Origin: Streptomyces iakyrus
Lineage (GTDB): Bacteria > Actinomycetota > Actinomycetes > Streptomycetales > Streptomycetaceae
Assembly (NCBI RefSeq): GCF_000717055.1
Contig: NZ_JNXI01000031.1
Span: forward strand, 1 to 63,072
Direction of reading: 5' to 3'
DNA length: 63,072 bases
The translations under genes were made by a program, and so were the position numbers. The notes beneath the pieces were generated by a model, which did no database searches, had not been told where the DNA came from, and was given only the letters and a program-made list of their open reading frames with translations. This document shows, piece by piece, positions 1 to 63,072 of this stretch; the stretch's first letter is position 1, and every line of letters begins with the position of its first letter.

Positions 1-99
1 GCCGTCGCCGCCAATGACAAGGCCAAGCTCAACGAGCGCGCTGTCATGGCGAACTCGGCACGCGAGGAAGCCGCCAGGGCGCTCGTCGCCGCTGGCGTC
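1..99. repeat. Direct terminal repeat, left copy (assembly overlap)
   Basis: These 99 bases are identical to the last 99 bases of the window. The same reading frame continues through both copies, so this is the overlap of a circularly closed assembly and not two biological genes. An overlap of exactly 99 suggests a k-mer of that length. It shows that the genome is complete and either circular, circularly permuted, or joined through cohesive ends. Confidence 0.95.
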
Positions 100-231
100 C
101 TGGCGCAGCCGACCGTCGCAACCGCCGCGATGCTCGACTTCTACAGCCGCGTCCCCGCGCCGCGCTCGCGCGTCGTGAACCGCATCATCCGCGATCTGCG
201 GCGGCAGATGCCCGCCGTGCGCGCCGCCTGA
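1..231 (+). CDS. Hypothetical protein, C-terminal part (gene wraps the window ends)
   Basis: This is the 3' part of a gene whose ATG lies at 62887. Joined across the circle it encodes about 105 residues. The protein is basic and alanine/arginine-rich, with a predicted helical C-terminal half ending in an R/Q-rich segment (IIRDLRRQMPAVRAA). No domain is recognised. A small gene with its own Shine-Dalgarno sequence follows 26 bases later on the same strand. Function unknown. Confidence 0.75.
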   Translation, partial: AVAANDKAKLNERAVMANSAREEAARALVAAGVLAQPTVATAAMLDFYSRVPAPRSRVVNRIIRDLRRQMPAVRAA

Positions 232-257
232 TCCCCACCACCCACGGAGCCGAGAGC

Positions 258-548
258 ATGAACGCTCAAGAACTGAAGAACGAGGGCATCAACCGCACCC
301 TCGATAACAACGCCGCCTGGAAGGAAGGCGCGCTGTACGTCGTCAAGAACCTGCCCGCCGACTGGCGCGGCACGGGCGAGGACATCCGCGCGCTCGTCGA
401 CGAAGAGCCGAGCCACCCCAACGCGTGGGGCGGCCTGGTGAGCAAGGCGGTGAGCGAGGGCTTCATCAAGCCGACCGGCGAGTACACGGCGATGGTCTCC
501 AAGAAGAGCCACGGCCGCAAGACCGCCGTCTACGTGAAGGCCGCCTGA
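258..548 (+). CDS. Small hypothetical early protein (96 aa)
   Basis: The ATG follows a CGGAG motif by about 8 bases. The product has alternating helix and strand character: an N-terminal NAQELKNEGINRTLDNN segment, a middle PADWRGTGEDIRALV stretch and a basic C-terminus (KKSHGRKTAVYVK). The pattern resembles a compact winged-helix fold, but I recognise no family. Its TGA overlaps the next ATG by one base (TGATG), which implies translational coupling within the early operon. Confidence 0.75.
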   Translation: MNAQELKNEGINRTLDNNAAWKEGALYVVKNLPADWRGTGEDIRALVDEEPSHPNAWGGLVSKAVSEGFIKPTGEYTAMVSKKSHGRKTAVYVKAA

Positions 549-979
549 TGTACGGGATCAACATGGACGACGCGATCACCACCACGCCGCAGATGCAGGC
601 GGACAACCTGATCGCCGCCGAGATCGGCCGCCAGGACCGCATGTGGGGCGACACGAACGACCGCGCCGACATCTCGCAAGGCCAGCTCTTGCAGGCCGGT
701 GTCGCGCAGCTCGACTTCATCTATCTGGCGACGCGCCAGGGGCATATCTGGACGCGCGAGGAAGCGCTGAAGCTCGCCGAGCAGGCCGTCTTCCCCAAGG
801 ATTGGGGCGGCTTCCGCGACTACGGATCGGACGTTGCGAACCTCGTCGTCGCGGCGGCCTACATCCGCCAGGAGATCGTCCGGCGCATCCGCAACGGCGA
901 GAGCACGTTCCGTTCGTCTCGCAACGTGGAGACGCAGCCCTACGCCGAGAGCTGCAAGCCCAACGTCATCGAGCCGTGA
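548..979 (+). CDS. Hypothetical early protein (143 aa)
   Basis: The start is chosen at the ATG that overlaps the previous stop codon. The sequence contains AAEIGRQDRMWGDTNDRADISQGQ and DFIYLATRQGHIWTREEALKLAEQ, then a helical segment ending in R/N-rich residues. The IGRQDRMWG pattern is common in small phage proteins of unknown role in replication clusters. The gene ends inside the GTG of the following gene. No catalytic motif is visible. Confidence 0.75.
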   Translation: MYGINMDDAITTTPQMQADNLIAAEIGRQDRMWGDTNDRADISQGQLLQAGVAQLDFIYLATRQGHIWTREEALKLAEQAVFPKDWGGFRDYGSDVANLVVAAAYIRQEIVRRIRNGESTFRSSRNVETQPYAESCKPNVIEP

Positions 980-1248
980 GCAACGGCGTCCGACGCTTTT
1001 GGGAAGACGGCGAGTCGGGTCGCAGGGGGTTCACTGAAGGTGATCTGCCCGATGGCCCGCTCGTCGAAGAGATCACCGCACGCGAGTTCTACGAGCGCGA
1101 GGCCCAGACGCTCGCGTGCGGCTGGCCCGCACTCCACCAACCTAAGCGGCCGGAGATATGCCCCTGCGGTTTTATCTTCCCAGGCAAGTCCGACCAGCAA
1201 TGGCACGACCCCGCGCTTAGCGCGGAAGACGAAGAGGCACTGAGTTGA
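976..1248 (+). CDS. Small hypothetical protein with CPCG motif (90 aa)
   Basis: A GTG start at 976 overlaps the preceding stop (GTGA). The product begins with a charged stretch rich in glycine and glutamate. It ends with a PEICPCGFIFPGKSDQQWHD segment whose paired cysteines could bind a metal, although only one C-x-C pair is present. The stop overlaps the TTG start of the DUF2800 gene (TTGA). The chain of four overlapping starts and stops is the main support. Confidence 0.65.
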   Translation: MSNGVRRFWEDGESGRRGFTEGDLPDGPLVEEITAREFYEREAQTLACGWPALHQPKRPEICPCGFIFPGKSDQQWHDPALSAEDEEALS

Positions 1249-2540
1249 AACAGCATTCCGGCAGAGCACATAGCAAGCTCGGACCTTCCGCAGCATCCCG
1301 TTGGATGGTCTGCGTGGGCTCTGTCGGCATGTCCGAGGGCCAGGAGAACAAGAGCACGGTGTTCGCCCTCGAAGGGACGGCCGCGCATGAGTTCAACGAG
1401 TTCATCATCACCAACGGCCACGATCCGCGCGATTGGATCGGCGGCCTGGTCGACCTCCAGGCCACTGGCGACGAGCTGAAGTTCCTGCGCAGTGGGGACA
1501 ACGTCGAGATCGACCGCGAGCGCTACTTCGAGATCGACGAAGAGATGGTCGAGGGCTGCGAGCTGACCATCGAGACCATTGAGAAGTATCTGAGCCGCGT
1601 CGACGGCGACGAGCTGTTGCTGGAAACGAAGCTCGACATGAGCTGGATACACCCGAAGCTCTTCGGGACCGGCGACATCCTGATCTACAAGCGCCGAACG
1701 AAGCACCTGATCGTGCTCGACTACAAGTATGGCAGCGGTCACGTCGTCGAGGTCAAGAACAACCCGCAGGTCCGCACCTACGCGGTCGGCGCAGCGCGGA
1801 TGTTCGAGAAGGAAGGCGTCGAGAAGATCACCAGCGTCATCATCCAGCCGCGCGCCTACCACAAGGACGGAGCGGTTCGCGAAGAGACGATTGATCTGTT
1901 CGACCTCTACGAGTTCGAGTCTGAGCTGGCTGTCGCCGCCCAGGCAACGGACGACCCCAATGCCCCGCTCGTCGCGGGCGAGCACTGCAAATTCTGCCCG
2001 GCCGCTCACGGCTGCGAGGCGCTCCGCGACTTCGTTCGCGACGGCCTCGGCGTGAAGAAGCTGAAGCCTGGCGAAGAAGTCACGGAGAAGCACTTGCCCT
2101 CACTGAAAGACCTAACGTCTGCGCAGCTCGGGCGCATCGTTCGCGAAGCCAGGGTGTACGAAGGGTACATCCGTCGCGTGCTTCAGCACGCCCACGCCGA
2201 GGCGCTCGACGGCCGCATCCCCGATGGCAACAAGCTGGTCGACAAGCGAGCGTATCGCAAGTTCACCATCGGCGACGATGAGATCATCGCGATCCTCGAT
2301 CTCGAAGGGTTCACCGAAGACGACTACCTGAAGGACCCCAAACTGCTCACGCTCACGCAGCTCGAAAAGGCTGTCGGCAAGAAGAAGTTCGCCGAGCTGT
2401 TCGGCAAGGCGGACAGCCCCGACAAGTTCTGGAAGAAGGAATCGAGCGGCTACGTGCTCGCGCCCATTGAGGACGCACGCGAGCAGGCGAAGCTGAGCAC
2501 AGGCGACGCGTTCGGTGCGGTGGAGGACGACGATGAGTGA
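1245..2540 (+). CDS. DUF2800 PD-(D/E)XK-type phage nuclease
   Basis: The N-terminus (HSKLGPSAASRWMVCVGSV) is the signature of DUF2800 phage proteins, which are related to the RecB/Cas4 nuclease superfamily. A central LIVLDYKYGSGHVVEV segment fits the D...(D/E)xK core near residues 150-165. A later GEHCKFCPAAHGC cluster fits the Fe-S-type cysteine arrangement of these nucleases. The family sits next to phage SSB and polymerase genes and is thought to act in recombination or end processing. The TTG start at 1245 is preceded by AAGAGG; no ATG is available before residue 21. The acidic C-terminal tail resembles that of the SSB gene downstream (GDAFGAVEDDDE versus GEAFSAVDDEDE). Confidence 0.88.
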   Translation: MKQHSGRAHSKLGPSAASRWMVCVGSVGMSEGQENKSTVFALEGTAAHEFNEFIITNGHDPRDWIGGLVDLQATGDELKFLRSGDNVEIDRERYFEIDEEMVEGCELTIETIEKYLSRVDGDELLLETKLDMSWIHPKLFGTGDILIYKRRTKHLIVLDYKYGSGHVVEVKNNPQVRTYAVGAARMFEKEGVEKITSVIIQPRAYHKDGAVREETIDLFDLYEFESELAVAAQATDDPNAPLVAGEHCKFCPAAHGCEALRDFVRDGLGVKKLKPGEEVTEKHLPSLKDLTSAQLGRIVREARVYEGYIRRVLQHAHAEALDGRIPDGNKLVDKRAYRKFTIGDDEIIAILDLEGFTEDDYLKDPKLLTLTQLEKAVGKKKFAELFGKADSPDKFWKKESSGYVLAPIEDAREQAKLSTGDAFGAVEDDDE

Positions 2541-2769
2541 GACCCTATTCGACAGTTTCCGCGCGTTGCTTGGCGTCGGGATTTATACCGACTTCCAGTT
2601 GACCGATATCGGCATCCACTTGAAGTGCTGGCGCACCGGCAACAGCCGACGTGTTGAGGTCTCTCACTGCATATTGTGGCAACAGGTAGAAGCCTCCCGA
2701 CAGCCGCATAGTCTCTTCAAATACTACGCCGATCTGTCTCGCGCAAAAATTGAACGCGCCGAGGCATAG
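2533..2769 (+). CDS. Small hypothetical protein (78 aa)
   Basis: The ATG lies inside the end of the DUF2800 gene (ATGAGTGA), so translation is probably coupled. The product is mixed alpha/beta with a C-terminal helical segment; no family is recognised. It is followed by a 112-bp gap that holds a promoter-operator for the next gene block. Confidence 0.65.
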   Translation: MSETLFDSFRALLGVGIYTDFQLTDIGIHLKCWRTGNSRRVEVSHCILWQQVEASRQPHSLFKYYADLSRAKIERAEA

Positions 2770-2821
2770 TTGAATTGGGTTTCGCCTGCACCCGCCCCTT
2801 GAGTGGGGGAAAGCGGCGACG

Positions 2822-2856
2822 TTTGCGTGACGAGTAAGGTCTGTCACCTGACGACC
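2822..2856 (+). promoter_or_regulatory. Promoter with 21-bp operator upstream of the SSB gene
   Basis: The operator occupies 2833-2853 (AGTAAGGT at its left end). It lies in the spacer of a weak promoter: TTTGCG at 2822-2827, an 18-bp spacer, then ACCTGA at 2846-2851. An AGGAGGG ribosome-binding site follows at about 2865. The same 21-bp element recurs in many other gaps of this genome. Confidence 0.6.
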
Positions 2857-2881
2857 TGAGACCTAGGAGGGTAACCTTTCT

Positions 2882-3541
2882 ATGACTACCGACCTGAAGA
2901 AGTGGCACTACATCGAGAGCGAAGACCGCTGGATGTCTCCGAAGGGACGCCTGGTGTTCGTGGCGCTCGCGAAGAAATTCCGTGCCCGCGATGCCAAGCC
3001 GGATGACGAAGGCCAGTTCGCCGCGTCGATGATCTTCGCGCCCCATGTGAACCACGCGCCCATCGAGAAGGTCATCCTCGACCTGGCGGTGGCCGAGAAG
3101 TTCAAGAACAAGAAGGGCAAGATCATCGAGTCGTCGGTCCTGTCCGACTTCACCAAGTGGTCCGACCACAAGCTGAACTTCCCGTTCCTCGACGCCGACA
3201 TCAACCTGGCCGACATCACGTCGAAGGGTGAGCCGGTCGATCTGGAAGGCTGGAAGCTCATTCGCCCGAACGCCTATTCGAAGCGTCCGGTCGTGCGCAA
3301 CAGCGCCGGTGAGGTTCTCGATCTCGACGACATCCAGACCGAGGCGTACAGCGGCCGTTGGGGTCGCCTGATGCTTCAGCCGAAGGCGTACAACCGCGAC
3401 GACAACAAGGGCGTCAAGTTCTACGTCGACGCCGTTCAGTTGCTCGGCAACGACGACTCGATCTCGAAGGGCGGCGGTTCGAAGGGCGAAGCCTTCAGCG
3501 CGGTCGACGACGAGGACGAAGACGAGGACGCGCTGGACTGA
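2882..3541 (+). CDS. DUF2815 single-stranded DNA-binding protein
   Basis: The length (219 aa) and the layout match the phage DUF2815 family, described as ssDNA-binding: a beta-rich body, then KPDDEGQFAASMIFAP, a GKIIESSVLSDF block, and a very acidic tail (DDEDEDEDALD). The acidic tail is the typical docking site for replication partners. The AGGAGGG sequence ends about 10 bases before the ATG, the strongest Shine-Dalgarno of the early region, as expected for an abundant SSB. The stop overlaps the next ATG. Confidence 0.85.
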   Translation: MTTDLKKWHYIESEDRWMSPKGRLVFVALAKKFRARDAKPDDEGQFAASMIFAPHVNHAPIEKVILDLAVAEKFKNKKGKIIESSVLSDFTKWSDHKLNFPFLDADINLADITSKGEPVDLEGWKLIRPNAYSKRPVVRNSAGEVLDLDDIQTEAYSGRWGRLMLQPKAYNRDDNKGVKFYVDAVQLLGNDDSISKGGGSKGEAFSAVDDEDEDEDALD

Positions 3542-3771
3542 TGGCGAAGATCAAGTTCAAGAACGACCGGGGCATCCCCGATCTGCGCACGCTGAAGTTC
3601 AAGGATGGGGGTGGCGACACCCTCATCGCTTCGGTGGACCCCGCAGTGAATGCGCGTGAGCACTACTGGCTCACGTTCAGCGTCAACGACGGGGACGTTA
3701 TCGGCATGGATCGGGACGAGGCGGTCGACTTCGCAATCGCCATCATGCGCGAGGCTACACACCGTGAGTGA
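3541..3771 (+). CDS. Small hypothetical protein (76 aa)
   Basis: The ATG overlaps the SSB stop codon (TGATG). The protein has a basic N-terminus (MAKIKFKNDRGIPDLRTLKF) and a DGDVIGMDRDEAVDFAIAIM helix. No recognised domain. Its position between an SSB and a GapR-like protein suggests a DNA-metabolism accessory, as inference only. Confidence 0.7.
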   Translation: MAKIKFKNDRGIPDLRTLKFKDGGGDTLIASVDPAVNAREHYWLTFSVNDGDVIGMDRDEAVDFAIAIMREATHRE

Positions 3772-4093
3772 CGAACCCAACAACGCCGACAACGTCGACA
3801 CCGATGTCATGAAGAGCTACGTCGAGCGGCTCTTCAACATCGAGCAGGGCTTCGCTGACGTGAAGGCGGAATACACCGACTCGAAGGCCGACCTGAAGAC
3901 CGAGATCAAGGGTCGTTCGGACGAGACCGGCGTCGACTTCAAGCAGGTCGCCGCCCTGGTGAAAATCCGCATGAACGAAGCGGCAGCTCTCGACGAGCAG
4001 GCGGCGCACGACACCAACATGTCGCTCTATGAGCAACTGTTTGGCTTCAACACCGCGACTTCGGAGCTGGCTGAGGACGACCCCCTCGGCTAG
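3764..4093 (+). CDS. GapR-like DUF2312 DNA-binding protein
   Basis: Read from GTG 3764 (overlapping the previous stop), the protein has an alpha-helical core DVMKSYVERLFNIEQGFAD, then DIK-like charged helices and VDFKQVAALVKIRMNE. This matches the DUF2312/GapR fold of nucleoid-associated proteins that bind AT-rich or overtwisted DNA ahead of forks. Chromosomal GapR is characteristic of alphaproteobacteria, and phages carry relatives. The match is by motif order, not alignment. It ends the SSB block; a promoter begins 10 bases later. Confidence 0.72.
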   Translation: MSDEPNNADNVDTDVMKSYVERLFNIEQGFADVKAEYTDSKADLKTEIKGRSDETGVDFKQVAALVKIRMNEAAALDEQAAHDTNMSLYEQLFGFNTATSELAEDDPLG

Positions 4094-4102
4094 GGAATTT
4101 AG

Positions 4103-4131
4103 TTGACGTGTAAGGTGCGTCAGCTTACATT
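4103..4131 (+). promoter_or_regulatory. Promoter-operator for the methyltransferase/polymerase operon
   Basis: TTGACG (4103-4108), a 17-bp spacer and TACATT (4126-4131) make a good sigma-70 promoter. The spacer and -10 are covered by the 21-bp operator at 4109-4129, here almost a perfect palindrome (TGTAAG, nine bases, CTTACA). Repressor binding would directly occlude RNA polymerase. Confidence 0.75.
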
Positions 4132-4146
4132 TCGACCACTGCACTA

Positions 4147-4235
4147 ATGGACAGCGATGTTCCACCAACGCAGGAGGGCCGCATGCGAAGCGCCTAAGAA
4201 GCGCAGCGGGCGGGGGATAGTACCCCGCCCGTTTT
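4147..4235 (+). promoter_or_regulatory. Leader peptide plus intrinsic terminator (candidate attenuator)
   Basis: Downstream of the promoter lies a 16-codon open frame (4147-4197). Inside it is a five-codon in-frame mini-ORF starting at ATG 4183, preceded by a perfect AGGAGG at 4172-4177. Ten bases after its TAA comes a 9-bp GC hairpin (4207-4215 with 4223-4231) followed by TTTT (4232-4235). The real gene starts only at 4260. A short translated leader followed by a terminator is the classical attenuation layout. No alternative antiterminator was worked out. Confidence 0.55.
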
Positions 4236-4259
4236 CGCATCACCGACAATGGAGACACA

Positions 4260-4847
4260 GTGAAGAATATCGGCGCAGCTATGAACGGCGGCAACGGCAA
4301 GCGCGAGAAGGGCGATGAGTTCTTTCCGACTGCGGAGGGGACGACGCGCGCCTTGATCCCCACCCTGCGCGAGATCGGCTGGCCGAACGACGTGTGGGAG
4401 AACGCCTGCGGAGCCGGTCATATCTCGAAGCAGCTCTTGGCTGCGGGCTTCAACGTCTTCTCGTCTAACCTGACGGATCGTGGCTACGGCCGGATCGGCG
4501 TGAACTTCCTGTCGCAGGATCGCCCGCTCGCTCCGTCGATCATCACCAACCCTCCCTTCTCGCTGTCGGACGAGTTCCTCGTTCACGCGCAGACCATCCT
4601 GGGGATCGACCACATTGCGATGCTCCTGCCGAGCGGCCTGTACCACGCCAAGAACCGCGTCGAGCTGTTCGCGATGCACAAGCCCTCGTTGATCCTGCCG
4701 CTCACCTGGCGGCTCGACGTGACCGGCGAAGGCCGTCCGACCATGAACTGTAGCTGGTACATCTGGACGACGCTTCTGCCGCCGATCCGTGGCTTCCAAC
4801 CGCTCACCAGCACCGAGAAACATCCGGGGCGCTACGATGCGGCATGA
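4260..4847 (+). CDS. DNA N6-adenine methyltransferase
   Basis: The 195-aa product carries an AdoMet-binding motif I (ENACGAGHIS, residues 48-57) and the catalytic NPPF tetrapeptide (97-100), diagnostic of amino-methyltransferases acting on adenine N6. The order motif I then NPPF fits a small Dam/M.MunI-like or phage-type enzyme without a large target-recognition domain. It starts at GTG 4260, with GGAG 5 bases upstream. No restriction endonuclease is adjacent, so the likely role is self-protection of phage DNA or replication timing. It overlaps the polymerase gene by 11 bases. Confidence 0.82.
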   Translation: MKNIGAAMNGGNGKREKGDEFFPTAEGTTRALIPTLREIGWPNDVWENACGAGHISKQLLAAGFNVFSSNLTDRGYGRIGVNFLSQDRPLAPSIITNPPFSLSDEFLVHAQTILGIDHIAMLLPSGLYHAKNRVELFAMHKPSLILPLTWRLDVTGEGRPTMNCSWYIWTTLLPPIRGFQPLTSTEKHPGRYDAA

Positions 4848-7125
4848 AGCCCTAGACAAATTCGCCGATTGGGAAGTGCTCGGCTACGACAGCGCCGCCG
4901 ATATGATGCGCGAGATGGGGATCGACGTTCCCCCCTCTCTGCGCGAGCGCTTCGGCTATGGCCCCGTCACTCGTCGCACGGCGATCCACAAGCCTGCCGA
5001 ACTGCATCTCGATTGGGAAACGTACAGCGAGATCGACCTGCCCGATGTCGGCGCGCACAAGTACGCCGAGCACAAGAGCACGGAGATTCTTTGCGCCGCC
5101 TATGCGTTCGGCGACGATGAACCGCAGCTCTGGTTTCCTGACGAGCCCTGCCCCCAGGACATCGTCGACCACGTCAAGGCTGGCGGCGAAGTCCACGCCT
5201 GGAACGCCAACTTCGAACGGCTGATCTGGCTGTACGTCGCAGGCCCGAAGTACGGCTGGCCGGTCCCTGACCTGCGCCAGTACCGTTGCATCATGGTCCG
5301 CGCGATGGCGATGAACATGCCCGCGAAGTTGGAGCACGCCGCTCCGGCTTTCGGCCTGCCGATCCGCAAGGACGATGTCGGCTCGCGCGTCATCAAGCAG
5401 CTCTGCAAGCCGCGTAAGCCGTCGAAGAAGAACCCGGAAACGCGCTTCACCCCGGAGAACGCGCCGGACAAGTTCAAGATCATCTACGACTACTGTCTGC
5501 AAGACGTTCGCGTCGAGCAGGGCATCGGGCATCGCGTCACCAAGCTCATCTCGCGCGAGCAGGAGCTTTGGTTCCTCGATCAGATCATCAACGACCGTGG
5601 CATCATGGTCGACATGGACTTGGTCGCCAAGGCCGAGAAAATCTGCAACGAGGAAAAGGAAGCCCTTGAGTTCGAGCTGCGCCAGGTCACCGAACTGCGC
5701 GTCTCGACGCTCGGCGCGGTCAAGCAGCTCAAAGAGTTCGTCAACGCCCGTCTGGCCGATGAGCTGTCAGACCATCAGATTGAGAACTGCTCGAAGGAAA
5801 CGCTCGAAAAGCTGCTCGGCCGGGACGACCTGCCGGACGATGCGCGCCGTGCGGTCGAGATCAGGCTAGAAGCCGGTAAGGCGTCCATCGCCAAGCTGAA
5901 GGCCTTCACGGAGCGCGTCTGCAAGGACGGCAAGATCAAGGGCTCGCTGCAATACCACGGCGCGACACAGACCGGCCGATGGGCCGCGCGTGGCGTGCAG
6001 TTGCAGAACTTGCCGCGTCCCGACCCCGCGCTGAAGACCGACGTTCCGTTCGCCATCAAGTGCATCAAGGCCGGTTGGTCCCGGCAGGACATTGCTGCGA
6101 TCTTCGGGCCGCCGATCTCGGTGGTCGCCGACTGTCTGCGCGGCATGCTCATGGCCCCCGAGGGCCGGGTGCTGCGCTCGCGTGACTTGACCGGCATCGA
6201 GGCCCGCACCCTGCCCTGGCTGGCTGGCGCGCACGAAGCTATCGCGGCGTTCTTCGAGTTCGATAAGGGTAACGGCCCCGACAACTACAAGGTCGCGGCC
6301 TCGCAGATTTACAACATCCCGGTCGCAGAGGTCAGCAAGGATCAGCGCCAGGTCGGCAAGGTCGCCGTGCTCGCGCTCGGCTTCGGCGGTGGCGCGTCGG
6401 CGTTCGCCAACATGGCGAAGGTCTACCGCGTCGACCTGGCGCTCATCTTCGACACGGTGTGGGCCGTCACGTCGCCGGACAACCGGGATCGCGCGCTCGA
6501 AGGCTGGAAGGATCGCGGCCGGAAGTCGGGCATCAAGAAGAAGGCCTGGCTCGCGGCCGAGATGGTCAAGCTCACCTGGCGCGAGAACAATCCGGAGATC
6601 GTGCAGTTCTGGTACGACCTCGAAGAGGCGGCGATCAACGCGGTGGAGAACCCCGGCCAGAAGTTCAAGGCGGGCGAGTTCATCACGTTCAACATGACCG
6701 GCTCGTTCCTCCGCTGCAAGCTGCCGAGTGGCCGTTCGATCTTCTATCCGTATCCGCGTGTCGAGTGGAAGCCGACCCCGTGGGGCAAGTCGAAGCGCAC
6801 GCTGATCTTCAAGGCGAACGACAGCTTCACCCGCAAGTGGTCCGACCAGCACTACTACGGCGGGCTCGGCGCGGAGAACGTCACGCAGGCCGCAGCTCGC
6901 GACGTGATGGCGAACGCGATCATGAACACCGAAGCCGCAGGCTACGAGAACGTGCTGAGCGTCCACGACGAAGGCGTTGCCGAGACCGACGAGGACTTCG
7001 GCAGCGAGGACGAGTTCCACGAAATCTTCACCACCCCGCCTGTGTGGGCTCTGCCGAAAGGCAACCGGCTCGGGCTCCCCATCGCGGCCAGCGGTTGGTC
7101 CGATGATCGCTACAAGAAGGAATGA
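4837..7125 (+). CDS. Family A DNA polymerase with 3'-5' exonuclease
   Basis: This 762-aa replicative polymerase has DEDDy exonuclease motifs (LDWETY with D59/E61, WNANFERL near 125, YDYCLQD near 218). It also has the palm motifs of family A: DLTGIEAR (motif A, about residue 450), KVAVLALGFGGG (motif B, about 507) and SVHDE (motif C, about 709). There is no 5'-3' exonuclease domain, as in other phage Pol I-like enzymes. Motif A has T-G instead of the usual S-Q between D and I-E, as in a branch of phage polymerases. The start ATG 4837 overlaps the methyltransferase gene. It would work with the primase-helicase at 52-54 kb and the SSB. Confidence 0.95.
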   Translation: MRHEALDKFADWEVLGYDSAADMMREMGIDVPPSLRERFGYGPVTRRTAIHKPAELHLDWETYSEIDLPDVGAHKYAEHKSTEILCAAYAFGDDEPQLWFPDEPCPQDIVDHVKAGGEVHAWNANFERLIWLYVAGPKYGWPVPDLRQYRCIMVRAMAMNMPAKLEHAAPAFGLPIRKDDVGSRVIKQLCKPRKPSKKNPETRFTPENAPDKFKIIYDYCLQDVRVEQGIGHRVTKLISREQELWFLDQIINDRGIMVDMDLVAKAEKICNEEKEALEFELRQVTELRVSTLGAVKQLKEFVNARLADELSDHQIENCSKETLEKLLGRDDLPDDARRAVEIRLEAGKASIAKLKAFTERVCKDGKIKGSLQYHGATQTGRWAARGVQLQNLPRPDPALKTDVPFAIKCIKAGWSRQDIAAIFGPPISVVADCLRGMLMAPEGRVLRSRDLTGIEARTLPWLAGAHEAIAAFFEFDKGNGPDNYKVAASQIYNIPVAEVSKDQRQVGKVAVLALGFGGGASAFANMAKVYRVDLALIFDTVWAVTSPDNRDRALEGWKDRGRKSGIKKKAWLAAEMVKLTWRENNPEIVQFWYDLEEAAINAVENPGQKFKAGEFITFNMTGSFLRCKLPSGRSIFYPYPRVEWKPTPWGKSKRTLIFKANDSFTRKWSDQHYYGGLGAENVTQAAARDVMANAIMNTEAAGYENVLSVHDEGVAETDEDFGSEDEFHEIFTTPPVWALPKGNRLGLPIAASGWSDDRYKKE

Positions 7126-7129
7126 CGGC

Positions 7130-7627
7130 ATGGATCAATTCGAACAGGGCGTGTGGGCATCGCGGCGCTTGCTCAAGAACTACGCGCTCAAAAACATCGG
7201 CCATGCCGACGACGCGGACGATCTGGTCTCGCAGACGATGGTCAACGCGCTCGCCAACCGGAAGCGCTTCGACGGCCGCAATCTGGAAGGCTGGTTGATG
7301 ACGATCCTGAAGAACCTGATCCGTGATCGGTTCAACAAGGGCTACCGCAAGCAGAAGGGCGGTGGCCCGCGCCTGCAACGGCTGACCTATACGGGCGAGC
7401 TGGATTACGCGGACCATATCGTTGCGCCGGAGAACCCGGAGCGCGCGATGATCCTGGCCGAGGCGTGGGATGCTTTGCTCGATCTCCCCGACGCGCAGGC
7501 GGATGCCGTTGTGCTCGCAGGGATCGGCTGCACGTATCAGGAGATGCAGGAGATAACCGGCGTCGCGATGGGGACGGTCAAGTCTCGCGTCCATCGCGCC
7601 CGTGAAGCGCTCGCCGGAGCGTTGTGA
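7130..7627 (+). CDS. ECF-type RNA polymerase sigma factor
   Basis: At 165 aa this is the size of a minimal ECF sigma. Region 2 is visible (HADDADDLVSQTMVNAL and EGWLMTILKNLIRDRF, the -10-binding helices). Region 4 follows (DLPDAQADAVVLAGIGCTYQEMQEITG and MGTVKSRVHRAREAL, a helix-turn-helix that would read a -35 element). AAGAAGGA precedes the ATG by 8 bases. It follows the polymerase by 4 bases, so it is expressed early and could redirect host RNA polymerase to later promoters. No anti-sigma factor is adjacent. Confidence 0.88.
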   Translation: MDQFEQGVWASRRLLKNYALKNIGHADDADDLVSQTMVNALANRKRFDGRNLEGWLMTILKNLIRDRFNKGYRKQKGGGPRLQRLTYTGELDYADHIVAPENPERAMILAEAWDALLDLPDAQADAVVLAGIGCTYQEMQEITGVAMGTVKSRVHRAREALAGAL

Positions 7628-7648
7628 ACTTCAAACAGGAGGACCCCC

Positions 7649-7840
7649 ATGTCTACGTTCGTCTATGTGCAAGGCCTGAAAGGACCGGAGCCCCAGGTCT
7701 GGCACGAAAAGCCGTTCAGCGCCGCAGGCAGGCCGCCTGTGCCGCTGCAAGAACATGAGCTGACCGAGAAGATCGGGAAGCTCACCGTCTCCGAACTCGC
7801 GATCCTCTATCCGTACAAGGGAGCCTACGATGTCACCTGA
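7649..7840 (+). CDS. Small hypothetical protein (63 aa)
   Basis: A strong AGGAGG precedes the ATG by 6 bases, supporting translation. The product starts MSTFVYVQGLKGPEPQVWHE and is proline-rich in the middle. It overlaps the next gene by 11 bases. No family recognised. Confidence 0.65.
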   Translation: MSTFVYVQGLKGPEPQVWHEKPFSAAGRPPVPLQEHELTEKIGKLTVSELAILYPYKGAYDVT

Positions 7841-8015
7841 AGACAAGGCCAAAGGGCGGGCCATGCAAATCGCTCGCATGCGCTTCAACTACATCTTTCG
7901 AGAGGCGTGGGTGTCGATAGCGCGCGAGCGCGGTTGGTTCTTCGACGCCTACCTCGGAACGTCATCACACGGGACCATCGCCCTCCGGTCCTATCTTTCT
8001 GCGTCTGGCCTGTAA
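7830..8015 (+). CDS. Small hypothetical protein (61 aa)
   Basis: The ATG lies inside the end of the previous gene and follows GGGAG by 6 bases. The product has a basic N-terminal half and an aromatic middle (NYIFREAWVSIARERGWFFDAYLG). Its stop codon (TAA) falls within the 21-bp operator that follows. Function unknown. Confidence 0.6.
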   Translation: MSPEDKAKGRAMQIARMRFNYIFREAWVSIARERGWFFDAYLGTSSHGTIALRSYLSASGL

Positions 8016-8031
8016 GGATTGTCACCTACCA
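8011..8031 (+). promoter_or_regulatory. 21-bp operator before the MazG-domain gene
   Basis: The element TGTAAGGAT...CACCTACCA overlaps the stop of the upstream gene and the A of the following ATG. An ACCTAC hexamer sits in the -10 register, but no convincing -35 lies 17 bp upstream. The AAGGA part could also serve as the ribosome-binding site. Confidence 0.5.
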
Positions 8032-9821
8032 TGACCCCCACTGTTCTGTTTCTCATCCCGAAGGACTTCGGCGGCAGCTATCGTGCGACGCGCGAGGCTA
8101 TCGAAACTGCGATGGCGGCGCAGCTCCGTGCCGATCTGATCGCCTTTGCGAAGACCGGCGCTCCGCCTGCGCCTCCCACCTTGACGCACTCTGAGGTCAA
8201 GGCGCTCTTGGTGAAGCTGCGCGACGCGTACCCCGACAGGCTCCACGTTGTCACGGCCGTCAGGGTCCACGGAAAGGCCAACCGGCTGACCGACGTGAAG
8301 CCGGAAGACCTCCCGGCCGTCGCGGAGTTCGCCCGCAAGAAACTGGCCGAGTTGCCGCAACGCCTCGAACCGTCCGAGGTCGCGAACGCGCTGCGCGACC
8401 GCGAGGCGTCCTTCAACGAGGACGTTCTGCCCGCAGACGCCAAGCCGCTCGCGCCGCGCGAACTGTACGGCGAACAGATGCGTCCGTCGTCGCGCGCCCT
8501 GCCCCGCATGCAGGAGCAGCGTCCGTGGATCGGCACGCCGTACATCGACCCGCGTGTCAACGAGGACGATGACCTGTTCACGGCTGGCGACGTTCCGCCC
8601 TCGGCGTCGATGTTCGTGACGCGCGCACAGGCCGAGAAGGCGCTTGACGTGTGGAATCGGAAGAAGGGCGCGCTGAAGCTTGGCCCCGCTCGCTGCATCG
8701 AGGGTAACCGTCGTCTAACGGTCGGCAAGACGTACAACATCGTCGGCTTCCACAACGGATACGCTGTTCTCGAAAACGACGACTACAACAAGGGCGAGAG
8801 CGGGGGATGGGACTTTCGTCGCTTCGAGCAGGGCCGTCCTGCAAGCCTGAACGCATGGGCGCAGGAAGTCCATGCGGCCAACGCGCACTGGTGGCACGAT
8901 CCGGCGACCGGCGAAAAGCTCAACCGCAACATGGGCGAGATGCTCATGCTCGTCGTGTCCGAGCTGGCGGAGTGTATGGAAGGTGAGCGCAAGAACTTGA
9001 TGGACGACCATCTGCCGAAGCGGAAGATGGCGGAAGTCGAGTTGGCCGACGCTGTCATTCGCATCGGGGACATCCTCGGTAGCATTCCGCTCTCGTCGTC
9101 GTTCAACTTCAAGACCCCTGTCGACGATCTCCCGGCCAACAAGGGTCAGGCGTTGCTCCGCATCAGCCGCATGGTGACGAACGTCAACCGGGCAATGTCG
9201 AATCGCGATCGCGCGTTGCGGCTGATCCACGCCATCGCGTTGATCGAAGGGTACGCGAAGCAGCACGGCTACGACCTGTGGACCGCTGTCGCCGAGAAGC
9301 GCGAGTACAACAAGCATCGCGCGGACCACAAGCCGGAAGCGCCTGGCTGCCAACGGGAAGAAGTTCTGATGGCCGCCATCGACCCGACAACCGCGCTGCG
9401 CCTCTTCCGCGAGTTCGTCAATCAGAACACGACGCAGTGGAGGCTCGGCGCGGGCTCCCACCATCACCCCATGTGGGCTCTCGTCGCCGAGACGCTTGGC
9501 GATCAGAACTCGAAGTCGCTCAGCCCCACGGAGAACAAGTTCGTGTGGGCGGAGAATCGCAAGCCTCTCGGAAAGGAACCTATGCAGGTCCACGGCACTA
9601 TCAAGGAAGCGGTCTTCTACAACGATACGGCCAGCGATCCGACGCATGCGCCTTGCGTCAAAGGCCCTGTCTACGGCGACACCAAGGGTCGCTTCATCGA
9701 CGGCGAGCCGATCACCACAAGCCGCATCGAAGAGATGTTCTTCGACCAACACGGCGACGTGATCGTCAAGACCCGCTTCTCGGTCTACCGCGTCTACTTC
9801 AAACGCGTGGAGACAGACTGA
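8031..9821 (+). CDS. Multidomain protein with MazG-like NTP pyrophosphohydrolase domain
   Basis: The 596-aa product has three parts. Residues about 51-108 (LTHSEVKALLVKLRD...HGKANRLTDVKPEDLPAVAE) are clearly related to the C-terminal domain of the protein at 62298-62813. A central MazG-like alpha-helical domain near 280-350 shows the metal-binding pattern E-x2-E plus E-x2-D (MLMLVVSELAECMEGE and AEVELADAVIRIGD). The C-terminal part is unassigned. MazG proteins hydrolyse (d)NTPs or alarmones, and phage copies can alter nucleotide pools. ATG 8031 is preferred to an upstream TTG because AAGGA precedes it. This is an unusually long architecture for a MazG protein. Confidence 0.75.
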   Translation: MTPTVLFLIPKDFGGSYRATREAIETAMAAQLRADLIAFAKTGAPPAPPTLTHSEVKALLVKLRDAYPDRLHVVTAVRVHGKANRLTDVKPEDLPAVAEFARKKLAELPQRLEPSEVANALRDREASFNEDVLPADAKPLAPRELYGEQMRPSSRALPRMQEQRPWIGTPYIDPRVNEDDDLFTAGDVPPSASMFVTRAQAEKALDVWNRKKGALKLGPARCIEGNRRLTVGKTYNIVGFHNGYAVLENDDYNKGESGGWDFRRFEQGRPASLNAWAQEVHAANAHWWHDPATGEKLNRNMGEMLMLVVSELAECMEGERKNLMDDHLPKRKMAEVELADAVIRIGDILGSIPLSSSFNFKTPVDDLPANKGQALLRISRMVTNVNRAMSNRDRALRLIHAIALIEGYAKQHGYDLWTAVAEKREYNKHRADHKPEAPGCQREEVLMAAIDPTTALRLFREFVNQNTTQWRLGAGSHHHPMWALVAETLGDQNSKSLSPTENKFVWAENRKPLGKEPMQVHGTIKEAVFYNDTASDPTHAPCVKGPVYGDTKGRFIDGEPITTSRIEEMFFDQHGDVIVKTRFSVYRVYFKRVETD

Positions 9822-9964
9822 TGCGGAGCTTCAAGCAATGCGCCGTGGCGATCCTGAAGGGGACCGCCATTGGCATCGTAGGCGGTGTCTCCCTCGGATG
9901 CGGCCTGATGATCGCGGTCAAGATTCTCATCGTCGTCGCTAACCTTATTGGGTTTGGTCAATGA
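9821..9964 (+). CDS. Small membrane protein (47 aa)
   Basis: The ATG overlaps the previous stop (TGATG). After a short basic start (MRSFKQCAVAILKG) two hydrophobic segments follow, probably a hairpin of two transmembrane helices or one long helix. It overlaps the next gene by 4 bases. Function unknown; it is one of many tiny membrane proteins in this phage. Confidence 0.6.
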   Translation: MRSFKQCAVAILKGTAIGIVGGVSLGCGLMIAVKILIVVANLIGFGQ

Positions 9965-10221
9965 AGTCGTTTCTCTTCGAACTGCGGGAAGCCTCGAAGG
10001 CCTGTCCCGACATCCTGATCCGCAAGATGTTGAAGGACATCGCCGACGAGATCGGCGGCCTGATCGTCGAGCTGGTGAAGTGCCCGAGCACCGAGACCAT
10101 GAAGCAGCTCAACGCCGCATGGGTGCGAGGCGTCAACGTCCTGGCGAAGGCCTACCCCACCCCCGACAACAATCCGCGCAGCGGGGCCGGTACGGTCGAG
10201 CAGGAAAGGCTGGCGGCATGA
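9961..10221 (+). CDS. Hypothetical protein (86 aa)
   Basis: A coupled start (ATGA overlap) and a soluble helical product (MKSFLFELREASKACPD..., then DILIRKMLKDIADEIGGLIVEL) support a real gene. The C-terminus is low-complexity. No recognised domain. Confidence 0.62.
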   Translation: MKSFLFELREASKACPDILIRKMLKDIADEIGGLIVELVKCPSTETMKQLNAAWVRGVNVLAKAYPTPDNNPRSGAGTVEQERLAA

Positions 10222-10523
10222 ACTTCTACGATCAGGCTCTCATCCTGACCTACGGTAGCGTGGCCGCCCTGCTCTGCATCGTGGCCTGGGACCTTCACGC
10301 CAAGCGCCGCCTGCGCCTGGTGGCGGTGCGCCGGAAGGCTCTCGACGACGCCTACGACGCGCTGGCGAGCGCCGAGGACATCGCAGGCAGGGCGGTCGAC
10401 AATATGCTGAACGAACCGCCGTCGCCCTCTCGGGACTCGCATATCGAACGGTGCAAGCAACGGGCATACTTCTACGGCCGGGCCAAGTCGTTCGTGGCGT
10501 CGATCCCTGTGGACAGACTGTAA
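10218..10523 (+). CDS. Hypothetical protein with one N-terminal transmembrane helix (101 aa)
   Basis: The ATG overlaps the upstream TGA. An N-terminal membrane helix (YDQALILTYGSVAALLCIVAW) is followed by a basic helical cytoplasmic part (HAKRRLRLVAVRRKALDDAYDAL). The arrangement resembles small phage membrane anchors. Its TAA lies inside the next operator. Confidence 0.62.
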   Translation: MNFYDQALILTYGSVAALLCIVAWDLHAKRRLRLVAVRRKALDDAYDALASAEDIAGRAVDNMLNEPPSPSRDSHIERCKQRAYFYGRAKSFVASIPVDRL

Positions 10524-10539
10524 GGTCTGTGATATTACC
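10510..10539 (+). promoter_or_regulatory. Promoter-operator in front of the integration module
   Basis: TGGACA (10510-10515), a 17-bp spacer and TATTAC (10533-10538) surround the operator at 10519-10539. The predicted transcription start lies beyond the GTG proposed for the excisionase-like gene. Either a later start is used or that gene is also read from upstream. Confidence 0.6.
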
Positions 10540-10789
10540 CGCCGACCAGATCGCCCCTCGCGGCCTGACGAAGGAACACGCGGCAGCCTATTGCGGGTGC
10601 AGCACCGACGCCTTCGACACCTGGGTCAAGAGGGGTATTGTGCCGGGGGCGATCCCCGGCACGCAGCGGTGGGACCGCAAGGCGATTGATTGGTATCTGG
10701 ACCGGGCTTCCGGTCTGCCTACCGAAAAGACCGTCTCGGGCGATCCCCTCGCAGACTGGCAGGCTTCCAGGCGGAGGGCTGTCAGCTAG
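10529..10789 (+). CDS. Excisionase/AlpA-like helix-turn-helix protein
   Basis: The core (GLTKEHAAAYCGCSTDAFDTWVKRGIVPGAIPGTQRWDRKAIDWYLDR) is the MerR-type winged helix found in AlpA/Xis proteins: a helix-turn-helix, then a G-x-R-W-D wing and a final helix. It sits directly upstream of the integrase, the usual place for a recombination directionality factor. The GTG start is uncertain because the operator covers it. It could alternatively be a transcription regulator of the integrase. Confidence 0.72.
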   Translation: MILPADQIAPRGLTKEHAAAYCGCSTDAFDTWVKRGIVPGAIPGTQRWDRKAIDWYLDRASGLPTEKTVSGDPLADWQASRRRAVS

Positions 10790-10798
10790 GAGAGCGTG

Positions 10799-11926
10799 AT
10801 GCGCGTAGACCTGTTCGGCCTGTTCTGGTCCGACGCCAAGATCGGCGGCGGCAAGAAGCGTCGGTACTACTACGCGTGGAAGGGCGGCCCCCGCATCAAG
10901 GCGAAGTACGGCACGCCCGCATTCATCACCGAGTTCAACGAGCACATAGCGAGCAAGAAGACCGTGTCAGACGCCACGGTCTTCGCGCTCATCGTCGAGT
11001 TCAAAGCGTCGTCCGAGTACCGAGTGCTCAGCGACAAGACGAAGAAAGACTACCTCCGTTACATCGCCCTCATCGAGCAAGAGTTCGGCACGATGCCGAT
11101 TGCGGCCGTCGAACAGAAGGGCGCGCGTGGCGTCTTCAAGACCTGGCGCGATGGGTTCGCAGACAAGCCTCGCAAGGCCGACTATGCGTGGACCGTGCTC
11201 GCCCGCATCTTCTCCGTCGCCAAGGATCGCGGACGCATCAGCGTCAATCCCTGCGAGCGCGGCGGCCGTCTCTACGAGGGCGGGGATCGCCTCGACAAGA
11301 TATGGTCCGAAGCGCAGCTCGGGCTCATGATCGAGAAAGCCCCGGAGCGGATCGTCGACGCGCTCATGCTCGCGATCTGGACCGGCCAGCGGGAGGGCGA
11401 TCTGATCCGCCTGCGCTGGTCGGATTACGACGGAACCTACATCAGGCTCACGCAGCGCAAGACCATACGCCACGGCAAGGTCGCCAAGGCCAAGCGGGTC
11501 ACCATCCCTGTCAGCCCCGTGCTCAAGACCTACCTCGACTCCATGAAGCGGGTCGGGCCGCTGGTGCTGACCAACTCTCGGGCCAAGCCGTGGACAGAGG
11601 ACGGCTTCCGGTCGTCCTGGGGCGACGCCCTGATCGACGTGGGGATCAACGAGGACTTGACGTTCCACGATCTGCGCGGCTCAGCGGTGGTGCGCCTGGC
11701 GCTCGCCGAATGCACAGTGCCGGAGATCGCCACGTTCACCGGCCACAGCCTGAAGGACGTGGAGCACATTCTGGACCGGCACTACCTCGGGCGCGATCTG
11801 CGCCTGGCGGAGAGCGCGATGGCGAAGCTCGCTGGCATGTTTGCGTCAGGAGCTTGTAAGGTCGAGGGGAACGAACCGGGCTCGTTTACGTCAAAGACTG
11901 TTCAAAGACCCGCTGACAGGTTCTAG
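10799..11926 (+). CDS. int: Tyrosine-family phage integrase
   Basis: The 375-aa protein carries the catalytic pentad of tyrosine recombinases: R198 (GQREGD), H290-x-x-R293 (HDLR), H316 (TGHS) and nucleophile Y329 (DRHYLG). A SAM-like core-binding domain lies at about 60-150, and a short N-terminal region may bind arm sites. ATG 10799 is preferred over the adjoining GTG 10796 because AGGAG ends 6 bases before it. The gene ends about 40 bases before the attP core, the standard int-attP order. It would insert the phage into a host tRNA-Lys gene. Confidence 0.93.
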   Translation: MRVDLFGLFWSDAKIGGGKKRRYYYAWKGGPRIKAKYGTPAFITEFNEHIASKKTVSDATVFALIVEFKASSEYRVLSDKTKKDYLRYIALIEQEFGTMPIAAVEQKGARGVFKTWRDGFADKPRKADYAWTVLARIFSVAKDRGRISVNPCERGGRLYEGGDRLDKIWSEAQLGLMIEKAPERIVDALMLAIWTGQREGDLIRLRWSDYDGTYIRLTQRKTIRHGKVAKAKRVTIPVSPVLKTYLDSMKRVGPLVLTNSRAKPWTEDGFRSSWGDALIDVGINEDLTFHDLRGSAVVRLALAECTVPEIATFTGHSLKDVEHILDRHYLGRDLRLAESAMAKLAGMFASGACKVEGNEPGSFTSKTVQRPADRF

Positions 11927-12054
11927 TTTTGATCTCGCGAAGGGCTGCCAACCTATTGATTTGATTGGTGGGCGCACCAGGGCTCGAACCTGGGACCCGC
12001 TGATTAAGAGTCCGAAGCTTATTCAATGTTTTCAATGGGGTTGGTCTCAAAGAC
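11891..12054 (+). repeat. Candidate integrase arm-type sites flanking attP
   Basis: The octamer TCAAAGAC occurs at 11891-11898, 11902-11909 and 12047-12054, on both sides of the attP core. Paired TTCAATG heptamers occur at about 12022 and 12031. Direct repeats on both flanks of a core are what arm-binding domains of tyrosine integrases recognise. The assignment is by position and repetition only. Confidence 0.45.
11966..12010 (-). other. attP: attP core: 3' half of tRNA-Lys (CTT)
   Basis: Read on the minus strand, this segment is the 3' half of a tRNA. It has an anticodon loop CTCTTAA (12010-12004, anticodon CTT at 12008-12006), a 3' anticodon strand TCAGC, a T-arm with TTCGAGC loop and CCAGG/CCTGG stem, an acceptor strand TGCGCCC, a discriminator A and an encoded CCA (11968-11966). 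The 5' half is absent: the bases beyond the loop no longer pair with the anticodon stem. This is the classical attP core of a phage that integrates at the anticodon loop and restores the host tRNA 3' end. Confidence 0.9.
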
Positions 12055-12113
12055 CCCGAGGACCCCACCACAATTCCACCAATGGCTTAGGATCGGAAAT
12101 CAAAGAAAACGCT

Positions 12114-12144
12114 TTGCTCGGCCTGTAAGGTATGATAGGTGACG
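12114..12144 (+). promoter_or_regulatory. Operator and weak promoter after attP
   Basis: The operator lies at 12124-12144 (TGTAAGGTATG at its left). TTGCTC at 12114 and AGGTGA at 12137 are 17 bp apart but poor as a promoter. It precedes the small-gene block at 12196. Confidence 0.5.
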
Positions 12145-12195
12145 AGCGTCTACCGGCCGCTGAGCGGCATATAGCTGAGTCGAGGGGAATGACAG

Positions 12196-12672
12196 ATGGA
12201 ACGACCGAAAGTAGATGCGAATATTGCTACCGGGCTGGACCTCGACCAGTGGGCCTTGCACGTCGGCACGATGCCGCGCAGGCCCGGCGAGACCGATGAG
12301 ACCTTGCGCAAGCGTGTCCTGCACGCCGCCGCATACCGTTGGCCCGGCGACGGCAAGACTGAGGCGGAACGTAGCTCAGACCCCGCGCTGCGCGCCGTTG
12401 CGGTCGAGATCGTCGAGCGTTGGAAGCAAGAGCGCGGTATGCCCTACCTGTCGGCCAACGCCTGCCTGTCGCTCGCCGGGAAGATCGAGGCGGCCCTGGG
12501 TGCCGTCGACTACAAGACGCTCCTGTGGAAGTACCTGAACCACGTAGGGGTCGAAGAGAGCGTGACGTACGTTGCGCGGCCGAGCGCCAAGCACCGCTTC
12601 ACTGAGCGCGAGCTGGCGGCCCTATACGAGATCGAGGATATGCCGAGGCCGGAGGGGCCGGAGTGGAAGTGA
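12196..12672 (+). CDS. Hypothetical protein (158 aa)
   Basis: A GGGGA motif precedes the ATG. The product is soluble and mostly helical, with VEIVERWKQERGMPYLSANACL and a C-terminal helix ending in acidic and proline residues. No family recognised. It begins the post-attP operon and overlaps the next GTG by 4 bases. Confidence 0.68.
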   Translation: MERPKVDANIATGLDLDQWALHVGTMPRRPGETDETLRKRVLHAAAYRWPGDGKTEAERSSDPALRAVAVEIVERWKQERGMPYLSANACLSLAGKIEAALGAVDYKTLLWKYLNHVGVEESVTYVARPSAKHRFTERELAALYEIEDMPRPEGPEWK

Positions 12673-12842
12673 CCAACCCCGTGATCCGGAAGCTCGAAGA
12701 GCTGGAAGCCTACGAGCGCGCCGGGCGTGAAGCCAAGCAGCGCATCTACGAGGCGTTCGCCGAGCTGGCGCTGCGGCAGATCATGGACATACGCGAGATG
12801 TCCTACGAGGAATGGTTGGAGCGCTACGGGGGTGGACGATGA
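12669..12842 (+). CDS. Short helical protein (57 aa)
   Basis: A GTG start overlaps the previous stop (GTGA), and the frame runs 57 codons to a TGA that overlaps the next ATG (ATGA). The peptide is one long charged helix (PVIRKLEELEAYERAGREAK, then a tail ending SYEEWLERYGGGR), compatible with a coiled coil. Double coupling on both ends is the main evidence. Confidence 0.6.
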   Translation: MTNPVIRKLEELEAYERAGREAKQRIYEAFAELALRQIMDIREMSYEEWLERYGGGR

Positions 12843-13042
12843 AAATGGTCGAGAACATCACGCAGGCCATCCTGTCGCCTTCGAGCGAGCCTCGCTGGCC
12901 TTGCCCTGGCAGCTCTAGGGACAGATGCCAGCACTGCGGCGGCTGGATCAGCCTGGGGCACGCACGCGGGTCATCTTGCAGGGAAGAAGCCGATGCTGCA
13001 CTTCGTGCGCTTCAAGGACGACCGATATCTGAACGCCGTTAA
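12839..13042 (+). CDS. Small cysteine-containing protein (67 aa)
   Basis: Starts at ATG 12839, coupled to the upstream gene. A CPGSSRDRCQHCGGW segment has cysteines in a possible zinc-binding spacing, with two more potential ligands downstream (H, C). It overlaps the following gene by 50 bases in another frame, which lowers confidence that both are expressed. Confidence 0.45.
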   Translation: MKMVENITQAILSPSSEPRWPCPGSSRDRCQHCGGWISLGHARGSSCREEADAALRALQGRPISERR

Positions 13043-13190
13043 GACGTTCGGCCGACCGGACTTCGTCCATCGGTTCTGGGATCACCGTGCCGTCGCGGAG
13101 GTCATGCCGGGCGACACGGTCGTATTCGCTGAAGGCGATGAGCATCAAGCCGTGGTGACCCACAGCTACGACGACAGCGCGTTCTTTTAG
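12993..13190 (+). CDS. Small hypothetical protein (65 aa)
   Basis: GGAAGAA precedes the ATG. The product has a convincing compact beta-rich sequence (MLHFVRFKDDRYLNAVKTFG; MPGDTVVFAEGDEHQAVV). The last 4 bases overlap the convergent membrane-protein gene. No family recognised. Confidence 0.68.
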   Translation: MLHFVRFKDDRYLNAVKTFGRPDFVHRFWDHRAVAEVMPGDTVVFAEGDEHQAVVTHSYDDSAFF

Positions 13191-13570
13191 ATGTCTCGGG
13201 CGTCGGTCTTGGGAGGGATGGAGCAGGTAAAGGTGCAGGCGTGCGGGAACCGATAGCTTAGTTCCGTCGCTATGGCTTTGTCGCCATATATCAGCCTGTG
13301 GATCGGCGCGGGCGGGTCGATAACCCACCCGATCAAGAACGCGGCGATGGCTGCCAGAAGAAGCTTCGCGCCTCTTCGTCGGGAGCTGTTCTTGGTGAGT
13401 GCGATGGCCTGATCCGCAATTACGCACTTCGCGTCGTTCAGTTCATGTTCTAATTCAAGGATGATCTCGCGTGCTTTGGAAGATTCCGCGAGCAAAGAGG
13501 GTGGGTCGATCAGCGAAGGATCGACGTTGGGATCATTGGCGTTGAGAGGGAAAAGAACTACTTCGGCCAT
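13187..13570 (-). CDS. Hypothetical membrane protein (127 aa)
   Basis: An acidic N-terminal helical region (SKAREIILELEHELNDAKC) precedes a basic patch (SSRRRGAK) and one transmembrane helix (LLLAAIAAFLIGWVIDPP). The C-terminal part has two cysteines. The ATG at 13570 is preferred over a GTG five codons upstream. It is the last gene of the leftward lysogeny-region transcript or has its own promoter; no promoter is obvious. Confidence 0.6.
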   Translation of the reverse strand: MAEVVLFPLNANDPNVDPSLIDPPSLLAESSKAREIILELEHELNDAKCVIADQAIALTKNSSRRRGAKLLLAAIAAFLIGWVIDPPAPIHRLIYGDKAIATELSYRFPHACTFTCSIPPKTDARDI

Positions 13571-13703
13571 CACTCTGTTTTCCACACTAGGATTCTTGTT
13601 TTTGGAACTCCGGTCGGTGCATTTGCGCGCCTCCTAAAGTGACGAAATGTAAATCAGCTTGTCGGATGTTTCGCAACACAGAACAATTACGGGTAGTTAA
13701 CAG

Positions 13704-13732
13704 GAAAAAGAAACGGCGGCTCAAAGCCGCCG
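13704..13732 (-). terminator. Intrinsic terminator after the repressor operon
   Basis: An 8-bp GC stem (13714-13721 with 13725-13732, loop of three) is followed on the minus strand by TTTCTTTTT. It ends the short transcript carrying the repressor and the 35-aa membrane peptide. Confidence 0.8.
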
Positions 13733-13763
13733 CGTGTTGCCGTCGTGCATCAATCAATGGGCG

Positions 13764-13871
13764 CTACGATCCAAACAACCACCCGCTAAGCCATCCCGCA
13801 GCCGCAACAACGTTCATCCCCACGAACGCCGTGAGCAGCACAACCCCCATCAATATTAGAATACCCTTCAC
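13764..13871 (-). CDS. 35-aa membrane peptide coupled to the repressor
   Basis: The GTG overlaps the repressor's TGA (GTGA), and the frame runs to TAG at 13764. Nearly the entire peptide is one transmembrane helix (starting MKGILILMGVVLLTAFVG and ending SGWLFGS). It lies between the repressor and its terminator, so it would be made in the lysogen. A superinfection-exclusion or membrane-signalling role is possible but unproven. Confidence 0.55.
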   Translation of the reverse strand: MKGILILMGVVLLTAFVGMNVVAAAGWLSGWLFGS

Positions 13872-14293
13872 GACGCAGAGCGCTTCGTCGACGACTGTTG
13901 TTGCGCTTTGCGTACGAGCTGAAGGATTTGCAACCCCGTCTCGGCGTCGACCTCGGCGTCGACAACGATGCGCGTCTTCCCGTCGAGCGTGCTGGTAGCC
14001 TGCGCGAACTGCGGGACCGATCCGCCCTCACCAGGCGCAGGGGCGATCAGCTCTTCAGGCTTCACGCCGAGCGCCTTGGCGATCAGCATCAGGTTGCGTT
14101 GGGTCGGCTCGTTCTCACCACGGATATAGGCCGTGGGAATATGCCTGCCGATGGTCACGCCCTTCGGGGCATGCCGCTCCATCTCGCGCGCCAGGTCAGC
14201 GCCGCTCCACCCCTTGCCCAACATCAGCCGTTCGACCTTCTTGCCGAACTGCGCTATCCGCTCTTTGTCTGCGGCCGTCATACCTCTACGCAC
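13868..14293 (-). CDS. XRE-family transcriptional repressor
   Basis: The 141-aa product has an N-terminal lambda-repressor-like helix-turn-helix (FGKKVERLMLGKGWSGADLAREM, then YIRGENEPTQRNLMLIAKALG). A short acidic C-terminal segment follows, ending in a helix (DAETGLQILQLVRKAQQQ) that may mediate dimerisation. There is no LexA-type peptidase domain, so induction would not be by simple RecA-stimulated self-cleavage. GTG 14293 is chosen because GGAG lies 7 bases upstream; the later ATG has no well-spaced Shine-Dalgarno. It is the best candidate for the protein that binds the dispersed 21-bp operators. Confidence 0.82.
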   Translation of the reverse strand: MRRGMTAADKERIAQFGKKVERLMLGKGWSGADLAREMERHAPKGVTIGRHIPTAYIRGENEPTQRNLMLIAKALGVKPEELIAPAPGEGGSVPQFAQATSTLDGKTRIVVDAEVDAETGLQILQLVRKAQQQSSTKRSAS

Positions 14294-14382
14294 AATACGT
14301 CTCCTGTCTCTTCGCCTAAATGCGGCGCTTTGTTTATTCTCGAAATGCAAGTTCTCACAGGGGCCGTAATACTACGGAGGCC

Positions 14383-14414
14383 TGTTAGGTGTCAAACACG
14401 ACCGAAACCTAACA
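14383..14414. promoter_or_regulatory. Inverted repeat upstream of the repressor (candidate autoregulatory operator)
   Basis: TGTTAGGT (14383-14390) and its exact complement ACCTAACA (14407-14414) face each other across 16 bases. Each arm is the left half of the genome-wide 21-bp operator. It sits about 90 bases upstream of the repressor start, the right place for autoregulation. Confidence 0.6.
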
Positions 14415-14450
14415 CGGTTTCCGAGCTAGGCGGGAGTAGAACAAATACGG

Positions 14451-14481
14451 AAAAAGGCCCTCCCGACTGCTCGGGAGGGCC
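14451..14481 (-). terminator. Intrinsic terminator after the hydrolase gene
   Basis: An 11-bp perfect stem (14456-14466 with 14471-14481, loop of four) is followed on the minus strand by TTTTT. It separates the lysis/phosphoesterase transcript from the repressor gene. Confidence 0.85.
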
Positions 14482-14522
14482 TAATAGACTTTTGGGTTAC
14501 CGCCTGGGAGCCGTTGAGGCTG

Positions 14523-15038
14523 TCAGTCTGGAACCACGTACATTGCGATGCGTCTTGCCGGGTAGACCGTCTCGCGGACCCTGCCCTGGTTGTTCCCAGA
14601 GACGAGGATCGGGTTGCCTGCCTGGTCTACGCCCGAGACGATCCCAACGTGGCCGCCACCCCTACGGGCCATCACGGCGATTGCGCCGGGTTGCGGCCCA
14701 GATACGCGGCGGCCGTAGCGTGCGAACGAGAACGCCAGGTCGGAGTTCGTGCCGGTGTGGCCGGTGGCCCTCAGCACGTAGTTGACGAAGCGAGCGCACC
14801 AGAGATTGGCCCGGCCGTAGATCGCGCCGTTGCCTACCTGGCTGCGAGCTTCAGCAACGAGCGAACTGCCGCCGTGACCAAATAGACTGAAAATGGAATC
14901 GGTTGAACGGGCGACACGTACGTCGTGGCGAGCAACGGTATGATGTCGAGCATGATGGCTCCTGTGATGGGGTCGCGCTTCGGCGGAAGTCGCGAAGAGG
15001 CACAGCGCGGCAAGCGCCGCGCCGATCAGCTTGCGCAT
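14523..15038 (-). CDS. Secreted TIGR02594-type (CHAP-like) peptidoglycan hydrolase
   Basis: A typical signal peptide (MRKLIGAALAALCLFATSAEA) is followed by a His/Arg-rich linker and an NlpC/P60-CHAP-like catalytic domain. The active-site cysteine is in LWCARFVNYVLR and the histidine in GGGHVGIVSG. TIGR02594 proteins are frequent in alphaproteobacteria and their phages. It could aid cell-wall breakdown at exit or entry alongside the GH24 endolysin. It shares the promoter at 16.4 kb with the phosphoesterase gene. Confidence 0.82.
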   Translation of the reverse strand: MRKLIGAALAALCLFATSAEARPHHRSHHARHHTVARHDVRVARSTDSIFSLFGHGGSSLVAEARSQVGNGAIYGRANLWCARFVNYVLRATGHTGTNSDLAFSFARYGRRVSGPQPGAIAVMARRGGGHVGIVSGVDQAGNPILVSGNNQGRVRETVYPARRIAMYVVPD

Positions 15039-15051
15039 AACGTCTCCTGGG

Positions 15052-16377
15052 TCAGAGATCAGGCGACGGAAGGATCAGGCCGCCTGTGGGTGAGTAGATC
15101 GAGCCCTCTTCGGGCCGACCCACGATGATGGGCTGTTCACGGAGCAGCCCGAGGCGCTCATGCAGAACGACGAAGTTCTGAGACGCGGGCTCCGCGTCGG
15201 CGCGAATGCTCTTGGCGAACTCGCTGAAGCCGATCAGCGATCCGTTCGCAAAGCCCCACGGCGTAACGAGCCGCGTGTGGAAGTGTCCGCTGAAGATGAA
15301 CTTGACCGGCCTGCGCTGTTGCGCCTCGGTCAGCATCACCTTCTTGTGGCCCTTCACGATGTTCGCTGCGGGGCCGATGAAGCCGGTGCCCCCGCCTGCG
15401 CTCATGCGGTCGCCGTGCGTGAGCAGCGTCGGCCACCCGACGATGTCGAAGTACGCGTCGAACGCCCTGGTCGAATAGAACTTGAAGTTCGGATAGTTCT
15501 TCAGCGACATCTCGACGAAGTCGAAGACGAGCGTGTCATACGACTGAAGGGCTGCGAGCTTTGCGCGCGGCTTGCCAGGCGTCGAGCGGCCGTGATTGCC
15601 GGGCACGCCGATGACGATGATCTCGACATCGTGGCCCCAATGCTCTTTCAGTTCGAGCGACCAACGGAGCGCGCCGCTCGCGATGTTCTGCGAGGCCGCT
15701 TTGCACTGTTCGTACGCGGTGCCGTAGTCGGTCTCCGCCAGCTCGGGATGCAGACCGTGGCCGCTGATGAGATCGCCGCCGAGCAACAGATAGATTCTGA
15801 AAGGCGCTCCGTCTGAGCGCGGCCAGGATGAGGTCGTCAGGATCGAGGCCGTCTCGAACAACCGGCCGAAGCGCTTCCGCGCGATGTCACGGTCGAACAT
15901 GTTGACGCCCATCATCTCTTCGAGGTTCACGACCTCGCCGTCATGGGTGTCGGACAGATGCAGGATGGCAGCCTGTCGGCCACGCTCGCCTTGCTGGAAG
16001 ACCCAGGGCTTGCATATCGGCTCGACCGGCTCGAACGATAAGCCGAGGATCGAGGCGCGGTGATCCTCAGCGGCGACCAGACGGGCAGTCAGGTCTTTGA
16101 GCTGGCGCTTCAGGGCCTTCTCGTTCTGCTCGAAACGGTGCTTCTCCGCCAGGTCGAGCCGGACGGGCTCGGGCGCAGGCGGGGGCGTGAGCGGCAGCAA
16201 GGAGTCGACAGGGACAGCCTCGGCGGCTGACACGGCCTTGGTGACGACGCCTGCGGCCTTGAGCATCTTGCGGACGTGATCGCGCGTCAGACCCATCGCG
16301 TCGGCTGTTGCCTGCAAGTCCTTCAGCTCGACGTACTTGGCGAAAATCTCGTTCCGCCGTTTCAGGTTAACGGTCAA
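15052..16377 (-). CDS. Metallophosphoesterase with N-terminal helix-turn-helix
   Basis: The 441-aa protein starts with an HTH-like segment (KDLQATADAMGLTRDHVRKMLKAAG) and a coiled linker. It continues with a calcineurin-like phosphoesterase core: LSDTHDG (about residue 145), LLGGDLISGHG, VPGNHG, LTHGD and FSGHFHTR. These supply the D-H, GD, GNH and GH-x-H metal ligands. Substrate is unknown; relatives act on DNA, nucleotides or phosphoproteins. Fusion of a DNA-binding domain to the phosphoesterase suggests a nucleic-acid substrate, as inference. Confidence 0.85.
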   Translation of the reverse strand: MTVNLKRRNEIFAKYVELKDLQATADAMGLTRDHVRKMLKAAGVVTKAVSAAEAVPVDSLLPLTPPPAPEPVRLDLAEKHRFEQNEKALKRQLKDLTARLVAAEDHRASILGLSFEPVEPICKPWVFQQGERGRQAAILHLSDTHDGEVVNLEEMMGVNMFDRDIARKRFGRLFETASILTTSSWPRSDGAPFRIYLLLGGDLISGHGLHPELAETDYGTAYEQCKAASQNIASGALRWSLELKEHWGHDVEIIVIGVPGNHGRSTPGKPRAKLAALQSYDTLVFDFVEMSLKNYPNFKFYSTRAFDAYFDIVGWPTLLTHGDRMSAGGGTGFIGPAANIVKGHKKVMLTEAQQRRPVKFIFSGHFHTRLVTPWGFANGSLIGFSEFAKSIRADAEPASQNFVVLHERLGLLREQPIIVGRPEEGSIYSPTGGLILPSPDL

Positions 16378-16404
16378 AGGGGGTGGTCCTCATGGGTTCG
16401 GGAC

Positions 16405-16450
16405 TGTAAGGTCTGCTATCTCACAGACCTATCGGTTCCGTCAATTAAAT
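16405..16450 (-). promoter_or_regulatory. Promoter-operator for the phosphoesterase/hydrolase operon
   Basis: On the minus strand an AT-rich ATTTAA leads into TTGACG (16444-16439), a 17-bp spacer and AGATAG (16421-16416). The operator at 16405-16425 overlaps the -10. The same ATTTAATTGAC block occurs at 49.96, 54.54 and 61.67 kb. Confidence 0.7.
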
Positions 16451-16462
16451 GGCAGTCCACAC

Positions 16463-16498
16463 GAAAAGAGGCCCGCAGCCGGTCAGGACTGCGGGCCG
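16463..16498 (-). terminator. Intrinsic terminator after Rz1
   Basis: A 9-bp GC stem (16470-16478 with 16489-16497) followed on the minus strand by TCTTTTC ends the lysis cassette. Confidence 0.8.
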
Positions 16499-16535
16499 CC
16501 TCGGGGTCTCCGGCAGGTATCCCGTCTGCGCCGGA

Positions 16536-16859
16536 TCACTTCGACTGATAGGCGTTACGCTGATCGGCGAAGCACTCACGGGCCGCAGCGTTGTATTCGT
16601 GCTGCTCGACCATCGCGGCTTGAGTTCGCCTCAGAACGACGCGCCTCATGATCGGCTTGCCGTGTGCGTCGACGACACCAGGGATCGGAACGTCAACGAT
16701 CAATCGTTCGCATTCGGAGGGCAGGTCGACTGCCTGCTTTGGACTTAGCGTCCTTGTGTCGCTCGATGTCACGCAGCCACCGAGCGTCAGAGTCGTCAGT
16801 GTACTCAGGAGGACAGGCAGGCTTGCCCGTCGCGGCCTGTAGAAGCTGTTGGTCCTCAT
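16536..16859 (-). CDS. Rz1: Rz1-like outer-membrane lipoprotein (o-spanin)
   Basis: The 107-aa product has a basic start, a hydrophobic segment and a lipobox (LTLGGC), so the mature lipoprotein would begin at that cysteine. The gene starts inside Rz in a different frame and extends past its end, the overlapped spanin architecture. O-spanins join i-spanins across the periplasm to fuse inner and outer membranes at lysis. Confidence 0.85.
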   Translation of the reverse strand: MRTNSFYRPRRASLPVLLSTLTTLTLGGCVTSSDTRTLSPKQAVDLPSECERLIVDVPIPGVVDAHGKPIMRRVVLRRTQAAMVEQHEYNAAARECFADQRNAYQSK

Positions 16860-17199
16860 AGTCCTTGACCATCTGTTCGAGTTGATCTTTGCGGGAGCTG
16901 ACCTCGGACAAGCTCTTGTCGGCTTTCGCCTGCATGTCAGCTTGGATGAGCGCGTCGCGCTTCTGGCGATCCAGCTCAGCTTGCTTCTCGGCGTCGTCCC
17001 ACTTCCTTTGCCACGCGGCGTCCTTCGCCTTCACGGCCTCGACGAGATTGCCGTGTTCATGCCAGACGCCGATCCAGAACAGGCAGAACCCGGCGACGAG
17101 CGCCGCGCCTACTGGCGTGGAGATGAAGTCGCAGAAGCCCTTCCAGAGCTTACCGCCGATCAGGCTGATGGCTTGCCAGGTCAGCCAGGCCGGGATCAT
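16693..17199 (-). CDS. Rz: Rz-like inner-membrane spanin (i-spanin)
   Basis: One N-terminal transmembrane helix (ALVAGFCLFWIGVWHEHG) is followed by a long periplasmic coiled coil rich in K, D, Q and A. This is the standard i-spanin form. It overlaps the endolysin gene by 4 bases and contains the start of Rz1. The order holin, endolysin, Rz, Rz1 is canonical. Confidence 0.85.
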   Translation of the reverse strand: MIPAWLTWQAISLIGGKLWKGFCDFISTPVGAALVAGFCLFWIGVWHEHGNLVEAVKAKDAAWQRKWDDAEKQAELDRQKRDALIQADMQAKADKSLSEVSSRKDQLEQMVKDYEDQQLLQAATGKPACPPEYTDDSDARWLRDIERHKDAKSKAGSRPALRMRTIDR

Positions 17200-17720
17200 T
17201 CGATCCTCCCGGCCTTCGCTGCGGGAATGCCGTCACTGCACAGCGCGATCTCGTCGATGCGCCGGTTGAGCAGGCCTTGACGGAAGCGGCCCCCAGAGAG
17301 GGTGTACTTACGCATGCCTTCGCAGGCAGCCTCGTACTCGCGCTTGTTCAGAAGCTCGACGGTGCTCGAATGGCAGAACCGATATTCGCCGACGTTGTAG
17401 TTGAAGTCGATGAACGAGGCGAGCATCTTGGCCGAGATCGGCACGTAGATGCACGACACGGCGCTATTGGCATAGCGGACGAGCTTCTTCGAGAGCATCT
17501 GCGTACACTCTCGCGGAGTGAAACGCTGCCCCACTTTCACGGGGCCTTCAGTCTCGCCGTAGCACCAGGTGACCGGCTTGCCCGTTCCGATCTGGTCGAT
17601 CTTCGCGGTGTACCAGACGCCTTCGTGCTTCTGCACGCTCGGGATGGCGATGGGGATAGCGGCGGCGATCAGTGCGGCGACCGACATGCCCCCGACGAGT
17701 TGGCGCTTTGTGGGTGCCAT
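17196..17720 (-). CDS. GH24 endolysin with signal-anchor (SAR-type) N-terminus
   Basis: This is a muramidase of the phage lysozyme family. The catalytic triad is E33, D42 and T51 (KHEGVWYTAKIDQIG, then TWCYGET), with a short insertion between D and T compared with T4 lysozyme. A weakly hydrophobic, Ala/Gly-rich N-terminal helix (GMSVAALIAAAIPIAIPS) with a basic start suggests a signal-arrest-release anchor, so export would not need a large-hole holin. Cysteines such as C53 may control activation. Confidence 0.88.
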   Translation of the reverse strand: MAPTKRQLVGGMSVAALIAAAIPIAIPSVQKHEGVWYTAKIDQIGTGKPVTWCYGETEGPVKVGQRFTPRECTQMLSKKLVRYANSAVSCIYVPISAKMLASFIDFNYNVGEYRFCHSSTVELLNKREYEAACEGMRKYTLSGGRFRQGLLNRRIDEIALCSDGIPAAKAGRIE

Positions 17721-17721
17721 G

Positions 17722-17946
17722 TCAGTCTTCCTTTTCTTGGGCGATGAATCTCGATGCGAGTGCGCCCACCGTGCAGACGAGCGTGAGCACCGAGAAAAGG
17801 TTGTAGTTGAAGAAGGTCTCGTATCTCGGCAGCACTGCGTTCGCGCCTTCGAACAGACACGACAGGCCGAGGAAGCGCACAGACCAAGAGCGCTTCACCA
17901 CCCATCGCCAGTCGGCGACGAGCCGAGCTTCTATTTGCTTGAACAT
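17722..17946 (-). CDS. Holin-like small membrane protein (DUF7940-like)
   Basis: At 74 aa it begins with amphipathic basic residues (FKQIEARLVADWRWVVKRSWS) and has two membrane segments (VRFLGLSCLFEGANAVL and LFSVLTLVCTVGALASRFIA). The WRWVVKRSWSVRF pattern fits the DUF7940 putative holins found directly before SAR endolysins. It lies one base upstream of the endolysin gene. Confidence 0.75.
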   Translation of the reverse strand: MFKQIEARLVADWRWVVKRSWSVRFLGLSCLFEGANAVLPRYETFFNYNLFSVLTLVCTVGALASRFIAQEKED

Positions 17947-17961
17947 GGGTGATCCTTGAAT

Positions 17962-17996
17962 GCAGAACGGCCGCCCCGAGGGACGGCCGTTTCTGC
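17962..17996. terminator. Terminator hairpin between tail fibre and lysis genes
   Basis: A long GC stem (17962-17973 with 17985-17996) has GTTCTGC/TTTCTGC tails on both strands. It can end the leftward tail-fibre transcript. Confidence 0.7.
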
Positions 17997-18018
17997 GACT
18001 GATAGAGCTGAGAGGCTG

Positions 18019-18528
18019 TTAGTGCAGCGCCCCTGCGGCCCGGAAGAACGCGTCGATATCCAGCGGCGTCATGTTCTGTGACGTGCAGAAAATCTTCACC
18101 ATCGGATGATTGCGCTCCACGGTCTGTCCGCCGAGCAGGTGCATGCGGGCATCGAACGCGTCGTTCGCCGACATCGCCGCAACCACCGTCTCGATCTTCG
18201 CGGGCAGCGTGCGCCGGTTGTCATAGACCGCGAGCGCTTCGTCCTGCGTGATGATCCCCGCGATGGCGAGCTGTTGGAAGAACTGACGGAGCGAGATGTC
18301 GCCGCAGGGCCAGCCGTACGGGACGAGCTGCGCGCGGATCGTGTCCTCCGTCTGGTTGGCCGCGCCGTTACCCGGCCAGGGCGACGGCACCAGCCCCATC
18401 GACTGCCACGCCTGGAAGGCGGCGTCGCTCGCCGCGACGAGTGACATCGTAGCGGTGCTGTAGATGCGACCGTCTTCCGACAGGAAGTACCAGTTCATCG
18501 GGTTGAAAGGGGTAGAAAACAAGGTCAT
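18019..18528 (-). CDS. Tail-fibre-associated protein or assembly chaperone (169 aa)
   Basis: The start ATG 18528 overlaps the fibre stop (ATGA), with AGGAG about 10 bases upstream. The N-terminus (FNPMNWYFLSEDGRIYST) resembles phage proteins encoded after fibres that contact the fibre tip or assist assembly. The QALAIAGIITQDEALAVYDNRRTLP-type helical segment is shared by many small tail-associated proteins. Precise role not established. Confidence 0.62.
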   Translation of the reverse strand: MTLFSTPFNPMNWYFLSEDGRIYSTATMSLVAASDAAFQAWQSMGLVPSPWPGNGAANQTEDTIRAQLVPYGWPCGDISLRQFFQQLAIAGIITQDEALAVYDNRRTLPAKIETVVAAMSANDAFDARMHLLGGQTVERNHPMVKIFCTSQNMTPLDIDAFFRAAGALH

Positions 18529-19601
18529 GAGAAGGTAGCTCCTGAAGCGAGAACGCCAGCGGTGCTGCCGGGGATTGTCTTGCCGCCCGTGAGGAACGCA
18601 CCGCTCTGATAACCGTAGTAGGCAGGGCCGGTCGCCGTTCCGCTGAAGCCGCCGACCAGATAGACCGAGCCAACCGCTCCGGCGTATATGGTGCCGACCG
18701 AGAACGCCGGGGTGCCGACCAACGTCACCGTGCAACTTGTCTGCACCGAAACGCTTCCGCCAACCTGCGCCGAGAGCGCCGAGGCACTGTTGCCCTGAAT
18801 GTTGACGTTGCCGTTGATATTGACCGAGCCGCCGCTGACGCCGTTGATATGATAGTTCGGCGAGGTAGCACCGAACTGCGCCGTCACGTTGCTCATCGAG
18901 ATCGTGCCGGTGTACGCAGCCTGGATCAACTGCATGTCGGTGCGCGTGGTATAGACGGTGAGACCACGCAAGTTCAGAGCAGCACCACCCGCGTAAACGA
19001 GCGCGGAGTAGCCGGTGAGCGTCGGCGGGGCCTGGATGACGTAGGCCGACTGGTTCGCCGGATCACCAACGATGTTGACGCCGGTCATCGGGGCGACGAC
19101 GGTGACAAACCCGACATACGTTCCGGGGTTGCCGAGCTGAATATTCAGGATTTTGCCGCCGAGCGACCAGATGTTCTGCGCGTAATTGAGCGCGGCCTGG
19201 ATCGTAGCGAACGCCTTGGCGGACGTATTCGCGGAGCCGTCAGCCGTTGCGTCGTTGCCGTCCGTCCGAACGTAAAGCGTCGGGTTGCCATACGGCACCG
19301 TGCCAACAGTCGGCGTGCCGCCTCCACCGCCGCCCATGTTCGCTTGGATCATGGACAGCACGGCCTGATAGACCATCGTGTCCGTGGCGTCGTCGAGCGT
19401 GACGCCTGCTTGGCGCACAAGGTAGCGGAGGTTGCCGATGAAGACGTTGAAGAAGTCGGCCGTCGCGAACGTGCCGTCCTTCGCGCCAGCGGCCGAACAG
19501 TTCTTGAACCACGTATCAGTGCCCGCACTGGCCTTCGGGTCGGCAGGCGGGCGCGCGGTCGAATAGTTCGGGCCTTGCGGCCCAAACGCTGTACCAGTCA
19601 T
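18525..19601 (-). CDS. Tail fibre/spike protein with beta-helix region
   Basis: The 358-aa product has an N-terminal module (FGPQGPN..., DGTFATADFFNVFIGNLRYLV) shared with the next fibre gene, a glycine-rich linker (GGGGGG), and a PGT/beta-helix entry motif (YVRTDGNDATADGS...AFATIQAALN). Repetitive beta-strand sequence rich in G, T, S and N follows. This points to a trimeric receptor-binding spike attached through its N-terminus. Confidence 0.8.
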   Translation of the reverse strand: MTGTAFGPQGPNYSTARPPADPKASAGTDTWFKNCSAAGAKDGTFATADFFNVFIGNLRYLVRQAGVTLDDATDTMVYQAVLSMIQANMGGGGGGTPTVGTVPYGNPTLYVRTDGNDATADGSANTSAKAFATIQAALNYAQNIWSLGGKILNIQLGNPGTYVGFVTVVAPMTGVNIVGDPANQSAYVIQAPPTLTGYSALVYAGGAALNLRGLTVYTTRTDMQLIQAAYTGTISMSNVTAQFGATSPNYHINGVSGGSVNINGNVNIQGNSASALSAQVGGSVSVQTSCTVTLVGTPAFSVGTIYAGAVGSVYLVGGFSGTATGPAYYGYQSGAFLTGGKTIPGSTAGVLASGATFS

Positions 19602-19643
19602 GTGATGGTGTCTCCTGGGGAATTGTTTTGGGGAGGCGCGGTC

Positions 19644-21122
19644 TTAATGAACCGAGCCCGCTACCCAAACGTTGTAGGCGAACGCCGAGCCCGAGCTGAC
19701 CGAACCCGCTGGCGTGACGTAGTGGTATCCTTCCGTGAACGGACTCAGCGCTACGCGCGTCGAAAGAGGCAGCACACGGCCGCTGCCGTCTGTGTTAGCC
19801 GTTGACGCGTAGCCGGTCTGCGAGTTGTCGAGAAACACAAGCAGCGAAGCGATCAAACCAGCGGTCGACGAGTAGTAGCCCCCCGATACGCTGAAATCTC
19901 CGCCCTCATCTGCCCACGCCAAAAACTCACAGCGCGACGGCCCAGCCAGCTCTTGCGGCGTAGCGTTGAGCCCCACACTGCTGCCTGTCTGCGCCCCCGT
20001 CATCCGCAGCGGCGGTCGATTGAACCACGACCGAACAAAACGTTGGGAGCTAGTGTCCGTCCACGCAGGACCAGCGATGGGGCGGGCCATGCCGACAAGG
20101 GTCTTCGTGTTGTCGCCGGTCATGATCTCAACGCCCTCGTTACCGGCTGTGGTGTCGGTAGAGTGTCCGTTCGTCGACGCTACGAGAGCGTTGACTGTGC
20201 CGCCGCTTTGCGTGGCGTAGATGTAGTAAAGCGTTCCAGCGGTCAGCCCGGTCGCCGCGAGCGTGACACCCGCTGACGGAATGATGCAGGGTGTGCCCGC
20301 TACCGTCAGATACTTGCCTCGAAAACGGTTGAGCGAGAGATTGCCGCCGTTGAGCGAGAGACGGCACTGCCCGAGCACCGGCTGCACGACTCCCGCCACG
20401 CTGATGTTGGTGAGCTGCGAACCGTCGACAGCGGGCAGCTTACCAGTCGTGGCGTCGAGCTGAACGACGTTGCCAGCCGCCACGCCTACGTTCTTCGTCG
20501 CAGCCGTTCCGAGCCCCGAGACTTGCGTCGATGCGATGCCAGTCAGCTTAGACCCGTCGATAGCAGGGAGTTTGCTATCCGAGCCAAGCTGCACGATCTG
20601 GTTGGCACCAGTACCGACATTCAGGAACGCGGCCGAACCCAACGCTGGCTTGCCGTTCAGGTCGGCATAGTTGCCAGTGAACGCCACGTTCATCAGCTTT
20701 ACGTTCTGCTGGAACTGCAAAACCTGCGAGGGAGACAACGTCTGATTCTTGTCGAACCGGACGCAAGCATTGATCTGGCCGGTAAGCGTCGTCCACACCT
20801 GGGGATCGTCGTTGATGGCAGCCGCGAGCTGCGCGACCGTCTGAAGGTTTCCTGGCGCACCCTCCCCGATTACGCCGAGAATGCCTTGGTGCAGGGCGTT
20901 CACGCTGCCAGGAGGCAAGCCCGCTGCGCCACCCTGGGATACGACGTACTCAAGATTGGAGATGATGCGGTTGTAGAAAGCCGCATCGAGCACCGTACCG
21001 TCTGACATACCGGGCGCTGACGCGTCCTTCACATACGTCTGTTGCGCGCCGTAGCGCTGGCGCTGCGTGCCATCAGGCAATGCAGTCGCAGCGTTGGCGT
21101 TCTGAGGTCCGAAAAGACTCAT
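19644..21122 (-). CDS. Tail fibre protein (492 aa)
   Basis: ATG 21122 overlaps the upstream stop. The N-terminal module (MSLFGPQNANAAT, then DGTVLDAAFYNRIISNLEYVV) matches that of the 18525-19601 protein. The middle contains repeated L-P-A-(V/I)-DGS-x-LT units (KLPAIDGSKLTG and KLPAVDGSQLTN), typical of phage fibre shafts. The C-terminal part is a globular receptor-binding candidate. It follows the gp48-like baseplate gene, as in Mu-like tails. Confidence 0.82.
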   Translation of the reverse strand: MSLFGPQNANAATALPDGTQRQRYGAQQTYVKDASAPGMSDGTVLDAAFYNRIISNLEYVVSQGGAAGLPPGSVNALHQGILGVIGEGAPGNLQTVAQLAAAINDDPQVWTTLTGQINACVRFDKNQTLSPSQVLQFQQNVKLMNVAFTGNYADLNGKPALGSAAFLNVGTGANQIVQLGSDSKLPAIDGSKLTGIASTQVSGLGTAATKNVGVAAGNVVQLDATTGKLPAVDGSQLTNISVAGVVQPVLGQCRLSLNGGNLSLNRFRGKYLTVAGTPCIIPSAGVTLAATGLTAGTLYYIYATQSGGTVNALVASTNGHSTDTTAGNEGVEIMTGDNTKTLVGMARPIAGPAWTDTSSQRFVRSWFNRPPLRMTGAQTGSSVGLNATPQELAGPSRCEFLAWADEGGDFSVSGGYYSSTAGLIASLLVFLDNSQTGYASTANTDGSGRVLPLSTRVALSPFTEGYHYVTPAGSVSSGSAFAYNVWVAGSVH

Positions 21123-22219
21123 GGCTGAAGAATTTCCACGTTCAACACGGTGTGTGCGGGCTTGATGCGGTTGAGAAAGCACAGCACGAACGTCGGCGTG
21201 TCGCCGACCGTGTTATCGTTGCAGATGGGTGTTCCGCCGATCTCACCATCGGCATTCGGGAAGGTGATGTTGCCCGCCATCAGACAACCGGCCTGACTGC
21301 CCGGATCGGTGTTCGGCGCTGCGGCTGCTTGCGCGGCTTGCGCCGCTTGCGAGGCCGCCAGGTCGACAGTCACCGTCCACACGAACGCGTGCCCCCACTC
21401 ACTGTAGTTTCCGTTGTCGTCATACGCGCCAGCGGTGTGCAGCTTGGGTGTGATGACGCCATCGGACGGAACGTCGGTGCGCGGGCACTCGAAGTCGAAG
21501 CGCAGCGCCTCGTCCTGGCAGTACGTGCTGGACGGTGCGACGTTGTCGGGCGGGTTGAAATCGTAGTAGCCGCAGATGAAGCAACACGACTCGTCAGTGT
21601 CCGGCCCCTGGCCGAGATTGCTACCAGGCACCAGGCACGACGCCCCGTTGGTGTAGCCGTTCTCCCACTTATCCGGATCGGGATGGTGGACGACTTCGCC
21701 GTAATCGCAGGGCTGCCGCTGACCGTATCCGATCATGCTGCCATAACCGGCATACGTCGGCGTGGGACCGAGAGGCGTGCATCCGACCTCGAAGCATCCG
21801 GCGATGGGCTCGGGGATATCCGTCGTGTCTTCGCAGGTGATCGACCAGCCCGAGAGCTGCGCCATCTGCACGAAATAATCGCACGTAGCGCCGCCTTGCG
21901 CCGCGACCTTGATGCACAGGTTATGGCCGTACGGATCGCACTCGTCGTCTAACCCGTACTCTGCGATCCACTGATCGAGCGACTCGTTGACCGTCTTGCA
22001 GAAGAACTCGTCGACGTACTTGCAGAGCCGTTGGTAGGTGTAGGAGAGCACGTTAGCGTATGCTCTCCAATAGGAGTTCTGGACCGTACCCTCAACCGCC
22101 GCGCCATCCCAGGCCGGACCAGGCGGCATGAGACCAAGCACGGCGGGCAAGGCGTCGTCGGTGTTCTGCGGACACCAATGCGGGTCCTGTGGCCCCTGCG
22201 GGCATGAAAGCACAGGCAT
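21119..22219 (-). CDS. Mu gp48-like baseplate/tail-tip protein, cysteine-rich
   Basis: Position immediately after the J-like gene and the N-terminus (DDALPAVLGLMPPGPAWDG...YTYQRLCKYVDEF) fit the YmfQ/DUF2313 family (Mu gp48), which links baseplate to fibres. Unusually it is far richer in cysteine than ordinary members (about twenty), for example ESCCFICGYYD, and it has a long inserted region around residues 130-270. The cysteines may form disulphides in the free virion or bind metal. Confidence 0.72.
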   Translation of the reverse strand: MPVLSCPQGPQDPHWCPQNTDDALPAVLGLMPPGPAWDGAAVEGTVQNSYWRAYANVLSYTYQRLCKYVDEFFCKTVNESLDQWIAEYGLDDECDPYGHNLCIKVAAQGGATCDYFVQMAQLSGWSITCEDTTDIPEPIAGCFEVGCTPLGPTPTYAGYGSMIGYGQRQPCDYGEVVHHPDPDKWENGYTNGASCLVPGSNLGQGPDTDESCCFICGYYDFNPPDNVAPSSTYCQDEALRFDFECPRTDVPSDGVITPKLHTAGAYDDNGNYSEWGHAFVWTVTVDLAASQAAQAAQAAAAPNTDPGSQAGCLMAGNITFPNADGEIGGTPICNDNTVGDTPTFVLCFLNRIKPAHTVLNVEILQP

Positions 22220-22227
22220 GGTGTATC

Positions 22228-23322
22228 CTAGCTGCTAGTGTTGCTGCTCTTGGTGAAGGTCACGCTCCGCAGGCACGGCATGATGCCGGGGCCGAACGTG
22301 ATGTCAGTCGACGGGGCGAACACCGTGTTGCTACGCTCGCCGGTCGCATTGCTGACCGCCTGTTCGATCCACGACCGCGAGAGCGTGAAGAGATCGCCAG
22401 GGATGCTCGGCACCGTCTCGCGCCGGAACATCGTTTGTAGTTCGGCGGCCACCGCTTCGCGAACGGCCTGCGTGTCGGGCTTCAGGTCTTGGATGACGAT
22501 GTCGATGCAGTCCGCGACCGGCGCTTGAACGATAGGGATCGCCGTGGTCGGCTTCAGCCCGTCGATATGCGCCTGCACGGCCGCAACGTCCGCCGCCTGC
22601 GGAATGCCAGCAACGTACGTGTCGTCCATCAAGAACCAAATGCCGACCGTGCCACGGCCGAAGGCATTGGCCTTCACGAACGCCCGCGTAACGCCTGGCA
22701 GTTCCTTCGCCCACGCGATGTAATCGAAGTCGGCCCCACCATGCGGAGGGTATCGCTTGCGCGCCAGGATGCGCTCGCGGAGCTGATCGTCCGTCTCCTG
22801 ATCCGCGCCCTGGCCGAGACCGACATCGTCAACGTTGACGGCCGTGAGATGCGCGATGTTCGTCGAGAGCGGTGCGCCGTAAGTTGTGTTGCCTGACTTA
22901 CCTGCCACGTTGCACACGACTGGAATGGTCGCGCTCAGCGAATATTTTCCGATGTCTTTCGCGAGCGTCGACGTGAACTGAACGCCATCGCTGCGCGTGA
23001 AGACTGTCCCCTGTGCGACTGTCAGCGGCCAGGTGTCAGCCACCACGACCACATTGCCCTGCGAGTACGATGCGGGCTTGCGTGAGATGCCATAATCGGC
23101 ACCATGACGTTCCAGCTCGTCGCCCGTGGCGGTCATGGCGAACCGTTGCCGGTCCATCCATTTGAGGCGGCCGAACACTTCCCACACCGCGCCGCCGATT
23201 ACCTTGGCGCTGACGTAGATGTTGTTCGGCCAGATGAAGGCGTCAGTGCCGGGCGTCTCCGCCCTGAACGCGTTGCGAGCGCGCACCACCATCGCCTTGA
23301 TGTCGGGCATGTAGAATGCCAT
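22228..23322 (-). CDS. Baseplate J-like protein (Mu gp47)
   Basis: The 364-aa product begins with helices and the TPGTDAFIWPNNIYVSAKV block. It continues with GDELERHGADYGISRKPAS, PLTVAQGTVFTRSDGVQF and GLGQGADQETDDQLRERIL, which are hallmarks of the baseplate J family that forms the wedge. It sits between gp46-like and gp48-like genes, as in Mu. Confidence 0.92.
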   Translation of the reverse strand: MAFYMPDIKAMVVRARNAFRAETPGTDAFIWPNNIYVSAKVIGGAVWEVFGRLKWMDRQRFAMTATGDELERHGADYGISRKPASYSQGNVVVVADTWPLTVAQGTVFTRSDGVQFTSTLAKDIGKYSLSATIPVVCNVAGKSGNTTYGAPLSTNIAHLTAVNVDDVGLGQGADQETDDQLRERILARKRYPPHGGADFDYIAWAKELPGVTRAFVKANAFGRGTVGIWFLMDDTYVAGIPQAADVAAVQAHIDGLKPTTAIPIVQAPVADCIDIVIQDLKPDTQAVREAVAAELQTMFRRETVPSIPGDLFTLSRSWIEQAVSNATGERSNTVFAPSTDITFGPGIMPCLRSVTFTKSSNTSS

Positions 23323-23861
23323 TACGGAAACTCCTGCCGCCAGATGCGGTCGAACTTCTGGTCGTAGATGAGCTGGCCGCTTTGGCTGTAGGCTTTCACG
23401 TCCAAGACGAGATGGCCGGGCACGACATCGACAGTCGCGCTACAGACGAACTTCGCAACAGCCCCTTGGTCGATCAGCGGTTGCAACGCTTCGTAAGCGT
23501 AGTCCTCTGCCTTCCTGGCCGTTTCGGTGTTGAGCGGCGAGCGGTACAGCAACCAGAGGCGCGAACCGAGCTTCGTTTCGTTCTCGTCGAGATCAATGTT
23601 GTCGCCCCACCAGCCCTTCGGATCGGTGCCCGAGGGGAGCTGGTCGTAGACTTCGGCTCGACGCCAGGTGAAAAGGGAAATCAGGATCGCCGTGTTGAGC
23701 GCATGATCGGCAGCCAGCCCGTAGGCATTGAGCGGGGCGTTCGGCCCTGCCAGCTTCCAGTCCGCGTACCACGTACTGAGATCGTCTGAGTTCCAATAGG
23801 TGTCCCACAGAAGGAACGGCTGATCGCCGTAGCCCTCTGTTTCTCTCATGCGGATGTCCAT
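23322..23861 (-). CDS. Mu gp46-like baseplate protein
   Basis: The 179-aa sequence contains ALNTAILISLFTWRRAEVYDQLPSG and GWWGDNIDLDENETKLGSRLWLLYR. These are the conserved motifs of phage GP46 proteins, the gpW/gp25-type wedge component. It overlaps the J gene by one base. The gene order gp45-46-47-48 is intact. Confidence 0.9.
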   Translation of the reverse strand: MDIRMRETEGYGDQPFLLWDTYWNSDDLSTWYADWKLAGPNAPLNAYGLAADHALNTAILISLFTWRRAEVYDQLPSGTDPKGWWGDNIDLDENETKLGSRLWLLYRSPLNTETARKAEDYAYEALQPLIDQGAVAKFVCSATVDVVPGHLVLDVKAYSQSGQLIYDQKFDRIWRQEFP

Positions 23862-23868
23862 GTGTGGC

Positions 23869-24369
23869 CTATCCGATCTTGGCGTACACGTTGATCGACG
23901 GGCCGCTCTCGGTCATGACCTTTGCGTACGAGCCATCCGAGCCGTCGCCGCCGAGGAAGACCTTCTGGCCGTCACCAGGCTTGACCGTGATCTTGTTGTC
24001 CTGGGAGCGAATCTCCACCGTGCCGGTCTTCGCATTGACGGACAGACCGTCCTTGCCCTTCGACCAGACTACGTTGCCCTTGTCGTCGTAGAGGACCGCG
24101 TTGCCTGTCGGCAGTTTGCGCGGCCGGTACTTCGGGTGCTCGCCGCCCAACGCAACAAGAAGATCGCGCCGACCACCAAGGCCAAGAGCGAGCATGTGAG
24201 ATTCTTCAGGCGAGTTCGAGCTGAAGCCATGTGGATACACCCGCATGATCTTGGTGTGCTGTTCGTCGGCCAGGCCATCCGCGTCGATGAGCTGAATGTC
24301 GCCCTCGTCGTCGACCTTCCGGATCAGATACCGATGACCGGAGTTGCGGTGAGTGTAGTAGTCTTCCAT
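23869..24369 (-). CDS. Mu gp45-like baseplate spike protein (assembly protein V family)
   Basis: Starting at ATG 24369, the 166-aa protein shows DEGDIQLIDADGLADEQHTKIMRVYPHGFSSNSP, the gp45/V-type OB fold region. LALGLGGRRDLLVALGGEHP follows, and then a beta-helical tip (GLSVNAKTGTVEIRSQDNKITVKPGDG). Such proteins trimerise into the membrane-piercing spike. Confidence 0.87.
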   Translation of the reverse strand: MEDYYTHRNSGHRYLIRKVDDEGDIQLIDADGLADEQHTKIMRVYPHGFSSNSPEESHMLALGLGGRRDLLVALGGEHPKYRPRKLPTGNAVLYDDKGNVVWSKGKDGLSVNAKTGTVEIRSQDNKITVKPGDGQKVFLGGDGSDGSYAKVMTESGPSINVYAKIG

Positions 24370-24370
24370 G

Positions 24371-25453
24371 TCAGAGGTCCGTAGGTTGCGCGAAGTCTTT
24401 CCACGGGGATTGCGCGCCGGAGCCTGCGCCGCCTCCGCCCATGCCGGTGCCCTCGCCGTCGAACGCCTGCGGCAGAACGAGCGAGAGGGTCGCGAACGAT
24501 CCGCTCTCATCTTGCGTGAGCGAGACGCTCTTGATGAGCATCTGTTGGCTGAGCTTCAGGACGCGTGACTGAACGTAGACAAGGCCGTTTGCCTTCCAGA
24601 GTTGACCGCCGAGATCGAACCACGACTGCGACTTGATCTGCGCCGTGACGCTCTCGCCTTGCTGGCGGTTCTTGTGATGGCGGGCGCGATCCTTCGCGGT
24701 CTGCTCGTCGATGTCAGACTCTTGGTGAATGTGCTTGGGGAGATGGCGCTTGACAGACGGGTCCTTCTCCGTGGCAACGATCTGAAGCGACTTCTTGTCG
24801 GTCCCGTAGACGCGCTGCCCCTTGACCTTGTATTCGCTGTGCTGGTCGCCATCGTCGAATGCGGCGCTGCCAGCCAGGATGTTGATGCCCTCCATCAGCG
24901 GAGAGTTCGATCCGGCCGAGCCGCCCTTCGTCATCTTGATCGAGCCGTCCGGCATGCCTTGAAGAAGCATCGGCTGGCGGCGCGTCATGCGCTCTACGGC
25001 CTCGAAGACCGTTTCGTTCGGGTGCAAGCGCGCATACTCGAAGGGCTTCTGTTGGATATCGGAAGTGAACCCCACTCCCTGCTTATCCAGCTCTTGCGCG
25101 ATCTGAAGCGGCGTCTTGTTGCGCCACTCGCCTTTATCGTGCTCGGCCGCGCTCTTGACGCTGTCGCGGCCCTTGGACGTGCCCGAAATCTCGACGGTGT
25201 GGTTGTTCGCGTCGAAGCTCGGCACCATCCGGTTGATGTAGCCAGTCACTAGGAGCTGACCGTTGGCGAGCACGGTTACGGGCGTGCCCGGCATGAAATT
25301 CCACTGCTCGTCCATCGCGTCCGTGGCGTCGGTCACCGTGAAGGCGAAGGCGCGCACGGCCTGGTTGGCGGAGTAGGACACGGCTGCCCGCGTGAACGCG
25401 GAGTAGCGCGCCCCGCCCGCAATGAGCGTGACTGTCGTTTTTTCGTCGGACAT
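24371..25453 (-). CDS. Mu gp44-like baseplate hub protein (tail protein P/D family)
   Basis: The 360-aa product has hub-type motifs: PGTPVTVLANGQLLVTGYINRM, ISGTSKGRDSVKSAAEH, a PLQIAQELDKQGVGF segment and a C-terminal LLIKSVSLTQDESGSFATLSL. These match the Mu gp44/P2 gpD hub. A glycine-rich tail (GMGGGGAGSG) ends the protein. Confidence 0.88.
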   Translation of the reverse strand: MSDEKTTVTLIAGGARYSAFTRAAVSYSANQAVRAFAFTVTDATDAMDEQWNFMPGTPVTVLANGQLLVTGYINRMVPSFDANNHTVEISGTSKGRDSVKSAAEHDKGEWRNKTPLQIAQELDKQGVGFTSDIQQKPFEYARLHPNETVFEAVERMTRRQPMLLQGMPDGSIKMTKGGSAGSNSPLMEGINILAGSAAFDDGDQHSEYKVKGQRVYGTDKKSLQIVATEKDPSVKRHLPKHIHQESDIDEQTAKDRARHHKNRQQGESVTAQIKSQSWFDLGGQLWKANGLVYVQSRVLKLSQQMLIKSVSLTQDESGSFATLSLVLPQAFDGEGTGMGGGGAGSGAQSPWKDFAQPTDL

Positions 25454-25489
25454 GTACGGGCTGATCCTCTGGCGAGGACGCCCGCACGG

Positions 25490-26848
25490 TTACCGCGCGA
25501 GCGCCTCGAATGTGCCAGGCATGAAGGCTGGTGACGCGACCTCGTTACGGTCGGCCAGCTCTTCGGCTCGGTAGACATCTTCGTAGAGACGCGCCGCCCA
25601 ATAGAGCGACGGCCGGGACTGCGGGGCCGTGATCGTGATGACCGGCACGATGGTCGCCATCTTCTGCGTAATCGACCGCACGGCGTAGTCGCGAGCGGTG
25701 AGCATGATGTTGACGATCTCGTCTTCCGCGAACTGCTCGATCTGCGCGTTGAACAGCTCGACGACGGTGGCGCGTGCCTGGATGGCTTCCTTCCGCGTCA
25801 AGAACGTCTTGGCGCAGATCGCCTGCGCGAGCTTCATCAAGGCGAACGACCGGACCACACCACAGAACACGGTGCTATTGACGGCGTCGGCCGTGTCAGA
25901 CGCGCTGATCGGCGCGGCGGTCGGCGTATCTAACGCGTCGACCTGCGCCTGCAAGTCTGCCAGGCTGACCTCGTTGACGCTCCACGTCGCGAAGCTCGTC
26001 AAGGTCGGAATGACCACGTCGCTCGTCAGTGCGTTCCCGATGCCGTTGATCGTGTAGGCGATCATTGGAACGATGGCAGCCGCGCCGGTCTGGATCGTGA
26101 CGCCGCTGTCGCCGATCTTCGTAACGCCCGTATCGTTCGCTATGGCCGCGATGGTCTGCGCAGGTATCGTCTGTTGAGCGAGCACAGCACCACTATCAGT
26201 GCCGGGCTGCGCATAGGTCGCGGCGTTCTGGAAGATGCTGACACCCGCCTGGACCACGTCGGTAGCCAGCGTCGGGTTGTTCGTCGGCATGCCCTCGATA
26301 GCCGAGACCACGTCGGAGCTGTACTGCGAGATGCGATCCGTCATGTTCTCGGACACGAAGTTCAGCGTGTTGCGCGGAACGTACGTGTTGTCGAAGAACG
26401 TCGTGAACGTCGGGATCGCAGCGCTGAAGATGCTGCCGATCAGGCTCTCGAACTCGGCTGCTATAGCGCCAGGCGCGGAGAAGCTCGCGACGACGAACTG
26501 GAACTTCAGAGCGTAGTAGCCGCACTCGTCTTTCGTGCGCGAGACCGACAGGTTTTGGCACGCAACCATCGTGGCTCCCTCGGTCGGGAGCTGTAGGATC
26601 GCCGGGCCGCGCGCAGTGCAGGCGGCAACGATTGCGTCCTTCTTCGACACCCAATCGTCGCCGAACAGGTAGCCGTTGACGGTGAACTTGCGCGCCTTCT
26701 CCCCGAGGTCTTCGAAGTACGGGTTGTCGCGGTTCGGGTACTCATGGACCGGGCCGCGCCGCCCGTATTCGCCCTGGTCGGACGCCACGAAGAAACCTAC
26801 GCCCCGAAACGAGGCGGGGCGCAGGTCGTCAATGCAGAGACAGGTCAT
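25490..26848 (-). CDS. Mu gp43-like DNA-circularisation/tail protein (DNA_circ_N)
   Basis: The N-terminal motifs SFRGVGFFVASDQGEYGRRG and VHEYPNRDNPYFEDLGEKARKF, then VNGYLFGDDW, are diagnostic of the DNA_circ_N family, which sits between tape measure and hub genes. Despite the family name, the protein is a structural hub-proximal component. The rest is alanine-rich and helical. It abuts the tape-measure gene with no spacer. Confidence 0.9.
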   Translation of the reverse strand: MTCLCIDDLRPASFRGVGFFVASDQGEYGRRGPVHEYPNRDNPYFEDLGEKARKFTVNGYLFGDDWVSKKDAIVAACTARGPAILQLPTEGATMVACQNLSVSRTKDECGYYALKFQFVVASFSAPGAIAAEFESLIGSIFSAAIPTFTTFFDNTYVPRNTLNFVSENMTDRISQYSSDVVSAIEGMPTNNPTLATDVVQAGVSIFQNAATYAQPGTDSGAVLAQQTIPAQTIAAIANDTGVTKIGDSGVTIQTGAAAIVPMIAYTINGIGNALTSDVVIPTLTSFATWSVNEVSLADLQAQVDALDTPTAAPISASDTADAVNSTVFCGVVRSFALMKLAQAICAKTFLTRKEAIQARATVVELFNAQIEQFAEDEIVNIMLTARDYAVRSITQKMATIVPVITITAPQSRPSLYWAARLYEDVYRAEELADRNEVASPAFMPGTFEALAR

Positions 26849-29146
26849 TTACTTCGTCCCGGTAAGAGCGTTTGCCGCTGCGGGTTTGGTGCCGTTGTCG
26901 CCGGGGCCTTGCATGCTGGTACCGAGCGATCCGTTGAGCGACATCGTCGCTACGCTCTCGGCTCGCTTGATGAGGCCCTCGAAGTATTGCGACGGCCTTA
27001 CTTCGATCTGCATCATGTTGTGCAGCTCGGCCGCGCCGGTCACGGTGCCCTGGACGTTGACATCCTTGAAGCCATCAGACTTCGGCACGGCGTGGATCGA
27101 ATCCGTCCACCCGGCCCCATCACCGCGACCTCGGCCGCCGTACTGGTTCGGCTGGTTGCCGCCGCTGCGCAGGAAGTCCTCTGTGCCGTCCTTGCGACGC
27201 CAGAGCGCCAGGTCGTCGAGGTATTCGTTGCCGCCGTACGCGCTGGCCCCGAATCCATCGGTGATCGAGATCGGGCCTCGGTCGCCGAGGCGACTTCCGA
27301 TCCGACCCATATTCACGATGTTCGGCGACGGGTTCTTGGTCTGCGCGTCGACGTTCTTCTGGTTGTTCTCGGTCAACCATTGGAGATAGCTGTAGGCCGC
27401 CTCGCCGACGATGGGCGCGTAGGTCAGGAACTTGAACGCCTTCGACGCCTTGTCGCCCGGTGCGCCCGGTGCTCCCGGTGCGCCGGGCAAGCCCTGCACG
27501 CCGTTCTTGGCCGCTATGGCGTTGAGCGTCGATTGCGCCAACTGGAACGCCCTCACGACGCCAGCGGTCGCGCCGACGAGCGTGATGAAGCCCGCTTCCA
27601 GCGTGAGGCGCTGCTTCTTGCCCTCTTCAAGGCTATCGAGGAACTGAAGTATCTTCGAGCCGCCGTTTGCTGCGGCTGCCAGCCATCCTTCGTTCGCCTT
27701 GACGAAACTGTTGGAGGTCTGCTCGAACGATGCTTTCAGCTTGTCGACGGCGAAGGCCAGGCCTTCCATACGCTGTTTGGCGACTTCTTCGGCGCGGCCG
27801 ACTTCGACGCCGTGCTCGACGGCCTTCTTGTTCTCTTCGTACGTGTTGATGTCGCCCGTCAGCACCATGCCGCGAGCGCCCTGCTTCACGCCAAGATATT
27901 GCAGAAGACCGAGCAAGCCACTCTTCTTGATGAGCGCATCGACCAACGCGTCGCCGTTGACGCCCTCGCGCTTGTACTGCCAGTAGTCACCGGCAGCCTT
28001 CGCCAGACGTTCGCGGTCGCGAGGCTTCGTGATGTCCATCTCTTTTTCGAGCTTGTTCGTGATGAACTCGACGAACTTGCCCTTGTTGCCCGCGATGTCG
28101 CTGTCCTCGTTGGTCAGCTCATCGTTGATCGCCTTCTGCGTCGCACCCTTGATGGTCTTGCCGAACCGTTCGCGCACCAGGCCGCTCAGGCCCTCGGCGT
28201 CGAGATGGCCGTGCGTGCTGAACGAGTCGATGTCGATACCGTTCGCGATAGCCGACTGGCGGCCTTCTCGCGTCGGCGACAGAACACGCGACGCCAACTG
28301 CCGAACCATCGTACCGGACTCTTGGCCCGGCATGTTCGCGCGTTTCAACGCCATACCGATGGCGGCGACCGTGGTGTCCGAGATGCCTGCCGCGCTCGCG
28401 CCCGAGTAGGCATACTTGCCGAACTGCGTGATGTCCTCGGCAGTCATCGCGCCGGACTTAGACATGACGGCGGCGATGTCGGCATACCGCTTGGCGATGG
28501 CTTTGGCCTTCGACGGATCGCCCTCTAATTCGTGCGAGTGACCCTTCGCGAAGATCGAGCCTTCGAGGATCACCGCCGCGTCTTTGACCGACGTGCCGAG
28601 CGCCTTCGACAGGATGAGCGCTTGGTCGGTCATGATCTGCGAGGTACGCGCCGAGATTTGCCGCTGCGCGAACGCCATCTGCGCGTGAGCTACGTCAATC
28701 GGGCTTTCGCCGTAATCGAACGCGCCGCGCCGCTGTTGCGCGAGCAGGCCAGCCATCTCAGACTGGCTATACCCGTAGCCGCTGATCTTCCCGTTCTCGT
28801 CGCGCTGGACGCCGACCGCTCGCATGTAGCGATTCTCGCGTTCGAGCGGGATGTAATTCTTGACGGCGTCCGCCGCCTTGTGCAGCGCGTAGCTCGACGC
28901 GACCCCCGCAACGATGCCGCCGACCTCACGCCACGCCGCCTTGATGGAGTGGAGATGCGAAAGGTGCTGCCTCGCCTGGGAGTTCGCGTCGACTAGTCCG
29001 CGATTGTACTGGTTCAGGCCGGAAGCGTCGAGCTTCATCAGCTCTATTTGCTTCGCGGCCTGCTTCGCCTGGTTGGATAACTGCTTCAGAGGCCCCGACA
29101 TATTGTCGATCAGGCCGACCACGGCGGCGGTCTGGAAAGTCTGCAT
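26849..29146 (-). CDS. Tail tape-measure protein (Mu gp42-like)
   Basis: The 765-aa length and long helical N-terminus (GLIDNMSGPLKQLSNQAKQAAKQIELM) fit a tape measure that sets tail length and passes into the host envelope at infection. There are hydrophobic segments (around GGIVAGVASSYALH and LVGATAGVVRAFQLA). Near residues 551-565 lies a short collagen-like run (GLPGAPGAPGAPG). It follows the frameshifted chaperone pair, as expected. Confidence 0.93.
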   Translation of the reverse strand: MQTFQTAAVVGLIDNMSGPLKQLSNQAKQAAKQIELMKLDASGLNQYNRGLVDANSQARQHLSHLHSIKAAWREVGGIVAGVASSYALHKAADAVKNYIPLERENRYMRAVGVQRDENGKISGYGYSQSEMAGLLAQQRRGAFDYGESPIDVAHAQMAFAQRQISARTSQIMTDQALILSKALGTSVKDAAVILEGSIFAKGHSHELEGDPSKAKAIAKRYADIAAVMSKSGAMTAEDITQFGKYAYSGASAAGISDTTVAAIGMALKRANMPGQESGTMVRQLASRVLSPTREGRQSAIANGIDIDSFSTHGHLDAEGLSGLVRERFGKTIKGATQKAINDELTNEDSDIAGNKGKFVEFITNKLEKEMDITKPRDRERLAKAAGDYWQYKREGVNGDALVDALIKKSGLLGLLQYLGVKQGARGMVLTGDINTYEENKKAVEHGVEVGRAEEVAKQRMEGLAFAVDKLKASFEQTSNSFVKANEGWLAAAANGGSKILQFLDSLEEGKKQRLTLEAGFITLVGATAGVVRAFQLAQSTLNAIAAKNGVQGLPGAPGAPGAPGDKASKAFKFLTYAPIVGEAAYSYLQWLTENNQKNVDAQTKNPSPNIVNMGRIGSRLGDRGPISITDGFGASAYGGNEYLDDLALWRRKDGTEDFLRSGGNQPNQYGGRGRGDGAGWTDSIHAVPKSDGFKDVNVQGTVTGAAELHNMMQIEVRPSQYFEGLIKRAESVATMSLNGSLGTSMQGPGDNGTKPAAANALTGTK

Positions 29147-29152
29147 GTCGGC

Positions 29153-29583
29153 TTACCTCGTTTCAGCCATCAACTTCTCGTTCCGCTTCGTTATGTCGTA
29201 CCAATAGCGGAGTTCTGCGGGGGTCATGGTCATGATGTTCGTCGGAGTATCGACGCGCATCACGACCAGATAGTTGGCACGACCGGCTATTCCCCCAGGC
29301 CGTTCCAGACCTCGCCGACGACGTTGCAGGCGCTCTGGAAATCGGTGCCGGACAGATCACCGAGGATGAGATCGTCGACGCCGGAAAGCAGCGACAGATA
29401 CGCCATCATTTTGTCGTAGCGAATTTCCAGCTCGACGGTGCCGTCGTCTTTGCGCTGAATGACCTTGTATGGAGACTCGCGCATCGTTGCGATGTCGCGA
29501 GCGGTGAGATCACGAAGCTTCAACTCCATGACTTCGCCGTCGTGGGTCTTCAGCGGCTTGCTGAGCTTGATGTTGCGGGCCAT
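29153..29583 (-). CDS. Tail assembly chaperone GT, produced by -1 frameshift
   Basis: The 98-aa gp41-like protein (29287-29583) ends CTG GGG GAA TAG. A -1 shift on the G run (29296-29292) continues as GGA ATA GCC and stays open for 46 codons to TAA at 29153. The extension carries VVMRVDTPTNIMTMTPAELR and ends KLMAETR; the TAA lies 6 bases before the tape-measure ATG. Such G/GT pairs are conserved in long-tailed phages, in Mu-like ones through the same kind of slip. The +1 frame is also open but its sequence is arginine/serine-biased and implausible. Confidence 0.75.
29287..29583 (-). CDS. Tail assembly chaperone G (Mu gp41-like)
   Basis: The 98-aa product contains SKPLKTHDGEVMELKLRDLTARD and MMAYLSLLSGVDDLILGDLSGTDF, the core of the phage tail assembly chaperone family PF10109 (Mu gp41). 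It binds the tape measure before tube polymerisation. This is the unshifted product of the G/GT pair. Confidence 0.88.
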   Translation of the reverse strand: MARNIKLSKPLKTHDGEVMELKLRDLTARDIATMRESPYKVIQRKDDGTVELEIRYDKMMAYLSLLSGVDDLILGDLSGTDFQSACNVVGEVWNGLGE

Positions 29584-29593
29584 CGGTCAGTCC

Positions 29594-29971
29594 TCAGAAC
29601 TTGGTCTGTGTCACGTTGCCGGACGTGATGGTCAGGCCGGAGATCGCGCCGGTCTCGGTGTCGATCTTCGGTCGCCCCACAACGACGGCTTTGGTGAACA
29701 TGTAGCGGCGTCGAACCTGGGTCAGTTCGATGGTGACATCGAGCGGGCACGACATGACCGCGTCGAGGTCCATGTCGCAGCTATCCGACAGCACGATCTC
29801 CGCGCTCGCGGGCACGGGCTTCGTGGTCGTATAGATGGTGCCATCCTGATTGGATGCGACCGTGCGCTCGAAGTTGGTCGGCTCGACAGTGACCGACGAC
29901 CGCGCCGACCATTGCGCGCCGTTGGCGGTGATGCGGACGAGACCGCCCGCCGCGTAGCAGCAATCAACCAT
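29594..29971 (-). CDS. Tail tube protein (Mu gp40-like)
   Basis: The 125-aa product starts MVDCCYAAGGLVRITANGAQW and ends LTITSGNVTQTKF. It sits between sheath and chaperone genes and has the size and beta-rich pattern of Mu/P2-type tube proteins. AAGGA lies 9 bases upstream of ATG 29971. It would polymerise into the inner tube within the sheath. Confidence 0.87.
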   Translation of the reverse strand: MVDCCYAAGGLVRITANGAQWSARSSVTVEPTNFERTVASNQDGTIYTTTKPVPASAEIVLSDSCDMDLDAVMSCPLDVTIELTQVRRRYMFTKAVVVGRPKIDTETGAISGLTITSGNVTQTKF

Positions 29972-29990
29972 AGTGTGGTTCCTTTGACGC

Positions 29991-30026
29991 AAAGCGAAAC
30001 GCCGCCCCGAAGGACGGCGTTTTCGC
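29991..30026. terminator. Hairpin terminator between sheath and tube genes
   Basis: AAACGCCG (29997-30004) pairs with CGGCGTTT (30015-30022), and GCG/CGC extend the stem. The minus-strand read-out ends in a T-rich GTTTCGCTTT. Partial termination here would lower tube and downstream transcripts relative to sheath. Confidence 0.7.
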
Positions 30027-30039
30027 GGATTGCGATGAG

Positions 30040-30060
30040 TGTGAGCTTACAGACCTGACC
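30040..30060 (-). promoter_or_regulatory. 21-bp operator inside the late operon (stoperator-like)
   Basis: On the minus strand this reads GGTCAGGTCTG...CTCACA, a good match to the common element. No -35 box precedes it. It lies between the sheath stop and a terminator, where a bound repressor would block elongation. Confidence 0.55.
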
Positions 30061-30062
30061 GC

Positions 30063-31541
30063 TTAGGCAGTCGGGAACTGCGGGTACGACGTGGCGTTCA
30101 CCGCCAGGACGCGCAACTGGTTGACGTGATCCAGCGGCAGGAACGTGTCCACGCGATCCGGATTGTCGGCGTTGCGCTCGACGATGAGCAACTGCGCGAA
30201 CAGGTCCGAGTTCTCGAACACACCGTCGTCTTCGAGCAGCTTGTACGCATGGATGAACGCGTTCTTCAGGTCGTCCGCCGTGGCGAAGCCCTGAAGGTTG
30301 TTCGGGTTCTTGTCGACCAGCGCCGCACGCGGATACGTCTGCGTCATGTAGGCCATGATGTAGCGCAGGCCGTACGTGAGCTGAGCGATGGTGTTGACGT
30401 TGAGCCACGACTGGTCGGGCGAACCCCAGGCGTTGCGCTGGTAGGTGGTGATGAGCCGGTCGATCTGGACCGCACCGTCCTGCACGCGATAACCCGACGC
30501 GCCGCTGAAGTAGAAGCTCTGGCGCTGCAACGTGCTCCACTGATCGCCGATGGACTTCGGCGGGAGGATGCCGATGAGTTCGACGGTCTGAAGCGGACGC
30601 GACAGCTCGGGCGGAGCCTGGAAGTGCTGCGCGGTCTGCGCACCCACAGCGGCGGCCCACAGATAGGTCGGCTGCGGCGCATTGTAGACCGGCATGATCG
30701 ACGTGTGCCAGGAGTTGCGCGCCGACGTGAACGTCTGCACGGTGCCAGCGGTGCCGGACATCGACGTGATCTGGTGACCGTACATCTGCGACATCGGACC
30801 CCAACGCGCATCCAGCCAGGCCTCCATCTGCGTCAGCGTCGCGCCGATGCAGTAGGGCATCACGATCCAATCCCACTGCTCGTCGCCCATGTTGGCGATA
30901 GCGTTGGTGATATCGGGATCGCCGTTGCCGCCCGTGAGCTGGACAATCGTGGTCAGAACGTCAGCGGCGTTGCCGTCGCCAGCATTCAGATTGGTCTCGA
31001 TGCGAATGCCGTTGCCGAGACTGCCCTTGTTCAGAGCGGTGATGTTCACCTTCGACGCGGTGGTGCCGTCGACCGCAGCGGACACGACGATACCGGGGCA
31101 CGCGTTGATCGCCGCAGCGATTGCGGTGGCACAGTTCGCCGAGGTCATCAGCGCGTTGACCGGCACGGAGATGCGGTAACCGCCGATGTAGAGCACGATG
31201 CTGACCGAAGAAGTCGGGGCGGTCGAGACCGTCACGCTACCAGTCGCGGCGGTCGCGCCGCCCGTGGCGTCTGCCAGCGGGATCGCCCAAATCTCCTGAA
31301 GCGGAGCATTCGCGCGGGCGATCTTATACATCGCCGCCAGCATCGAGCCGGTACCGAAGAACGCGTCTTCGTTCTGGGTGACGAGCAGCGGTTCGTCGGC
31401 GACGGCGGAGCCCGCAGCGGTCTTCTGACCGATCAGCACAAGGCGCTGGATCGAAGAGTACGGAGCCTGCCCCGCGTTCACTTCGAAGCGAACGAAGGGG
31501 ACCCGGATGTTGCCGGGGATTTGGTTGAACTGGATAGGCAT
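30063..31541 (-). CDS. Contractile tail sheath protein (Mu gp39-like)
   Basis: The 492-aa protein has the Mu gpL-type N-terminus (IQFNQIPGNIRVPFVRFEV, then IQRLVLIGQK) and internal WIVMPYCIGATLTQMEAWLDARWG. It also has the conserved C-terminal ADNPDRVDTFLPLDHVNQLRV. It is the contractile sheath that defines the phage as a myovirus. Downstream hairpin and tube gene follow directly. Confidence 0.94.
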   Translation of the reverse strand: MPIQFNQIPGNIRVPFVRFEVNAGQAPYSSIQRLVLIGQKTAAGSAVADEPLLVTQNEDAFFGTGSMLAAMYKIARANAPLQEIWAIPLADATGGATAATGSVTVSTAPTSSVSIVLYIGGYRISVPVNALMTSANCATAIAAAINACPGIVVSAAVDGTTASKVNITALNKGSLGNGIRIETNLNAGDGNAADVLTTIVQLTGGNGDPDITNAIANMGDEQWDWIVMPYCIGATLTQMEAWLDARWGPMSQMYGHQITSMSGTAGTVQTFTSARNSWHTSIMPVYNAPQPTYLWAAAVGAQTAQHFQAPPELSRPLQTVELIGILPPKSIGDQWSTLQRQSFYFSGASGYRVQDGAVQIDRLITTYQRNAWGSPDQSWLNVNTIAQLTYGLRYIMAYMTQTYPRAALVDKNPNNLQGFATADDLKNAFIHAYKLLEDDGVFENSDLFAQLLIVERNADNPDRVDTFLPLDHVNQLRVLAVNATSYPQFPTA

Positions 31542-31563
31542 CTAGCCCCTCAATTAGTTCGGT

Positions 31564-31752
31564 TTAAACGGCGGGGACCGGCGTCGCGGCCGGAGCATCC
31601 GGCACGACTTCGAGATCGCCCTGCTTGATTGCACGCGCATAGAACGCGTTGCGCTCGACCAGCACGCCCTCAGCGGGCACGGGCTGGAAATCCCTTTCGG
31701 GCATCAAGATCAAACGCCCCTGAACGGGGCGCACAGTCACAGCTTGCGTCAT
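31564..31752 (-). CDS. DUF2635 small tail protein (Mu gp38-like)
   Basis: The 62-aa sequence (VTVRPVQGRLILMPERDF, VLVERNAFYARAIKQGDLEVV) has the DUF2635 pattern of short proteins encoded just before Mu-like sheath genes. The ATG overlaps the previous stop. Function not known in detail. Confidence 0.85.
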   Translation of the reverse strand: MTQAVTVRPVQGRLILMPERDFQPVPAEGVLVERNAFYARAIKQGDLEVVPDAPAATPVPAV

Positions 31753-32594
31753 GGAAGCTCCAATGTGTTGTCGACCTCGATGCGCCCATCGGGGCCATGC
31801 TTCTTGCCCTGCGCAGCCAGAAGATTCGGGTCTGCTTCGGGGCCAATGGCGTCGACCTTGATCCCGATCTGGCGGAGCAGCGGGAGGTAGACAGTCGGGT
31901 TCTTGTTGCCACCGAGCACGTTGAGCACGTTCTGCATGCTCGGCGAGCTGCACATGGCTTGCAGCATCGGCACGATCCACGGTGCCGGGAATTTCGAGAG
32001 ATCGTCACAGAACGGGATCAGCTCGGGGATTTTCTCGTTCGGCATCAGCCCGTAGGCTGTTGGCGGGCAGTCGTCCGGTATCTCGCACTTGAAGTGGATA
32101 CGGCGCGACGCGAACTTGTTGTTGGCCTCATCGCGCGTTGCGTGCGATTGGATGCTCTCGATGCGAACCACGAAGGCTCGCAGAGCATCCGAGTAGGATC
32201 GCCCCGGCAGTTGCCACAGCGCCCACTTCACCTGCGCCTCGAAGAGGTCCAACTGCGCTTCGAGTTCGGCATCGGTCATCGGCGTGTCGAAGACAACGTT
32301 CTGGACGTTGTCGATGATCTCCGTGTCGAAGCTACCGATCACGATCTCGACGCGCAGATCGACCCATCGCCGGTAGGGTCCGGAGCCGCTGCCTCGATTG
32401 ATGAGATCGCCCGTGTCGTCGTCCGTGTAGACGATGATGCCGGGCATCGGCTTGCTGTAGTCCTTGAAGACGAACGGGTCGATCCGGCTGTCGAACACAC
32501 GGTCTTCTGCCATCGTCGGCGCGACGGCGTCGCTCGGTTGCTTCTGCAAGGCGACGCACGCCAGGGCGCGCAGCATCAAGCGCGACAGGCTCAT
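31749..32594 (-). CDS. Neck or tail-terminator region protein (281 aa)
   Basis: It occupies the position of Mu gp37 (tail terminator) before the DUF2635 gene. The middle (VDLRVEIVIGSFD, DAELEAQLDLFEAQVKWALWQLPG) is compatible with a terminator-type alpha/beta domain, but the protein is longer than usual, with an extra C-terminal domain (ADPNLLAAQGKKHGPDGRIEV). Assignment rests on synteny. Confidence 0.6.
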   Translation of the reverse strand: MSLSRLMLRALACVALQKQPSDAVAPTMAEDRVFDSRIDPFVFKDYSKPMPGIIVYTDDDTGDLINRGSGSGPYRRWVDLRVEIVIGSFDTEIIDNVQNVVFDTPMTDAELEAQLDLFEAQVKWALWQLPGRSYSDALRAFVVRIESIQSHATRDEANNKFASRRIHFKCEIPDDCPPTAYGLMPNEKIPELIPFCDDLSKFPAPWIVPMLQAMCSSPSMQNVLNVLGGNKNPTVYLPLLRQIGIKVDAIGPEADPNLLAAQGKKHGPDGRIEVDNTLELP

Positions 32595-32983
32595 AGCTTT
32601 GCTCTCCCTAGTTGGACGACGTGAATCTCGACGCCGCTCAGCCCATCCGGCTTTACGTCGGTGACCTCGAACAGCTCACCATTGAGAGCGCGGAGCACTC
32701 GATCACCTTGGACGAGGCCCGGCACGTCGCAGACAAGCGCCGTAAGACACGGCGAGCGCGTGGAGACCTTCACTTCCTCCATGCCGAGGCTGACCTCTCG
32801 CGGGGTCTGCTCAAAGACCGCCATGAAGTCGTAACCCTGGCGCGAGAGGTCGATCACGCGCGGGAAGTTCACGCCGCCCGATTTGTACGGTTGCAGCGTG
32901 AACTTCTCTCCGTGCTCTTCGATGATGCCCCTGGTGCTTTCCGCTTCGTCGTCGAAGAAACTAACCGCTGGCCACGACGACAT
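32591..32983 (-). CDS. Head-tail connector-type protein (130 aa)
   Basis: ATG 32983 is the likely start; the longer frame upstream is Ser/Arg-rich shadow. The sequence (NFPRVIDLSRQGYDFMAVFEQ, VQGDRVLRALNGELFEVTDVKPDG) is beta-rich, as in head-closure or stopper proteins, and the gene lies between head and tail genes. It overlaps its neighbours on both sides. No firm family. Confidence 0.6.
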   Translation of the reverse strand: MSSWPAVSFFDDEAESTRGIIEEHGEKFTLQPYKSGGVNFPRVIDLSRQGYDFMAVFEQTPREVSLGMEEVKVSTRSPCLTALVCDVPGLVQGDRVLRALNGELFEVTDVKPDGLSGVEIHVVQLGRAKL

Positions 32984-33398
32984 GGATGCGCCGTACGATG
33001 GTGCGTGCAGGGATGGCGACATCGGCCGCGCTCGCAGCCACGACGGCCGCAACGGTCGCGGTCACGTCGAGCCAGTAAGCGTCGCCGACCTTGGCATTGT
33101 CGGCGGCCTTCAAAACGACGACCGTCTTACCGGCCGGGCTGAAGGATTGGCCTGTGATGCTCGGCGTCGACGGGCTGTTCGACGCCGCTGCAAAGTTCGC
33201 CGCGTTGAGCTGCGCGTTGCCGTTGGCCTGAAGCCACTGCGAGAAGTCGACCTTGTAGTCGATGGTGTCGCGGAGCCGGAGCTGGAAACAGGCGAGCGCC
33301 GGAATGTCGGCACCCTGCTCCGCATTTACGTCCGGCTCGCAGGCCGGAACGACCACAGACCGGCAATCCGGCTGTACCTGTGTAGAATAGACGAGCAT
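32961..33398 (-). CDS. Virion-region hypothetical protein (145 aa)
   Basis: The product has several N-terminal cysteines (QPDCRSVVVPACEPD, LACFQLRLRD) and an Ala/Val-rich beta C-terminal half (VTATVAAVVAASAADVAIPAR). Placement between capsid and connector genes suggests a virion component. No domain recognised. Confidence 0.6.
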   Translation of the reverse strand: MLVYSTQVQPDCRSVVVPACEPDVNAEQGADIPALACFQLRLRDTIDYKVDFSQWLQANGNAQLNAANFAAASNSPSTPSITGQSFSPAGKTVVVLKAADNAKVGDAYWLDVTATVAAVVAASAADVAIPARTIVRRIHVVVASG

Positions 33399-33401
33399 GG
33401 C

Positions 33402-33665
33402 TTACTTCCCGAACTTGATGGACCCGAGGCCAACCAGCGTTGCCGCGAGCCCCATGACGGCGAGCACAACAGCCGTTCCGACTTTGTTGACCGAGCTTTC
33501 CCACATGGAATGAACCCGACGCAGGAAGTCGAAATCGCTCTGCGTCTTCACGCGTTGCTCGGCAGTTGTCGCCAGAATACCGACTGCGCTCAGTTCTTCG
33601 CGAATGACATCGCGAAGGGTCGTCTTGAGATCGTCAACCGTCATTGATGCAATCGTGTTAGACAT
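33402..33665 (-). CDS. Small membrane protein in the head gene cluster (87 aa)
   Basis: A helical N-terminal half (MTVDDLKTTLRDVIREELSA) leads to one transmembrane helix (GTAVVLAVMGLAATLVGLGS). Membrane proteins are unusual between connector and capsid genes. It might be a holin-like or envelope-interaction protein; function unknown. Confidence 0.6.
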   Translation of the reverse strand: MSNTIASMTVDDLKTTLRDVIREELSAVGILATTAEQRVKTQSDFDFLRRVHSMWESSVNKVGTAVVLAVMGLAATLVGLGSIKFGK

Positions 33666-33705
33666 GGTGTCCTACCGAGCTAGACGGGGACCGAAGCCCC
33701 GCGCG

Positions 33706-33990
33706 TTAAGCGAGGGGGTCGGCCTGTGCCTGGGTCTCGGTCTGCTTGATCGGATCGACCACGTCATCGAGAGCGACATCCGGCACGCGTGCCAGTTTGC
33801 GCGCGATCAGATCGGCGGCAAATTCCTTGTCGACCTCGATCACCGTGCCAGCCAAGTGACGTTGGTGGTCGACAAGCGGAGCTTCGATCTCACGCTTGTT
33901 GTACTTGAGCTTGGTCATCTGCGGCTTGCCCTTAGCGTCAAGCACAGGGGTCGTGAAGGTCACGCTCTTGGTGGTGACAACCTTAACCAT
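33706..33990 (-). CDS. Small hypothetical protein (94 aa)
   Basis: The protein is basic at the start (MVKVVTTKSVTFTTPVL) and contains AGTVIEVDKEFAADLIARKLARV, a pattern seen in short phage proteins between capsid and connector genes. A terminator and operator separate it from the upstream capsid gene. Function unknown. Confidence 0.62.
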   Translation of the reverse strand: MVKVVTTKSVTFTTPVLDAKGKPQMTKLKYNKREIEAPLVDHQRHLAGTVIEVDKEFAADLIARKLARVPDVALDDVVDPIKQTETQAQADPLA

Positions 33991-34010
33991 CGGAGTTCTC
34001 CTAGCGGGGG

Positions 34011-34048
34011 ATAAAAGGAACGCCTCGCCCTCAAACGAGAGCGAGGCG
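34011..34048 (-). terminator. Intrinsic terminator after the major capsid gene
   Basis: The 8-bp stem CGCCTCGC (34021-34028)/GCGAGGCG (34041-34048) is followed on the minus strand by TTCCTTTTA. It would raise capsid mRNA relative to downstream genes. Confidence 0.75.
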
Positions 34049-34055
34049 TAAGGCG

Positions 34056-34076
34056 AGTGAGCTGCCTGACCTTACT
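34056..34076 (-). promoter_or_regulatory. 21-bp operator at the end of the capsid gene (stoperator-like)
   Basis: On the minus strand the element reads AGTAAGGTCAGG...CTCACT and overlaps the capsid stop codon. No promoter elements surround it, so a role in blocking elongation in the lysogen is more likely than control of initiation. Confidence 0.55.
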
Positions 34077-35127
34077 TGACGGTCAGCACGAACATCGCGT
34101 TGGGACGCCGAGGCGCGAGCAGCGGACCCGACTGCGTGACCAGTTCGAGACCGGACGGGTTGAACAGCACCTTCGACTTGCTGAAGGACCGACGCGCCTG
34201 AATCTCGGCGTCGAGATCGAGGATCGCGCCGTAATACTGCGTGCCTTCCAGCGCGCCGGTCGCGATGCCGATCACGGTGTTCGCCGGGATGTAGGGCTGC
34301 GAAGCGCCGTTGTCGTCGAGGTAGTACGAGTCGTACACCCACATGTCGATCCGGCCCTGAAGCGTGCCGACGTAAACCGGCTCGTTCAGGTTCGTGCGCG
34401 GGCCACCGTCGATGGAGGTAGCGCCGTTCAGGTCGCGCCGGAAGCGGATGTCGATCAGGTCGGTGATCTCCTGATTGCGCTTCAGAAGATTCCACGCGGA
34501 GCCGCTCATGACCAGATCGGTCACGATTGCGCCCTTGCTGATCTGGCGAACGTTCAGCGACGCGTTCTCGATGTCTTCGAGCGGGGCCGAGGTCGACTGG
34601 TCCCAGGTTGCCCCACCCGTGAGGGTGACGTGCAGCGACGGATCGCGGCCGAAATCGACGGTGACGGTCGGATACGACTCGCCCGAGATGGTGATCGCGC
34701 CGTTGACGAGAGTCTGCGCGGCCATCCACTCCAAGCGGTTGTCGATCATGTCCTCATGCAGCGCGAGGTACTCCGCGACGATCTTGTCGAAACGCTGCTT
34801 CGGCGTCATCACGCCGCCGTAAGCGCCCTCGCCCGGCAGGCGGGTGAACGCTTCGCCGGGACGAACCAGCGCAGTCGGCTTGATGTAGGCCGGGGTGAGC
34901 GTGCGGGTCCGGTAGCCCTCGCGGACCATCGGCTTGCCCGCAACGGTGGGCGCGACGAACGGAGCCATGCGGCGACCGCGATCAACGATGTCGAACTCGA
35001 TCTGCTTGGTGTCGAAGAACTTCGAACGGCCGAAGAACGTGCGGAGCAGCCACGGATTGGGGCGCTCCAACTGCTCGACCATTGCGTCGAGTTCCCACGT
35101 TTCGTAGCGCGAGAGTTGGATAGTCAT
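34072..35127 (-). CDS. Major capsid protein (lambda gpE family)
   Basis: The 351-aa protein starts MTIQLSRYETWELDAMVEQL and contains FFDTKQIEFDIVDRGRRMAPFVAP, then REGYRTRTLTPAYIKP. These are the conserved N-terminal features of the gpE-type HK97-fold capsid. The C-terminus (LLAPRRPNAMFVLTVK) also matches. ATG 35127 is chosen; the ten upstream codons lack conservation. A terminator flanks it on each side, consistent with a highly expressed monocistronic unit. Confidence 0.93.
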   Translation of the reverse strand: MTIQLSRYETWELDAMVEQLERPNPWLLRTFFGRSKFFDTKQIEFDIVDRGRRMAPFVAPTVAGKPMVREGYRTRTLTPAYIKPTALVRPGEAFTRLPGEGAYGGVMTPKQRFDKIVAEYLALHEDMIDNRLEWMAAQTLVNGAITISGESYPTVTVDFGRDPSLHVTLTGGATWDQSTSAPLEDIENASLNVRQISKGAIVTDLVMSGSAWNLLKRNQEITDLIDIRFRRDLNGATSIDGGPRTNLNEPVYVGTLQGRIDMWVYDSYYLDDNGASQPYIPANTVIGIATGALEGTQYYGAILDLDAEIQARRSFSKSKVLFNPSGLELVTQSGPLLAPRRPNAMFVLTVK

Positions 35128-35149
35128 GTGGTAGTCCCTTTGGGAGCTG

Positions 35150-35182
35150 GAAAGCAAAACGGCCGCCCCGAGGGACGGCCGC
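35150..35182 (-). terminator. Intrinsic terminator after the decoration-protein gene
   Basis: The stem CGGCCG (35160-35165)/CGGCCG (35176-35181) with a CCCCGAGGGA loop is followed on the minus strand by TTTTGCTTT. The same hairpin design occurs at 17.98, 30.01 and 51.76 kb. Confidence 0.75.
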
Positions 35183-35212
35183 GTCTGCTTAGGATGACGA
35201 ACGAAAAGGCGA

Positions 35213-35620
35213 TTAGCCGGAGAAGCCCGGCGTCCGGAACGCGAAGCCGCGACCGTTCAGCGCGGCTTGCGCGACGGCGAGAGTGGTGCCCACACCGAGA
35301 ACGAGCGCGTTCGGGTTCAGGACAGCTCCGCTCACCATCACGTCGAACGTGACATCGCCCGCCGTGGCGTCGACATCGGTGTTCAGGACGGCGATGGGGT
35401 TCTGCGATCCGTCGCCAGCCGCAGCGGCCGCAAGCTTGAGCTTGCTGTTCGCCGCCACCTGGCCGAGCACGGAGCCCTTGGCGTAGACCTGACCAGCGGT
35501 CAGGGTGAAGTTCTGAAACTTCGGACGCGAGCCCGGCATTTCAAGGTTGACGTGCGTCGCGACGCTGTCAGCGTCGCCCGTCCGCACGGGATACGGAAGA
35601 TTCCAGTTGTCGACAGCCAT
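35213..35620 (-). CDS. Head decoration protein (lambda gpD family)
   Basis: The 135-aa product contains TLTAGQVYAKGSVLGQVAANSKLKLA and ASDGSQNPIAVLNTDVD-type sequence, characteristic of HDPD/gpD trimeric capsid cement. The gene lies between the protease-scaffold and the capsid gene, exactly as in lambda (C, Nu3, D, E). Confidence 0.9.
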   Translation of the reverse strand: MAVDNWNLPYPVRTGDADSVATHVNLEMPGSRPKFQNFTLTAGQVYAKGSVLGQVAANSKLKLAAAAAGDGSQNPIAVLNTDVDATAGDVTFDVMVSGAVLNPNALVLGVGTTLAVAQAALNGRGFAFRTPGFSG

Positions 35621-35648
35621 GCTGTCCTCCTATCGGTGAAGGGGTTGG

Positions 35649-36104
35649 TTACTTGGCCTTGAAGCCGCGCGAGGCGTTGAACGCCTTCATCGAGCCGCTG
35701 ATCTCGGCCAAGCGCGCGGCCTTCGGATCGGCGTTCGCTTCGCTGTCACCGTCGTCCGACACGTTCGGCGCATGACGCTGCATCAGCCGGTCAGCGTCGA
35801 CCTGCGTGGCCGTCTTCGTCTCGGCAGCCGGAGCCGCCTTCGGCGCTTCGATCTTCGCGGCGAACTTCGAGGCGGTCGCCGGGGCGACGCCGTCGTTCAG
35901 CGCTTCGACGAACACCGCGACCTTCGGGCTGTCGCCAGCGACCTCGGCGAATGCCGCGAGCAGCGCCTTGCGTTCGTTGGCGGCGTCGGCGAGCTGCTTC
36001 TGAAGGGACTCGATAGCGGAAGCGCTCTCGGCCTTGCCGGTCGCAACACCTGCCGCCTGCGCGCGATCAAGCGCGGCCTGATCGTAGATCAGTTCTTTGG
36101 ACAT
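35649..36104 (-). CDS. Nested scaffold protein (Nu3-like), internal in-frame start
   Basis: Within the protease gene, ATG 36104 is preceded by GGAG at a 6-base distance, which would yield the C-terminal 151 residues alone (starting MSKELIYDQAALDRAQAAGVATG-like). Lambda makes its scaffold Nu3 from gene C in this way. The product is helical, with Ala/Lys-rich segments and a basic end. Confidence 0.65.
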   Translation of the reverse strand: MSKELIYDQAALDRAQAAGVATGKAESASAIESLQKQLADAANERKALLAAFAEVAGDSPKVAVFVEALNDGVAPATASKFAAKIEAPKAAPAAETKTATQVDADRLMQRHAPNVSDDGDSEANADPKAARLAEISGSMKAFNASRGFKAK

Positions 36105-36992
36105 GGAATCTCCATGAGGGGTGTAGCCCACTGAGGGGCGGTTAAGGTGATCGGTGAAAGCAGCTAGAACACTGCCCAAGCCACCAACACCGTCGACAAG
36201 TCCAAGCTCGTAGGCTTCCTCGGGTCCGTAGACCCTCGCCTGCGTCGCTCGAACCGCTTTCTCGTCTAGGTCGCGATTGCTCGCCACGGCGCTGACGAAC
36301 TCGCCGTAAAGTCTGTCCACGCTCGTTTGGATCGAAGCGCGTACCTCGTCGGACAACGCCGCGAACGGGTTGCCGTCAATCTTGTGGTCGCCTGCATAGA
36401 TGAACGAGACGACGACGCCTTTCTTCTCCACCTGCTTCGACACGTCGACGTGTTGCACGTAGACGCCTACTGAGCCGATCCGCGATGCGGTCGGCGCAGC
36501 GAAGAGGCGATCCGTAGCGGAGGCAAGCCAGTATGCCGCGCTGCCCGCCGTGGTGTTCGCGATGCCCCACACTGGCTTGCCAGCTTGCTTCGAGGCTTTC
36601 GGCAGCCAGCTCACCAGCTCGGATAGACCGGCCGCTTCACCGCCGCCGCTGTCGATGTCGAGCAGGATGCCGCGAACCTTGTCGTCCTCGAAGAGCGTTT
36701 CGAGCTGGTTGTGCAAGCGCGTGTACGACATCATGTCGCCGCCGCTGCTCGATGCCTCCATGTCGCCGCGATGGATGAGCCCACCCACCACGGGGAACGT
36801 CACGATGCCGGAGCGTCGGTTCATCACCGCCCGGCTCTTGGGCCGCACGTAACTCTGCACGACCTCGTCGGCAGCGAACGGCACCACGCCGACGCGATCC
36901 GACAGCACGCTCGTCACGACGCTGGCGTACTCAGGGGTGAGCAGTAGCGGCGTGTTGAACAGGCGCGTCGCGATATGCGCGAGATGCGTCAC
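35649..36992 (-). CDS. Head maturation protease of the S49 (SppA-like) family with scaffold domain
   Basis: The 447-aa protein has an S49 core: VRGILLDIDSGGGEAAGLSE (oxyanion region) and ANTTAGSAAYWLASATDRL, where the serine nucleophile lies. ASRIGSVGVYVQHVD and a FAALSDEVRASIQTSVDRLYGEF lysine-region helix follow. The C-terminal third is a charged Ala/Lys scaffold region. This is the lambda C-type protease. It overlaps the portal gene by one base. Confidence 0.9.
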   Translation of the reverse strand: MTHLAHIATRLFNTPLLLTPEYASVVTSVLSDRVGVVPFAADEVVQSYVRPKSRAVMNRRSGIVTFPVVGGLIHRGDMEASSSGGDMMSYTRLHNQLETLFEDDKVRGILLDIDSGGGEAAGLSELVSWLPKASKQAGKPVWGIANTTAGSAAYWLASATDRLFAAPTASRIGSVGVYVQHVDVSKQVEKKGVVVSFIYAGDHKIDGNPFAALSDEVRASIQTSVDRLYGEFVSAVASNRDLDEKAVRATQARVYGPEEAYELGLVDGVGGLGSVLAAFTDHLNRPSVGYTPHGDSMSKELIYDQAALDRAQAAGVATGKAESASAIESLQKQLADAANERKALLAAFAEVAGDSPKVAVFVEALNDGVAPATASKFAAKIEAPKAAPAAETKTATQVDADRLMQRHAPNVSDDGDSEANADPKAARLAEISGSMKAFNASRGFKAK

Positions 36993-38605
36993 TATGCTTC
37001 TCCTGTTCCTCCGCCTTCTTGACCTGCGTTTTCGCCCTTTGCGGCGTTCGCTTTGATCTTGTTGGCGTTCAGTTCGGGGTTGATGTCTTCGGGCTTCAGC
37101 CCGAGCTTGTTCAGAAGTGCCTTCTCTGCGGCGCGCTGCACCAGCACCTTGCGGTAGTCACGGCCATCGGCCGCGCAGATGCTCTTGAGATCGAGCGCGC
37201 CCATGTCGTAGAGCACCTGATCCGCCTGGTTTTCCTTCAGCGGGTCAAGGCGCGGCTTCGACCACGTCTCGAACGTGCAACGGCAGATCGCGTCACGCAC
37301 TTCGTAGAACGACTTCTTGCCGAGCATCGGGATCGTGCCGCGAAGCGCGATCTGCTCTTCCAGCCAGGCCCCGAAGAACGGCACCGGGACGGCGTCGATG
37401 AACGCCGAGCGCCGCACTTCGTAGGACCGCCACACGTCGAACAACGCCGCGCGAGCGCCGCTGTAGTTCGTCGATGAGAAGTCCTTCGTCAGCGTTGCGT
37501 AGTCGACACCGAGCGCCGAAGCGAGCGTGTAGAGGTTGACGGAGTTGAAGTCCTTCAGCGCCGAGACCGACTGATTACCCTGCACCATGTGCAGTTTCTC
37601 ATTCGGTAGCAGGTGAGCGACTTTGCTCTTGCCGAACTTGAACTCCTGGCCTTTGTAGAAGTCGGCCTTGTCCGCCATCATGCGGAGCGTGAAGTCGAGG
37701 ACGGGGTTTTCCTCGATAGCCTTCCGGTGCTCGGCACCGATGACCTTCATCGCGTCTTCGTACTTCAGATCGCTTTCAATCACCGCCGCATAGGTCGCGC
37801 GGATCGCCGCGCTTTCCAGTTCGGTGATGTTGTAGTCCTGAAGCAGCCGCATCGGCAGCAACGCGGTCGTGAACGAGGTCATGCCTCGCGTCATGTCCGG
37901 CGCGTCGTGCTCGAAGAAGTGGATGACGTTCAGCCGTCCCCACGGCGTGTAGCGAGGCACCTTGCGCCAGGCGAACTGTGAGCCCGCAGGCCCCCAGATC
38001 GCCACGTCGCTTATCGTGCATTCGCGGATGTTGTAGGCTGTCGGCGCACCGTGCTTGTCGCGGTCGACGCCCATCCGGCGCTTGCCGGTGTAGTCGATAG
38101 CGCCTCGCGGGTCAGACAGCCGTTGCGGGTCGAGCAGATGCAGACAGGTGCGGTCGCCGTTGAACGCCTCTTTCCACTCTATGGTGGCAAGCACTTCGCC
38201 GTCGATGTAGTAGCCAGCGTAGGCCGTCCGCATCAGGCCGGAGAAGGTCTGCATGCGCTGCGCGTCGAGATGGAACAGCGATGAGTTGGCCGCTACATCC
38301 CACATGTTCTCGACCATGTCGGCGTATTCGAGGGCCTCTTCCTCGCTCACGCCGAGCAGCTCGGCGTTCGGCATGTACTGAAGCTTGAAATTCAGACCGA
38401 CGACGCTGTCGACGGTCGCCCGCTTTGCGCTCGCGCCATACGGGTTAGTACGCGACGCATCGCGCGCTGCGGCAGCCGTTCGGTCTTTGCTGCGCCAGGC
38501 GACCACGTCGGCCGAAGTGAGGCTCGGCGAGTAGCTGAAGCCGAAGCCGGGGCGCAGATGTTCGTGGTCTAGGCGACCACCGTCTTCTAGCACCAGTTCT
38601 ACCAT
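36992..38605 (-). CDS. Portal protein (lambda gpB family)
   Basis: From ATG 38605 the protein is 537 aa. It begins with SADVVAWRSKDRTAAAARDASRTNPYG and VDSVVGLNFKLQY, followed by GYYIDGEVLATIEWKE and VIHFFEHDAPDMTRGMTSF. The conserved DYATLTKDFSSTNYSGARAAL segment is typical of lambda portals. It forms the dodecameric DNA channel. An acidic/glycine-rich tail ends the protein. Confidence 0.92.
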   Translation of the reverse strand: MVELVLEDGGRLDHEHLRPGFGFSYSPSLTSADVVAWRSKDRTAAAARDASRTNPYGASAKRATVDSVVGLNFKLQYMPNAELLGVSEEEALEYADMVENMWDVAANSSLFHLDAQRMQTFSGLMRTAYAGYYIDGEVLATIEWKEAFNGDRTCLHLLDPQRLSDPRGAIDYTGKRRMGVDRDKHGAPTAYNIRECTISDVAIWGPAGSQFAWRKVPRYTPWGRLNVIHFFEHDAPDMTRGMTSFTTALLPMRLLQDYNITELESAAIRATYAAVIESDLKYEDAMKVIGAEHRKAIEENPVLDFTLRMMADKADFYKGQEFKFGKSKVAHLLPNEKLHMVQGNQSVSALKDFNSVNLYTLASALGVDYATLTKDFSSTNYSGARAALFDVWRSYEVRRSAFIDAVPVPFFGAWLEEQIALRGTIPMLGKKSFYEVRDAICRCTFETWSKPRLDPLKENQADQVLYDMGALDLKSICAADGRDYRKVLVQRAAEKALLNKLGLKPEDINPELNANKIKANAAKGENAGQEGGGTGEA

Positions 38606-38910
38606 CGGATATGTCCCCTCGCCGGTCGTCCGCGCTGAACTCGAAGGTTCGGGTTGAGGTCCGGCAGCCCGGCTGCTTGCGCGCCAGGGCATTGTGCGTA
38701 GAGTGTCTGATAGAGCATGAGCAGCGCAGGCGCGTCGGGCCTTGCGTACTCAGTCCATCGGTCGTTGAAGCGCACGACGACGCGGCTCTTTCCGGCCACG
38801 ACAGCGACGTACGCCTGATAGATCGCGGAGACCTGCGCCACGCAGTCGGGTAGGTCCGCGTTGAAGCTCTGCGCCTGCCCCGGAGGGCAGGCACCCGGTG
38901 TGTTAGCCAT
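38599..38910 (-). CDS. gpW-like head-tail connector
   Basis: The 103-aa protein contains VSAIYQAYVAVVAGKSRVVVRFNDRWTEYARPDAPALL, the helix-hairpin-helix pattern of lambda gpW. It lies between terminase and portal, as W does in lambda. Longer than lambda gpW (68 aa), with extra N- and C-terminal extensions. It overlaps the portal start by 7 bases. Confidence 0.78.
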   Translation of the reverse strand: MANTPGACPPGQAQSFNADLPDCVAQVSAIYQAYVAVVAGKSRVVVRFNDRWTEYARPDAPALLMLYQTLYAQCPGAQAAGLPDLNPNLRVQRGRPARGHIRW

Positions 38911-38928
38911 GTCTGCCCTCCGAGGGAG

Positions 38929-40791
38929 CTATTTGAACAGCTTGCCGATGTCGGCAGCGTTGAGCTGCTTCGGCTGTTGTTCTTTGGGGGTGTTGAGCCG
39001 CTTGATCCAATGATCCATGTCGATGTTCACCGAACACCGAACCGCGTAGTTGTAGACCATGAGATCGAGCATCTCGTTTCGACGATGCCGAGGCTTCGTC
39101 CACGTTCGAACGGGGAAACCATCTTTGTAGTCCGTCTCCGCGCGCTCAGCGGTCATCTGGTCGATCTTGTCGTCCGAGATGCCCTCATGGATATGCACGT
39201 AGCCAGGCCCCACCTTCGCGTTTGCGTATCGCGTGTAGATGGTCGCCTTCGCGTCGTAGGTGCCGACGAGAAACAGCTTCGTCTTGTCCTTGAAGCGCTG
39301 CTCCGACTTAATCCAGACTGGCTTCTTGTCGCCGGGCACGCCCTTGTGCGCGTACCAGCGTCGTCCGACCAACAGCCATTTGTTGCTGAAGTCGTAGACC
39401 TTCTGCGTGTGCGCGCCCGAGCCCGAGTCGATAGTGGCGGAGAAGATGCCGAGCGTCTCCCCTGCCGCGCCTTCGTGCTTGAAGCCGCTTTCGAGGAACT
39501 TCGCGAGTTCGTCCCACGCTTCGTCCGTGTTCGGGCCGAGCTGGATGACGTGATGCTTCAGAAGCCAGCACTCATCGCCCTTGCCCCAGGCCACGACCAG
39601 CACTTCGAGGCGGTCGTCCTGCACGTCGACGGCCGCTGTGAGCAGCGCCGCGCGCTTCGGCACGATCTCAGGATCATACTTCTCACGCCTCGACTTCAAG
39701 TTCTCAGGGTCCGCGAAGCTCGAAATGTCGCCGCGATACGGAAGACCGAGACGCGTGTTGTAGAAGGTCTGTTCTTTCTCGGGGTTGCCCTCCGAGTCTG
39801 ACCAGGCCTTCGCGATCTCTCGCATCGAGACCCACGGCGAATACAGCTCGTTGATCCAGAAACCGATCTTCTCGCGCGCAGGCGTCACGCCAGCGTCTAC
39901 CTTGAAGCATTTGAACGGGGTCGCCAGTCGGATCGGCGTGCCATCCTTCTGCGTGCCGATCACGGTGCCGACTTGATGCCATTCGCCCTCGCGAACGAGA
40001 CGGCGCTTTGTCATCTCGGTCCACAGCGCACCGCAGTCGTCGCAGTGATAGAGCGCGTCTTCCTCCTGCCCCTTCTTGTAGACGATGTTGTCCCACTTCA
40101 GCACTTGCTTGGCGGAGCAATCGGGGCAGGTAACGAGGAAGTAGTGTTGCCGCGTCTCTTTGAAGAGCTGGACGATGACGCTGGTGTCTTCGTGAACCGG
40201 CGTCGACACCCACAGGCCTTTGCGGTTGTGGTATGTCGTGCGTCGCTTCTTGGCGAGTTCGACCGGCGAACCTTCCTTCGACGAGCTGAGGGGCCATCGG
40301 TCGATCTCGTCGCCCGTAACGACACGGATGGGCCGCATCGCGAGCTTGTTCGGCGTGTTCGCGCCGACGAAATTGATCTGGCCGCCCTTATATTCGGTGC
40401 TGCCAGTCATCGCCGCTCTCCACTTCGGCGAATCTCTCACCGTGGTATCGAACGACTCTTCTTGGTACTTGTCGGCCAGGTCTTGCGTAGGCCACGCCGA
40501 GAGCTGCGCGCACGGCTCCGCCTCGCAGTAGTAGCCTTGCGCCGCGACAAGGATGGTCGTCTTGCCGACCTGGGACGACGTGATGAAGACGATGTCCTCA
40601 TTGTCGGGATCGGTGATCGCGTCCATCATGCCGCGTTGGAAGACCGCGTCGCCGATGCGATATGGGCCGGGGCTCGCGGATCGTTCAGGCGGCAGCACTA
40701 GGTTCGCTTCCGCCCACTCAGACAGCTTCAGCCGAGGCTTCGGCTTCAATCCTTCGGCCAGCCCTGCGAATAATGGGTCAGCCAGCATCAT
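38929..40791 (-). CDS. Terminase large subunit (lambda gpA family)
   Basis: The 620-aa protein shows SEWAEANLVLPPERSASPGPYRI (GpA signature), Walker A SSQVGKT (residues 72-78), VVTGDEIDRWP (Walker B region) and a zinc-ribbon (VTCPDCSAKQ, then HCDDCGALW). The C-terminal nuclease has AAVDVQDDRLEV. GpA-type enzymes cut at cos sites, implying cohesive ends. It overlaps the small-subunit gene by 14 bases. Confidence 0.94.
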   Translation of the reverse strand: MMLADPLFAGLAEGLKPKPRLKLSEWAEANLVLPPERSASPGPYRIGDAVFQRGMMDAITDPDNEDIVFITSSQVGKTTILVAAQGYYCEAEPCAQLSAWPTQDLADKYQEESFDTTVRDSPKWRAAMTGSTEYKGGQINFVGANTPNKLAMRPIRVVTGDEIDRWPLSSSKEGSPVELAKKRRTTYHNRKGLWVSTPVHEDTSVIVQLFKETRQHYFLVTCPDCSAKQVLKWDNIVYKKGQEEDALYHCDDCGALWTEMTKRRLVREGEWHQVGTVIGTQKDGTPIRLATPFKCFKVDAGVTPAREKIGFWINELYSPWVSMREIAKAWSDSEGNPEKEQTFYNTRLGLPYRGDISSFADPENLKSRREKYDPEIVPKRAALLTAAVDVQDDRLEVLVVAWGKGDECWLLKHHVIQLGPNTDEAWDELAKFLESGFKHEGAAGETLGIFSATIDSGSGAHTQKVYDFSNKWLLVGRRWYAHKGVPGDKKPVWIKSEQRFKDKTKLFLVGTYDAKATIYTRYANAKVGPGYVHIHEGISDDKIDQMTAERAETDYKDGFPVRTWTKPRHRRNEMLDLMVYNYAVRCSVNIDMDHWIKRLNTPKEQQPKQLNAADIGKLFK

Positions 40792-41419
40792 CTTCTCCGT
40801 AGTCGCGCATTGACGTGTAGAGCGTGTGCTGCGCCTGATCGACGCGCGTTTGCACCTTCAGCCGGACCTCGGCTTTCTTGTCGGGGTCCGCAAAGATCGA
40901 AGCGATCTCGGCAGGCAAGTTCTGAAGGATCGCCGCGATCCGCGCTCCGGCCTCAATGAACGACGATTGCACCTTCGCTCTTTCGACCAGCTCGCCCCGT
41001 TCTCTCTTGGCCCGCGTCTCGATACGCTCGATCTCGGCCTTGATCTTCTGCTCGCGCAGCTCCGTGATGCGGCTTGCCGCCACGAAGTGACTGTTTGGCG
41101 ACGGCGCGATCTGCTCATTGGGCTCGATACCGAGTGCCTCGCGATCCTCGGGGGAGAGAACCACGTCGGCATTCATCGGCGTCACCTTCGGCGGCGCGAT
41201 CTTGCCGGTGCCGTTGCCGTATGTTTGTGCGACGACGCGTACGCCGTGCTCGCTCATCTGGAAACCGCGCAACTGCTTGGCCTCTTGCACGTCGTAGAGG
41301 TTCGCGCTGTCGGGGTTTAGCTTCCCTTTGCGCTTGAGCTGCGAGATTCGTTGTTCACTCACACCAAACAGTATCGCGAGCTGCTTTGCGGGGAGCTTTC
41401 GCGGGTACTGTTCAGCCAT
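40778..41419 (-). CDS. Terminase small subunit (Nu1-like)
   Basis: The 213-aa product has an N-terminal winged helix-turn-helix (LPAKQLAILFGVSEQRISQLKRKGKL) and a long coiled-coil region (FVAASRITELREQKIKAEIERIE). Its C-terminal helix would bind the large subunit. This is the Nu1 layout; it would recognise cosB on the phage DNA. It lies about 500 bases from the candidate cos. Confidence 0.88.
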   Translation of the reverse strand: MAEQYPRKLPAKQLAILFGVSEQRISQLKRKGKLNPDSANLYDVQEAKQLRGFQMSEHGVRVVAQTYGNGTGKIAPPKVTPMNADVVLSPEDREALGIEPNEQIAPSPNSHFVAASRITELREQKIKAEIERIETRAKRERGELVERAKVQSSFIEAGARIAAILQNLPAEIASIFADPDKKAEVRLKVQTRVDQAQHTLYTSMRDYGEDDAG

Positions 41420-41795
41420 GAAGCCACCGCCTCATCCAGACGAGCAGCTTCGGATTGTCGCGGAACAGCGAGACCAGGCCCGCCTCGAAGCCGAGAACGA
41501 TCTGCTCTTCACGATCCTCTTTATCCCGCTTCAGTCTGCCGAGCCCGTGGTTGTCGAATATGACGTGCAGGCATTCATGCAGCACTATTCCGACGCCGTG
41601 ACCGGGGCTCGTTAGGTTTCTCGGCCAGATGTTGATCTGGCTGTACTCGAAATCGGCTTGACCGTACTTGTCGTCCGCTCCATCTCGGATGCAGATCGTC
41701 CAATCGTAGGCACCGATCTTGATGGTCTTCGGTAGTTCGTTGACGCAAGCGTCAACACCGCCCCGGCGACGAGGCGAATGCGACGTGTTTGCCAT
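41412..41795 (-). CDS. Putative zinc metallopeptidase (HExxH) next to terminase
   Basis: The 127-aa protein contains the zinc-binding motif HECLH in GVGIVLHECLHVIFDNHG, with a downstream EEQIVLGFEAGL helix that can supply the third ligand. This resembles ImmA/SprT-like minimal metallopeptidases. In phages such proteins may cleave repressors or host factors. ATG 41795 is preceded by GGAG at about 10 bases. It is the first gene of the leftward morphogenesis cluster. Confidence 0.72.
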   Translation of the reverse strand: MANTSHSPRRRGGVDACVNELPKTIKIGAYDWTICIRDGADDKYGQADFEYSQINIWPRNLTSPGHGVGIVLHECLHVIFDNHGLGRLKRDKEDREEQIVLGFEAGLVSLFRDNPKLLVWMRRWLHG

Positions 41796-41816
41796 GTTCG
41801 GGGGCTCCAAAGGGGG

Positions 41817-41837
41817 TGTTAGGTGACGTTTCTCACG
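41817..41837. promoter_or_regulatory. 21-bp operator upstream of the morphogenesis cluster
   Basis: TGTTAGGTGACG...CTCACG fits the genome-wide element and lies 22 bases upstream of the metallopeptidase start. No sigma-70 -35 box is visible on the minus strand, so late transcription may need the phage sigma factor or another activator. Confidence 0.6.
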
Positions 41838-42222
41838 CGTGAGGCGCATAGCTCGCGGGGGCGACCCGTGCGATCAAGAGTGAGCAAATTCGCTAAAACG
41901 TTGCCGACTTTCGGGGGCGGCGACTGCCCCCGGTGGGAGGGGGTGTGGCGACAGGGACCCACACCCCAGGGGGTGGGTCGGCGCGGCCGAGATCACGGTT
42001 TGTTACAAACGCGAGCAAGTCTCTGATATCGCGGTGTTTCTTGCTCATCACGCTCTATTACAGCGCGATAGCGCGGAGCGTGGCACGCGGCTTGCTTTGC
42101 ATGCGCGCATTGCATGCCTCGTAAGGCGCGACGCTGGCGCGCGTGGCATGTCGGAGCGCGCTAAGCGAGCGCGCAACACGCAAGAAAGCCAACGAATACA
42201 GGCATTAGGGGCGAACTAGACG
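41838..42222. other. Non-coding GC-rich segment with lambda-like candidate cosN
   Basis: No convincing gene is present. At 41915-41924 lies GGGCGGCGAC, identical to the first ten bases of the lambda cohesive end, inside an imperfect palindrome (GGGGGCGG...TGCCCCC). Next to it are further GC hairpins (GGGTGTGG...CCACACCC at about 41939-41966). Placement just upstream of the terminase genes of a GpA-type phage is where cos belongs. The right part has alternating GCGCG runs. Confidence 0.45.
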
Positions 42223-42223
42223 C

Positions 42224-42254
42224 TTGCTGTATGCGTTAGGTGTGCTACCTTACA
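42224..42254 (+). promoter_or_regulatory. Promoter-operator of the hammerhead-containing accessory operon
   Basis: TTGCTG (42224-42229), 17 bp, ACCTTA (42247-42252). The operator at 42234-42254 (GTTAGGTGTGC...CTTACA) covers the spacer and the -10. It is the only promoter seen before eleven consecutive plus-strand genes. Confidence 0.65.
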
Positions 42255-42304
42255 CACCTGCCACCGCACACGCGGGGGCGACACGCTCGAAAGGACAAAC
42301 GCCA

Positions 42305-42562
42305 ATGACCGAATTGAATTTTCGCCCAATGCCAACGCCACCGCGTCGCAAGGCCTATGACATTCGCTTTCGTTGCACGCTCAATGGGTGCGATTGGATC
42401 GCCCGCCTTTGGCTACGCGACCCTAGCGAAGCTTTCGACGCAATGTATCGTCGCCTCGCCTTTTCTTCGGTGCGCGGAAATGATCGCCCGCGCTACAGCC
42501 GAGACTTCTACCGCGTCGTTTCGTGCAATGTTTCCGCCGACCAATCCCGTCCGGTAGCGTGA
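42305..42562 (+). CDS. Accessory operon protein 1 (85 aa)
   Basis: GAAAGGA lies 9 bases upstream of the ATG, in the leader GAAAGGACAAACGCCA whose pattern recurs before most genes of this cluster. The product is basic with DIRFRCTLNGCDWIARLWL and DPSEAFDAMYRRLAF, a compact alpha/beta look. No family known. Confidence 0.65.
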   Translation: MTELNFRPMPTPPRRKAYDIRFRCTLNGCDWIARLWLRDPSEAFDAMYRRLAFSSVRGNDRPRYSRDFYRVVSCNVSADQSRPVA

Positions 42563-42567
42563 ACACC

Positions 42568-42666
42568 ATGAACGCAATCAATTTCAGCACAAAACGAGTC
42601 GGCGGCTTGCGGTTTATCCGCATTGGCCGGTTTTGCTTTTCGTTCTGCATCGCGAGGGCACGCTAA
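42568..42666 (+). CDS. Tiny basic protein (32 aa)
   Basis: The frame ATG 42568 to TAA 42664-42666 encodes an Arg/Phe-rich peptide (INFSTKRVGGLRFIRIGRF...). Its stop overlaps the next ATG (TAATG), so it may chiefly couple translation. Modest confidence. Confidence 0.4.
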   Translation: MNAINFSTKRVGGLRFIRIGRFCFSFCIARAR

Positions 42667-42842
42667 TGGTCCGCGCATACCTTGCAGCACTGCGCGACGC
42701 GGTTTGCGTCGCAGTTTCAATCGGTATCGTTATCGCCTTTGCCGCTATCGGTTGTGAAATGAACCGACGCGACTCCTACACTTCGCACAACGTGAAAGGC
42801 TTTCGCACGCCTAGCGTGTCGTATGTGTCACCTGACAAATAG
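42666..42842 (+). CDS. Small membrane protein or lipoprotein (58 aa)
   Basis: ATG 42666 overlaps the upstream stop. A short N-terminus leads to a hydrophobic helix (AVCVAVSIGIVIAFAAIGC) and a polar tail. The terminal AAIGC could act as a lipobox. Its TAG stop shares the G at 42842 with the first base of hammerhead ribozyme 1. Confidence 0.6.
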   Translation: MVRAYLAALRDAVCVAVSIGIVIAFAAIGCEMNRRDSYTSHNVKGFRTPSVSYVSPDK

Positions 42843-42894
42843 GACGAAACCGCGCCTAGCGCGGTCTGGCCGTCACGCGGCCACTGATGAGTCC
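42842..42894 (+). ncRNA. Type II hammerhead ribozyme, copy 1
   Basis: All invariant core elements are in place. GGAC (42842-42845) and GTCC (42891-42894) form the open stem II. GAAA is at 42846-42849. Stem III is seven pairs (42849-42855 with 42859-42865, loop CTA), closed by the A-T pair next to GAAA. The cleavage-site C is 42866, giving GUC before the cut. Stem I is six pairs (42867-42872 with 42878-42883). CTGATGA is at 42884-42890. Predicted self-cleavage falls between 42866 and 42867, 50 bases upstream of the next ATG. Confidence 0.93.
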
Positions 42895-42915
42895 AAGTCG
42901 AAAGGAAACAACGCC

Positions 42916-43326
42916 ATGACTACGCTTTTCCGCACTGAATCGCATGATCCAAAGACCAACGCGCAACGCAACCTTTGCGGTCGCACACATTACGTGGATG
43001 ACGATAATTTGCGATTCCACAAGTCGCGCGTCATCTCCGCGCGAGTCGTCGACAACGGTTTGCTTTTCGCAATCGTCACAAGCGATGCACTCGACTTTGA
43101 GAATCGCAAGCGAGGCTTTCGCTACGTCATATTTGACGTGTTCGGAACTGTGGTTTCGCGTTGCGATCTAGAACACGCGCGCCGCACATCAGAGCAAGCC
43201 ACTAAAGATATGTGGGATTGCTTGAACACGCTTGATGCTAAGGCGATCACTCGCGCGGCAATCGAGCGCGCAGAACGTAACCACGCAAACGAAATGGCCG
43301 ACCTTCGCGCCAAGTTGGAAGGTTGA
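42916..43326 (+). CDS. Accessory operon protein after ribozyme 1 (136 aa)
   Basis: The start ATG 42916 follows GAAAGGA by about 8 bases. The sequence has ARVVDNGLLFAIVTSDALDFENRKRGFRYVIFDVFG (beta-rich) and a charged C-terminal helix (RTSEQATKDMWDCLNTLD, ERAERNHANEMADLRAKLEG). No family recognised. It would be the first cistron of the processed segment between ribozymes 1 and 2. Confidence 0.65.
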   Translation: MTTLFRTESHDPKTNAQRNLCGRTHYVDDDNLRFHKSRVISARVVDNGLLFAIVTSDALDFENRKRGFRYVIFDVFGTVVSRCDLEHARRTSEQATKDMWDCLNTLDAKAITRAAIERAERNHANEMADLRAKLEG

Positions 43327-43330
43327 GCCA

Positions 43331-43768
43331 ATGCCTGAATTTGTCTTGAACGATACCCCCGCGCCGCGTGCTTACGACAAGCTTTCAACGTTCGCGAAGG
43401 CATACGTAGAAGCCGTGTTTTTCACCAATGGCGACACGGGCGACGACAACGAGTCGCGGTTGAATGATTTGGGAGTCGAGAGACTCACGCGCGAAGCAAT
43501 CCGCGACATTGCGAGCGATTGCGACTCGTTTCTCGGTTTCATCATGCCGGATGGCTGTTTCGTCCGGCAATGGCTCGACCGCTTGGCCGAGTCGCATGGC
43601 TACTCCGAAGAGCAGGCGGGCCATGACTTTTGGTTTTCGCGTCAAGGCCACGGCGTTGGCTATTGGGACCGTGGTTTAGGCGACGCGGGCGACGCGCTCC
43701 ACAAGGCCGCTAAGACGTTCAGCGAAGCTTACTGCGAAGTCTATCGCGGTTGGATTTACCACCGCTAA
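43331..43768 (+). CDS. Accessory operon protein (145 aa)
   Basis: The ATG is 5 bases after the previous stop. It contains FAKAYVEAVFFTNGDTGDDNESRL, CDSFLGFIMPDG and HDFWFSRQGHGVGYWDRGLGD. The segment EEQAGHDFWFSRQGHGVGFWDR-like is common in small phage/plasmid proteins of unknown function that occur in tandem accessory cassettes. No catalytic site evident. Confidence 0.68.
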   Translation: MPEFVLNDTPAPRAYDKLSTFAKAYVEAVFFTNGDTGDDNESRLNDLGVERLTREAIRDIASDCDSFLGFIMPDGCFVRQWLDRLAESHGYSEEQAGHDFWFSRQGHGVGYWDRGLGDAGDALHKAAKTFSEAYCEVYRGWIYHR

Positions 43769-43790
43769 CCCTAGAAAGGAAAACACGCCA

Positions 43791-44051
43791 ATGCCTGCAC
43801 TCAATTGGAATCACAGCAATGTGCGCGAGGTCGCAGACCTCTTGACTCGTCTCAATCCTAGCTTCGCTTTCACTGTTGATAGAGGCGTGGAGGTAATCAA
43901 GCGTCACGTTGAAAGTAACATGACTGCTCCGGGCTATCTCTCAATCTACGGATACTGCGCAACGGTTTGGGCTGATGACGATTACAGCCTCCACGTCAAA
44001 GTGACGGTTGAACCGTACACCATAGCGAAATTCTTGGAATCGCAACGCTAG
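43791..44051 (+). CDS. Accessory operon protein (86 aa)
   Basis: The leader GAAAGGAAAACACGCCA precedes the ATG, matching the cluster's standard ribosome-binding context. The product has LLTRLNPSFAFTVDRGVEVIKRHV and a beta C-terminal part. Its TAG stop shares G 44051 with ribozyme 2. Confidence 0.65.
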   Translation: MPALNWNHSNVREVADLLTRLNPSFAFTVDRGVEVIKRHVESNMTAPGYLSIYGYCATVWADDDYSLHVKVTVEPYTIAKFLESQR

Positions 44052-44103
44052 GACGAAACCGCGCCTAGCGCGGTCTGGCCGTTACGCGGCCACTGATGAG
44101 TCC
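44051..44103 (+). ncRNA. Type II hammerhead ribozyme, copy 2
   Basis: GGAC (44051-44054) pairs with GTCC (44100-44103) as stem II; GAAA is 44055-44058. Stem III is seven pairs (44058-44064 with 44068-44074). The cleavage C is 44075, stem I is 44076-44081 with 44087-44092, and CTGATGA is 44093-44099. It differs from copy 1 in the stem I loop (TTACG versus TCACG), a change that does not disturb the core or the pairing. Predicted cut 44075/44076. Confidence 0.93.
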
Positions 44104-44123
44104 AACGAAAGGTACTAACGCCA

Positions 44124-44516
44124 ATGCTAACGCCAGAACAAGCCGCCGACATCCGCGCCAGGGATGAGGCTTTGCACGCGTGGATGAAAGCACGCAAAAC
44201 GAATAGCTATCATCCCTCCGAACTGCCGCCCCATATCAACCCGCCGACCAATGACGAGCGCGGCCAGGTCGAGCTATTCGAGTTTATGCGGGACATACCG
44301 GAACGGTATTTCCTCTATATCAACGCAAAGACCAATACCGCCACAACGTGGAACGGGGAAAGGCTTGGCTCCGCGTCGTTTGGTCGAGAGTACCGCGACA
44401 ACTTTGGCGGAAAGCGTGTCCCGGTAACCGTTCGCGCGATCAACGGCGCAACCTATCACGGCACATACTTTAAGAGCGCGGGCGACTATGCGCGCGTCAA
44501 GAAAGCGAAGGGTTGA
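44124..44516 (+). CDS. Accessory operon protein after ribozyme 2 (130 aa)
   Basis: The leader CGAAAGGTACTAACGCCA precedes the ATG. The N-terminal part is helical and polar, then ERYFLYINAKTNTATTWNGERLG and KRVPVTVRAINGATYHGTYFKS are beta-rich. No family recognised. First cistron of the segment between ribozymes 2 and 3. Confidence 0.65.
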   Translation: MLTPEQAADIRARDEALHAWMKARKTNSYHPSELPPHINPPTNDERGQVELFEFMRDIPERYFLYINAKTNTATTWNGERLGSASFGREYRDNFGGKRVPVTVRAINGATYHGTYFKSAGDYARVKKAKG

Positions 44517-44520
44517 GCCA

Positions 44521-44763
44521 ATGGCAACCTTCGACACTGTCACGGGGACCGCGCCTAGCTATTGGGCGTCGTATTTCATCAATGGCGACGCTTCCGGAAT
44601 GGAAGATTCCGAAATTGCACAAGCGGACAAGTTCGCCGCGTGGTTAGGCGGTTCAATCGTTAGCTGCGACGACGCGGGATTCATGCGCTGGCATGACGCG
44701 GCGCAGTTCGGCGTTCTCGCGAGCGATTGCCGAACCTATACCGCGCTAATCGAGAGGGATTGA
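44521..44763 (+). CDS. Accessory operon protein, DUF6926-like (80 aa)
   Basis: The ATG is 5 bases after the previous stop. The sequence SYWASYFINGDASGMEDSEIAQADKF resembles a family of short phage/plasmid proteins (DUF6926-like) with a Y-x-x-Y-x-I-N-G-D-A-S-G motif. Function unknown. Confidence 0.65.
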   Translation: MATFDTVTGTAPSYWASYFINGDASGMEDSEIAQADKFAAWLGGSIVSCDDAGFMRWHDAAQFGVLASDCRTYTALIERD

Positions 44764-44766
44764 CCA

Positions 44767-45039
44767 ATGCAAAAGTATCGCGCCGACAAATCGGAACATA
44801 TGCCCGATGGATCAACCGCGTGGTTTGCGGTGTGGATGGGTGGCCCCACATTGGCGAAGGTCGAGAACTGCCGACTCGATAACATGGCGGGCGACATGCG
44901 CCGCACTGTTTACGTCACGGGGGAGCCCGACACGTATTTTTCCATTCCGGCTGTCTGTAGCGTCGCGGGTTGTCGCGTTAGAGGCTATCTCACGGGCGAC
45001 GACAACGGGAATTACGTTTTCCGCCATTGCTACTACTAG
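44767..45039 (+). CDS. Accessory operon protein (90 aa)
   Basis: Starts 3 bases after the previous stop. Contains WFAVWMGGPTLAKVENCRLD and RTVYVTGEPDTYFSIPAVCSVAGCRV, a beta-rich pattern with several cysteines. Its TAG stop shares G 45039 with ribozyme 3. Confidence 0.63.
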   Translation: MQKYRADKSEHMPDGSTAWFAVWMGGPTLAKVENCRLDNMAGDMRRTVYVTGEPDTYFSIPAVCSVAGCRVRGYLTGDDNGNYVFRHCYY

Positions 45040-45096
45040 GACGAAACCGCGCGCCAGGTAGCGCGGTCTGGCCGTTACGCGGCCACTGATGAGTCC
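45039..45096 (+). ncRNA. Type II hammerhead ribozyme, copy 3
   Basis: GGAC (45039-45042)/GTCC (45093-45096) form stem II; GAAA is 45043-45046. Stem III is seven pairs (45046-45052 with 45061-45067) with an eight-base loop in place of the three-base loop of copies 1 and 2. The cleavage C is 45068, stem I is 45069-45074 with 45080-45085, and CTGATGA is 45086-45092. The loop insertion with unchanged core and stems is direct evidence that structure is maintained. Predicted cut 45068/45069. Confidence 0.93.
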
Positions 45097-45117
45097 AAGT
45101 CGAAAGGTACTAACGCC

Positions 45118-45300
45118 ATGAATCCCACTGTTTACATTGATGGCCGATTGGCCGACCATATCGGCGCAATCGGTTTGCGCGAGATTGCCAATCGTGTTTC
45201 AACGCTCGCGCTACAGCCGGTTGACGTTATGACGCATGGCGAGTCGCGATATCACTCTGACAAGCGCATTACTGGCGCGGTAGAAGCGAAGAAGGCCTAA
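45118..45300 (+). CDS. Accessory operon protein after ribozyme 3 (60 aa)
   Basis: CGAAAGGTACTAACGCC precedes the ATG. The product starts MNPTVYIDGRLADHIGAIG and is soluble, ending in basic residues (GAVEAKKA). No family recognised. Confidence 0.6.
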   Translation: MNPTVYIDGRLADHIGAIGLREIANRVSTLALQPVDVMTHGESRYHSDKRITGAVEAKKA

Positions 45301-45304
45301 CGAG

Positions 45305-45400
45305 ATGACAAACCGCGATTTTGCTATGACGTGCTTTGCCCTCGCTTGCTTGCCATGCGCCGATAACGGCGCGGGCGATTCGTGCGACGAACCGCCATAG
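45305..45400 (+). CDS. Tiny cysteine-rich protein (31 aa)
   Basis: Starts 4 bases after the previous stop. The 31-aa peptide (TNRDFAMTCFALACLPCADN, then an acidic end) has four cysteines. It is the last frame before the operon terminator. Expression is uncertain. Confidence 0.4.
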   Translation: MTNRDFAMTCFALACLPCADNGAGDSCDEPP

Positions 45401-45405
45401 CTTTG

Positions 45406-45477
45406 CCCTAGCGTTGCGACGCTAGGGTTTAAGCCGAAAACGCCGCTAGGGAGTTGATCCTTAGCGGCGTTTTTTTT
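45406..45477 (+). terminator. Tandem hairpins ending the accessory operon
   Basis: First an 8-bp hairpin (45406-45413 with 45420-45427, followed by TTT). Then a strong intrinsic terminator: AACGCCGCTA (45439-45448) pairs with TAGCGGCGTT (45462-45471), followed by eight T residues to 45477. It closes the transcript begun at about 42.26 kb. Confidence 0.9.
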
Positions 45478-46347
45478 CGTCCAATTCCGCGCCGCTCATT
45501 CGCTCAACCCGCCCCAATGGTACGAAATACCGGGCGACGGATTGAGCGCATGGGCGCGCGCCTAATGCGATCCTAGAGGCATGTTGCACTTTTATCGAAA
45601 TGCCACACCGCGTTTTCGGCCGAGTGGCCGCGCATACCTCGGCGATTGTGGCTTTTGAGCACTGACGAGATCGCACTGTCATCAATCCGCCCAACTGCGA
45701 TTTTGGCGATCTCCAAAACCAACATGCTCTCGAAAAAAAATTTTTCCGCGCGTGCGTGCGCGTGCTCGCGCGAGCGGACGGGTTGCGACCCGCGACGGGG
45801 TATTCGACACGTCGCTCCCGCCAGCGCCGTATCTACTCATCGTCGCGGGTCGCACAGAGCCAGGAGAGCATGACCCCCGTCTGCTCGTATCCTGGCGAGC
45901 CAATCGCTTGGCTCCACGCGCCTCAACGCGTGCTGTTTGGGTGAGCGGCATGGATCGTGAAGCGCATCGTTCATAACGGTGATGCACAGCTCGTTTGGGG
46001 TATGAGCTGATGATCCCTGTGAGCGCAGTTCTCTCGCCCTTGATCCATGCCACTCAGCTCGTTTCGCAGAACGTGAATTTTTGGTTTTTCGTTCTGCGAA
46101 TTTTCGTTTTCTCGTTCTGAGAAAAGTCGTTCAGAGGGGGTATCGAATTGCACGGGGATGGCGAGGCCGCACCGACCTTCATATGGCGGGTGCCCTCACC
46201 TTGCCTGCTATTCCCCGAATAGCGCCCATCCGCGACACGGCGCTGACCTAGCGCATAGTGGATGGCCCTGAACACACGTGACGCACGCGGCCGTGGTCTA
46301 CGGCAACGCCTTTATGGTCAGAGGCATGAGGGGCTCTTGTCTGTGTA
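45478..46347. other. Non-coding segment with repeats
   Basis: I see no credible gene in these 870 bases. There is an A8/T5 tract at about 45735, an alternating purine-pyrimidine GC stretch just after it, and the TTCGCAGAACG inverted repeats described separately. Open frames here have Arg/Ser-biased shadow composition. Confidence 0.5.
46063..46123. repeat. Inverted repeats near the ParA-like gene (candidate parS or operator)
   Basis: TTCGCAGAACG (46063-46073) is exactly mirrored by CGTTCTGCGAA (46090-46100) across 16 T-rich bases. A third, degenerate copy (CGTTCTGAGAA) follows at 46113-46123. The cluster lies about 220 bases beyond the 3' end of the ParA-like gene. Confidence 0.55.
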
Positions 46348-46995
46348 TCAGGCCAGGTTGTTGAGCTGCGCAGCGTCGAACTGCGCGAACACGTCCTTCA
46401 ACCAGCTTCGCGTGTAGCCGCGCAGCACGAAGGACGCCTGGCTTCCGATGAAGTCGTGGAACGGTTGCGCGACCGCGTCGACGGCCTTCGCCGCTTCCCC
46501 ATCCAGCCGGGGAATGTTGAGCGCGCCAGCCGGTACATCGTACGCGGTGTCGTCGATATGGTTCGCGAGCACAACGTGCTTCGATCCTGCGAGCGCTGCC
46601 ATCACGGGCTTGATCTCGTCGAGCGATTGCGTCGCAGGACCGACGACATGCAGCACAGTGATGCGCAGCTTGTTCTGCTTCGCCGCGTCGAAGAAGCCGA
46701 CAACGTCGAGCGTCTTCAGCGTGGGCGACAACAGACCGGCGCACACGTCGACGACGGTCACCTGGGTCGATGCCAGGTCGTCGAACACCTTGACCTGATC
46801 GGTCGACTTGGTGATGTCCACGATCTGCGCGCGGCCAGGAAAGAAACGTTGCAGGCCGCCGCTCGGGGATTGCGTGTCGAACGCGCGGAAGTCGATGCCG
46901 TTGGCACCGTAGTAGCCGAGCAGTGCGCGGCTCAGCATGGTCTTGCCGACGCCACCTTTGTCAGCGCCGACGAATACCAGATGCGGGATGTTCAT
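46348..46995 (-). CDS. ParA/MinD-like P-loop ATPase
   Basis: The deviant Walker A motif KGGVGKT (residues 13-19) in HLVFVGADKGGVGKTMLSRA is diagnostic of ParA/MinD ATPases. FRAFDTQSPSGGLQRF gives motif A' and VTVVDVCAGLLSP the Walker B. The C-terminal part is less conserved. No ParB is adjacent. Roles could be prophage or plasmid-like partition, or positioning in the infected cell. It is preceded by the GpZ-like gene on the same strand. Confidence 0.82.
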   Translation of the reverse strand: MNIPHLVFVGADKGGVGKTMLSRALLGYYGANGIDFRAFDTQSPSGGLQRFFPGRAQIVDITKSTDQVKVFDDLASTQVTVVDVCAGLLSPTLKTLDVVGFFDAAKQNKLRITVLHVVGPATQSLDEIKPVMAALAGSKHVVLANHIDDTAYDVPAGALNIPRLDGEAAKAVDAVAQPFHDFIGSQASFVLRGYTRSWLKDVFAQFDAAQLNNLA

Positions 46996-47007
46996 GGGGG
47001 TCTCCGG

Positions 47008-47685
47008 TTATGTGCCGCTCGCCGCTTTCGCGCGGATCACGGCTTGTTCGAGTTCGTGCATGAGCACCGGCCCCAACTGCGTCGGGATCGCCGAAGCAAT
47101 GTGGTACGTGCTCGGGTTGCCGGGCCGGATCATTTCCTTCGGGATGATCGGACCCCACAATGTTCTGATCTTGCCGCTCTTGTTGTGCTTCCCGATACGC
47201 TTGACGATCTCGGTGGCACCGTTCTTGAAGCGGATAACGAACGCACCCTTGAAGCGCTGCGAGCGATTCCAAGGCTTGGCGCTCGGGTTCTTCTTGCCTG
47301 GCGTCAGCGACCGCGCGAAGTCGCTCACCTTCATCGCCTTGTCGCTCGCAACGATGCGATAGAACAGGCGATTGGGATGCGCGCGATCTGCGTGAACCGC
47401 TTTCATCACGCGTCCGTACTTCGCACCCGTCGTTTGGACGAGGTCGCGACGAACAGCCGTGAGCAGCTTGTCGCCGAGCTTGTTGATCGCGTTGTAGAGC
47501 GCGCGGTGTTTGACCTCGTCGCCGTACACGTTGAACGCCACGGTGAGGCGCTTCATCGCGTCGGTCAAGTCGACATAGATCACGCCGCCATGTGACTGCG
47601 TGTATGCCGACGCGGGCATCGGCCCCTGTGACGCGCGGTATATCTTCGTGGGGCCGGTGTAGTTCGTTTGCGTACCGGCCATCAT
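47008..47685 (-). CDS. GpZ-like minor tail protein, away from the tail cluster
   Basis: The 225-aa protein contains VYGDEVKHRALYNAINKLGDKLLTAVRRDLVQTTG and PGKKNPSAKPWNRSQRFKGAFVIRFKNG, then PTQLGPVLMHELEQAVIRAK. These are features of the prophage minor tail protein Z family, which completes or caps tails. It lies 5 kb outside the morphogenesis cluster, next to a ParA-like gene. Confidence 0.72.
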   Translation of the reverse strand: MMAGTQTNYTGPTKIYRASQGPMPASAYTQSHGGVIYVDLTDAMKRLTVAFNVYGDEVKHRALYNAINKLGDKLLTAVRRDLVQTTGAKYGRVMKAVHADRAHPNRLFYRIVASDKAMKVSDFARSLTPGKKNPSAKPWNRSQRFKGAFVIRFKNGATEIVKRIGKHNKSGKIRTLWGPIIPKEMIRPGNPSTYHIASAIPTQLGPVLMHELEQAVIRAKAASGT

Positions 47686-47686
47686 C

Positions 47687-47872
47687 TCACCTTGAAGGCG
47701 GGCGCTTCATCAGCGTCGAGCGCCCCACGCTGCGCGCGATGTTGCGCGCGTCGAGCTGCAACGTCTTCACGAAGCGTTGCGCGTTCTGACGAGCGGCGTC
47801 GAAGTTGCCGGTGCGAACGTTCTTGATCGCCTGCGCCGTGAGATCGCGGCGCTTTCCGCAGTTGCATCCCAT
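47687..47872 (-). CDS. Small basic protein with N-terminal CNCGKRR motif (61 aa)
   Basis: Starts MGCNCGKRRDLTAQAIKNV and continues as a basic helix-rich protein. The C-x-C-G-K-R-R start is recurrent in short phage proteins near tail-completion genes. It is one base upstream of the GpZ-like gene. Confidence 0.62.
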   Translation of the reverse strand: MGCNCGKRRDLTAQAIKNVRTGNFDAARQNAQRFVKTLQLDARNIARSVGRSTLMKRPPSR

Positions 47873-47887
47873 GACGGGCTCCTAGTG

Positions 47888-47926
47888 GAAACGCGAAACC
47901 CCGACGCACTGAAGCGCCGGGGTTCG
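47888..47926 (-). terminator. Intrinsic terminator between a strong promoter and the ParA operon
   Basis: AACCCCG (47897-47903) pairs with CGGGGTT (47918-47924), with three more pairs inside (905-907 with 914-916). The minus-strand read-out continues GTTTCGCGTTT. It lies upstream of the 47687-47872 gene, so it would end or attenuate transcripts from the promoter at 48.03 kb. Confidence 0.7.
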
Positions 47927-48007
47927 GAATGTCGGCCAAGGCCGGGGTCGGTTCAGACTAGGCGATGCCGGGTAACTCTCGTTCCGGCCCCTCGCCCATT
48001 TGTCCGT
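47927..48007 (-). ncRNA. Candidate short transcript between promoter and terminator
   Basis: Transcription from the promoter at 48042-48014 would start near 48007 and meet the terminator at 47926-47888, giving an RNA of about 120 nt. The only ATG frame inside is 13 codons. It could be a regulatory RNA or an attenuated leader of the ParA operon. Confidence 0.4.
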
Positions 48008-48013
48008 ATGGGG

Positions 48014-48044
48014 AAAATAGGCAGTTGACATCCCAACGTCAACT
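48014..48044 (-). promoter_or_regulatory. Strong promoter with its own inverted-repeat operator
   Basis: On the minus strand TTGACG (48042-48037), 17 bp, TATTTT (48019-48014) is the best sigma-70 match in the window. The -35 lies in a perfect inverted repeat AGTTGAC/GTCAACT (48023-48029 and 48038-48044). It lacks the 21-bp operator found elsewhere, so it could fire in the lysogen. Confidence 0.72.
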
Positions 48045-48082
48045 TTTTCCCCTCACAAACTTCCCTCGGCCGGCTTGTCAGG

Positions 48083-48631
48083 TCACGCTGCTGACAATCC
48101 CTTTTGGATCAAGGACTTGGTCCGCAATCCGTGCATCAGCGAGGCCAGGTTCCGCTTGAGATCGGCCTGGGTGCCGTTGTTGTCGACCACGTAATCGCAC
48201 ATCCAGGGCTCGATTGTGAGGGACGTGCGGGGCTCGCGGTATTCGAGGCGCTCGCACGCGTCGATCCAAATCGAGATGTCGAACACGCTGGCGTTCCGCA
48301 GGGCGTGAAACTCGCGGGCGTTCCTGTTGCCGACGTAGAGATCGTACTTCGCGAAGATCGCGCGACCCAACTTCGTGAGATCGGCCGCATTGCTCTCGGC
48401 GATCAGATTGAACCACGTCGAGCGCTCGTTCGCGCGGTCATCGTAGCACTCTTGCGCCGAGGCATACTTGCCGGGGTACTTCTCGCAGAAGTACGGAAAC
48501 ACGACACGCTCTGCCATGAACCAGCTCGACGAGACGAACGTCGCGCCATAGTGATCGCGCAGAATTTCAGCGGCAGTGTCTTTGCCGTGTCGGCCATGAC
48601 CGACCACCATCATGCGGTACGGGAAAAGCAT
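48083..48631 (-). CDS. Deoxynucleoside monophosphate kinase-like P-loop protein
   Basis: The 182-aa protein begins with a Walker A loop (VVGHGRHGKDTAAEIL) and continues with an LID/NMP-binding-like region (RANERSTWFNLIAESNAAD, IFAKYDLYVGNRNAREF). DISIWIDACERLEYREP then resembles the Walker B strand of phage dNMP kinases. It would boost dNTP supply. The fold assignment is by motif only. Confidence 0.72.
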   Translation of the reverse strand: MLFPYRMMVVGHGRHGKDTAAEILRDHYGATFVSSSWFMAERVVFPYFCEKYPGKYASAQECYDDRANERSTWFNLIAESNAADLTKLGRAIFAKYDLYVGNRNAREFHALRNASVFDISIWIDACERLEYREPRTSLTIEPWMCDYVVDNNGTQADLKRNLASLMHGLRTKSLIQKGLSAA

Positions 48632-48634
48632 GGA

Positions 48635-48778
48635 TCAGAATCCGAACATGCGGTAGAGGTCGTATCCGCGACCCTGCTTGCAGACCTGGGTCCGCAGATA
48701 GCCTGCTCGAGTCTTGATGTTCGTGTCGACAAAGGGGATCGACATGATCGTGCAGAACAGCTCGTCGAGTGTCTTCAA
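48635..48778 (-). CDS. Small hypothetical protein (47 aa)
   Basis: A TTG start at 48778 has GGAG 7 bases upstream. The product (KTLDELFCTIMSIPFVDTN..., ending YDLYRMFGF) is a plausible small folded peptide. An internal ATG would give 36 residues. It ends 4 bases before the kinase gene. Confidence 0.5.
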   Translation of the reverse strand: MKTLDELFCTIMSIPFVDTNIKTRAGYLRTQVCKQGRGYDLYRMFGF

Positions 48779-48792
48779 TGGTGGTCTCCGGG

Positions 48793-48924
48793 TTAGTGGA
48801 TGAAGCAGAGGGCGAAGAGCAGGACTTGAAGAACGATCAGTCCTGCGGCGAACGCGACCGTTTTGACAAAGCGCTGCGTGGCGACCATGTCGTCGAGATC
48901 GCGGGCGTATCCAGACCAGCGCAT
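48793..48924 (-). CDS. Small membrane protein (43 aa)
   Basis: ATG 48924 overlaps the upstream stop (TGATG). A polar start (RWSGYARDLDDMVATQRF) is followed by one membrane helix (TVAFAAGLIVLQVLLFALCF). Function unknown. Confidence 0.6.
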   Translation of the reverse strand: MRWSGYARDLDDMVATQRFVKTVAFAAGLIVLQVLLFALCFIH

Positions 48925-49568
48925 CAGCGTCGGCGTCCCTTGCGGTTGGCGCGGCCTTCGTTCTTGCGTTCGCGCTCTTGCCGCAGATACAGCGCGAAGT
49001 CGGGGTTGATGTTCTCGTACACGTCGACCAGGCGATGCAGCGCGTAGCGGACCATGATGCCAGCCTGCTCGGGCGACCATCGCCATCGCTGCGCAATGGT
49101 GCCGACCGTGTGTTCGCGGATGAGCAGATCGCGGAGCAGCTCGCGTTGGACGCGGTCGAGTTGATCGTCGACACGCTTCAGCGCGAACGCCGCGTTCAGC
49201 ATGCGGTCGCTCGGGTCCTTCGGCGCTCCGCCGCAATCGCCCTTCGAGTGCATGCGTCCGCCGTTGATGCCCTCTTGGTCGAGCATGCGGCGATCCTCCG
49301 GCGAGAGAGGCACGGCCATCATCAGGTGATTGATCGTCGCCATCGTGTTCGAGCCGACCGGCGAGATCGCGAAGTAGTCGCCAGCGTAGTATTCGGCCGC
49401 CATGAACTGCGCGTCGCTGATCTTGTCCTTCACGCGATAGCGCAGATAGTCGATGGGACGGCCGTAGTCCTTGCGGGTCGCCAGGGCGACGCCCTCGGCG
49501 GTGCGGACGCGGACCAGCACGGAGTCGGGATCGGTGCCGTCGAGCACGGCGCGCATCGGATCGGTCAT
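48924..49568 (-). CDS. DUF6456-like helix-turn-helix regulator (214 aa)
   Basis: The central block DPSDRMLNAAFALKRVDDQLDRVQRELLRDLLIREHTVGTIAQRWRWSPEQAG is a predicted helix-turn-helix region like those of DUF6456 proteins of alphaproteobacteria and their phages. The C-terminus is strongly basic (RKNEGRANRKGRRR). It may be a transcription factor for late genes. Its start overlaps the upstream stop. Confidence 0.6.
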   Translation of the reverse strand: MTDPMRAVLDGTDPDSVLVRVRTAEGVALATRKDYGRPIDYLRYRVKDKISDAQFMAAEYYAGDYFAISPVGSNTMATINHLMMAVPLSPEDRRMLDQEGINGGRMHSKGDCGGAPKDPSDRMLNAAFALKRVDDQLDRVQRELLRDLLIREHTVGTIAQRWRWSPEQAGIMVRYALHRLVDVYENINPDFALYLRQERERKNEGRANRKGRRR

Positions 49569-49903
49569 CAGAGGCGATTGTCCGTGTCTGCCGGGGGCTC
49601 GGCGGCGTCCACGACCGCCTCGTACTGCTTCAGCTCTTCGGACGCGTTCGCCAGGGCGGGGCAGCGGTCGCAGTATTCCGAGTTGAGGCGCGCAACGCGT
49701 GCGTGCTCTTCGAGCGCCGCTTCGATCACGTCCGCGCTGCCGCTCACGAAGACGACCTCACGGTTCTCGAAGGTGATGGCGGTGTTCTGCCGCATCTCGC
49801 CGGTCTCGCGATCTGACCGCTCGTAGCCGACCATAGACACGATCAGCTCGGGTCGCCGGATCACGACCGGGTTCCCTTTCGGTGTGGTGAATTGGATGGA
49901 CAA
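49568..49903 (-). CDS. Hypothetical protein (111 aa)
   Basis: TTG 49903 with GAGG 7-8 bases upstream is chosen because the promoter -10 lies at 49942-49937, so earlier starts would not be transcribed. Contains FTTPKGNPVVIRRPELIVSMVGYER and SEYCDRCPALANASEELKQYE with a C-x-x-C pair. No known family. Confidence 0.6.
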   Translation of the reverse strand: MSIQFTTPKGNPVVIRRPELIVSMVGYERSDRETGEMRQNTAITFENREVVFVSGSADVIEAALEEHARVARLNSEYCDRCPALANASEELKQYEAVVDAAEPPADTDNRL

Positions 49904-49928
49904 ACGGATTGCCTCGATGTTGGGGGTA

Positions 49929-49971
49929 CGGTAGGTCTGTAACCTCCCATTCCTCACACCGTCAATTAAAT
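49929..49971 (-). promoter_or_regulatory. Promoter-operator of the kinase/HTH operon
   Basis: AT-rich ATTTAA, TTGACG (49965-49960), 17 bp, TTACAG (49942-49937). The operator-like element extends over 49929-49949 (GGTAGGTCTGT). Same design as at 16.44 and 61.67 kb. Confidence 0.68.
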
Positions 49972-49977
49972 CTCCCT

Positions 49978-50522
49978 CCCTGGCTGAACGACTGACCGAC
50001 TGAGAGGCCGAACGCCTGACCGCCTCACAGCCACCCGCTGAGAGCCTGACCGCCTGACCGGCCTCCCAGGACCACCAGCCGCCCCGGCTCAACGCCTGGC
50101 CTCGGCATCAGGGCTCCACGGCCCCACAGCAACGGAGAGCACGATCAGATCGGGGAGACCCTCCGCCGCTCAGACGGTCAGACCCTCCATCAAACCTACC
50201 CTCCGCCCTCCCCCTAAAGGGGGAAGGGCCGGAAGGTCGGAAGGTTTGAAGGTTTCAGATCGGAAGGTACGGAAGGTTTAAAGTCGGAAGGTCATCGACC
50301 GATTATGCTTTCAGATCAATACGTTGCCGCGATTGTAAACCTTCCGCTCGCGCCGATTTTGACCTTCCGATATCGGTAACCTTCCAAACCTTCCACCGGA
50401 AGGCCGGAAGGTCAAAGTGCTTTTTTTGTTGTTTATCAATACGTTAAACGAAATGACGACCTTCCGACCTTCCACTAAACCTTCCGGATTGGAGGGTCTA
50501 ATGGAAGGTCATCGGAAGGTCG
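49978..50522. repeat. Repeat-rich region, candidate replication origin
   Basis: Between 50230 and 50522 the heptamer GGAAGGT occurs eight times and its complement ACCTTCC seven times, in clusters of alternating orientation. An 11-bp direct repeat ATCAATACGTT lies at 50315-50325 and 50435-50445, the second inside an AT-rich stretch (TTTTTTTGTTGTTTATC). The left part (49985-50070) has repeated GCCTGACCGCCTGA blocks. No gene fits here. Iteron-like arrays with an AT-rich element near the primase-helicase suggest an origin. Confidence 0.6.
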
Positions 50523-50523
50523 T

Positions 50524-50610
50524 TCAGGCCTTGGCGAGCTGGATGAAGCACCAGATCGCGAGCGCGCCAGGGATGGCGAGGCCGAGGGCGAAGAGAGCCA
50601 GGAGCGCCAT
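50524..50610 (-). CDS. 28-aa membrane peptide
   Basis: ATG 50610 lies 3 bases after the upstream stop, and the frame ends at TGA 50524-50526. The peptide is a single transmembrane helix (ALLALFALGLAIPGALAIW, then CFIQLAKA). It is the last frame before the repeat region. Confidence 0.5.
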   Translation of the reverse strand: MALLALFALGLAIPGALAIWCFIQLAKA

Positions 50611-50613
50611 CGG

Positions 50614-50820
50614 TCAGGCCTTGTCGGCGGTCAGGCGCTCGGCCCAAGCCACCTTGTGGCGCTTGCCGCTCAGCGTGACGTGGGTGGTTCGGGCGGTGGG
50701 CTTGTGGACCTGCCACCACATCCAATGACCGATCCGGTCTGTGCAGGCCTCATCGCGGTACGCGACGACGTTGTTGCCTTCGCTGCCAGGCTCCCGGCGC
50801 AGGTAGACAGTGGTCTCCAT
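50614..50820 (-). CDS. Small hypothetical protein (68 aa)
   Basis: A strong GGAGG lies 4 bases before ATG 50820. Sequence METTVYLRREPGSEGNNVVAY... with a tryptophan-rich middle (IGHWMWWQVHKP) and basic end. No family recognised. Confidence 0.65.
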   Translation of the reverse strand: METTVYLRREPGSEGNNVVAYRDEACTDRIGHWMWWQVHKPTARTTHVTLSGKRHKVAWAERLTADKA

Positions 50821-50831
50821 GTTGTCCTCCC

Positions 50832-51344
50832 TCAAGAGCGCGTGGCGTCGACCCACAGGGCCACGGAGACCCGCGTGAGCACGTAGATGAGCATGGGGAT
50901 CGAGAGCCCCAGGATGCAGGCCGAGGCGATCACCGGCCAGCCGGTCGCGACGCTGGCGAACGCGTAGGCGTTCATGCAGGCGGACACGATGAGGGTGCCG
51001 ATGATAGTGGGGCCTGCCCACGTCATGATCGCCTTGCGGAGCGATTCGGTCGTCGTGCAGAGCTGGCCGAGTTCGAGCGCGATGAAGCCGAGGTCGATGC
51101 CGACGGCCATAGCCCAGGCGTGCGCAGGATCGCTGTGGGTGAGCGCGCCGATCCCGGCCGCAAGATGGGAGAGCGAGAGTCCCATCAGCACCAGGGCGAC
51201 GCCTGCGGTGCCATAGGACGTGTAGCGCTGGCGGGTGAGCTTGCGCTTCCAGGCGGCGCTGCGGACGGGAGGGGTGGAAGGCGCAGGCTTGTCGGCCTTC
51301 GGCCGTCTGGCGGGCTTCGGGAGCGCGGTGACGGTGGCGTTCAT
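50832..51344 (-). CDS. Integral membrane protein with about four helices (170 aa)
   Basis: A proline/lysine-rich cytoplasmic start is followed by hydrophobic segments (GTAGVALVLMGLSLSHLAAG, AVGIDLGFIALELGQL, AGPTIIGTLIVSACMNAYAF, ASACILGLSIPMLIYVLTRV). The pattern resembles plasmid and phage membrane proteins of unknown role, possibly exclusion. Start ATG 51344 has GGGAGA upstream. Confidence 0.68.
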   Translation of the reverse strand: MNATVTALPKPARRPKADKPAPSTPPVRSAAWKRKLTRQRYTSYGTAGVALVLMGLSLSHLAAGIGALTHSDPAHAWAMAVGIDLGFIALELGQLCTTTESLRKAIMTWAGPTIIGTLIVSACMNAYAFASVATGWPVIASACILGLSIPMLIYVLTRVSVALWVDATRS

Positions 51345-51355
51345 TGGTGTCTCCC

Positions 51356-51616
51356 TTAATCGAAGATTATCATGGAGGGGCGGCTTTCGACGCCGTCCAT
51401 CTTGGCCTGAATGTCCGGATCGGTGAACTTCAGGGTTTTGATGTCGAGATGACCGAAGTCGGAGAGCACCTTTACGGGAAACTCTTCGATCTGCCACGCG
51501 TGAAGATCGGCGAGGCGCTTTCCGTTCTCCAAATAGCAGCGGGGGTGAGCGTAGTGGCGCGTCCCGTATTTAACCATCGGGCCTTTCCACTTTTCGCAGA
51601 AGCGGCATGTCGTCAT
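51356..51616 (-). CDS. Small zinc-finger-like protein (86 aa)
   Basis: From ATG 51616 the N-terminus CRFCEKWKG...RHYAHPRC offers C-x2-C and H-x3-C type ligands for one zinc. The longer frame upstream is ruled out because it starts inside the operator. The rest is soluble, ending PSMIIFD. First gene of its operon. Confidence 0.66.
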   Translation of the reverse strand: MTTCRFCEKWKGPMVKYGTRHYAHPRCYLENGKRLADLHAWQIEEFPVKVLSDFGHLDIKTLKFTDPDIQAKMDGVESRPSMIIFD

Positions 51617-51642
51617 TGGCGTTTGTCCTTTCGGGTTGGCAA

Positions 51643-51679
51643 TGTCAGATGACATACCTTACCGCCTCACACCCGTCAA
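51643..51679 (-). promoter_or_regulatory. Promoter-operator of the membrane-protein operon
   Basis: TTGACG (51679-51674), 17 bp, TATGTC (51656-51651); the 21-bp operator is 51643-51663 (GGTAAGGTATG...TCTGACA on the minus strand) and covers the -10. Confidence 0.7.
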
Positions 51680-51744
51680 GGGGTTACGCCTCTTGACACG
51701 TCGGGCAACTCACGGGTTCAATATCACCATCGCGAGACGCATAC

Positions 51745-51770
51745 GAAAAAGCCGCCCCGAAGGGCGGCTA
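51745..51770 (-). terminator. Intrinsic terminator after the primase-helicase transcript
   Basis: A stem GCCGCCC/GGGCGGC with TTCG loop (51751-51769) is followed on the minus strand by TTTTTCG. One of the best terminators in the window. Confidence 0.88.
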
Positions 51771-51775
51771 TCGTT

Positions 51776-52045
51776 TTAGTATTTGTCCCAACACTCACAG
51801 TTCGCCGCGCGAGTGCCAGGCGGCCCGTTGCACTTCCAATACGGCGGACAAACCACTTCAGGCGGCGGCCGTTTGTCGTCCTTGGTGCAGAACGCTATCA
51901 AGGGCTCCGCAGTCAGAACGATGACCGCGATCACCGCGTAGAATATCCAGAACACCCGGAGGACCGGATCGTTGAGCGCGGCGTTGAGCGAGTTGCGCGG
52001 CAGGCTGACGATATCCTGCTTCAGTCGACGTTGATATTCGTTCAC
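51776..52045 (-). CDS. Small membrane protein with cysteine-rich tail (89 aa)
   Basis: One transmembrane helix (VFWIFYAVIAVIVLTAEPLIAF) separates a basic N-terminal part from a tail with five cysteines (VVCPPYWKCNGPPGTRAANC). Likely N-in, C-out, allowing disulphides in the periplasm. It follows the primase-helicase gene. Confidence 0.65.
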   Translation of the reverse strand: MNEYQRRLKQDIVSLPRNSLNAALNDPVLRVFWIFYAVIAVIVLTAEPLIAFCTKDDKRPPPEVVCPPYWKCNGPPGTRAANCECWDKY

Positions 52046-52054
52046 GGTGGTCTC

Positions 52055-54370
52055 CTATGATCGGGGTTTGAACACAAGCATGCTCGGCTTGCCTCGTTGC
52101 GTCACGTAATGCAGCGATCCGTTCGCCTCGGGCACGAAGCGCTTGACCTCGTCGCCGCCGAACACACGGCGCTTGAACGCCCTGGCGTAGTTGTCCGGCC
52201 CGGCCTCGTCGTAGATGTCCTGCATCGCCTTCACTTCGAGGCGCACCATCTCGGCGTCGGCGTGGACCTCTTTGCCGACGAGCTTGCCGATCTTCTGCAC
52301 GGCCTTGATGATCTTCGCGCAGAGCTTCAAGCGGCTGTTGTCGTCGGAGCGATTCACTTCGGGCGTCAACTCGTCCTTGGTTGTGGGGGCCTCTTCGTCG
52401 ACGACGCCGAACGCGGAGCCCTCGGACGGCTTGTCCTCGACCTCGACCACGACCATTGATGTAACGGGGTTGCCCCACTTGTTCTTGCCTAGCTCGACCT
52501 CTTCAAGCTTGAACTCGAAGCGGCCTGACTTCCCCGAGTCGCGCATCTTCGGCATGATGATCGCCGAGTGGCTCTTATGCTTGAGCGAGAGCCCGTGCTT
52601 CTTCTTGGCCTGGTCGGCGTTGACGATCTCAAGGTTGAAGTCGACATCGGCGAAGATCGCCGAGCTGCCGCGCGCACCGAGCGACGTGTCCTTGCCGGAG
52701 TGGTGAACGATGATGATGCAGATGTCTAACTCGACGGCCAGCTCGCGGAGCATATCGAGGATCGGCTGCATCTCGCGCGCCGAGCTTTCCTCGGCACCCG
52801 CTACGGCCTTCGCGAACGTGTCGAGGAACAACAGACCGACTGAAAGCCCCTCGCCTTCAAGCATCGCGTTCGCTTCCTTGACGGCCTTGCGCAACGCCCT
52901 ACGCGCGCCCTTCGGATCGAGCGCGAAGTTCGGAACGCCGTCGCGGAAGATGAGCGCATCGTGCTTGGGCTTGTAGCGGTTCGACCAGGCGAGCGCGCGG
53001 CGATTGATGCCGCCGTGGCCTTCGCCGACGCAGTAGAGAACGCCGCACTGTTCGACGTTGCGGCCGAACCACTCCCACCCTTCGGAGAGCTTGCCGCCCA
53101 TGTGGAATGCACTGAACGTCTTACCGGCATTCGACGGAGCATGAAGCATGCCGACCATACCGCGCGTGCAGATATTCTCGACCATCCAGTTCGGATCGGC
53201 GTAGATCGCGACACCAGACATGCGGCGCAGCGTGCCCTTCGGCTTGGCGGCCTTCTCGGCTTCCTTCTCTGCGGCGACCTCGCGCTCGTACTCGGAGTCT
53301 TCGTCATCGTCGACGACAGCGCCGAACGCCTCGCCGGTCGACGCCTTGCTGAGACCCTGGTTCTTCAGCCACTCGCGAGCGGTCTGCCGGTTGTCGTATT
53401 CGCCGGAGCGCGGCTTGCTGTCGACGAACTCGCCAGCACCCTCGAAGGCCAGGAAGAACGACGCCAGGTGTTCGGGCGGCATCTGCGGCCACTCGCGCAT
53501 GACGTGGCGCGCAGCCTTGAAGCGGTTGTCGGAGCAGTCGTCGCCGGGCTCGTTGTAGAGCGACTTGAACTCGCTGTTCTCGGCTTGCAGCTTGTCGAAG
53601 TCATACTCGCCGAGCGGCGCGCACAGCTCTTCCCATTCGGGAATGTCCGCCTCGTCGATCTGCTTGATGATCTCGCGCTCTTTGGAGATGGGGATATCTT
53701 CCCCCACTTCCGCCGAGGACGTGCCGATCAGCTCGACGATGTAATCAGGGAGCGGCGGGATCGTGCCGTTGGTGTAGGCTTCGATGAACGCCTTGAGCGC
53801 GGCCTGGTCTCCGTAGCGCTTGCCGTCCTCACGGAGCGAGCCAGGCGCAACGAACTGACCGCCGCGCCCTCGCACGTCGCAGCCGTACTGCTTCTTGAGC
53901 GCGCCAGCGCTATTCGTGAAGGCGTTGTCGGGATCGCTGAAGATGTAGTGGCGGCCACCCGATTGTGTCGTGATGATCTGCGTGCCTTCGGGCACGCCGC
54001 CGTGCTCGTCGAAGAGCTTGCCGATCAGCTCGGGACCGTTGAACTTGGTGTCGGCGTCGATCACGACCAGGCGCGCAGGCCCGCACGCTACGGACGGAAC
54101 CGCATCTTGGTTCGGGTGACGCCACATGCGCTTGACGATGTCGGGATCGGTCGTCGCGCCGACGAAGACTGTGAGCTGCTTGTTCCCTTCCTCGCGTGCC
54201 TGCTCGATAGCGGCTTCGCGATCCTCGGGTTTTATCTCGGTGTCTCTGCGATTGTAGAGCTTGACCAGCGGCACCTTTCCACTGGACGGGAACACGGGGA
54301 TGCCGTTGCGCGCGAGCAACATCGCGTTGTGCTTGTTCTGTACGCGGCGCGCATCGTCCTGATTTACCAT
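52055..54370 (-). CDS. Primase-polymerase/RepA-type helicase fusion
   Basis: The 771-aa protein combines an N-terminal bifunctional primase-polymerase domain with a RepA/DnaB-like AAA_25 helicase. The primase part shows LLARNGIPVFPSSGKVPLV, ARLVVIDADTKFNG (catalytic acidic pair), TTQSGGRHYIF and GRGGQFVAPGS. The helicase part shows Walker A HAPSNAGKT near 410, LLFLDTFAKA as Walker B and VHHSGKDTSLGARGSSA as motif 3. It would prime and unwind for the Pol A-type polymerase. ATG 54370 is chosen because the promoter -10 lies upstream of it, and an earlier ATG at 54514 would lie outside the transcript. Confidence 0.9.
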   Translation of the reverse strand: MVNQDDARRVQNKHNAMLLARNGIPVFPSSGKVPLVKLYNRRDTEIKPEDREAAIEQAREEGNKQLTVFVGATTDPDIVKRMWRHPNQDAVPSVACGPARLVVIDADTKFNGPELIGKLFDEHGGVPEGTQIITTQSGGRHYIFSDPDNAFTNSAGALKKQYGCDVRGRGGQFVAPGSLREDGKRYGDQAALKAFIEAYTNGTIPPLPDYIVELIGTSSAEVGEDIPISKEREIIKQIDEADIPEWEELCAPLGEYDFDKLQAENSEFKSLYNEPGDDCSDNRFKAARHVMREWPQMPPEHLASFFLAFEGAGEFVDSKPRSGEYDNRQTAREWLKNQGLSKASTGEAFGAVVDDDEDSEYEREVAAEKEAEKAAKPKGTLRRMSGVAIYADPNWMVENICTRGMVGMLHAPSNAGKTFSAFHMGGKLSEGWEWFGRNVEQCGVLYCVGEGHGGINRRALAWSNRYKPKHDALIFRDGVPNFALDPKGARRALRKAVKEANAMLEGEGLSVGLLFLDTFAKAVAGAEESSAREMQPILDMLRELAVELDICIIIVHHSGKDTSLGARGSSAIFADVDFNLEIVNADQAKKKHGLSLKHKSHSAIIMPKMRDSGKSGRFEFKLEEVELGKNKWGNPVTSMVVVEVEDKPSEGSAFGVVDEEAPTTKDELTPEVNRSDDNSRLKLCAKIIKAVQKIGKLVGKEVHADAEMVRLEVKAMQDIYDEAGPDNYARAFKRRVFGGDEVKRFVPEANGSLHYVTQRGKPSMLVFKPRS

Positions 54371-54447
54371 TAGCCTTCCCGTGACGCGGATGTTATTGAG
54401 TCGCCGACCGCATTGCTGATTGGCGTTGGCAGCGGTCCCTTTCGGCA

Positions 54448-54487
54448 GATCGGCCGTATCTGGGTTGGTTCCTAGATACGGCCGATC
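54448..54487 (-). promoter_or_regulatory. 14-bp leader hairpin of the primase-helicase gene
   Basis: 54448-54461 and 54474-54487 are perfectly complementary (GATCGGCCGTATCT arms), with a 12-base loop. No U tract follows, so it is not a terminator. It lies in the 5' leader between promoter and start codon. Possible roles are mRNA stability, a protein-binding operator or a regulatory RNA fold. Confidence 0.6.
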
Positions 54488-54502
54488 AGTTAGATTGGGG
54501 GT

Positions 54503-54550
54503 CGTAAGGTGCATGTCATCTCACGCGCCTTACAAGCCTGTCAATTAAAT
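54503..54550 (-). promoter_or_regulatory. Promoter with two overlapping operators for primase-helicase
   Basis: ATTTAA, TTGACA (54544-54539), 17 bp, AGATGA (54521-54516) on the minus strand. Operators lie in both orientations: 54514-54534 (minus, TGTAAGGCGCG) and 54503-54523 (plus, CGTAAGGTGCA). The double site predicts tight repression of replication in the lysogen. Confidence 0.72.
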
Positions 54551-54558
54551 AGCCCCGC

Positions 54559-55185
54559 TTAGACGTGAGCCGCCGCCCGTCCCCTCTCGTTGGTCGGCTT
54601 CTCTCTATATCTTGCCACCGCTGCGAGCGCGTTGTGCTTCGCCCACAGGAACTTCGGCCTGCCCTGGCCGGTGTCGTCGACCGCATCGTGCTCCGGCAGC
54701 GCGCCGTTGGTGATCCGGTTCTCGACGACCTTGCGCGACATCGACAGCTTGGTCATGAACCATTCGAGGCCCACATATTCGACGCCGGGCAACGGGCCGC
54801 CCTTCTCGTCGTCTTTGACGAAGCGGTCGTTCGCGATCCTGTCCGCCTGTGTCTGAACGCCTGAGAGCCTATCGCTGAACGACTTGTGTTCGGCGTAACC
54901 CGTAACGAGCGCGGCGGCCGTCTTGCCGGTGAGATCGGCGAGCCGCGTCTGCAACTCCATCGCCAACGCGTCGACCCTGCGACGTTCGGCGCAACCGTTC
55001 ACGTAGTTCGCTTCGATCTGCGCGAGCAACAGCGCGGCGGTGCCGAGAGTGTTGCGCATGCCGGACGCGAGAGCGAGCAGATCGCCGACCTGCTTCTCCA
55101 TGTTCTGCATGTTCTCGGTGATCGAGGCGAACATGCGGCGCGTCTTCAGGTCTTGGGTGTATTGATCGGAAGGGTGGAGAGACAT
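54559..55185 (-). CDS. Hypothetical protein, coiled coil plus winged-helix region (208 aa)
   Basis: The N-terminal half is a long helix (RRMFASITENMQNMEKQVGDL). The C-terminal part (GLEWFMTKLSMSRKVVENRITNGALPEHDAV, GRPKFLWAKHNALAAV) has the pattern of an AlpA/MerR-like DNA-binding domain. It may be a regulator. It ends at the promoter region of the primase gene. Confidence 0.62.
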   Translation of the reverse strand: MSLHPSDQYTQDLKTRRMFASITENMQNMEKQVGDLLALASGMRNTLGTAALLLAQIEANYVNGCAERRRVDALAMELQTRLADLTGKTAAALVTGYAEHKSFSDRLSGVQTQADRIANDRFVKDDEKGGPLPGVEYVGLEWFMTKLSMSRKVVENRITNGALPEHDAVDDTGQGRPKFLWAKHNALAAVARYREKPTNERGRAAAHV

Positions 55186-55194
55186 GGGATGCTT

Positions 55195-55614
55195 TCAGTT
55201 GGTGGAGTGCGGAGGTTCGTGGGTGGGTCTCGTCGACCACTGCGGGGCCTTCCACGAAACGTGAAGGTTCTGCCCGAAGCAGGTGACGCAGTGGTGGGCC
55301 AGCGACGCGGCAACGTCTTGGTCCGGCATGGGCACGTCCTGGGTGGTCCGGCCGACCGCCATAGCGAGCGCACCGGCTCCGACGACGAGACCTTCCATGA
55401 CGTTGCGCAGGCCGAGCTGCTTGCGCCCTTCGAGGTACGTTTCGAGCGCGGCCTGAACGTCGAGTTGCAGCTTGACCGCGTTCGCGTAGACCAGCGGGTT
55501 CTCGTCGGGATGCGCGGCCAGGTGGTCGAGCAACTGTTGGAGGCTGAAGAACGCCTTGGGGTGGGCCGTCAGCGCCGCGAGTGCGTCGAAGGTCTTGCGG
55601 TCGATCATCATCAT
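55195..55614 (-). CDS. Hypothetical protein (139 aa)
   Basis: Begins with a possible triple-Met start (MMMIDRKTFDALAALTAHPKAF) and is helical, with a Gly/Ala-rich middle (GLVVGAGALAMAVG). Its C-terminus is His/Pro-rich and contains HHCVTCFGQ. Overlaps the next upstream gene by 4 bases. No family recognised. Confidence 0.6.
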   Translation of the reverse strand: MMMIDRKTFDALAALTAHPKAFFSLQQLLDHLAAHPDENPLVYANAVKLQLDVQAALETYLEGRKQLGLRNVMEGLVVGAGALAMAVGRTTQDVPMPDQDVAASLAHHCVTCFGQNLHVSWKAPQWSTRPTHEPPHSTN

Positions 55615-55877
55615 TGATCGGTCCCCAGGCGCACGTCCAACATGCCAGCGCCGTCGCGGACGGTGCGCTGTGCCGGAGGATCGAGGACGTTGATGGCGGC
55701 GATCCGCGCAGCTTGGATCAGGTGTTGCCCGAGCTGGTTGGCGGCTTTCGGGTCGAGCGTGGTCGAGTACCCGAGATCATCGTCCTTCAGGACGACGGCC
55801 TGGTTGTTGTCCGCTTCGATGCGGATGGTGATCTTGGCACCGAGATCGGTGCTCACTTCGCGTGTGTACTGGCGCAT
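55611..55877 (-). CDS. Hypothetical protein (88 aa)
   Basis: Beta-rich N-terminus (REVSTDLGAKITIRIEADNNQAVV) and a C-terminal helix (PKAANQLGQHLIQAARIAAIN). No known domain. It sits 3 bases downstream of the basic-protein gene. Confidence 0.6.
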   Translation of the reverse strand: MRQYTREVSTDLGAKITIRIEADNNQAVVLKDDDLGYSTTLDPKAANQLGQHLIQAARIAAINVLDPPAQRTVRDGAGMLDVRLGTDQ

Positions 55878-55880
55878 GGA

Positions 55881-56357
55881 TCAGGCCGCCTTCTTCGCCG
55901 ACGTGGAGGGGGCACCCTTCGCGCTGTTCTTCTTCGACGGCTTGGTGCCCCTGGTGCCGACCGCCGAGACGTGGTTGTTCTTGCGACGCTGCTTCGCCGT
56001 CTTCGAGCTGCGGCCGATCAGGTTGCGGCGCGTGTATTCGCGGCGGCGCTTGGTGCAGGCGGCGGTGTCGCGATAGTTGAAGGTCGAGCTTTCGCCGGTC
56101 GGGTCACCGTTCGCGTCGAGTGCGACCTTGACGATGGCCGTCTCTTCATTGATGCGGCGCTTGACTTCGGTCAGCGTCACACCGAGCACCTTGCGGTTAT
56201 GGCCGGGAGACCCGAGCGCATAGACCTTCTTGACCTCGTTCTTCTTCGGCGCTTCGGGCGCGACGCGCGCTGCGATCTGCGCCTTCTGGTCGGCCTTGTC
56301 CTTGAGCATCTTGCCGACGTGGTCGACCTTCTGCTTCTTGGCGTTCTGCTTCTTCAT
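55881..56357 (-). CDS. Very basic protein, possible nucleic-acid binder (158 aa)
   Basis: Lysine/alanine-rich ends (MKKQNAKKQKVDHVGKMLKD; a C-terminus rich in SAKGAPSTSAKKAA) flank a middle domain (VYALGSPGHNRKVLGVTLTEVKRRINEET). An RRREYTRRNLIGRSSKTAKQRRK stretch adds positive charge. The composition suggests binding to DNA or RNA. It follows an operator by about 15 bases. Confidence 0.62.
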   Translation of the reverse strand: MKKQNAKKQKVDHVGKMLKDKADQKAQIAARVAPEAPKKNEVKKVYALGSPGHNRKVLGVTLTEVKRRINEETAIVKVALDANGDPTGESSTFNYRDTAACTKRRREYTRRNLIGRSSKTAKQRRKNNHVSAVGTRGTKPSKKNSAKGAPSTSAKKAA

Positions 56358-56371
56358 GGTGATGCGATCCT

Positions 56372-56392
56372 TGTAAGGTGACGGAGGTTACA
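56372..56392. promoter_or_regulatory. 21-bp operator upstream of the basic-protein gene
   Basis: TGTAAGGTGACGG...GGTTACA is one of the most palindromic copies (TGTAA(C/G) on both strands). No strong -35/-10 pair is visible on the minus strand. Confidence 0.6.
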
Positions 56393-56400
56393 GCGCGGGC

Positions 56401-56432
56401 GCACGGGTGACGGGAGATGGGATCACCCGTGC
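56401..56432. terminator. GC-rich intergenic hairpin
   Basis: GCACGGGTGA (56401-56410) pairs with TCACCCGTGC (56423-56432). There is no T tract, so it is a weak terminator candidate or an mRNA-stabilising 3' end for the 47-aa membrane-protein gene. Confidence 0.45.
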
Positions 56433-56445
56433 GGTAGTTGTTGAA

Positions 56446-56589
56446 TCAGTTGGTGCTGATTACGCGAGAGATCGTCGTGGTCGTGGTGCTCGCCACCACA
56501 GTTCGGCCGACCCAGGTGATCGTCCACGCGGTCAAGAAGACCACGCTGAGGCCGATGAAGTGGGCGTCGAGGAAGTCGATGATCCCCAT
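56446..56589 (-). CDS. Small membrane protein (47 aa)
   Basis: ATG 56589 lies one base after the upstream TAA (TAACATG). One transmembrane helix (FIGLSVVFLTAWTITWVG) is followed by a Thr/Ser-rich tail. Function unknown. Confidence 0.58.
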   Translation of the reverse strand: MGIIDFLDAHFIGLSVVFLTAWTITWVGRTVVASTTTTTISRVISTN

Positions 56590-56590
56590 G

Positions 56591-56926
56591 TTACGCGGCT
56601 TCGGCGGTGTCGGTGGTCTTGGCAGACTTGCCGATCTCGTTCGCGATGCCCTTGGTCGACTGCCCGATGAGCCTGAGCAACGTGCTGTCGGTCTCGTTGT
56701 CGGCGAACATAGCCAGGGCGGCGATGATGAATGCCTGGTCGAAGAGCATCGCTTTCACGATGTCGCTCTCGACATTGGCGTCACTGAGCTGTTTGACCTC
56801 GGTATCGCTCCGCGCCCCGACTGCGACGAGCGCGGCACAGAGGGGCTCGCCAGCCGCCAACAGCGTCTTCTTCAGCGCGGTCAGAATGATGGCGTTGTTT
56901 CCGAGAATGGTATTGGCTTCGAGCAT
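56591..56926 (-). CDS. Hypothetical helical protein (111 aa)
   Basis: Entirely helical by composition (LEANTILGNNAIILTALKKTLLAAGEPLCAALVAVG; DQAFIIAALAMFADNETDS). No family recognised. Preceded by a hairpin (CCGTCAGAG/CTCTGACGG at about 56961-56988) that could separate it from the upstream gene. Confidence 0.62.
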   Translation of the reverse strand: MLEANTILGNNAIILTALKKTLLAAGEPLCAALVAVGARSDTEVKQLSDANVESDIVKAMLFDQAFIIAALAMFADNETDSTLLRLIGQSTKGIANEIGKSAKTTDTAEAA

Positions 56927-57000
56927 AGTAGTCCGTCCTTTTGGTGGCGTGAGGGAATGGCAGCCGTCAGAGCGCCCCGTTCTCTGACGGCCGATAGACG

Positions 57001-57405
57001 TTACGGCTGCGGCTTCGGCGGCTGCCAGGGCATGGTCGTGACGAACAACCGGCTCTGGAAGGGCTGCGCGAAGACGGTGACTGCGCGGATGGTGTCGATG
57101 TCGCTCTCCGCATCGGCCGCGTTGCCGCGACGATCTGCGCCGACGATCAGGCCTTTGCCAGCGAACGGCTGGTGGCCTGTCGCCATGTGAAACCAGCGCT
57201 CCGCGTTCTTCATGATGCCCTCGTCGTCGACGAAGATCGCATCGCGCCCCTTGAGGACGCCCGCGTAGGCCGTGGTGAACGTGGTGACCGGCATGCTCTC
57301 ATGCGACAGCACGCGGTAGTAGGTGTTGATATCGTCCCCGTCGACCTCGACGTGTTCGATCTTACAGGCGAAGGGGTCGATCAGGATGGCTTTGACATTG
57401 GGCAT
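57001..57405 (-). CDS. Hypothetical protein, DUF3846-like (134 aa)
   Basis: Starts MPNVKAILIDPFACKIEHVEV and contains GRDAIFVDDEGIMKNAERWFHM and PFAGKGLIVGADRRGNAADAESD. This layout is seen in short phage/plasmid proteins related to DUF3846, function unknown. The gene lies just downstream of the TGTGAGTC repeats. Confidence 0.65.
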   Translation of the reverse strand: MPNVKAILIDPFACKIEHVEVDGDDINTYYRVLSHESMPVTTFTTAYAGVLKGRDAIFVDDEGIMKNAERWFHMATGHQPFAGKGLIVGADRRGNAADAESDIDTIRAVTVFAQPFQSRLFVTTMPWQPPKPQP

Positions 57406-57422
57406 CGGCGTGACTTTCGCTT

Positions 57423-57472
57423 TGTGAGTCGATTGTGAGTCCTGTGAGTCGAGTTAGGTATTTCGACTCACA
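57423..57472. promoter_or_regulatory. TGTGAGTC repeats combined with a 21-bp operator
   Basis: TGTGAGTC occurs directly repeated at 57423, 57434 and 57443 and inverted (GACTCACA) at 57465-57472. The inverted copy is also the right half of a 21-bp operator at 57452-57472. The array sits directly upstream of the 134-aa gene. Confidence 0.55.
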
Positions 57473-57489
57473 AGATCAGCGTCAAGGTG

Positions 57490-58707
57490 CTAGGCGGCGA
57501 GGCCGAAAAGCTTGCCACCGAGGGTTTCGAGTTCGACGCGGTCATCAGTATTGGGAAGCTCCCGAGCGATGGCGGTGACGCCTTGGGTCACGTCCCAGAT
57601 CGTGCGCGCCTTGCGGCCCTCTTCCCTCTCTACGGCTTCGAGGACGGAGCGAGCACGGCTGCGCGAGAGGCCGCGATTGTTGAGCCAGTCTACCATCTCG
57701 TCGTCGTCCTGCGCGATCTGCGCGGCCTTGGCGTTCTGTACGGTCTGTACAATCTTCGCGTCTGACGCCTTGGCGTACTCGATCAGGGCGGGCTCGACTT
57801 GGCGAATCCATCGCTCCGGTGCGCCCTTGGTATGCGAGATGCGGACGGTTTCGATGTTGTCCGCGCCCCAGATGATGCGGTTGCAGCACACGCCACGGAA
57901 GAGGAAGGCCTTGAGCCAGAGCGACGACTTGCCGACCTCGGACTGCGAGATGATGAAGCCGCGATACATCACGTCGTCCATGCCGTCCTTCGTCTTGCCG
58001 ACGACGATGGGGCGATGCGGATCGGTGAGGAAGATGAACATGTCGCGGTCGCTCATGAAGAGCGTGGTCGTGTCCGTGGTGACCGGGTGGAAGGGGTCGT
58101 ACATCATGGTCGACCATGACATCATGCCGGGCACGCGCCAGGCCGCGTCGTTCGAGACGCCGTCACCGGCGATCTTGCCCACGGCTTCGATCACTTCGTG
58201 GTTCGGGATACGGCCATAGTCGGGGCCGGTAGCCGCTAATAACTGCTTGTCCGACGTGTAGAACTTAGCCTCGGGATTGGAGCGGTTGTTGCGGAGGCCG
58301 TACATCACGGCGTCGGCGACGATGGGCGACGGAAGCGTGCGCAGATAGGACGGCGGAGCACCCGCGAGCTGCGAGAGCTGGCCGAACGACCAGTGCGAGA
58401 AGTTGAAGCTCTCGAAGCCATCGCCGACGTTCAAACCGACGCGGAGCTTGTTGAAGTCGTCACGAGTCTGCACTTCGGGCGTAAGCAGCTCGACGTTCTT
58501 GACCGCTACGACCTTCTCGCGGGAAACAAGGGACTGAGACCTCGCGTGCCTCCACATATCACGGAGAGACAGGAAGCGCTCGTCGGCCGGGCGACGCATC
58601 CAGTTCATGGAGGCGTCCATGATGGTGGTGCCCTTGGAAACGTCGACGCGGCCCGCGTTGATCGGCTGAGCGTCGACAGTCTGAGCGAGAGAAACAACGG
58701 TATTCAT
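57490..58707 (-). CDS. DUF932-like phage/plasmid protein (405 aa)
   Basis: Contains NKLRVGLNVGDGFESFNFSHWSFGQLSQLAGAP, LLAATGPDYGRIPNHEVIEAV, MYDPFHPVTTDTTTLFMSDRDMFIFL and FLFRGVCCNRIIWGADN. These are features of the DUF932 family carried by plasmids and phages. Its biochemical role is not established; some relatives are linked to anti-defence islands. Leftward gene, divergent from the resolvase operon. Confidence 0.78.
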   Translation of the reverse strand: MNTVVSLAQTVDAQPINAGRVDVSKGTTIMDASMNWMRRPADERFLSLRDMWRHARSQSLVSREKVVAVKNVELLTPEVQTRDDFNKLRVGLNVGDGFESFNFSHWSFGQLSQLAGAPPSYLRTLPSPIVADAVMYGLRNNRSNPEAKFYTSDKQLLAATGPDYGRIPNHEVIEAVGKIAGDGVSNDAAWRVPGMMSWSTMMYDPFHPVTTDTTTLFMSDRDMFIFLTDPHRPIVVGKTKDGMDDVMYRGFIISQSEVGKSSLWLKAFLFRGVCCNRIIWGADNIETVRISHTKGAPERWIRQVEPALIEYAKASDAKIVQTVQNAKAAQIAQDDDEMVDWLNNRGLSRSRARSVLEAVEREEGRKARTIWDVTQGVTAIARELPNTDDRVELETLGGKLFGLAA

Positions 58708-58762
58708 GGCGTTTAGTCCTTTCGGTTGCGTTGGGGCTCCCGCTGTGTGTGTGTCAGGAGCT

Positions 58763-58793
58763 TGGTAGGAGTTCTACCTGACGATTCTAGCAA
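58763..58793 (-). promoter_or_regulatory. Promoter-operator of the DUF932 gene
   Basis: On the minus strand TTGCTA (58793-58788), 17 bp, TCCTAC. The operator variant is 58763-58783 (TGGTAGGAGTT...CTGACG). It is divergent from the plus-strand promoter at 58835. Confidence 0.55.
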
Positions 58794-58834
58794 ACGCAAT
58801 CCCCTCACGAAGTTATTTTTGGTAGGAGAAAAAG

Positions 58835-58863
58835 TTGACAGAACTAACACGCCGACCATATGG
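58835..58863 (+). promoter_or_regulatory. Promoter of the resolvase/helicase operon
   Basis: TTGACA (58835-58840), 17 bp, ATATGG (58858-58863). No 21-bp operator overlaps it. GGGGAAAT precedes the first start codon at 58895. Confidence 0.6.
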
Positions 58864-58894
58864 ATCGGTCCAATCGTCAAAGCAGTGGGGAAAT

Positions 58895-59368
58895 ATGAAA
58901 GCTTATCTTGGGCTCGACCTCGGCACGTACATGGGGTGGGCGCGCACCGACCTGTTCCCTGGGAGCGGAGGGGTCTTCTTATCAGGCGCATGGGACTTCG
59001 ACATCACCCGGTTTGATGCGCCGCCCGTCCGCTACCAGAAGTTCGAAGTGAAGCTGCGCGAGCACTGCGTGCTCGGGCTCAACATGGTCTTCTACGAAAA
59101 GATTCTGCGCCACAAGGGCACGACAGCGGCCCACGTCTACGGCGCATTCCTGAACAAGCTGCATGAGGTCTGCGACGAATACGGCGTTCCGTACATCGGC
59201 CTCAGCGTTCAGGAGATCAAGAAGTTCGCCACCGGCAAGGGCGGCGGACCCCAGGCCACCAAGGACAAGATGATCGAGGCCGTCAAGCGTTGGGGCCACA
59301 ACCCCCAGAGCGACGACGAGGCCGATGCCATCGCGATCCTCAAATGCGGATTGGAGACTAAGCTGTGA
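58895..59368 (+). CDS. RuvC-like Holliday junction resolvase
   Basis: The 157-aa protein begins YLGLDLGTYMGWA (first catalytic Asp of the RNase H fold) and continues with MVFYEKILRHKG (Glu) and GHNPQSDDEADAIAIL (C-terminal Asp pair). This is the RuvC arrangement in phage resolvases that debranch DNA before packaging. ATG 58895 is preferred over the frame opening at 58835, which lies within the promoter. Confidence 0.87.
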   Translation: MKAYLGLDLGTYMGWARTDLFPGSGGVFLSGAWDFDITRFDAPPVRYQKFEVKLREHCVLGLNMVFYEKILRHKGTTAAHVYGAFLNKLHEVCDEYGVPYIGLSVQEIKKFATGKGGGPQATKDKMIEAVKRWGHNPQSDDEADAIAILKCGLETKL

Positions 59369-59901
59369 CTACCGAAACCATTGTGATGACTGACCGCACG
59401 CCGGTCTCGTTCTGGAAGAAGATCAACCCGCTCTGGTGGCTGGTCGGTCCCGATGGCTGGAACGTCCCCGACGTGAACAACGGCGAGCCGTACCTGCCGG
59501 AAGTGACGAACATCTGGCTCCGCCGCTTCTACTGGTTCATCTGTCGCAACCCGCTGATGAACTTCGTCGGCTACGTCCTCGGCGTCGAGGACAACAACTA
59601 CCGCGTCGAGGGCACCGCCCCCGTCCTGCTCACCACCTGGCGCGACGCTACGCCGCCGAAGACCGGCTGGAAGTGGGCGCTGCTATGGCCGCAGATTAGC
59701 TGGCCCGCGTTGCTCATGGCGATGCTGTGGATCGTGCTCACGTCCTTCCACCCCGTGTTCTACATCCCGTGGGTGTGGGCGATGTTGAAGTTCGCAGGAC
59801 CCCTGCCCTTCATCTCCTACAACGGCGCGGTCGAGTTCTACATGGGTTGGCGTCCGGCCTCGGGTGGGTTCGGCACAAAGATCGTGCTGCACAATGACTG
59901 A
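59365..59901 (+). CDS. Phage membrane protein, DUF7338-like (178 aa)
   Basis: GTG 59365 overlaps the resolvase stop. Motifs NPLWWLVGPDGWNVPD, FYWFICRNPLMNFVGYVLGV and YMGWRPASGGFGTKI, with two membrane helices (PALLMAMLWIVLTSFHPVFY region), match a recurrent phage membrane protein family of unknown function. Confidence 0.75.
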   Translation: MTTETIVMTDRTPVSFWKKINPLWWLVGPDGWNVPDVNNGEPYLPEVTNIWLRRFYWFICRNPLMNFVGYVLGVEDNNYRVEGTAPVLLTTWRDATPPKTGWKWALLWPQISWPALLMAMLWIVLTSFHPVFYIPWVWAMLKFAGPLPFISYNGAVEFYMGWRPASGGFGTKIVLHND

Positions 59902-60280
59902 GAGCAAGCTGGTAGCCCGACCGCTGACCGAAAAGCAACGCATCGCTCTTCTCGCCGTGGCGCGCGGAGGGATACGCGTGGTCGAGCGCGTCGGTCAACA
60001 CGGCGCTCAATACTACGAGATGTTGGCCCCTGGTGGTCATCAGATCGGCGGACAGTTCGCGGCGCTCAAGCGTCGCGGCTTCGTCTGTTGGAAGCGAGGC
60101 CCTGCGTTGACCATCGCCGGAGCGTTCGAGCTGTACTTCGACGTGTCACTATTGGACTGCCCGGCCGACGCCGACTGCCGCACGACTTGCTGTTGTGGCG
60201 ACCTTGTCGAGCACCACGGTATGGGCAGCGGCCACAGCCCCGTGCCGATGCACGACTATTATTGCGAAGGCAGAGCGTGA
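59894..60280 (+). CDS. Winged-helix-like protein with cysteine-rich tail (128 aa)
   Basis: The N-terminal part (PLTEKQRIALLAVARGGIRVV, GGQFAALKRRGFVCWKRG) resembles a winged helix. The C-terminal part has a CPADADCRTTCCCGDL cluster and late His residues, likely zinc-binding. It overlaps both neighbours by a few bases. Confidence 0.65.
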   Translation: MTESKLVARPLTEKQRIALLAVARGGIRVVERVGQHGAQYYEMLAPGGHQIGGQFAALKRRGFVCWKRGPALTIAGAFELYFDVSLLDCPADADCRTTCCCGDLVEHHGMGSGHSPVPMHDYYCEGRA

Positions 60281-60384
60281 GCATCCGCGAGAACATTGTA
60301 GCGCTCGGCTACCTGGCGGTGCCGAGCGGGTGGATCGTGCTGCTCGCCGTCCTGGCTGTCGGGCACTATCTCGGAAAGTGGTGA
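60277..60384 (+). CDS. 35-aa membrane peptide
   Basis: GTG 60277 overlaps the previous stop (GTGA); the stop at 60382-60384 is immediately followed by the helicase ATG. One transmembrane helix (GWIVLLAVLAVGHYLGKW). Coupling on both sides supports it. Confidence 0.58.
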   Translation: MSIRENIVALGYLAVPSGWIVLLAVLAVGHYLGKW

Positions 60385-61671
60385 ATGGGTAGAGAGCTTC
60401 GTCCATACCAGATCGAGGACGGCAACTACGTGGCGGGTCGCTTCGCCACGCTGATCGGCCATGAGCCTCGCGTCGGTAAGACCAACGTCGCGATCCGTGG
60501 CGCAGACTTGGTTGAGGCCAAGCTGGTCGTTATCGTGTGTCCGGCCGCCGTGAAGGAAAGCTGGCGCGAAGCCATCTTGGAGTTTCGCAAGGCGGGGTGG
60601 TGGGCCATCATCGTCAGCTACAACAAAGCGCCGAACGTCCTGAAGGTCGTGCGCGGCAAGAAGTACGTGCTGATCGTCGACGAATCGCACTACGCCAAGG
60701 ATCGCGCGGCGCAGCGCACGAAGGCCGTCTACGGCACGCTGTGCGACAAGATCGGCGGCCTGGCCGAGTATGCGACCAACGTCTTCTGCCTGACCGGCAC
60801 GCCGATGCCGAACAATCCCACTGAGCTGTGGCCGATGCTCCGCGCGCTCGCCCCGGAGCTGATCGACAACGGGCGCGGCAAGCCGCTGAGCTGGTCCGCC
60901 TTCCGCGACAAATACTGCCGCATGGTCAACACGCCGTTCGGCGTGAAGATCGCTGGCTCAAAGAACTACAAAGAGCTGAAGCAGAAGCTTGCAGGCTTCG
61001 TGATTCGGCGCACGCGCCAGAGCGTCTTCGGCCGCGACATGCTCCCGCCTACCAAGGTGTTCGTGCGCGCAGGCCAGAAGGAAAAGAAAGAACTCGACGC
61101 GCTGATGCAGTCCGAGCAAGGGCGGCTGGTCGCCGAAGCCTTGCAGTCTGCGAACCCGCTCAAGGCGCTCGCGAAGCAGGAGAAGCACGTCGCCGGTCTG
61201 CGCCGAACGTTCGGCCTGGCGAAGGTGCCCGGCGTGATCGACCTCGTCACCGAAGAGCTGCGCGGCGATCCCAAGGCGAAGATCGTCCTGTTCGCCTACC
61301 ATCACGACGTGATCGACGCGATCCGCCAGGGCTTGAAAGAGTTCGGCGTGGAGGCGTTCGACGGCCGCACCACGGACGCGCGGAAGCAACGCATCAAGCA
61401 GCGCTTCCAGACCGATCCGGAGTGCCGGGTGGTCGTCGGTCAGCTCACGGCTATGGGTGTCGGTCTCGACTTCAGCGCGGCCGACGACGTGATGTTCGTG
61501 GAGCAGTCATGGGTGGGGGACGAGAACGAGCAAGCGCGCTCGCGTATCTTCAACATGAACTCGCCCGAGCCGAAGTTCACGCGCTTCGTTGTGCTGGTGG
61601 GATCGCTCGACGAGCAGATCATCGCAGCGTGCGAACGCAAACTGTCCGATACGCGACGGCTATTTAATTGA
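60385..61671 (+). CDS. SNF2-type SF2 helicase/ATPase
   Basis: The 428-aa protein shows RPYQIEDG (Q motif), Walker A GHEPRVGKT (25-33) and DESHYAKD (DEAH-like Walker B, about residue 98). Motif III is LTGTPMPN, and helicase motifs IV-VI include VLFAYHHDVIDAIRQGL, VVVGQLTAMGVGLDF and NEQARSRIFNM. It is a minimal phage SNF2-like enzyme, probably a DNA translocase in replication or recombination. It ends inside the promoter that follows. Confidence 0.9.
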   Translation: MGRELRPYQIEDGNYVAGRFATLIGHEPRVGKTNVAIRGADLVEAKLVVIVCPAAVKESWREAILEFRKAGWWAIIVSYNKAPNVLKVVRGKKYVLIVDESHYAKDRAAQRTKAVYGTLCDKIGGLAEYATNVFCLTGTPMPNNPTELWPMLRALAPELIDNGRGKPLSWSAFRDKYCRMVNTPFGVKIAGSKNYKELKQKLAGFVIRRTRQSVFGRDMLPPTKVFVRAGQKEKKELDALMQSEQGRLVAEALQSANPLKALAKQEKHVAGLRRTFGLAKVPGVIDLVTEELRGDPKAKIVLFAYHHDVIDAIRQGLKEFGVEAFDGRTTDARKQRIKQRFQTDPECRVVVGQLTAMGVGLDFSAADDVMFVEQSWVGDENEQARSRIFNMNSPEPKFTRFVVLVGSLDEQIIAACERKLSDTRRLFN

Positions 61672-61698
61672 CGAACTTGTAAGGTCTGTGAGATTACA
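61661..61698 (+). promoter_or_regulatory. Promoter-operator at the end of the helicase gene
   Basis: ATTTAA, TTGACG (61668-61673), 17 bp, AGATTA (61691-61696). The 21-bp operator at 61678-61698 is the best palindrome with TGTAAGG and TTACA ends. Confidence 0.75.
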
Positions 61699-61721
61699 CA
61701 GACACCAACACGGAGACACCG

Positions 61722-62246
61722 ATGCGGCTTCCCGGTTTCATCACTGACATTCTCTGCGCCAAAGTGTGGAGCGTCATGCAGCGGCGCAAGCCCGACGTTC
61801 AGATCGGGCGCGACGAGCGCGGCATTCCCTACATGGAGCGCTGGCACGCGATCAAGCGCAACAGGTTCTTCAACGTCTACCTGCATCTCTACCACCACGA
61901 CGACGACCGCATCCTGCATTCGCACCCGTGGTGGTCTGTCTCGATCCTGGTCTCCGGCGCGTTGCGCGAGTTCTACACGCGCACGTCGGAAGGTGCGAAC
62001 CGTCCGGAGCTGCACAAAGCCCGGACGGTTCGCCGAGGCGGCATCGTCTGGCGCAGCGCCGACATGTTTCACCGCCTCGAAGTAGCGGGCAACCGCACCA
62101 TCACGATCTTCATCACTGGTCCGAAGTTCGCCAAGTCCTGGCACTTCGCCTGCAAGCGCGGCTTGATCCACTGGAAGCAATTCGTCTCAGTGGGTCGCGG
62201 CGGACAGGGCTGCGGTGAAGACGACGATTACCCCAAGCGCGCTTGA
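61722..62246 (+). CDS. Cupin-like phage protein (174 aa)
   Basis: Motifs YLHLYHHDDDRILHSHPWWSVSILVSG and RTVRRGGIVWRSADMFHRLEV give the two His-containing cupin motifs. TITIFITGPKFAKSWHFAC closes the barrel. The same family occurs in many phages without known function. Preceded by a promoter-operator and GGAGA. Confidence 0.75.
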   Translation: MRLPGFITDILCAKVWSVMQRRKPDVQIGRDERGIPYMERWHAIKRNRFFNVYLHLYHHDDDRILHSHPWWSVSILVSGALREFYTRTSEGANRPELHKARTVRRGGIVWRSADMFHRLEVAGNRTITIFITGPKFAKSWHFACKRGLIHWKQFVSVGRGGQGCGEDDDYPKRA

Positions 62247-62273
62247 CCTCAGTGTAAGGCGCGTCACCTATCA
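62243..62273 (+). promoter_or_regulatory. Promoter-operator before the terminal gene block
   Basis: TTGACC (62243-62248), 17 bp, ACCTAT (62266-62271); operator 62253-62273 (TGTAAGGCGCG...CCTATCA). AGGAGA follows at about 62281. Confidence 0.7.
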
Positions 62274-62297
62274 ACCCCCACAGGAGACTACGACTAC

Positions 62298-62813
62298 ATG
62301 CCGTTCCCGTTCCAGATGACCTTCGGCGGCGCTACCCCCGACGAGCTGAAAGCCAACGTCGCCGCCTGGCTCGGCACCACCAGCACCAAGGCGGTGCTGA
62401 GCGGAGCTGAGCAGGCCCGCCTCCGCAGCGACGCCGTCGTCGTTCCGCCCGCTGGCGAGAAGGACAAGACCGAGACCAAGGCCCCGACCGCAGCCGAGAA
62501 GAAGGCCGCCGAGAAGGCCGCTGCGAAGAAGAAGGCCGAGGAAGAAGCTGCCGCGAAGGCCGCCGAGGAAGCCGCCAAGGCCGAGACCGACGAGACCGAT
62601 CCGCTCGACGAAGGCAGCGACGGTGACGAAGCCGAAGCGCTCACGCACGACGACGTGAAGAAGCTGCTCGTCGAAGTGCGCGGCAAGCACCCGCAGGACG
62701 CGACCATCGTGTCGAAGCTCGTCGCCGAGCACGGCAAGGCGAAGAAGCTCAGCGATGTCGACGAGGCCCTCCTGCCCGCCATCGCCGCCGCCTGCCGCAA
62801 GCTGCTGGCCTGA
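62298..62813 (+). CDS. Acidic/lysine-rich protein with a domain shared with the MazG protein (171 aa)
   Basis: The N-terminal 50 residues form a small domain, followed by a long Lys/Ala/Glu-rich helical linker (about residues 58-100). The C-terminal domain (LTHDDVKKLLVEVRGKH, HGKAKKLSDVDEALLPAIAAAC) is clearly homologous to residues 51-108 of the 8031-9821 protein. This could be a protein-protein module. No enzymatic motif. Confidence 0.72.
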   Translation: MPFPFQMTFGGATPDELKANVAAWLGTTSTKAVLSGAEQARLRSDAVVVPPAGEKDKTETKAPTAAEKKAAEKAAAKKKAEEEAAAKAAEEAAKAETDETDPLDEGSDGDEAEALTHDDVKKLLVEVRGKHPQDATIVSKLVAEHGKAKKLSDVDEALLPAIAAACRKLLA

Positions 62814-62825
62814 TCCCTTCACCAT

Positions 62826-62859
62826 GACGCCCCGGCCCTTCTTCACAGGGCGGGGCGTC
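62826..62859. terminator. GC hairpin between the last two genes
   Basis: GACGCCCC (62826-62833) pairs with GGGGCGTC (62852-62859), extended inside by GCCC/GGGC. No T tract follows, so termination would be weak. A C10 run precedes the next ATG. Confidence 0.4.
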
Positions 62860-62886
62860 CCCTCACCTTCACGGAGCCCCCCCCCC

Positions 62887-63072
62887 ATGCGTAACGCAGA
62901 TAGCTATCGCGGCGCTCGCCGCAACAACGCCCGCCGTGAAGGCTGGCTGAAGAAGTGGCGCAACGGCATGTTTGCCGTCGCCGCCAATGACAAGGCCAAG
63001 CTCAACGAGCGCGCTGTCATGGCGAACTCGGCACGCGAGGAAGCCGCCAGGGCGCTCGTCGCCGCTGGCGTC
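62887..63072 (+). CDS. Hypothetical protein, N-terminal part (gene continues at position 1)
   Basis: ATG 62887 follows CGGAG plus a run of ten C. The first residues are basic (MRNADSYRGARRNNARREGW). The frame is uninterrupted to the end and continues at base 100 of the left end, giving about 105 residues. See the entry at 1-231. Confidence 0.75.
   Translation, partial: MRNADSYRGARRNNARREGWLKKWRNGMFAVAANDKAKLNERAVMANSAREEAARALVAAGV
62974..63072. repeat. Direct terminal repeat, right copy (assembly overlap)
   Basis: Exact copy of bases 1-99. Removing one copy gives a 62,973-bp circular molecule. Confidence 0.95.

Follow-up and report, generated by a model that had tools for sequence, protein, structure and literature searches.

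Three predicted type II hammerhead ribozymes at stop-to-start junctions of a small-gene cluster in a phage genome

In prophages, multiple hammerhead ribozymes have been found on either side of single genes or of short gene blocks (Perreault et al. 2011; available text of PMC3088659), and the same arrangement was reported around small ORFs of unknown function by De la Pena et al. 2017 (PMC6155905), where the role of prokaryotic hammerheads was called open. Three tandem arrangements were tested in vitro, and the triple of Agrobacterium tumefaciens cleaves in E. coli; among the consensus hammerheads tested, 14/18 were active and 4/18 inactive (PMC3088659). In most type II motifs, loop I is able to pair with the tail in a pseudoknot, a contact that was critical in the type II example mutated by Perreault et al. 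2011 (PMC3088659). For HHphage of the haloviruses HF1 and HF2, a transcript 5' end has been mapped to within three nucleotides of the cleavage site (PMC3088659).

Here we analyse three candidate type II hammerheads in a stretch of 63,072 nucleotides, referred to below as the window. A preliminary description had regarded three hammerheads in one small operon as an undescribed arrangement; this claim falls, since clustered, even triple, hammerheads flanking single prophage genes have been reported (PMC3088659). The sequence observation itself is confirmed, and its novelty is confined to detail.

The phage gene cluster and its three motifs

The window is the genome of a phage: it has a terminal repeat of 99 bases and carries terminase, portal and tail-sheath genes. 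Megablast of positions 38000-46400 against 50,697 deposited phage records gave no match, and the window terminase finds 768 phage records, every one at less than 60% identity. A 16S search of the assembly, in which a second organism was sought, returned no 16S sequence whatever. The motifs lie in a cluster of small co-directional genes (Table 1). None of the nine cluster ORFs tested (0/9) matched a family of known function; the 145-residue ORF has 178 phrog_1915 relatives at E≤0.001. An ORF at 42823-43326, which would code through copy 1, was judged less likely than a start at 42916, because of the Shine-Dalgarno-ATG unit at 42900-42918 and the equivalent position in the other copies.

Table 1. 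Coordinates of the motifs, ORFs and likely expression signals in the small-gene cluster.
Feature	Position	Strand	Remark
ORF, 85 aa, first of the cluster	42305..42562	+	without family match
ORF, 58 aa, upstream of copy 1	42666..42842	+	TAG stop 42840-42842
Type II hammerhead ribozyme motif, copy 1	42842..42894	+	predicted cut after 42866
Likely Shine-Dalgarno GAAAGG	42900..42905	+	next gene ATG 42916; sequence reading
ORF, 136 aa, downstream of copy 1	42916..43326	+	without family match
ORF, 145 aa, phrog_1915	43331..43768	+	phage family, function unknown; E 9.4e-27
ORF, 86 aa, upstream of copy 2	43791..44051	+	TAG stop 44049-44051
Type II hammerhead ribozyme motif, copy 2	44051..44103	+	predicted cut after 44075
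Likely Shine-Dalgarno GAAAGG	44107..44112	+	next gene ATG 44124; sequence reading
ORF, 130 aa, downstream of copy 2	44124..44516	+	sole PHROG match, E 0.05
ORF, 80 aa, weak Pfam DUF6926 match	44521..44763	+	26.9 vs cut-off 27 bits
ORF, 90 aa, upstream of copy 3	44767..45039	+	TAG stop 45037-45039
Type II hammerhead ribozyme motif, copy 3	45039..45096	+	8-nt stem III loop; predicted cut after 45068
Likely Shine-Dalgarno GAAAGG	45102..45107	+	last genes, ATG 45118; sequence reading
ORF, 60 aa, downstream of copy 3	45118..45300	+	
Likely intrinsic terminator of the cluster	45439..45477	+	10-bp perfect stem AACGCCGCTA/TAGCGGCGTT, then T run

That the genes of the cluster are co-transcribed is an assumption based on their order and on the likely terminator at the end; this terminator is missing from our terminator scan, which does not admit a loop as long as its 13 nt. 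In a simple promoter scan, nothing was listed ahead of the cluster, and the gene that follows copy 2 contained a single site, at chance level (1 vs 2.0 expected). The terminator scan returned 3 terminator-like sites against 5.1 expected; its list includes stem III of copy 1, but solely on the - strand, in antisense orientation to the cluster. Plain + strand intrinsic terminators were ruled out as an identity of the motifs, none of which is followed by a T run.

All three blocks were recovered on the + strand exactly where they had first been placed, and the transcript 5' ends originally proposed for mapping agree with the predicted cuts. The pattern GGACGAAA-N-GTC-N-CTGATGAGTCC has 3 matches in the window and 0 in 100 dinucleotide shuffles, and the strict pattern occurs nowhere else in the 9.1-Mb assembly. 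As had been noted, the invariant core (C3UGAUGA9, G12A13A14, A15.1-U16.1 and C17) is complete in 3/3 copies. The minimum-energy fold of each copy is the hammerhead secondary structure, with energies of -25.9, -25.9 and -28.1 kcal/mol (z -2.4, -3.3 and -2.5) for copies 1-3. The type II topology likewise stands: stems I and III are closed by loops, and stem II, with 4 bp (GGAC/GUCC), is open and has an unpaired A on either side. Stem III comprises 7 bp, A15.1-U16.1 included, and its loop has 8 nt in copy 3 and 3 nt in the others. For stem I, the six Watson-Crick pairs first assigned are present, but six is not the total, as a closing U.G makes seven; the reported difference in its loop is a C in copy 1 and a U in copies 2 and 3. 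The first base of each copy is the last base (G) of the upstream TAG stop codon.

Covariance models, pair conservation and occurrence

The best Rfam match of all three copies is RF02276 (Hammerhead_II), with scores of 27.5, 30.1 and 28.8 bits (E 0.0086, 0.0017 and 0.0037 over 2.5 kb) for copies 1-3; in the same 2.5 kb, Rfam gave no family of another clan at E≤10. The preliminary description had named covariance scores below threshold as a refuting outcome, and on the Rfam cut-off the result went against all three copies: they lie under the gathering cut-off of 37 bits and by the rule of Rfam itself are therefore not RF02276 members. With a covariance model that we built from 46 type II motifs of other loci, the copies score 61.8-69.6 bits (E 1e-13 to 1e-15). 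The Rfam cut-off recovers 1/36 stem-checked motifs in 15 other phage stretches. On the strength of these two results we read the Rfam shortfall as a limit of the model and not of the motif; the second suggests that the cut-off misses much of the subclass with a 4-bp stem II.

Pairing was examined in 148 distinct pattern matches, unfiltered for stems and with the window and its Phycicoccus copy excluded. At pairs 3-6 of stem III and pairs 1-6 of stem I, 92-98% of these have a standard pair, compared with 41-57% when partners were re-dealt, and stem III pairs 1-2 are nearly invariant. The closing pair 7 of stem I showed no excess (paired in 114 vs 110.9 re-dealt) and is U.G in 99/141. Across relatives, the stems are kept by pairing rather than by sequence; this is also seen in a set of 46 rows, which leans towards the structure because the rows were picked for good stems. 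Folds, covariation, covariance models and the phage genes around the motifs give good support to the original assignment, that of type II hammerheads within a cluster of phage genes. Scores under the Rfam gathering cut-off, and the precedent of consensus hammerheads that are inactive in vitro (PMC3088659), would fit inactive remnants, or plain stem-loops and no ribozymes; the core nucleotides intact in 3/3 copies, the strong pair covariation among relatives and the lack of a terminator-like + strand form with a T run speak against this explanation, which we consider extremely improbable.

In IMG/VR the strict pattern occurs in at least 120 stretches. Among the matches listed, two to four copies are found in 17/120 stretches and three or four in 6/120, and the copies share one strand in 17/17 of the multi-copy stretches. 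These other phages also bear on the similarity of the window copies, which reaches from the stop codon, at its TA, as far as the start codon and ends there, with 89-92% identity across 83-88 aligned bases. This would fit a repeated intercistronic cassette of stop, ribozyme, Shine-Dalgarno site and start that serves mainly as a homology site for swaps of small genes, with cleavage incidental. Other multi-copy phages, however, vary the stem sequences yet keep the pairing, which homology alone could not be expected to maintain: L102, for instance, has four versions of stem I and as many of stem III, and L023 has four of stem I. We judge the cassette explanation very unlikely.

Among named genomes, 22 stretches match the pattern and 13/22 have both stems, two of which (L340 and L357) are the same phage as the window; the nine remaining stretches are not counted as spread because they do not have both stems. 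Within the genus, the pattern is present in 1/295 genomes, namely the window's own. Twenty loci with a phrog_1915 relative were examined, one of them (L365) again the same phage as the window. In the stretches examined around the other 19, the covariance model R1 found nothing convincing in 18/19. Over these 19 loci and six host stretches it picked out L366 at E 0.0043, its further matches being three at E 3 or worse, one in a relative. L366 is the closest relative phage locus (neighbour protein 69% identical) and bears a diverged type II motif directly after a stop codon, with an altered core CUGACGA and an inserted U. At gathering cut-offs Rfam was run on 12 of the 20 phrog_1915 loci and gave no match in any of them; the L366 stretch likewise lacked an Rfam match at E≤1. 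The ribozymes are not retained in most relatives of the cluster.

Position at stop codons and predicted consequences of cleavage

The placement of the motifs was surveyed in 134 motifs away from stretch ends, IMG/VR being represented by the matches listed. An upstream ORF stop lies within 60 nt in 128/134, compared with 2478/6750 random positions in those IMG/VR stretches. A downstream start with a purine-rich site follows within 70 nt in 122/134 among the matches listed, a count that has no random control, and both features are present in 117/134. Motifs with a GGAC/GUCC stem II start at most 4 nt from a stop codon in 73/104 evaluable motif clusters among the matches listed; this count uses a narrower range than a second one, based on the longest ORF, which gave 69/117. 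An A at position -1, flanking stem II, is present in 129/135 motifs, and it is often the stop codon that supplies this conserved A. Control scans for types I and III yielded rough counts, to be read as at-least values, with some loci fitting both patterns. The abutment of phage type II hammerheads on stop codons is possibly new: stop-codon overlap was not found in the openly available text searched (passages of PMC3088659, PMC10085705 and PMC6155905 included), which is weak evidence that it is unreported.

We consider it likely that the three motifs between co-directional small phage genes self-cleave a predicted shared transcript into four shorter mRNAs, a reading in which both cleavage and co-transcription are inferred from the core, the stems and the stop-to-ribosome-binding-site position. 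Each cut would fall after the GUC, 24, 24 and 29 nt beyond the upstream stop codon in copies 1-3, and the reading frames would be left uncut because the cuts lie past these codons. Since stem II is the open stem, the upstream mRNA would carry the whole stem III hairpin on its new 3' end and the downstream mRNA the whole stem I hairpin at its very 5' end (5'-OH), 48-49 nt before the ATG; after cleavage, the 4 bp of stem II would be all that joins the products. In bacterial mRNA decay, hairpins at such ends would be expected to protect both pieces from exonucleases and from the 5'-end-dependent RNase E.

How fast the predicted reaction would run at cellular magnesium is uncertain, because the loop I-tail pseudoknot is unavailable in the window copies (longest Watson-Crick runs of 2, 3 and 2 between loop I and the first 12 nt of the tail) and unenriched in the subclass, where it was rejected as the tertiary contact (4+ pairs in 7/135 vs 9.9 with re-dealt tails). 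The tails also bear on whether active ribozymes might serve to reduce the expression of the downstream gene or to set its timing, through a 5'-OH mRNA that is unstable or has its Shine-Dalgarno site freed, instead of simply splitting the operon. A GAAAGG site begins 3-5 nt beyond the end of each motif; in many relatives the tail could form a helix of 5+ with the core (39/135 motifs vs 5.9 in shuffled tails), which looks switch-like; and loop I of the window copies could pair 4-5 bases with the stretch from the Shine-Dalgarno site to the start codon, a possibility noted without a control. The window copies themselves, however, lack a core-complementary tail (only runs of 3, 2 and 2), and by eye no added ligand-binding domain is apparent in the motifs. 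Control of expression as the main role appears unlikely to us.

Returning to operon splitting, the overlap of the stop codon with the first base of stem II would place a terminating ribosome over the GAAA and the 5' strand of stem II, where it could delay cleavage until its departure. It is conceivable, if rather doubtful, that the stop codon is part of the phage type II hammerhead, with TAG, TAA or TGA providing the conserved A next to stem II, that cleavage is licensed by upstream translation, and that the type II permutation is favoured because it alone puts a hairpin on both mRNA ends. If such gating were true, type II hammerheads would act as ribosome-gated scissors, and the operon would be trimmed one finished gene at a time. 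The survey turns this into a measurable hypothesis, in which the terminating ribosome would meet the ribozyme at the abutting stop codon, and for the role of prokaryotic hammerheads the window offers a compact test case, with three near-identical copies in the same stop-to-start position within one cluster.

Comparison with known systems

The HDV-like theta ribozymes of gut phages (PMC10879173, whose title connects them with tRNA-based recoding) are also self-cleaving RNAs in phage genomes, but they belong to a different ribozyme class. HHphage of haloviruses HF1 and HF2 (PMC3088659) resembles the window copies in being a hammerhead just before the start codon of a phage gene in a polycistronic unit; it differs in its variant core, its haloarchaeal virus and its position upstream of one helicase gene. 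With the described type II hammerheads (PMC3088659; RF02276), the window copies share the permuted topology open at stem II, the CUGAUGA/GAAA core, the GUC triplet and an intergenic position in phage DNA, whereas they have a 4-bp stem II, form no loop I-tail pseudoknot in the immediate tail and score under the Rfam cut-off. As in the clustered prophage hammerheads, several copies lie close together in a phage genome and flank single genes or short blocks. In the ardA cluster of Agrobacterium tumefaciens (PMC3088659, Figure 3), three copies split a gene run into units of one or a few genes, as is predicted for the window; the genes there are other ones, and cleavage was seen in vitro and in E. 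coli, whereas that of the window copies is a prediction.

Hammerhead motifs and their phage genome

The three blocks proposed as hammerheads in the preliminary description were found to be exact and to lie on the plus strand. The strict search pattern (GGAC/GUCC stem II, with core and GUC fixed) gave no match in 100 dinucleotide shuffles of the window and none outside the three blocks in the rest of the 9.1-Mb assembly. Folding yielded the hammerhead secondary structure as the minimum-energy form of each block alone. Stem I, counted earlier as 6 bp, does contain six Watson-Crick pairs; the closing U.G pair above them, which leaves a loop of 3 nt, had been left out.

Features of the small-gene cluster
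Feature	Position	Strand	Basis
Type II hammerhead copy 1	42842-42894	+	exact block in sequence
Type II hammerhead copy 2	44051-44103	+	exact block in sequence
Type II hammerhead copy 3	45039-45096	+	exact block in sequence
Likely terminator of the cluster	45439-45477		strong stem-loop and T run, read from sequence

The window is the entire contig and carries an exact 99-base direct repeat (1-99 and 62974-63072), which fits a 62,973-bp genome that is circular or circularly permuted. It encodes large and small terminase, portal, head protease, tail sheath, baseplate, tape measure and primase/helicase, and is therefore a contractile-tailed phage genome, which is probably complete. This phage is probably a contaminant rather than a phage of the assembly's host. 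Its G+C content is 0.62, against values of 0.68-0.73 for six stretches from elsewhere in the assembly; the window stretches compared are 100% identical in a Phycicoccus jejuensis assembly, and an Eggerthellaceae MAG shares 4,520 bases at 100%. One IMG/VR locus is the same phage: 7,901 bases align at 99.99% identity, and its 63,029-base contig starts at a different point of the circle. The cluster of one window protein has 23 member sequences.

The small-gene cluster lies on the plus strand and the terminase genes that flank it run the other way; the promoter scan listed no promoter upstream of the cluster. Among nine cluster ORFs scanned, one belongs to phrog_1915 (function unknown), one falls just below the DUF6926 cut-off, one has a PHROG match at E 0.05 and the other six have no match.

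Covariance models and stem covariation

Rfam at gathering cut-offs gave no match anywhere in the window. At E≤10 over 42700-45200, RF02276 (Hammerhead_II) scored the copies at 27.5, 30.1 and 28.8 bits; in the covariance test suggested by the preliminary description all three thus fall below the cut-off of 37 bits, the outcome which that description had named as refuting. Four weaker overlapping matches of the same clan were dropped by the tool. The same cut-off passes one of 36 stem-checked motifs from 15 other phage stretches (L053:5236, 39.9 bits). An additional type II hammerhead in that phage locus (L053:6318-6385, 48.1 bits in Rfam) was missed by the strict pattern, and pattern-based copy numbers per phage are therefore lower bounds.

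To judge whether the low scores reflect the motif or the Rfam model, we built a new covariance model from 46 aligned type II motifs of other loci, L357 (the same phage, identical to copy 1) having been excluded from the 47 chosen. Under this model, copies 1, 2 and 3 scored 69.0, 69.6 and 61.8 bits (E 1e-13 to 1e-15); nothing else in the window matched at E≤10, and across the assembly only the three copies reached E≤0.001. The core matches by construction because it belonged to the search pattern; the stems did not belong to it. We read the low Rfam scores as a limitation of that model, not of the motif.

Covariation was analyzed in 148 distinct pattern matches, unfiltered for stems, excluding the window and its Phycicoccus copy and including L357. 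Stem III pairs 3-6 were standard in 117-118 of 126 rows versus means of 52-57 after pairing partners had been re-dealt among the sequences. For pairs 1-6 of stem I the counts were 130-138 of 141 versus 58-80; the absent rows (22 for stem III, 7 for stem I) have hairpins too short to hold this number of pairs. Pairs 1-2 of stem III are almost invariant and hence uninformative; pair 7 of stem I is usually U.G (99/141) and paired in 114 versus 110.9 re-dealt. Both stems reached at least four pairs in 159 of 175 real matches versus 12 of 3500 with shuffled stem interiors. Counting pairs on the 46 model rows, which were picked for good stems, pointed in the same direction. Judged from sequence, the three copies are real, complete and probably active type II hammerheads.

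Placement between stop and start codons

The genes upstream of all three copies end in TAG, and the G of this stop codon doubles as the first G of stem II; a GAAAGG site follows copies 1, 2 and 3 at a spacing of 5, 3 and 5 nt, respectively. Similarity among the copies extends from the TA of the stop up to the start codon. The predicted cuts lie 24, 24 and 29 nt past the stop and 49, 48 and 49 nt ahead of the ATG, so that no reading frame would be cut. Cleavage would convert the small-gene transcript into four mRNAs. Owing to the type II topology, the upstream piece would keep stem III whole and the downstream piece would carry stem I whole at its 5' end; such hairpin ends would be expected to shield the mRNA pieces.

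In copies 2 and 3, loop I (CGUUA) could form five base pairs with UAACG between the likely Shine-Dalgarno site and the start codon (44080-44084 with 44116-44120 in copy 2, and the equivalent in copy 3). In copy 1, four possible pairs (GUCA/UGAC) would extend into its own start codon.

We surveyed the flanks of 135 distinct type II motifs, this phage's three included. The base preceding stem II is A in 129 and the following base is A in 104. Stem I hairpins of 17 nt (n=94) have the loop U-N-A-N-G (U 93/94, A 70/94, G 68/94). In 85 motifs an ORF stop ends on the first motif base or no more than 4 nt ahead of it, which amounts to 85/122 with a stop within 60 nt, or 85/130 including eight without one (five at stretch ends dropped); motifs of related phages are not independent in these counts. 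At random positions in the same stretches, 227/6750 abut a stop (227/2478 with a stop in range).

With near-identical motifs collapsed and only the IMG/VR matches listed taken into account, a stop lies within 4 nt in 73 of 104 evaluable type II clusters (of at least 113; five at ends and four without an ORF dropped). Type I clusters abut in 26/69 (of at least 88; 2 + 17 dropped), with the stop inside the motif in a further 33/69, and type III in 0/42 (of at least 49; 7 dropped), these two classes being rough, drawn from the matches listed and including loci that fit both patterns. For type III, the distance from the stop to the first paired base has a median of ∼33 nt (42 evaluable IMG/VR clusters among the matches listed).

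Tight packing of phage genes could account for part of the abutment. The stop-codon placement of phage type II hammerheads may be new; one candidate idea is that the stop might provide a working nucleotide and ribosomes might gate cleavage. The placement is intriguing and worth an experiment.

Relatives, spread and precedents

Relatives of the neighboring phrog_1915 protein occur in twenty IMG/VR loci, one of them being this same phage. The next closest, L366, carries a diverged type II motif (7788-7853) whose first base lies two bases past the final base of a TGA stop codon. In this motif stem I is closed by U.G, the core reads CUGACGA (U7C) and an extra U is inserted ahead of stem II. Its E value is 0.0043 over 238 kb and 0.00023 over its own locus with filters off; Rfam gave no match to it even at E≤1. 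The other 18 loci had no convincing ribozyme match in the DNA searched. The hammerhead, present in only some relatives, has therefore been gained or lost between related phages, which weakens any case for an essential role.

Past GUCC, the tail in several phage loci (L005, L011, L013, L022, L053 and others) is often AUCAG, the complement of core CUGAU, or else GACU, which complements AGUC. Helices of at least 5 between core and tail occur in 39 of 135 motifs, some from related phages, versus 5.9 in shuffled tails. Such a tail could fold into an alternative hairpin, closing off the core or separating the products; none was found in the three window copies.

The strict pattern matched at least 120 IMG/VR stretches; in the 120 listed, which are not a random sample, 115 have both stems in at least one motif. 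Two copies occur in 11 of these, three in 3 and four in 3, and all 17 multi-copy stretches listed have their copies on one strand. Among GTDB species genomes, the pattern hits 22 stretches; only 13 of these have both stems, and two of the 13 are this same phage.

Perreault et al. 2011 (PMC3088659) describe hammerheads clustered around single genes in prophages and the testing of three tandem arrangements, the triple one from Agrobacterium being active in E. coli. De la Pena et al. 2017 (PMC6155905) repeat this clustering and call the function of prokaryotic hammerheads open, and a 2023 paper (PMC10085705) cites an enrichment of hammerheads close to genes of Mu-like phages and to other ribozymes. 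The clustered arrangement is therefore already known, and the suggestion that three hammerheads in one operon were undescribed is contradicted by PMC3088659 and PMC6155905.
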